In this document: positions 1 through 14,007 of the stretch, piece by piece
Numbering within the stretch: position 1 is the first letter of the stretch
How the letters are laid out: every line of letters starts with the position of its first letter
NCBI GenBank assembly: GCA_016193065.1
Contig: JACPSX010000242.1
Span: 1 to 14,007, forward strand
Direction of reading: 5' to 3'
Length of the DNA: 14,007 nt
Origin: Candidatus Tectimicrobiota bacterium
GTDB taxonomy: Bacteria > JACPSX01
Program-made: the position numbers and the translations under genes
Notes under the pieces: model-generated
What the model saw: the letters and a program-made list of their open reading frames with translations, nothing else
The model's database searches: none
What the model was told of the DNA's origin: nothing

Positions 1-432
1 CACGTCGGCTGCGAGCACGGAGTCTGCGGCTGCTGCACCGTTCTCATCGACAACCACCCAACTCTTGCCTGCCTCACCCTGGCTCACAGTGCCGCTGGAC
101 ACATGATCACCACCATCGAAGGAGTTGCCCAAGGAGGTGTCCTTCATCCTTTGCAGGAAGCTTTTTTGGAAGTGGGAGCGGTTCAGTGCGGCTATTGCAC
201 TCCGGGGATGATTCTGACGGCCAAGGCCCTCCTGGACGAAGAGCCCGAGCCCAGCGAAGAACAGATCCGCCAGGCCCTGGCGGGCAACCTCTGCCGCTGC
301 ACGGGCTACCAGGCCATCATCGACGCCGTGAAGCTTGCCTCAAAGCGGTTGCTGGCCGGTCAGGATACTGGCCTGGAGACTTCCCCTCCTCCCAGGTGGC
401 ACGATCTCAGTTCGAGACCCCCTGAGAGATAA
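1..432 (+). CDS. [2Fe-2S] small subunit of a molybdenum hydroxylase (CoxS/XDH type), 5' truncated
   Basis: The reading frame is open from base 1 and ends with TAA at 430-432; about 143 residues are visible and the N-terminal part of the plant-ferredoxin domain lies outside the window. Counting from the first visible residue, GCEHGVCGCC carries the cysteines of the first [2Fe-2S] cluster. QCGYCTPGM and CRCTGY, in the C-terminal helical domain, carry those of the second. In this family the subunit passes electrons between the molybdopterin subunit and an FAD subunit or external acceptor in the cytoplasm; substrates include CO, xanthine, nicotinate and aromatic compounds. The partner subunits are not in the window, so the substrate is unknown. 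After SKRLLAG the protein has a Pro/Arg/Ser-rich tail of about 25 residues. This differs from the short tails of the two downstream 3'-end copies and may come from inserted DNA. Confidence 0.93.
   Translation, partial: HVGCEHGVCGCCTVLIDNHPTLACLTLAHSAAGHMITTIEGVAQGGVLHPLQEAFLEVGAVQCGYCTPGMILTAKALLDEEPEPSEEQIRQALAGNLCRCTGYQAIIDAVKLASKRLLAGQDTGLETSPPPRWHDLSSRPPER
286..323 (+). repeat. 38-bp direct repeat, copy 1 of 3 (others at 1291-1328 and 3870-3907)
   Basis: The 38 bases beginning aacctctgccgctgc are identical at 286-323, 1291-1328 and 3870-3907, all on the plus strand. They encode [12 protein letters not shown], the second Fe-S motif of the CoxS-type protein. Copies 1 and 3 extend the match upstream: 224-323 against 3808-3907 shows a single mismatch, at 261/3845. 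Copy 2 loses similarity immediately upstream of the core. Downstream of position 323 all three diverge but remain homologous. The repeats bound the toxin-antitoxin modules and could be recombination sites or remnants of paralogous genes. Confidence 0.9.
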
Positions 433-494
433 GCTCGCGATATGCTAAGATATGAAAATGAAACGAAGCCCTGAAAACGAGGTAGGGGTGTTCG

Positions 495-806
495 ATGACC
501 CGCAGTGAACGTCTTGTTGCCATTGCCGAAAGACTTCGCCGCGATTACCACGCAGAACGTGTAATCCTCTACGGCTCTGTCGCCCGGGGTGACGAGACCG
601 AAGAGAGCGATATAGACTTGCTGATTATCGCCTCGACGAGGGAACACTTCTACGAGCGGATGGCCACGGTCAGAAAAATCATGCGGCCCCTTCGTGCGGG
701 ACTCGTTCTCTCTCCCATCGTTCTGACCCCTCAGGAGATTCAGGCCAGCGTTGAGCACGGAGACCAGTTTATCGAGGAGATCCTGAACGAAGGGATTGAT
801 CTGTGA
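495..806 (+). CDS. MNT-domain nucleotidyltransferase, antitoxin of an MNT/HEPN pair
   Basis: This is a 103-residue minimal nucleotidyltransferase. The motif GSVARGDETEESDIDLL at residues 27-43 gives the GS signature, the R-G-D turn and the two metal-binding aspartates (D39, D41). The start ATG has a purine-rich ribosome site (gaggtagggg) about 6 bases upstream. In studied MNT/HEPN systems the MNT protein acts as antitoxin by AMPylating or otherwise blocking the HEPN RNase. The next gene starts at 803 with a GTGA overlap, which implies coupled translation in a two-gene operon. The pair sits between two copies of the CoxS 3' end and looks like an inserted cargo module. All visible catalytic residues are present, so it appears intact. 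Confidence 0.88.
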   Translation: MTRSERLVAIAERLRRDYHAERVILYGSVARGDETEESDIDLLIIASTREHFYERMATVRKIMRPLRAGLVLSPIVLTPQEIQASVEHGDQFIEEILNEGIDL

Positions 807-1201
807 CCACACCAATGGAGTCATCATACCCGGCTGACTGGAAGCGGTTAGCTCACAAGGATTGGCGGCGGATCAGGCTTCACCTTCGAGAAAATGATCC
901 TGAGGGAGCAGCATTGTTCCTCCAGCAAAGCCTCGAGAAATTCCTCAAAGCCTATCTTCTGGAGCGGGGCTGGAAACTTAAGAAGACGCACGAACTTGAC
1001 GCTCTACTGGAAGAAGCCTGTGTCCACGATCCCGGCCTTGTGTCCTTCCAGGACCTGTGCGAGCGAGTCTCGGGTTATTACCTTGCAGAGCGTTATCCAA
1101 TCGGATCGCAGGCTCCTCTGCCGATTTCCGCAGTAGAACGGGATGTGGACCAAGCGCGCCATCTCATAGACCATCTGTTCCCCGAAGAAACACTCGAATA
1201 A
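803..1201 (+). CDS. HEPN-domain protein, toxin-side partner of the MNT protein
   Basis: A 132-residue protein if the GTG at 803 is used; an in-frame ATG at 815 is the alternative. GTG is preferred because it overlaps the stop of the MNT gene (GTGA). The HEPN signature is clear: QQSLEKFLKAYLL (residues 41-53), KTHEL (61-65) and YYLAERYP (92-99) match the PF05168-type helical bundle. The RNase motif R-x4-6-H of active HEPN toxins is not obvious, because R97 is followed by no histidine at that spacing. The protein may therefore be a weak or non-catalytic member, or may act through the KTH histidine region. It probably forms a complex with the upstream nucleotidyltransferase. Function as a toxin or phage-defence effector is inferred from the pairing alone. 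Confidence 0.82.
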   Translation: MTTPMESSYPADWKRLAHKDWRRIRLHLRENDPEGAALFLQQSLEKFLKAYLLERGWKLKKTHELDALLEEACVHDPGLVSFQDLCERVSGYYLAERYPIGSQAPLPISAVERDVDQARHLIDHLFPEETLE

Positions 1202-1204
1202 CTC

Positions 1205-1254
1205 CCTCTTCAGGTGAAGGCAGGAGCTTTCTGGAAGCTCCTGCCCTGAAGAGG
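1205..1254 (+). terminator. Long nested hairpin after the MNT/HEPN operon, possible terminator
   Basis: The inner stem is a perfect 11-bp inverted repeat, 1219-1229 against 1235-1245 (ggcaggagctt / aagctcctgcc), with a 5-base loop. It is extended by a second perfect 9-bp stem, 1205-1213 against 1246-1254, leaving a 5-base bulge (gtgaa) on the 5' arm. It starts just after the HEPN stop codon and lies about 35 bases before CoxS 3'-end copy 2. No T-run follows, so it is not a classic rho-independent terminator. It could act as a bidirectional stop, an RNA-stability element or a folded recombination site. Confidence 0.55.
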
Positions 1255-1287
1255 CTTACTTACCGTGCAAGATACCTCACTCTCTCC

Positions 1288-1380
1288 GGGAACCTCTGCC
1301 GCTGCACGGGCTACCAGGCCATCATCGACACCGTGAAGCTCGCCTCCAAGCGCCTGCTTGCCAGCAAAGAGAGCACCTGA
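1288..1380 (+). pseudogene. Second copy of the CoxS-type gene 3' end (30 codons)
   Basis: In-frame sequence encodes [13 protein letters not shown] followed by DTVKLASKRLLASKEST and a TGA stop at 1378-1380. It reproduces the C-terminal cluster motif and final helix of the protein ending at 432. There is no start codon, no N-terminal domain and no upstream homology beyond the core repeat, so it cannot make a functional subunit. The downstream part (1329-1371) differs from the first gene at several positions, mostly third-codon changes. That suggests a paralogue or an older duplicate rather than a recent tandem copy. It marks the right edge of the MNT/HEPN insert. Confidence 0.85.
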
Positions 1381-2179
1381 GAAGTTTTCTCATGCGCAAA
1401 AAACCTACGAAGAGGAGACAATTGCAGATCACATAGCAATTCCGAGGAGATTTTCTTAAATCCTCAATCCTATCTCTCAACTCGCCGATCTTGTTTTCCA
1501 GTCCAAGCCCGTAAAACCCCGACACTTCTGCCAAGAGATCCGTCATCATCCAAAGTCCGTACTCGATGGCCACATAAGCCCGTAGCATTGCAATTTCGGT
1601 TTGACTACTGGTTAAAGTCCCATCGGAAAGAGGCATGTGTTCTTGGAGGTCACCAACATGGGCCGTCTCGCAAGCTTGCCTGTAAATCCCCTGGTAAACC
1701 GATCTGAGTCCACTATCGCGAGCCTTTTTCTCCAGCTTAAGTTTCTTATAGTTTTTCCACTCGTCATCCAAGCCAAGGGTAATCGCTTTGAAATCGTTAT
1801 CCCATGAGGAAATGTATTGTGCTTAATTCGCAAAGTTGCCGACATTTTGAAGAAATGTGATTTTCTGACGAATCCCTTCTGCAATAACAAGCTTAGCTCT
1901 CGTATCATCTGTTTTCTGCACAACCCAGTGAAGATAAATGAAACACTCAACTAATGTCTTTAAATGGTGAAAGGCCTCTGGGCGATTTTTTTGCACGTCT
2001 TCAACTAAGCATTCAAACGTGTCGGACATTTTCAGGCCAAAGCCAATGAGCACGCGATTCCGCCAACTCAATTGCTGACCTTGTACCTGAAGAAGGATTT
2101 TGTCTTTAGTATCCTTGACAAAGGAGCGCAATTCTTCGGCAAGCTCCATATATCCCTGTAGCTTCTCATCTGCCGACAT
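1322..2179 (-). pseudogene. DUF5677-like gene interrupted by an in-frame TAA
   Basis: A start ATG at 2179 has a good ribosome site (AAGGAG) just upstream. The frame runs 118 codons to a TAA at 1825-1823, then continues in the same frame through AQYISSWDNDFKAITLG and on to 1322. One nonsense codon therefore separates two halves that read like one protein of about 265 residues. Helical segments with RPEAFHHLKTLVECFIYLHW in the first half and IYRQACETAHVGDLQEHM in the second resemble the DUF5677 family, whose function is unknown to me. The last ~18 codons read antisense through CoxS 3'-end copy 2, so the native 3' end was probably cut off at that junction. Surroundings are A+T-rich. The family assignment is tentative; the interrupted frame is directly visible. 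Confidence 0.6.
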
Positions 2180-2543
2180 CTTCTTCTCCTTTTTGCCGAA
2201 TGCCTCCCATTCTCATCTCCTCTGCCCAGGTCTCCAGATATTGGATGGAAGTTCCTACATCAGCGGGATGCAAGACAAAGGGCATTACAGATATAACTGG
2301 ATCAATTGACAATGGCTCCAGGCTCCAGAAACGTTCCCCAAAAGGGCCGAGCTCTTTGCTTTTGATTCCAGCCGGGGTAAACCCCAGGATGGAGAGTTGC
2401 GGTCCCTGCGTGCCCGGCCTCGGATAGCAACCCGCCGGGCGGGGGTGGTTTACCAAAGTCAGTCGGCCCTCTTCGAAGTCCCAAGAAGGGGCCGGCTCCT
2501 CAAAAGGCGAGTTAATGACGGGATTATCCACTACGAGGGACAT
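2166..2543 (-). pseudogene. N-terminal stub of a type III restriction subunit, fused to unidentified sequence
   Basis: The frame starts with an ATG whose A is the last base of the VapC stop codon (TGATG). The first ~40 residues, including NPVINSPFEEPAPSWDF and a following Arg-Pro-Ala-Gly segment, match from memory the N-terminus of DEAD/DEAH-type Res subunits (the BPTD_3080-like restriction enzyme family), which run to about 900-1000 residues. After PRPGTQG the similarity ends. The remaining ~80 residues (containing MPFVLHPADVG and IQYLETWAEEM) are not recognised and may be another broken gene. No helicase or nuclease motif is present, so restriction activity is impossible. The end overlaps the ribosome site of the next minus-strand gene. 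Confidence 0.5.
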
Positions 2544-2950
2544 CAGAGACTGCCGGCTATGGCTTCCGATGGGGCCTTTCTGCCACGCCTGGTCCGGTCA
2601 AAATCTGCATCAAAACTGACTATAGTCAGGTCAAATTTTTCCGCAGCAACAAGCTGATAGGCATCGTCGAAGTCCAATTGGAATTGGCGCCCAGCCGTAA
2701 TCACTTCCTTGAGGTCACCAGTTTCCAGATGGATTTTCCTGACTCCGGAATCTTCAAGAACATCTGTGAGGAAGTCTCGAAACACCCCATCTTTTCTTAA
2801 CCGAATGAGAATGACACCAATAGAGTAAAGAGCAAAATCGGTTATCGAGAGAAGACTTGCTTCGGTTTCTGTGAAGAATCTGCGAGCCTCGGCTGCCTTT
2901 TCCTGTTCCAGGAGGAGTTCTAACCAAACGTTAGTGTCAATCAGAAACAT
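2543..2950 (-). CDS. vapC: VapC-type PIN-domain toxin (putative endoribonuclease)
   Basis: A 135-residue PIN-domain protein. It begins MFLIDTNVWLELL with the first metal-binding aspartate D5. SITDFAL supplies a mid-domain acid (D38), DFDDAYQLVAAE supplies D96, and IVSFDADFDR supplies D114. Members cleave tRNA or rRNA and are held inactive by a small antitoxin. The ATG at 2950 is chosen because its A overlaps the TGA of the upstream antitoxin gene (TGATG); a TTG one codon earlier is possible but less likely. The stop TGA at 2545-2543 overlaps the ATG of the truncated Res-like gene in the same way. All key acids are visible, so the toxin looks intact. Confidence 0.88.
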   Translation of the reverse strand: MFLIDTNVWLELLLEQEKAAEARRFFTETEASLLSITDFALYSIGVILIRLRKDGVFRDFLTDVLEDSGVRKIHLETGDLKEVITAGRQFQLDFDDAYQLVAAEKFDLTIVSFDADFDRTRRGRKAPSEAIAGSL

Positions 2951-3156
2951 CAATCACCCCACCATTCCAACGCCTTCCTTTGAAGTTCCAAAGAGGTAAA
3001 CTGATCCCGAAACTCCCTTAGCCCTCCTGCCCAACTCAGGCGCAACTTTTTTTGCTTCGGCCGAGCTCTTCTCTCCAGTAAGGCCCGAGCAAAATCCTGA
3101 ACTTCTTTCCGCAGCTCCGGCGGCAACTGTTTCATAATCTCTTCAATCGTGGACAT
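2950..3156 (-). CDS. DUF2281-like antitoxin of the VapC toxin
   Basis: A 68-residue basic-acidic protein beginning MSTIEEIMKQLPPELRKEV, typical of DUF2281-like antitoxins that precede PIN toxins. Start ATG at 3156 is preferred over upstream in-frame starts because an AGAGG ribosome site lies about 8 bases before it and homology begins there. The tail FTSLELQRKALEWWGD is the kind of C-terminal segment that wraps around the toxin. The stop codon overlaps the vapC start by one base (TGATG), so the two are translationally coupled. The frame upstream of the chosen start runs without a stop into a HEPN stub and the MNT gene, so a longer fused product starting at 3228 cannot be excluded. Confidence 0.75.
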   Translation of the reverse strand: MSTIEEIMKQLPPELRKEVQDFARALLERRARPKQKKLRLSWAGGLREFRDQFTSLELQRKALEWWGD

Positions 3157-3195
3157 GAGTTTACCTCTCTTGGCTTTCGCCTTTGACCTTCCTCG

Positions 3196-3228
3196 CGCAT
3201 CGTGCAGAAGGGAGTCACGCTTGGCCAT
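3196..3228 (-). pseudogene. N-terminal remnant of a DUF86/HEPN toxin
   Basis: An ATG at 3228 overlaps the last codons of the MNT gene by 14 bases, the usual arrangement for MNT-DUF86 pairs. It encodes MAKRDSLLHDA, close to the conserved start of DUF86 HEPN proteins (basic residues, then RD, LL and D). After this the sequence becomes a Lys/Arg-rich linker and runs in frame into the DUF2281-like antitoxin. The simplest reading is that the rest of the HEPN gene was deleted and its first codons were joined to the upstream side of the VapC module. The match is short and made from memory, so this is tentative. Confidence 0.4.
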
Positions 3229-3523
3229 ACACGACCTCAGCTTTGGCCAGAACCTCATCGCGGAAATATTTGCTCAAAGACCTAGGAGTGTTGATATCCA
3301 CCTTCTTACAGCCGCCCAGAACCGCCAACAACTCTTGCTCCAAATCGTACAGCTTGAACAAGCCCACCCGGGCCCCTGGCTCAAACTCCACCAGCACGTC
3401 CACGTCGCTTTCCGGGCCGAAGTCTTCTCTGAGGACGGACCCGAACAGAGCCAGCTTTCGGATGCAATGACGCCGGCAGAAATCGGCGATCCTGTCTTTT
3501 CGTATCTCGATGCTTGTCTTCAT
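3215..3523 (-). CDS. MNT-domain nucleotidyltransferase, orphan antitoxin
   Basis: A 102-residue minimal nucleotidyltransferase with LFGSVLREDFGPESDVDVLV at residues 26-45: GS, R32, D34 and the metal aspartates D40 and D42 are all present. It resembles the MNT members paired with DUF86 HEPN toxins more than the one at 495-806, so this is a separate system. The expected downstream HEPN gene is missing apart from a short stub, leaving this as an orphan antitoxin ahead of the DUF2281/VapC pair. The start ATG at 3523 has only a weak ribosome site. The same-strand order MNT, antitoxin, VapC suggests they may share a transcript. Confidence 0.85.
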   Translation of the reverse strand: MKTSIEIRKDRIADFCRRHCIRKLALFGSVLREDFGPESDVDVLVEFEPGARVGLFKLYDLEQELLAVLGGCKKVDINTPRSLSKYFRDEVLAKAEVVYGQA

Positions 3524-3639
3524 TCTGCAACTCGGAGTCTGAGGCTCTCTCCAACCTCGGACAAAGTACCCTGGTGAACGCCCTCACCGAGAACTTCCAC
3601 TTATTGTTAAGTTTAGCACACATCCGGATCCGTTTATAG

Positions 3640-3807
3640 CCCGCCAACCACCCCTACATCTTCATCCCCAGTCAGGCGCTCAGGCGTCAGGTCAGCTACC
3701 AGAAACTCTCATTCCGTAGCGCCGAGCAGGCGTACGAAGTGGCCGCTCCCTCTCAACGCACTCTTCTGCGGGTCCTGCGGGATGACCCGGTAAATCGGGT
3801 CCGATTT
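3640..3807 (+). other. Unidentified open segment, possible gene remnant
   Basis: From a TAG at 3637-3639 the frame is open and reads a plausible peptide (HPYIFIPSQALRRQVSYQ, later SAEQAYEVA and LLRVLRDDPVNR) up to the edge of CoxS 3'-end copy 3, where it goes out of frame with the copy. No start codon with a ribosome site is seen and I recognise no family. It may be the internal fragment of a gene trapped at the junction, or chance open sequence. The rest of 3524-3639 holds nothing I can support apart from the upstream region of the minus-strand MNT gene. Confidence 0.2.
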
Positions 3808-3971
3808 AGGCCCTCCTGGACGAAGAGCCCGAGCCCAGCGAAGAGCAGATCCGCCAGGCCCTGGCGGGCAACCTCTGCCGCTGCACGGGCTACCAGGCCA
3901 TCATCGATGCCGCCCAACTCGCCTCCAAGCGGTTGCTTCCTAGCCCCAAGACCACCCCGCCCGCTCTGTAA
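3808..3971 (+). pseudogene. Third copy of the CoxS-type gene 3' end (54 codons)
   Basis: In-frame sequence from the codon at 3810 encodes [20 protein letters not shown], the CRCTGY cluster motif, [11 protein letters not shown] and a short tail ending in TAA at 3969-3971. It matches 224-323 of the first gene with one mismatch in 100 bases, then falls to clearly lower identity over the last helix. The match starts abruptly at 3808 after unrelated sequence. No start codon or N-terminal domain is present. The short tail ([10 protein letters not shown]) looks like a natural CoxS C-terminus, so this copy may preserve the original gene end displaced by the inserted modules. Confidence 0.9.
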
Positions 3972-4053
3972 GTCTGAGTGCCTGCAACGTCAGGTACGCA
4001 CTTTGGTCAGCGAGGAAATTAGGTTGCACAGCGGCTGCGCTGAAGGCCGACCA

Positions 4054-4081
4054 TTAGCGAAGGTCAACATTGTGGTAAAAT
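4054..4081 (+). promoter_or_regulatory. Possible extended -10 promoter for hicBA
   Basis: TAAAAT at 4076-4081 is preceded by TG one base upstream (TGG-TAAAAT), an extended -10 element. A weak -35 (TTAGCG, 4054-4059) lies 16 bases before it. Transcription would begin near 4088, directly ahead of the GGGAGGTG ribosome site at 4089-4096, giving a very short leader to the hicB ATG at 4103. HicB proteins often repress their own promoter, but no clear operator palindrome is seen. Confidence 0.4.
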
Positions 4082-4102
4082 GAATGCCGGGAGGTGACTT
4101 CT

Positions 4103-4327
4103 ATGCGGCTTGAGCTAACCGCGGTCTTCAGGAAAGTGCCCGAGGGCTATATCGGCTTCGTCGAAGAGCTTCCAGGCGCAAACACTCAAGGAGCTACGCT
4201 GGAGGAGGCGCGGGCGAATCTCCGGGAAGCCGTCGAGCTTGTACTGGAAGCCAACCGCGCTCTGGTGGAAGAGGCGCTGGGTCAGGAGGACGTAATTCGG
4301 GAGCCTCTTCGGATTTCTGCCGGGTGA
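4103..4327 (+). CDS. hicB: HicB-type antitoxin
   Basis: A 74-residue HicB-fold protein: ELTAVFRKVPEGYIGFVEEL forms the first strands, PGANTQGATLEEARANL is the family's central signature, and a helix (LREAVELVLEANRALVEEAL) follows. HicB mimics a partial RNase H fold and neutralises HicA. The ATG at 4103 is chosen over the GTG at 4094 because GGGAGGTG at 4089-4096 then sits at the correct distance. No separate DNA-binding domain is visible at the C-terminus, so autoregulation, if any, would work through the complex. The stop overlaps the hicA GTG start (GTGA). The antitoxin-first order is the reverse of the E. coli pair but common elsewhere. Confidence 0.88.
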   Translation: MRLELTAVFRKVPEGYIGFVEELPGANTQGATLEEARANLREAVELVLEANRALVEEALGQEDVIREPLRISAG

Positions 4328-4509
4328 AGCGGCGGGAACTTATCCGGCATCTGGAAGCCCACGCCTGCGAGTTTCTCCGGGAAGGCAGCAATCACACCGT
4401 TTACGTCAACCGCAAGGCTCGCAAAGTTTCCACTGTCCCACGGCACCGTGAAATCAACGACTTTCTCGTACGGAAGATCTGTCGGGATCTGGAAATCCCA
4501 GAGCCCTGA
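4324..4509 (+). CDS. hicA: HicA-type mRNA interferase toxin
   Basis: A 61-residue protein with the HicA double-stranded-RNA-binding-like fold. KRRELIRHLEAHACEFLREG leads to the catalytic histidine in GSNHTVYVN (H24), and VPRHREINDFLVRKICRDL is the C-terminal signature. HicA cleaves mRNA and tmRNA independently of the ribosome. Start is GTG at 4324 overlapping the hicB stop, giving coupled translation. Length and key residues are normal, so the pair looks functional. It lies just downstream of CoxS 3'-end copy 3, at the right edge of the cluster of toxin-antitoxin modules. Confidence 0.9.
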   Translation: MKRRELIRHLEAHACEFLREGSNHTVYVNRKARKVSTVPRHREINDFLVRKICRDLEIPEP

Positions 4510-4648
4510 TGACAATGACGCGCTTCGCGCCCCAGCATATCCGTTTGATCGTTATAACGGATGGAAACTGAAACCCGGAGCCGCACATCGGAGCTTCAGG
4601 CAGCCACGTGGCTCATTTCAGAAGCCACCTCGGTCGCAACCTCCAAAA

Positions 4649-4798
4649 TCACCATGGATGTTTCTTCTTGAGTTGCGCAAACCGTTTTAGTGCCTTGCGC
4701 ATGGACCAAAGGACGGGAGACGGTTCCACTTTGCGCATGGCGATTTTCTGGCCCAGAAGCCATCGCTTGACTTCTGTTTCAGCCCATTTTGTCGCCAT
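4649..4798 (-). CDS. Possible 49-residue basic small protein
   Basis: The frame starts with an ATG at 4798, preceded by an AGGA ribosome site 5 bases away and only 24 bases after the stop of the cysteine hydrolase on the same strand. It ends with TGA at 4651-4649. The product begins MATKWAETEVKRWLLGQ and ends AQLKKKHPW. It is rich in Lys, Arg and Trp, with two similar Met-Arg-Lys segments, and has no signal peptide or membrane span. I recognise no family. Good spacing and ribosome site favour a real gene in an operon with the hydrolase; its short length leaves doubt. The region 4510-4648 holds only a 12-bp palindrome at 4602-4613 and nothing else I can support. Confidence 0.45.
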   Translation of the reverse strand: MATKWAETEVKRWLLGQKIAMRKVEPSPVLWSMRKALKRFAQLKKKHPW

Positions 4799-4822
4799 TG
4801 TTTTCCTGCCGAGGACTCCCGT

Positions 4823-5509
4823 TTAAGCCCTGACCGTCTCCTTCTGAATGAGCGCCATCTGTTTGAACTCTTCGAAGGTGATCACGTCGGCGTATTTGGA
4901 GTTCAGGTCGAACAGGTTGGCGGTGTGGGCATAGTTCGAGCGGTCGAAGCACCCTTCCTCCACCAGGAAGACCTTGAAGCCGTGAGCGAACGCATCCACC
5001 GCAGAGGCCCGCACGCACCCGGAAGTGGAGACGCCCACCACGACCACCGAGTCCACGCCGTGGCGCACGAGGTGGGTGACCAGGGGAGTCCCGAAAAAGG
5101 CGCTGGCCTTGCACTTCTCCAGCACCCACTCTTCAGGCAGTGGCTTGATCTCTTCGGGAATCTCATTTCCCCTGGGGTCCATGAGCCGGGCTGATTTGGT
5201 CGCTCCGCCGCTGGCGCGCTGTTCGTTCAGGTCAAGCCGGGTAAAGATAACGGGCCAGCCCTGCTCGCGAAAGATCGTGAGGAGGGAATGGATGGTCTCC
5301 AGGGCTACCCATCCCGCCGGACCGCAGGCGGTGTGAAATTCGTCCACCGCATCCTTCACCGAGCGATGCTGGCGCGAGCCGATGAAGGCCAGCGTGCAGT
5401 CGATGACCAGCAAGGCCAGCTTCTTTCCAAAGCTCTGGCGCTGGCCAAAACCCGCCTTCTCATAAACCTCTCGTTCTTCCCGGGGGACCTGCTCCAACCA
5501 CCTGGCCAT
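4823..5509 (-). CDS. Isochorismatase-fold cysteine hydrolase, N-carbamoylsarcosine amidase-like
   Basis: A 228-residue cytoplasmic hydrolase. The family's Asp-Lys-Cys triad is visible as D37 in LLVIDCTLAF, K132 in LEKCKASAFFGTPL and C165 in VGVSTSGCVRASAVDA. The motif around C165 is especially like N-carbamoylsarcosine amidase and maleamate amidohydrolase, which release ammonia from carbamoyl or amide groups. The ATG at 5509 is preferred because GGAGG sits about 8 bases upstream and homology starts there; an in-frame ATG at 5524 and a longer extension to 5653 lack support. It is transcribed divergently from the FAD dehydrogenase gene, with a candidate promoter at 5629-5658. Nicotinamidase-like activity is the main alternative. 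Confidence 0.85.
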   Translation of the reverse strand: MARWLEQVPREEREVYEKAGFGQRQSFGKKLALLVIDCTLAFIGSRQHRSVKDAVDEFHTACGPAGWVALETIHSLLTIFREQGWPVIFTRLDLNEQRASGGATKSARLMDPRGNEIPEEIKPLPEEWVLEKCKASAFFGTPLVTHLVRHGVDSVVVVGVSTSGCVRASAVDAFAHGFKVFLVEEGCFDRSNYAHTANLFDLNSKYADVITFEEFKQMALIQKETVRA

Positions 5510-5628
5510 CTCTCTACCCTCCATTGCAGGCGCCACATTCTCCTTAGTGTCCGGAGACAATTTGGGTGCCTGCGGACTGACCGTCGAGGAAACGAAAATT
5601 GATCTGATTCTCCTGTTGAACTGCCAGG

Positions 5629-5658
5629 AGCATACCCCGGGATCTTCCGGCAAGTCAA
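5629..5658 (-). promoter_or_regulatory. Candidate sigma70 promoter for the cysteine hydrolase
   Basis: Reading the minus strand, TTGACT (5658-5653) and TATGCT (5634-5629) are 18 bases apart: five of six and four of six matches to consensus. The start would be near 5622, giving a leader of about 110 bases to the ATG at 5509. It lies back to back with the plus-strand promoter at 5719-5747, which fits a divergently controlled locus. Confidence 0.45.
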
Positions 5659-5718
5659 GGGTCTCTTGGCTCTCCGTTCCCCCGGAAAGGAGCCATGCAG
5701 CAAGGCTGGTAGTGTATG

Positions 5719-5747
5719 TTGACCAAAGGCTTAGGTTTTCCTACAAT
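5719..5747 (+). promoter_or_regulatory. Strong sigma70-type promoter for the FAD dehydrogenase operon
   Basis: TTGACC (5719-5724) and TACAAT (5742-5747) each match consensus at five of six bases and are separated by exactly 17 bases. Transcription should start near 5754, about 57 bases before the ATG at 5811. An imperfect palindrome, CCAAAG-G-CTTAGG at 5723-5735, lies between the two hexamers where a repressor would block the polymerase; this operator is a guess. Apart from these two promoters I see nothing in the 300-base gap between the divergent genes. Confidence 0.6.
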
Positions 5748-5810
5748 AACTCTTGGTTCCGGAATCTGCGCTTTCCCCATCGGAGAGCCGAGCAAGGAGA
5801 GGCATTCATC

Positions 5811-7250
5811 ATGACCCAAGCAAGAATTCTAAGGGTGGACGTGGCCATAGCCGGCGCCGGGGGCGCGGGCATTGCCGCGGCCATAGAGGCGCAAGGCCAG
5901 GGAGCTGACGTTCTCGTCCTGGACTGCGCGGATTCCTTTGGCGGGGCCGCCGTGATGTCCGGCGGCGGCTGCTTCATCGTCGACACACCTCTTCAGGCCC
6001 GGCACGGGATCAAAGATTCCGTGGAGATGGCTTACGAGGACTGGCTGGCCTGGGGAGGAGAGACCGTGGACAAGGAGTGGGCCCGCTACTACATTGAGCG
6101 CAGCCGTCCCGACCTCTACGATTGGGTCGAGGGGTTTGGAATCCATTGGACGGATCTCAAATTCCAGGAGGGAAACCGGGCGATGCGCTGGCACCGTCCG
6201 GCCGGCGGCGGAAAAGAGCTCACGACCGGGCTGTACGAGACGGCTCTTCGCCTGGGGGTCGACCGCTGGCTGTGGCGCACTTCCCCCGAGGAGATTTTGC
6301 TGGACAAGGGTCGCGTGGTCGGCGTGCGGTCCCGCAACCTGGACACCGGTGAAGAGATGGAGATTCACTGCCGGAACCTCGTCATGGCCACCGGCGGCTT
6401 CAATTCCAACCACGAGATGGTCGCCCGGTACAATCCGCAGCTCCGGAACTGCCAGTTCCTGGTCTGCTCGGGGCCCTACTCGACCGGCAAGGGCCACAAG
6501 CTCGTGGAGCAGGTGGGCGGCATGCTCACCCACATGGATCAGATGTGGATCTACGTCTTTGCCACCCCGGACTACCGGGACCCCGAGGGGAAGTGGGGGC
6601 TGGTGATCCGCGACATTCCGGGCAACGCCTGGGTGAACGCACAGGGGAAGCGCTTCCACAACGAGGCGCTCTCGGGCGGCGCCTCGGGAACACCGGCCGT
6701 TATGCGCCAGGATCCGCCCTTTGCCTGGGCGATCATCGACGGACCCATGACCGCCAACATGGAGATCTCTCACCCCGATTATCGCCGGGGAGCCACCGCG
6801 GTTCCGGAAAAAGTGGCGCAGTTTCTACAGGAATCCCCCTTCATCTACATGGCCCAAAGCCTGGAGGAGCTCGCGCGCGCCATCGCTGTGCCCCCCGAGG
6901 TGTTCTGCGACACGATCGAACGGTACAACAGCGCCGTGCGCGCGGGTCTAAGCCACGACCCCGAACAGGGCAAGCCCCTGGCCAAGATGACTCCCATTGC
7001 CACGCCGCCTTTCGTGGCCATCAAGTTCATGCCCCTGGCGCGCAAGAATTTCGGCGGCGTGAAGACCTCGCTGCGCTGCGAGGTCCTGCGCCGCGACGGG
7101 AGCATCATTCCGGGCCTTTATGCGGCCGGCGAGCTGGCGGGGATGGCGGGCGGGCACATCAACGGGAAAAACGGCCTCGAGGGAACCATGCTGGGCCCCT
7201 CCATCTTCAGCGGGCGGGTGGCCGGAGTCTGGGCCGTGAAGGGACAGTAG
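5811..7250 (+). CDS. FAD-dependent dehydrogenase/reductase of the fumarate reductase-KstD fold
   Basis: A 479-residue flavoprotein. VAIAGAGGAGIAAAIEA (residues 11-27) is the Rossmann dinucleotide site, VLVLD ends at the ribose-binding acid D38, and MATGGFNSNHEMV is the second FAD-contact motif. The C-terminal IPGLYAAGELAGMAGGHING and NGLEGTMLGPSIFSGRVAG close the FAD domain as in fumarate reductase, 3-ketosteroid dehydrogenase, urocanate reductase and tricarballylate dehydrogenase. It would oxidise a C-C bond or reduce an enoate; the substrate is unknown. No signal peptide or heme-binding CXXCH is present, so it is a soluble cytoplasmic form. ATG at 5811 has AAGGAGA upstream; the frame is open further upstream to 5547 but that stretch covers the promoter. 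An NMT1-type binding protein gene follows 117 bases later. Confidence 0.88.
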   Translation: MTQARILRVDVAIAGAGGAGIAAAIEAQGQGADVLVLDCADSFGGAAVMSGGGCFIVDTPLQARHGIKDSVEMAYEDWLAWGGETVDKEWARYYIERSRPDLYDWVEGFGIHWTDLKFQEGNRAMRWHRPAGGGKELTTGLYETALRLGVDRWLWRTSPEEILLDKGRVVGVRSRNLDTGEEMEIHCRNLVMATGGFNSNHEMVARYNPQLRNCQFLVCSGPYSTGKGHKLVEQVGGMLTHMDQMWIYVFATPDYRDPEGKWGLVIRDIPGNAWVNAQGKRFHNEALSGGASGTPAVMRQDPPFAWAIIDGPMTANMEISHPDYRRGATAVPEKVAQFLQESPFIYMAQSLEELARAIAVPPEVFCDTIERYNSAVRAGLSHDPEQGKPLAKMTPIATPPFVAIKFMPLARKNFGGVKTSLRCEVLRRDGSIIPGLYAAGELAGMAGGHINGKNGLEGTMLGPSIFSGRVAGVWAVKGQ

Positions 7251-7367
7251 CGCGCCCAGGCAAGGCTTGATAGTTTCGGAGAAAGCGATCACGAATCGAA
7301 CCAACTCCGGCGGGAAATCACATTTTGCAACGGAGGGGTCGTTGGAAAATAATACAAAGGAGAGAGC

Positions 7368-8462
7368 ATGAACCGAATCACCCCCTTCAAGAAATTTCGG
7401 TACCCGAGGCGCGCAACCAGCCGCGTTTTCATCGGGCTCTGGGTGGCCCTGTGCATGGCAGTCAGCAGTATGATGGTCCCCCTTGCCGCCAGTGCAAATC
7501 CCTACCTGGCCAAACCGGGAGAAGCGGCGGTTTCTCTGCGCGTCGCCACTTGCGCCACCAGCGGAGGCTTCGTTCACTTGTACACCGCTCTGGAGAACGG
7601 TCTGTTTGACAAATACGGGATCAAGCCAAGCCACATTTTCATCCGGGGCAGCAGCATTTCGCTGGCCTCCCTGTCCTCCGATGAGATCCAGTTTCTCTAT
7701 TGCGCGGCCGATGCAACGATCCCCGGCCTGGCCACAGGGATCGACGGGAAACTGATCGGAGCTCCGCTCGTGGGGCTCCCCTACGTGCTCCTGGTCCGCA
7801 AGGACATCATGAAGATGTCCGACCTGAAGGGCAAGAGCTTGGGGGTGACGCGCCCGGGCGATTTAAGCTTCCGGCTGTCCAGAGCAATGATCAAAAAGTT
7901 CAATTTGACGGAAGAAGAGGTGAAGTTGCGCTCCATCGGCGGCAGCCAGTCCGAGCGCTACCAGGCCCTGGTCCAGGACATCATTCAGGGGATCGTCATC
8001 ACTCCCCCTCTCGACGTGCGCGGCAAGAGGGCCGGCTTCAACGTGGTCTACAACCTGAACGAAATGGACCTTCCCTTCATCTACAGCTCCGTCCACACGA
8101 ATTCGAAGACCTTGAAGGAGAAGCCGGGAGTGGTGCAACGCTTCGTAGCGGCAATGGCCGAAGCGATCCACTTCGTGGAGAAGAACCCGGAAAAGGCCAA
8201 GGCGGCTCTGAGCAAGACCCTCAGGATCCAGGATTCCGAGACCCTGCAATCCGCCTATGATGCCTACGCAAAGCAGGTCATCAACCGGCGAATGGTTGTC
8301 CCGGCCAATGCCGTCGCGGAGACAGTGGAAATCGCCCGCGAAGCCGGGGCGGACATCAAGAGGAAACCGGCGGACCTCTTCGACAACACCTTTGTCGAGA
8401 ACCTGGACAAGAGCGGCTTCCTGAAGGAGATCTGGGGCGGCGCTGTTCCTGGGAAGAAATAA
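7368..8462 (+). CDS. NMT1/SsuA-type ABC transporter solute-binding protein
   Basis: A 364-residue exported protein. A long basic N-region (MNRITPFKKFRYPRRAT) is followed by a hydrophobic stretch and a likely Sec cleavage after ASA at residues 41-43. The mature domain starts with VSLRVATCATSGGFVHLYTA, typical of NMT1/THI5-like and sulfonate/nitrate-type binding proteins. It includes the hinge region VLLVRKDIMKMSDLKGKSLG and a helical C-terminus. An AAAGGAGAG ribosome site precedes the ATG. Family members bind aromatic acids, taurine-like sulfonates, pyrimidine precursors or other small anions. No permease or ATPase gene accompanies it, so it may share a transporter encoded elsewhere. It probably belongs to the operon of the FAD dehydrogenase upstream. 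Confidence 0.85.
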   Translation: MNRITPFKKFRYPRRATSRVFIGLWVALCMAVSSMMVPLAASANPYLAKPGEAAVSLRVATCATSGGFVHLYTALENGLFDKYGIKPSHIFIRGSSISLASLSSDEIQFLYCAADATIPGLATGIDGKLIGAPLVGLPYVLLVRKDIMKMSDLKGKSLGVTRPGDLSFRLSRAMIKKFNLTEEEVKLRSIGGSQSERYQALVQDIIQGIVITPPLDVRGKRAGFNVVYNLNEMDLPFIYSSVHTNSKTLKEKPGVVQRFVAAMAEAIHFVEKNPEKAKAALSKTLRIQDSETLQSAYDAYAKQVINRRMVVPANAVAETVEIAREAGADIKRKPADLFDNTFVENLDKSGFLKEIWGGAVPGKK

Positions 8463-8507
8463 ATGTAAAACTGGGCGGCTGAACCCTCAAGGAAAGTCTT
8501 CTCCGGG

Positions 8508-8525
8508 AGGGGACATCTGTCCCCT
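8508..8525. repeat. Perfect inverted repeat after the NMT1-type gene
   Basis: AGGGGACA at 8508-8515 and TGTCCCCT at 8518-8525 form a perfect 8-bp dyad around two bases (7 bp with a 4-base loop in RNA). No T-run follows, so it is a weak terminator at best. GGGGACA/TGTCCCC dyads are a common form of dispersed REP-like palindrome, which is the likelier identity. It lies 45 bases after the stop of the binding protein gene. Confidence 0.5.
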
Positions 8526-8588
8526 GCCAAAACAATCCTACCCGCATCCGCCCATTCGGCAGAGATGTGGCGCAATTTGAAAAAGTGC

Positions 8589-8617
8589 TTGACAACCTCC
8601 GTGAGGGGGGCGATAGT
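8589..8617 (+). promoter_or_regulatory. Promoter for the LivK-type binding protein
   Basis: A consensus -35 TTGACA (8589-8594) is separated by 17 bases from GATAGT (8612-8617, four of six). Transcription would start near 8624, about 110 bases before the ATG at 8734. The block TTGACAACC followed by a purine-rich tract and CGATA recurs at 13023-13051 ahead of the hydantoinase gene, which may mean shared control. The remaining intergenic sequence (8463-8733) holds only this promoter and the dyad at 8508-8525. Confidence 0.5.
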
Positions 8618-8733
8618 CTCTCCCATCCTTCAACAGCATAAGAGCCCCGCAACGATGGCACGAGGAGGGTCTTTCTGACCTGAAAAATGCCATGGAGTCA
8701 GGAATTCAAGCCTACTGGAGAGGAGAGACTTCG

Positions 8734-9951
8734 ATGCAAAAGGCAAAGAGGCAGTCCTTAGGATCCTGTTCTGTTGTCCTGGTTTGCCTGCTTGTCCTGG
8801 CCTTTGCCGGCCCTGCCCTGTCTGCGCAGAGCCCGATCAAAGTGGGGCTTCTGCTCCCCTACACGAGCGTCTTCGCCGTGCAGGGGACCGACACCACAAA
8901 GGGGTTCGAGCTTTACCTGGACCAGGCGGGCTGGAAAGCCGGCGGGCGCGAGATTCAGTTAACCAAGGAAGACACGGAGGTGAAGCCCGACGTGGGGCTT
9001 GCCAAGCTCCGCAAGATGATCGAGCGGGACCAGGTGAAACTCGTCGTGGGGCCGGTGAGCAGCGCCGTGGCCTTGGCCATTCACGACTACGTCAACCGGG
9101 AAAAGGTTCCCCTCATCATCCCGGTGGCCTTTACCCGCCTACTCACAGCCCCTGACAAGGCAGGACCTTCCGTGTTTCGCCTCATCGAGACCACGGATCA
9201 GTCCAACTACCCCATGGGGGAATGGGTATTCAAGAATACCCCGTATCGCCGGGTGATCATCATGGCCTCCGATTTCGTGGCCGGGCGAGACTCCGTGTCC
9301 GCATTCATGGCCGGATTCAAGAATGCCGGAGGGACCATTGTGCGGGAGATCTACCCTCCTCTCAACATCCAGGACTTTGGCCCTTACCTGTCCCGGCTGG
9401 TCTCCGAAAACGCGGATGCGGTCTACGCCTGGTTTGCAGGATCCGATGCAATCCGCTTCCTGAAGCAGTACGCGGAGTACGGGCTCAAGGGGAAAACCCC
9501 CCTTCTGGGTTACAACACGCTAACGGATGATACGATTCTCCCCGCCATCGGGGATGCAGCAATCGGGGTCATTTCTGTAGGACACTACAGCGCCAGCCTG
9601 GAAAGCGAGGAAAACACGGCTTTCGTGAGGGCCTACCGGGCCAAGTACGGATCCGCCCCAACCCGCTACAGCGAGGAGGGCTACACCAGTGCCCAGCTCG
9701 CAGTGGCCGCCATCGAGGATCTCAAGGGGGGCATCGACAACAAGGATCAGTTCCTGGAGGCGATCCGGCGGGTGGCGCCAAAAATCAAGGCAGTTCGCGG
9801 CCCGATCCGCTTTGACCGCTACCAACAGGTGATCACGAACATCTACGTCATGAAGACCGACAAGGTCGGGGGGCAACTGGTAAACAGCATCATTGCCCGC
9901 ATCCCCGAAGTTTCTCAGGAAGCGACCTGGGGGTGGTGGCAAAAGAAGTAG
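8734..9951 (+). CDS. LivK-type (Peripla_BP_6) branched-chain/aromatic ABC solute-binding protein
   Basis: A 405-residue periplasmic binding protein. The signal peptide has a hydrophobic core (VVLVCLLVLAFAGPAL) with cleavage expected after ALSA near residue 31. The mature start PIKVGLLLPYTSVFAVQG and the downstream KLVVGPVSSAVALAIHDYV are characteristic of the type I branched-chain amino-acid/amide binding fold; two such lobes fill the protein. ATG at 8734 has GGAGAGGAGAG upstream, whereas an in-frame ATG at 8692 does not. Relatives bind branched amino acids, amides, urea or aromatic acids; ligand choice cannot be read here. Permease and ATPase genes are absent. Its stop is only 22 bases from the convergent CoA-ligase stop, with no visible terminator between. 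Confidence 0.88.
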   Translation: MQKAKRQSLGSCSVVLVCLLVLAFAGPALSAQSPIKVGLLLPYTSVFAVQGTDTTKGFELYLDQAGWKAGGREIQLTKEDTEVKPDVGLAKLRKMIERDQVKLVVGPVSSAVALAIHDYVNREKVPLIIPVAFTRLLTAPDKAGPSVFRLIETTDQSNYPMGEWVFKNTPYRRVIIMASDFVAGRDSVSAFMAGFKNAGGTIVREIYPPLNIQDFGPYLSRLVSENADAVYAWFAGSDAIRFLKQYAEYGLKGKTPLLGYNTLTDDTILPAIGDAAIGVISVGHYSASLESEENTAFVRAYRAKYGSAPTRYSEEGYTSAQLAVAAIEDLKGGIDNKDQFLEAIRRVAPKIKAVRGPIRFDRYQQVITNIYVMKTDKVGGQLVNSIIARIPEVSQEATWGWWQKK

Positions 9952-9973
9952 CTGATCTCCCCAGATTCGCTCT

Positions 9974-11539
9974 TCAATAGCTCTGTGACCGGAGTGCCCT
10001 GTACTTCTTCTCCAGCTTCTTGCGCTCCGTCTTGCCGAAGACGTTCTTGGGGATCTCGTCGACGATCTCGATGATCCGCGGCCGCTTGTAGCCTGCCAGG
10101 CTGCCGCTTTCCCGGCAGTATCGATCAATTTCTTCCCGGGTGATACCCGGGCTCTTGGGGCACACGCAGGCCATGACCACTTCGCCCCAGGTTGGATCAG
10201 GTACTCCGAAAACCGCCGCATCAGCCACCCCGGGGTGTCTCAGCAAAAACGCTTCGACCTCCTGAGGATAGACGTTTTCCGCTCCGGTGATAATCACGTT
10301 GTCGATGCGGTCGACAATGTACATGTAGCCGTCCTCGTCCACCTCCACGATGTCCCGGGTATATAGCCAGCCATCCTGGATCGGCGCCGCCTCCTGCGGG
10401 TTCCTGTAATACTCCGCGATGTTCTGGGGCCCTCTCACGATCAACTGCCCGATCCCCGGGGGAGAGATCGCCTCGGCGGGGCTGACGGGACGATCGGGAT
10501 CCACCCGGATTACGCGGACCTCCCAGAAATAGGTGGCCTTGCCGATGCTGTCCCGCTTCTCGTAGGGATCCAGAGCGCTATGATAGGCGGTGGTATTGGC
10601 GCAATTTTCCGTCATCCCGTAGGTGTTGAGGACCTCGCATCCCAGCCGGGTCCGCACCCGGTCCACGAGGCTTTTCGGGTAGCGGCTGCCCGCGGTCCGG
10701 ATAAGCCGCAAGGAAGAGAGAGTATAGGATTCCAGCTCCGGAACCGAAAGGAGACCTTCAATTTGAGTCGGAACCGCCATGAGCTCGGTGACTTGGTGCT
10801 CGACGCACAGACGCAGGGCCGTGGGCGGATCGTACTTTCCCGAGAACACAAAACTGCCGCCGACCAGGAGATAGGCGAGCCAGAAGTTCAGTGCTCCGCC
10901 GTGGATCAGCGGGGCCAGGGTGAGCCCTCGGTGGCTGCGGTCAAGCCCCATTTCCAGGCTATACTGGATGGCGGAGAGGATCTGGGTCGATTGCGTGTAG
11001 GCAGCCCCTTTCGGGCGGCCCAGGGTGCCGGAAGTATAGATGACTGAAGAGAAGTCATCCGGGAAAAGATCGCAGAGCGGTGGCTCCTCACTGGAAAAGC
11101 GGCGCACCTCCGCGGAAAAGTTTCGGACGCCCGGGGGCGGCTCTCGCTCCCCGATGCGCACGAAGAGCCCGCCGAGCCCGCTCGCCCGGACAGGCGAGAT
11201 CGTGGACTCAAATTCCTCCCCGTAGAGGACCGCTTTGGCCCCGCACAGGGAGGCCATGTACTTGATGTCCTCACTCACCAGGCGGAAATTCCACAAATTC
11301 ACCGCGACCCCCAGCTTGGCCAGAGCCAGGAAGGCCACGGCAAACTCCGCCGTGTTGTTGATCATGAGCCCGGCGTTATCTCTCTGGCGCAACCCCTCCG
11401 AGGCCAGAAACCGGGCCGCCTGATTTACCCGGTCGTTCAGTTCCCGGTAGGTCAAGGCTTTGCCCGCGTCCAAAGCAGAAATGGAGTCCGGGTGCAGGCG
11501 GGCGTGCTTCTCCACGATGCGACCCACGATACCGAGCAT
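9974..11539 (-). CDS. AMP-forming acyl-CoA synthetase (class I adenylate-forming enzyme)
   Basis: A 521-residue enzyme that would convert a carboxylic acid, ATP and CoA to acyl-CoA. In order: the P-loop YTSGTLGRPKG (168-178), the A5 motif NTYGMTEN (305-312), GWLYTRDIVEVDEDGY (390-405), the hinge region VDRIDNVIITGAENVYPQEV (409-428) and the catalytic lysine K503 in NVFGKTERKKL. Full length and all motifs are present, so it should be active. Substrate could be a fatty, aromatic or branched acid. ATG at 11539 has GGGAGGAA 6 bases upstream. It begins 25 bases after the stop of the M24 peptidase-like gene on the same strand, so the two form an operon. Confidence 0.92.
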   Translation of the reverse strand: MLGIVGRIVEKHARLHPDSISALDAGKALTYRELNDRVNQAARFLASEGLRQRDNAGLMINNTAEFAVAFLALAKLGVAVNLWNFRLVSEDIKYMASLCGAKAVLYGEEFESTISPVRASGLGGLFVRIGEREPPPGVRNFSAEVRRFSSEEPPLCDLFPDDFSSVIYTSGTLGRPKGAAYTQSTQILSAIQYSLEMGLDRSHRGLTLAPLIHGGALNFWLAYLLVGGSFVFSGKYDPPTALRLCVEHQVTELMAVPTQIEGLLSVPELESYTLSSLRLIRTAGSRYPKSLVDRVRTRLGCEVLNTYGMTENCANTTAYHSALDPYEKRDSIGKATYFWEVRVIRVDPDRPVSPAEAISPPGIGQLIVRGPQNIAEYYRNPQEAAPIQDGWLYTRDIVEVDEDGYMYIVDRIDNVIITGAENVYPQEVEAFLLRHPGVADAAVFGVPDPTWGEVVMACVCPKSPGITREEIDRYCRESGSLAGYKRPRIIEIVDEIPKNVFGKTERKKLEKKYRALRSQSY

Positions 11540-11564
11540 GACAGTTCCTCCCGGAGCAGTTCGC

Positions 11565-12836
11565 CTAGACGACGAGCAGTTCGTTGCAGTACTTGCTCAA
11601 GCGACGGGCACCGGTGGCGGTGATCACCACGGTGTCGCCCAGGGGAATCCCGATCTTGCGGTCGGGCGTTGAGATCATGGGCTCGTAGGCGAGAACCATC
11701 CCCTCCTGGAAAACCATGTCCCGGGGGGACGCTTCAATGGGATTGGTTTTCCCCCAGAAGTTCGCATTGGGGAATTCCAGTCCGGAAAGGCCCATGCCGT
11801 GGAATGGACAGTGCAGATAGCTGTAGCCCGCCTCCTCCAGGGGCTTGGTCAGGGCGTCCTCCTGCTCGCCGATGGTGACGCCCGGTTTCAGCTTGGCGAA
11901 AGCTTCATCGCGGGTGCGGCGCAGCAGGTTGAACATCTCTTCGTATTCCTTGATGGGTTTGCCGATGCTCACGGGCTGGTGGGGGTGAGCCACGTACCCC
12001 CCGTAGCGAGGGGTGATTTCGCTGATGATCAGATCCCCCTTTTCCAGGGGCCGATCGGGTGGGGTGGAGAGCTGCACATGAGTCGGGGCGGGTCCTGAAG
12101 TCCAGTACACGATGATGTAGCGCTCCGAGCCTTCTTCCATCATGCGCTCGTGGATCCGGGCATAGACCTTGATCTCGCTGGCCCCGGGGCGAGCGGTCTC
12201 CAGCATCGCTTCAATTCCCGCGTCGGCGATTTCCGAGGCTTTCTCGACGCAGCGGATCTCTTCGGGGCTCTTGCAGAGGCGCGCCGTTTCCAGAATGAAG
12301 GTCACATCGTCGACGAAGTTCGCCTGCGGGAGTTCCCGGCGCATGACCTGGTAGGTCTTCCAGGGAAAAACCCCGTCGGGCTCCCAATTCTGGGAAGTGC
12401 CGACCAGGCCGATCGCTCCTTGTTGCAGGCCCAGATCTTTCAGACAGCGGGCAACCGATTCTCCCCAACGGGGGCCGAGCTGCCGGATGCTGCTGACCCA
12501 AGGTTCGGCAAGAGCCCAGGTGCTGCGAACCGGCTTTCTCTTTCCCGCCTTTTCCAGAATGGTGCGGGTTAGAGGAGAAGTCTCCGGGTTGAGGCGAGCC
12601 TCCATGGGAGCCGTCCACCAGGTCAGCAGGACCGGCTCCTCCCGCAGTGGAAACACGGCAAAGCCAATGTCTCCAATTCCCGTCAGGTAGCGCACGTTGG
12701 CAAAGTTTCCGCCCCAGTTGCTCTGGTCGCCGGCAATGACGAGGCAGTCCAGCCCGAGCTTGGACATTTCCCTTCGGATTAAATTCCAGCGACGGTCACG
12801 CTCAGCCCTGCTCAGCAGAGGAAAATTGGTCCCCAT
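11565..12836 (-). CDS. M24-family creatinase/Xaa-Pro-peptidase-like protein with altered metal site
   Basis: A 423-residue protein with the creatinase N-terminal domain (about 1-180) and a pita-bread C-terminal domain (about 190-420). The M24 histidine (H346 in HCPFHGMGL) and first glutamate (E385 in LAYEPMIS) are kept. The two metal-binding aspartates appear as E273 (ISEITPRYGGY) and H284 (YVAHPHQ), and the last glutamate as G400 (IPLGDTVVIT). Loss of these ligands while keeping His and Glu is what creatinase shows, since it splits creatine to sarcosine and urea without metal. A role on an amidino or ureido compound is therefore more likely than peptide cleavage. ATG at 12836 has GAGGAGGG upstream. 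It heads an operon with the CoA ligase. Confidence 0.85.
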   Translation of the reverse strand: MGTNFPLLSRAERDRRWNLIRREMSKLGLDCLVIAGDQSNWGGNFANVRYLTGIGDIGFAVFPLREEPVLLTWWTAPMEARLNPETSPLTRTILEKAGKRKPVRSTWALAEPWVSSIRQLGPRWGESVARCLKDLGLQQGAIGLVGTSQNWEPDGVFPWKTYQVMRRELPQANFVDDVTFILETARLCKSPEEIRCVEKASEIADAGIEAMLETARPGASEIKVYARIHERMMEEGSERYIIVYWTSGPAPTHVQLSTPPDRPLEKGDLIISEITPRYGGYVAHPHQPVSIGKPIKEYEEMFNLLRRTRDEAFAKLKPGVTIGEQEDALTKPLEEAGYSYLHCPFHGMGLSGLEFPNANFWGKTNPIEASPRDMVFQEGMVLAYEPMISTPDRKIGIPLGDTVVITATGARRLSKYCNELLVV

Positions 12837-13022
12837 GGTGCCCTCCTCGTGATGAACACGAATCCACGGAATTGAGTGGCATGAATACCGAGCCCCTATA
12901 CCTGTTAGGTCAAGAGGTGCTCGATCTGCTCCTAATTGTATATGGACGATAATGCGCATTTTATCCGATGCCCCCGATCTTCGCAACCGGTTCTGGAAGC
13001 CGCCAGAGCAGAAAGAAAGCTC

Positions 13023-13052
13023 TTGACAACCAGGCGGAGGAGGAGCGATACA
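13023..13052 (+). promoter_or_regulatory. Possible promoter element upstream of the hydantoinase gene
   Basis: A consensus TTGACA at 13023-13028 is followed 18 bases later by GATACA (13047-13052), only three of six matches for a -10. It resembles the better promoter at 8589: both read TTGACAACC, five variable bases, a GAGG-rich tract and CGATA. The same GGAGGAGGAG tract could instead be a ribosome site for an ATG at 13052, so the two readings compete. Confidence 0.3.
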
Positions 13053-13130
13053 TGGCACACACCCCGTGCACCGCTGCAGAAATTCCATGCTGGCATGAAC
13101 CGGGTGAAACAATCCCAAACGCCCTCCTCA

Positions 13131-13162
13131 CCCCATCCCTCTCCCCCAAGGGAGGGAAGGGG
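13131..13162. repeat. Imperfect C/G-rich hairpin, dispersed-repeat type
   Basis: The sequence CCCCATCCCTCTC pairs with the following GGGAGGGAAGGGG, with one mismatch, one G-T pair and a short loop. This is the CCCTCACCCC...CCCTCTCC / GGGAGGG palindrome commonly scattered between genes in GC-rich Gram-negative genomes. It sits between the promoter-like element at 13023 and the hydantoinase start and may lower read-through or stabilise RNA. Confidence 0.55.
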
Positions 13163-13209
13163 ACAGCGGGGGGACTTTCTCAGCAGAATGCAGGGGAAAG
13201 GCCATCTCA

Positions 13210-14007
13210 ATGCCGGCCACTATTGATGTGGATATCGGTGGGACATTTACCGACTGCTATCTGACCCTGGACGGCCGCACGGTTTCCCGCAAGACGGAGA
13301 CCACGACCTATGACCTTTCCGTGGGCTTCCTGCGGGTCATCGCGGAGAGCGCCCGGGAAGTCGGCCTCTCACTGGAAGAGTTCCTGCGCTGCACGGAGAG
13401 GATCCGCTACTCGACCACAGTGGCCATGAACAAGCTGCTCGAGCGCCGGGGCCCCCGCCTTGGTCTTCTTACCACCGAGGGGTTCGAGGATTTCATTATC
13501 ATCGGCCGGGGCTCCCAGTGGGCCGACGGGCTCACCATCGAGGAGCAGCGCCAGGTAGCCCGGGCCGAAAAGCCGCATCCCTTGATCCCCCGTGAGATGA
13601 CTGTGGGGATCCAGGAACGGGTCGATTCCAAGGGACAAGTCGTCCGGTCTCTGAACGAAGAGGACGTGCGCCGGAAGATTCACGCCCTGGTCGATCAGGG
13701 AGCGCGCGGCTTCGTGGTCTGCCTTCTCTGGTCCTTCCTGAACCCGGCCCACGAGCTCCGCATCCAGGAGATCTTTCGCGAAGAGTACCCCGACTGCACT
13801 CTGGGATCCATCCCGATGCTCCTCTCCCATCAGGTCCTCCCCAAGCATCTGGAGTATCAGAGGGCCATGACGACGATCCTGAACGCCTACCTGCACCAGG
13901 CCATCGCGGAGGAGATCGGGACGATCAGCGATGAGCTGCGCCAGCGCGGGTACCGCCGGCCCCTGTTCCTGGTGCACAACACGGGGGGCATGGCCGAGTC
14001 CTTCCGC
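13210..14007 (+). CDS. hyuA: Hydantoinase/oxoprolinase A-type subunit (HyuA), 3' truncated by the window
   Basis: An ATG at 13210, with GGGGAAAGG 7 bases upstream, opens a frame that runs to the window end: 266 residues of a protein usually near 700. DVDIGGTFTDCYL (6-18) is the ATP phosphate-binding motif of the ASKHA fold. YSTTVAMNKLLERRGPRLGL (67-86), GFEDFIIIGR (91-100) and TTILNAYL (221-228) are conserved HyuA blocks. With a HyuB partner, such subunits open hydantoin, N-methylhydantoin or 5-oxoproline rings using ATP; related enzymes carboxylate acetone or acetophenone. The HyuB gene would be expected downstream, outside the window. It is divergent from the creatinase-like/CoA-ligase operon, which suggests linked function. 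Confidence 0.9.
   Translation, partial: MPATIDVDIGGTFTDCYLTLDGRTVSRKTETTTYDLSVGFLRVIAESAREVGLSLEEFLRCTERIRYSTTVAMNKLLERRGPRLGLLTTEGFEDFIIIGRGSQWADGLTIEEQRQVARAEKPHPLIPREMTVGIQERVDSKGQVVRSLNEEDVRRKIHALVDQGARGFVVCLLWSFLNPAHELRIQEIFREEYPDCTLGSIPMLLSHQVLPKHLEYQRAMTTILNAYLHQAIAEEIGTISDELRQRGYRRPLFLVHNTGGMAESFR

Follow-up and report, generated by a model that had tools for sequence, protein, structure and literature searches.

Toxin–antitoxin genes between displaced coxS 3′ ends in a Candidatus Tectimicrobiota genome suggest repeated insertion at gene ends

In superintegrons, toxin–antitoxin cassettes are arrayed between repeats, and the integrative element e14 occupies the 3′ end of icd, where a replacement 3′ end is found together with the displaced native end. 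How most chromosomal toxin–antitoxin modules move is an open question, since many of them have no linked mobile element. When DNA homologous to a gene end on one side only was introduced into E. coli, it mostly integrated by single crossover, with a gene-end duplication of 109–950 bp (PMC3240628); classical homology-facilitated illegitimate recombination produces deletions, not duplications (PMC3240628), which counts against the explanation that we prefer below. Sequential displacement has been described for the T6SS effector–immunity modules of Vibrio cholerae (PMC5361080), and PMC3874152 and PMC1643837 cite Nobusato et al. (2000) for the insertion of restriction–modification genes with long target duplication.

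Three coxS 3′ ends and the genes around them

The window, which is the whole 14,007-nt stretch of DNA analysed here, is the entire contig C202 of a fragmented MAG (294 contigs), and the 5′ half of coxS is absent because the gene is cut at the contig start. A phylum-wide search for relatives returned this genome alone, and a CoxS scan of GTDB revealed no close relative, the best coxS match being 71% at the amino acid level. The features of the window are as follows.

1–432, + strand: coxS-type [2Fe-2S] gene, copy A with tail A; in-frame ORF, open at its 5′ end, with a Fer2_2 match
224–323, + strand: segment of copy A near-identical to 3808–3907 (99/100; change-point p 0.0005), probably recipient-derived up to the crossover
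286–324, + strand: core common to copies A, B and C (A–B 39/39, B–C 38/39)
325–432, + strand: tail A, a putative replacement 3′ end arriving with insert 1 (post-core identity A–B 28/36, A–C 25/37)
495–806, + strand: MNT nucleotidyltransferase, MntA-like antitoxin with GSX10DXD present (PF18765/PF01909; NCBIfam MntA below cut-off)
803–1201, + strand: HEPN-domain protein, partner of the MNT (PF05168, 2e-15)
1205–1254, + strand: strong terminator-like hairpin 3′ of the HEPN gene (−39.2 kcal/mol, z −3.9, for 1195–1290)
1288–1380, + strand: copy B, displaced coxS 3′ end of 31 codons including the stop, from sequence comparison
1322–2179, − strand: DUF5677-like pseudogene, the 3′ part of which enters copy B (PF18928, 23.1 bits, below cut-off)
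2166–2543, − strand: “Res stub” ORF, by motif presumably akin to the N-terminal stub of a restriction/helicase protein
2543–2953, − strand: PIN-domain (VapC-like) toxin (PF01850, 7e-12)
2950–3258, − strand: DUF2281 antitoxin (PF10047, 5e-15)
3215–3523, − strand: MNT without a HEPN partner (PF18765/PF01909; PADLOC PDC-S09, 6.5e-26)
3808–3971, + strand: copy C, displaced coxS 3′ end, putatively the oldest, native end, from sequence comparison
4094–4327, + strand: HicB-like antitoxin (UPF0150; PF21748)
4324–4509, + strand: HicA toxin (PF07927, 3e-10)

The preliminary description had placed three coxS 3′ ends in one orientation, with separate stop codons and distinct tails, and both points were confirmed: copies A, B and C share strand and frame, and their tails are dissimilar yet still coding. 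The copies were present within the bounds proposed, with the correction that sharing between A and C starts at 224 and that the three-way core spans only 286–323. Exact direct repeats in the window reach 62 nt, whereas none in 50 shuffled sequences was longer than 15 nt, and the blastn E-values were 6e-46 for A–C and 2e-21 for A–B.

The gene content assigned earlier was largely recovered by Pfam, with MNT and HEPN genes in the A–B interval (PF01909/PF18765 and PF05168), HicB-like and HicA genes past copy C, and DUF2281, PIN and MNT genes between B and C; in the latter interval the DUF5677-like match stayed below the cut-off, and the “Res stub” had no match in Pfam or NCBIfam. The A–B interval has an arrangement expected of type VII (MntA–HepT) systems, a GSX10DXD MNT gene beside a HEPN partner, which is of the PF05168 type and in which an RX4-6H RNase motif was not spotted in an inspection by eye only. 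This block, adjoining coxS, is intact, and the next block, between B and C, is decayed, with the DUF5677-like frame broken by a single in-frame TAA at 1823–1825. As first described, no integrase is present among the Pfam-matched ORFs of the window, and a genome-wide PF00589 search gave no match on C202. Searches for known RNA elements and for attachment sites at tRNA genes found none.

Identity mosaic and recurrence near toxin–antitoxin genes

The near-identity of copies A and C over 224–323 is followed by 25 of 37 matching positions over 324–360, and the complete identity of A and B over 286–324 by 28 of 36. The change-point test gave p values of 0.0005 for A–C and 0.0075 for A–B, or 0.059 and 0.0035, respectively, when only synonymous differences were used. 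In 29 natural coxS pairs with tail identities of 0.7–0.8, the 99-nt stretch reached an identity of at most 0.94, compared with 0.98 here. Hybrid intact copies of this kind, which match the displaced copy as far as a putative crossover point and diverge beyond it, were found for coxS (A–C and A–B) and for mqnC. The mosaic is clear for these two genes only and weaker for hsdR; the ends of rsmF and of the NOV_C gene diverge evenly along their length with no mosaic, and in the copies of a glycosyltransferase gene and of the unrelated genome G041 the identity lies at the outer end instead.

Comparison of intact and displaced ends at seven loci of this genome gave 68 synonymous and 38 nonsynonymous differences (pS 0.37, pN 0.066, p 2e-18), with no stops and with ungapped alignments. 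This synonymous excess indicates that the copies are the ends of two diverged functional homologues and not a decayed target duplication. The intact and displaced ends were thus both contributed by functional genes that had diverged from each other, and there has been hardly any decay of the remnant.

A displaced gene end or fragment was located nearby in 8 of 42 other toxin–antitoxin neighbourhoods and in 0 of 48 control stretches (Fisher p 0.0015). A looser count of 13/37 is inflated by dispersed intergenic repeats (C130, C147 and C270, also C7, C116 and C292); such repeats, which are not gene ends, account for about half of those spanning toxin–antitoxin genes. We rejected the idea that one dispersed repeat had given rise to the pattern, as the gene-end copies are unlike between loci. 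C210 was left out as a whole-gene duplicate.

At the other loci, the remnants are 80–165 nt long and always include or reach toward the gene terminus, the genes themselves being 0.5–2.9 kb, and addiction modules are flanked by direct repeats of about 100 nt. The targets vary by locus and are unrelated genes, at 5′ and 3′ ends alike. The inserts have no sequence in common besides the MNT/HEPN genes themselves, and those of 0.6–0.9 kb consist of toxin–antitoxin genes only. On C25, a BsuBI/PstI restriction–modification insert lies between 181-nt repeats that duplicate the gene-end remnant plus the junction, and the insert on C37 contains one degenerate tyrosine integrase fragment. Comparable layouts occur in two unrelated genomes: G041 has five DUF218-gene 3′ ends with toxin–antitoxin modules between them, all five sharing a perfect terminus that includes the stop codon, and in G045 MntA–HepT lies within a helicase–methylase operon, where the nearly identical displaced helicase end overlaps the start of the next gene. 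The recurrence of this layout here and in other bacteria suggests that toxin–antitoxin genes have been inserted repeatedly at ordinary gene ends through recombination at matching DNA, not by an integrase.

Possible origins of the displaced ends

We prefer the explanation, to which we give about an even chance, that addiction-module DNA was inserted serially, anchored by one-sided gene-end homology and kept by addiction. Foreign DNA consisting of a homologous gene end and an addiction module (toxin–antitoxin, and once restriction–modification) would have been inserted repeatedly at the resident gene end. The first joint would form by homologous recombination inside the gene end, and the second would be illegitimate, the DNA having entered either as a recircularised fragment through one crossover or by homology-facilitated illegitimate recombination; every event would supply a new gene end and leave the previous one, truncated, farther downstream. 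For the window, we infer a native coxS with tail C, followed by an insert with tail B and the DUF5677/Res/PIN/MNT block, and then by a newer insert with tail A and MNT–HEPN. Easy loss by recombination between repeats would be expected of repeat-flanked insertions, and addiction modules may counter it; we propose that toxin–antitoxin and restriction–modification genes are found inside the inserts because addiction resists loss. The earlier proposal of repeated insertion, each event bringing a replacement end, agrees with the identity up to about 323, the mainly synonymous differences between the coding tails, the intact-then-decayed order and the recurrence; the analogy that it drew with integrative elements is not supported, given the varied targets, inserts alike only in MNT/HEPN genes and a window without integrase. 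The even divergence of rsmF and NOV_C, the outer-end identity of the glycosyltransferase and G041 copies, contigs C73 and C48, the share of dispersed intergenic repeats, and the fragmented MAG, in which several contigs stop within their repeats, were counted against serial insertion, as was the fact that neither an empty site nor a donor was seen.

It is rather unlikely, in our view, that a complete diverged homologue once lay next to the resident gene, as a xenologue or an ancient paralogue that may have belonged to a second cox operon, and was deleted down to its end with toxin–antitoxin genes accumulating. Such decay would fit copies that are diverged ends of functional homologues, the at least five further coxS paralogues in the genome, the abundance of broken genes in the B–C interval, and C73 and C48, where internally deleted second copies beside toxin–antitoxin genes seem to be whole-gene copies in decay. 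However, the short remnants elsewhere always include or approach the terminus despite the length of the genes, near-identity to one point followed by divergence is unexpected for old paralogues, no truncated extra copy lies within 8 kb at 80 related coxS loci (GTDB), and no additional close coxS copy was found in the genome.

Site-specific integrative elements that bring a replacement end, in the manner of e14 at icd, and whose integrase was lost or acts in trans seem improbable. They would account for the matching anatomy, in which an identical core is joined to a replacement end and displaced and replacement copies flank the insert, as well as for serial accretion in the window and G041, the perfect terminus of the G041 copies and the integrase fragment on C37, but not for unrelated targets at both 5′ and 3′ ends, small inserts of toxin–antitoxin genes alone, inserts sharing nothing but MNT/HEPN genes, or the lack of an integrase in the window.

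Insertion with long target duplication, as for Helicobacter pylori restriction–modification systems, with copies diverging later, is disfavoured for this genome and quite improbable: it fits the near-identity of the G045 copies and the enclosure of addiction modules by direct repeats of some 100 nt, and in the cases described in PMC3874152 the duplicated stretch is long and variable, on the order of 100 bp, but a duplicated nonfunctional end would be expected to decay neutrally, whereas the changes are mostly synonymous and most of the tail differences fall on one side. Misjoining of contigs from coexisting strains is highly improbable, for although the MAG is fragmented and C113, C147 and C130 end inside their own repeats, the window junctions contain no Ns, the toxin–antitoxin association is strong and the same layout occurs in longer contigs of other genomes.

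Under serial insertion, a displaced, coding-diverged gene end beside a module would be a searchable signature showing that an insertion took place, in which direction and in what order, toxin–antitoxin and restriction–modification mobility would be tied together by one recombination route, and addiction is predicted to protect otherwise unstable repeat-flanked insertions. That these modules are widespread integrase-free cassettes, each travelling with a short stretch of a host gene's end as homology address for insertion into that gene in other genomes and forming arrays held by addiction, is a tentative extension that we consider doubtful.

Comparison with known systems

The locus resembles e14 in icd in combining a replacement end with a displaced native end, but it has no integrase, no common core and many targets. 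Like superintegrons, it presents an array of addiction modules between repeats, although the repeats here are gene ends and there is no integron integrase. As in the E. coli experiments (PMC3240628), one-sided gene-end homology would anchor foreign DNA and the gene end is duplicated; a laboratory plasmid was used there, whereas diverged homologues, natural serial events and an addiction-module payload would be involved here. Successive one-sided insertions also shift the old end downstream in V. cholerae T6SS modules and orphan Rhs 3′ ends, where the displaced ends are those of the effector and immunity genes themselves, whereas the host gene here is unrelated to the payload. Restriction–modification insertion with target duplication likewise leaves direct repeats, on the order of 100 bp in length, on either side of an addiction module, but here the repeats are diverged coding homologues, the payload is mostly toxin–antitoxin genes, and the process appears to have been repeated at one site.

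Repeated coxS 3′ ends in the window

The source assembly is a MAG of 294 contigs (86% complete), and the window is the entire contig C202 (14,007 b). The preliminary description reported coxS-type 3′ ends in one orientation at three sites, MNT/HEPN in the first interval and HicBA beyond the third copy, all of which were recovered. In the second interval, the DUF5677-like (a pseudogene), DUF2281/PIN and MNT genes were likewise found, while the supposed Res stub is an ORF without an assigned family.

Features of the window
Contig start to 432, plus: coxS-type gene, copy A (frame and Fer2_2 match; the contig opens inside the gene)
Interval A-B: MNT gene, HEPN gene and strong hairpin
1288-1380, orientation as A: copy B, coxS 3′ end piece
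Interval B-C, minus: DUF5677-like pseudogene with a single in-frame stop
Interval B-C, minus: ORF without assigned family
Interval B-C, minus: PIN/DUF2281 pair
Interval B-C, minus: MNT without partner
3808-3971, orientation as A: copy C, coxS 3′ end piece
3′ of copy C: HicBA-type genes

The hairpin (1205-1254), directly 3′ of the HEPN gene, is long and almost perfect and lacks a clear T run. The TAA at 1823-1825 is the sole in-frame stop of the otherwise open DUF5677-like gene. Searches of the window for tRNAs, known RNA families and an integrase found none.

The repetition of A, B and C exceeds chance; an exact direct repeat of 62 nt is the longest in the window, and shuffled sequence gave none above 15 nt. 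The three copies belong together, given that the genome's remaining coxS genes run to full length with protein identities of just 50-61%. Copies A and C are identical at 99/100 positions over 224-323 and then at 25/37, and A and B at 39/39 and then at 28/36 (change-point tests, p 0.0005 for A-C and 0.0075 for A-B; with synonymous changes only, 0.059 and 0.0035). Among 29 natural coxS pairs with tails diverged like those of A and C, the preceding 99 nt were at most 94% identical, compared with 98% in the window. On these tests and this comparison, the intact coxS gene appears to be a hybrid whose crossover lay around 323.

Gene-end repeats around other toxin-antitoxin genes

Examination of MNT, HEPN, PIN and HicA neighbourhoods in this genome yielded a displaced gene end or fragment at 8 of 42 toxin-antitoxin neighbourhoods and 0 of 48 controls (p 0.0015), with classification partly by eye and modest control sets. 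A looser count of any repeat spanning toxin-antitoxin genes (13/37) includes dispersed intergenic repeats and is not a gene-end count. Some repeat-bearing contigs terminate within their repeats. On C283, first met in a contig sample, MNT-HEPN lies between two hsdR 5′ ends; the eight also include C73 and C48, whose second copies carry internal deletions.

Clear gene-end cases on other contigs of the genome
C8: glycosyltransferase 5′ end, flanking PHD-PIN
C62: NOV_C-gene 3′ end, flanking MNT-HEPN
C113: rsmF-type 3′ end (frame may itself be shifted), flanking DUF2281-PIN
C37: mqnC/cofH 3′ end, flanking HicBA and an integrase fragment
C25: cytochrome c 3′ end, three copies; second insert a BsuBI/PstI restriction-modification system

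On C37 (L272:5300-7980), HicBA and a degenerate tyrosine integrase separate the mqnC/cofH 3′ end from its displaced copy. The BsuBI/PstI system on C25 (L223:5281-8522) is flanked by two 181-nt repeats, each comprising the cytochrome c 3′ end and ~80 nt of non-gene junction, so a pre-existing remnant had itself been duplicated. Dispersed intergenic repeat families also occur near toxin-antitoxin genes of this genome (L251, L242, L220, L227, L244); some belong to a type frequent in MAGs whose translation reads LTQTLSP..GGEG. A CRISPR-like array (repeat GTTTCAATCCCTTCTTCGTCAGGTCAAGCCTTCCAAC) lies at the start of C1 (L158:65-348).

The window's layout recurs at another gene in genome G041 (C1:96814-103270; L350/L351), where a row of five like-oriented 3′ ends of a DUF218 (ydcF-like) gene is interspersed with toxin-antitoxin modules, PIN and MNT-HEPN among them; all five copies share a perfect 3′ terminus, stop codon included. 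In G045 (L333:461-4617), MntA-HepT separates a SNF2/NOV_C helicase gene from 72 bp of its own displaced 3′ end. This copy runs directly into the start of the adjoining gene (a methylase, judged by motif), and their ATGA overlap is typical of operons. A weak case in G034 (73% identity) has a PIN gene after a gene for an M64 peptidase, whose end recurs as a displaced copy. Unrelated coxS loci (1.04 Mb) contained no such arrangement; the single locus flagged there turned out to be a full-length paralogue.

Origin of the displaced ends

Between intact and displaced ends at seven loci of the genome, synonymous changes outnumber nonsynonymous ones by 68 to 38 (pS 0.37, pN 0.066, p 2e-18), and no stops occur. 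Because a defunct duplicate would drift neutrally, this mostly synonymous divergence means that the two ends still belonged to separate functional homologues when joined, and the joining is recent relative to their divergence. The same bias speaks against simple target duplication, but taken alone it cannot distinguish insertion that supplies a replacement end from the decay of a complete second gene copy. We favour the former, as had been proposed, since remnants are short (80-165 nt in clear cases), their position at the gene terminus is constant and the hybrid pattern points the same way, although several of the loci compared do not show that pattern.

Proposed route of insertion

The likeness to integrative elements drawn in the preliminary description was not supported: a single integrase behind all inserts is unlikely, since inserts of different loci have no common sequence besides MNT/HEPN genes, targets differ, and both 5′ and 3′ gene ends are used. 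One-sided homologous recombination would fit best. In E. coli, when incoming DNA was homologous to a gene end only, 56/60 clones had integrated a recircularised molecule through a single crossover, and sequenced clones had 109-950 bp of that end duplicated (PMC3240628). Repeat-flanked inserts would be lost by recombination unless their loss were punished, which probably accounts for the toxin-antitoxin and restriction-modification content. In the window, the coxS-adjacent block is intact and the farther block decayed, as serial insertion, with the adjacent block newest, would predict. The serial displacement proposed for Vibrio T6SS arrays is of the same type as that proposed here (PMC5361080).
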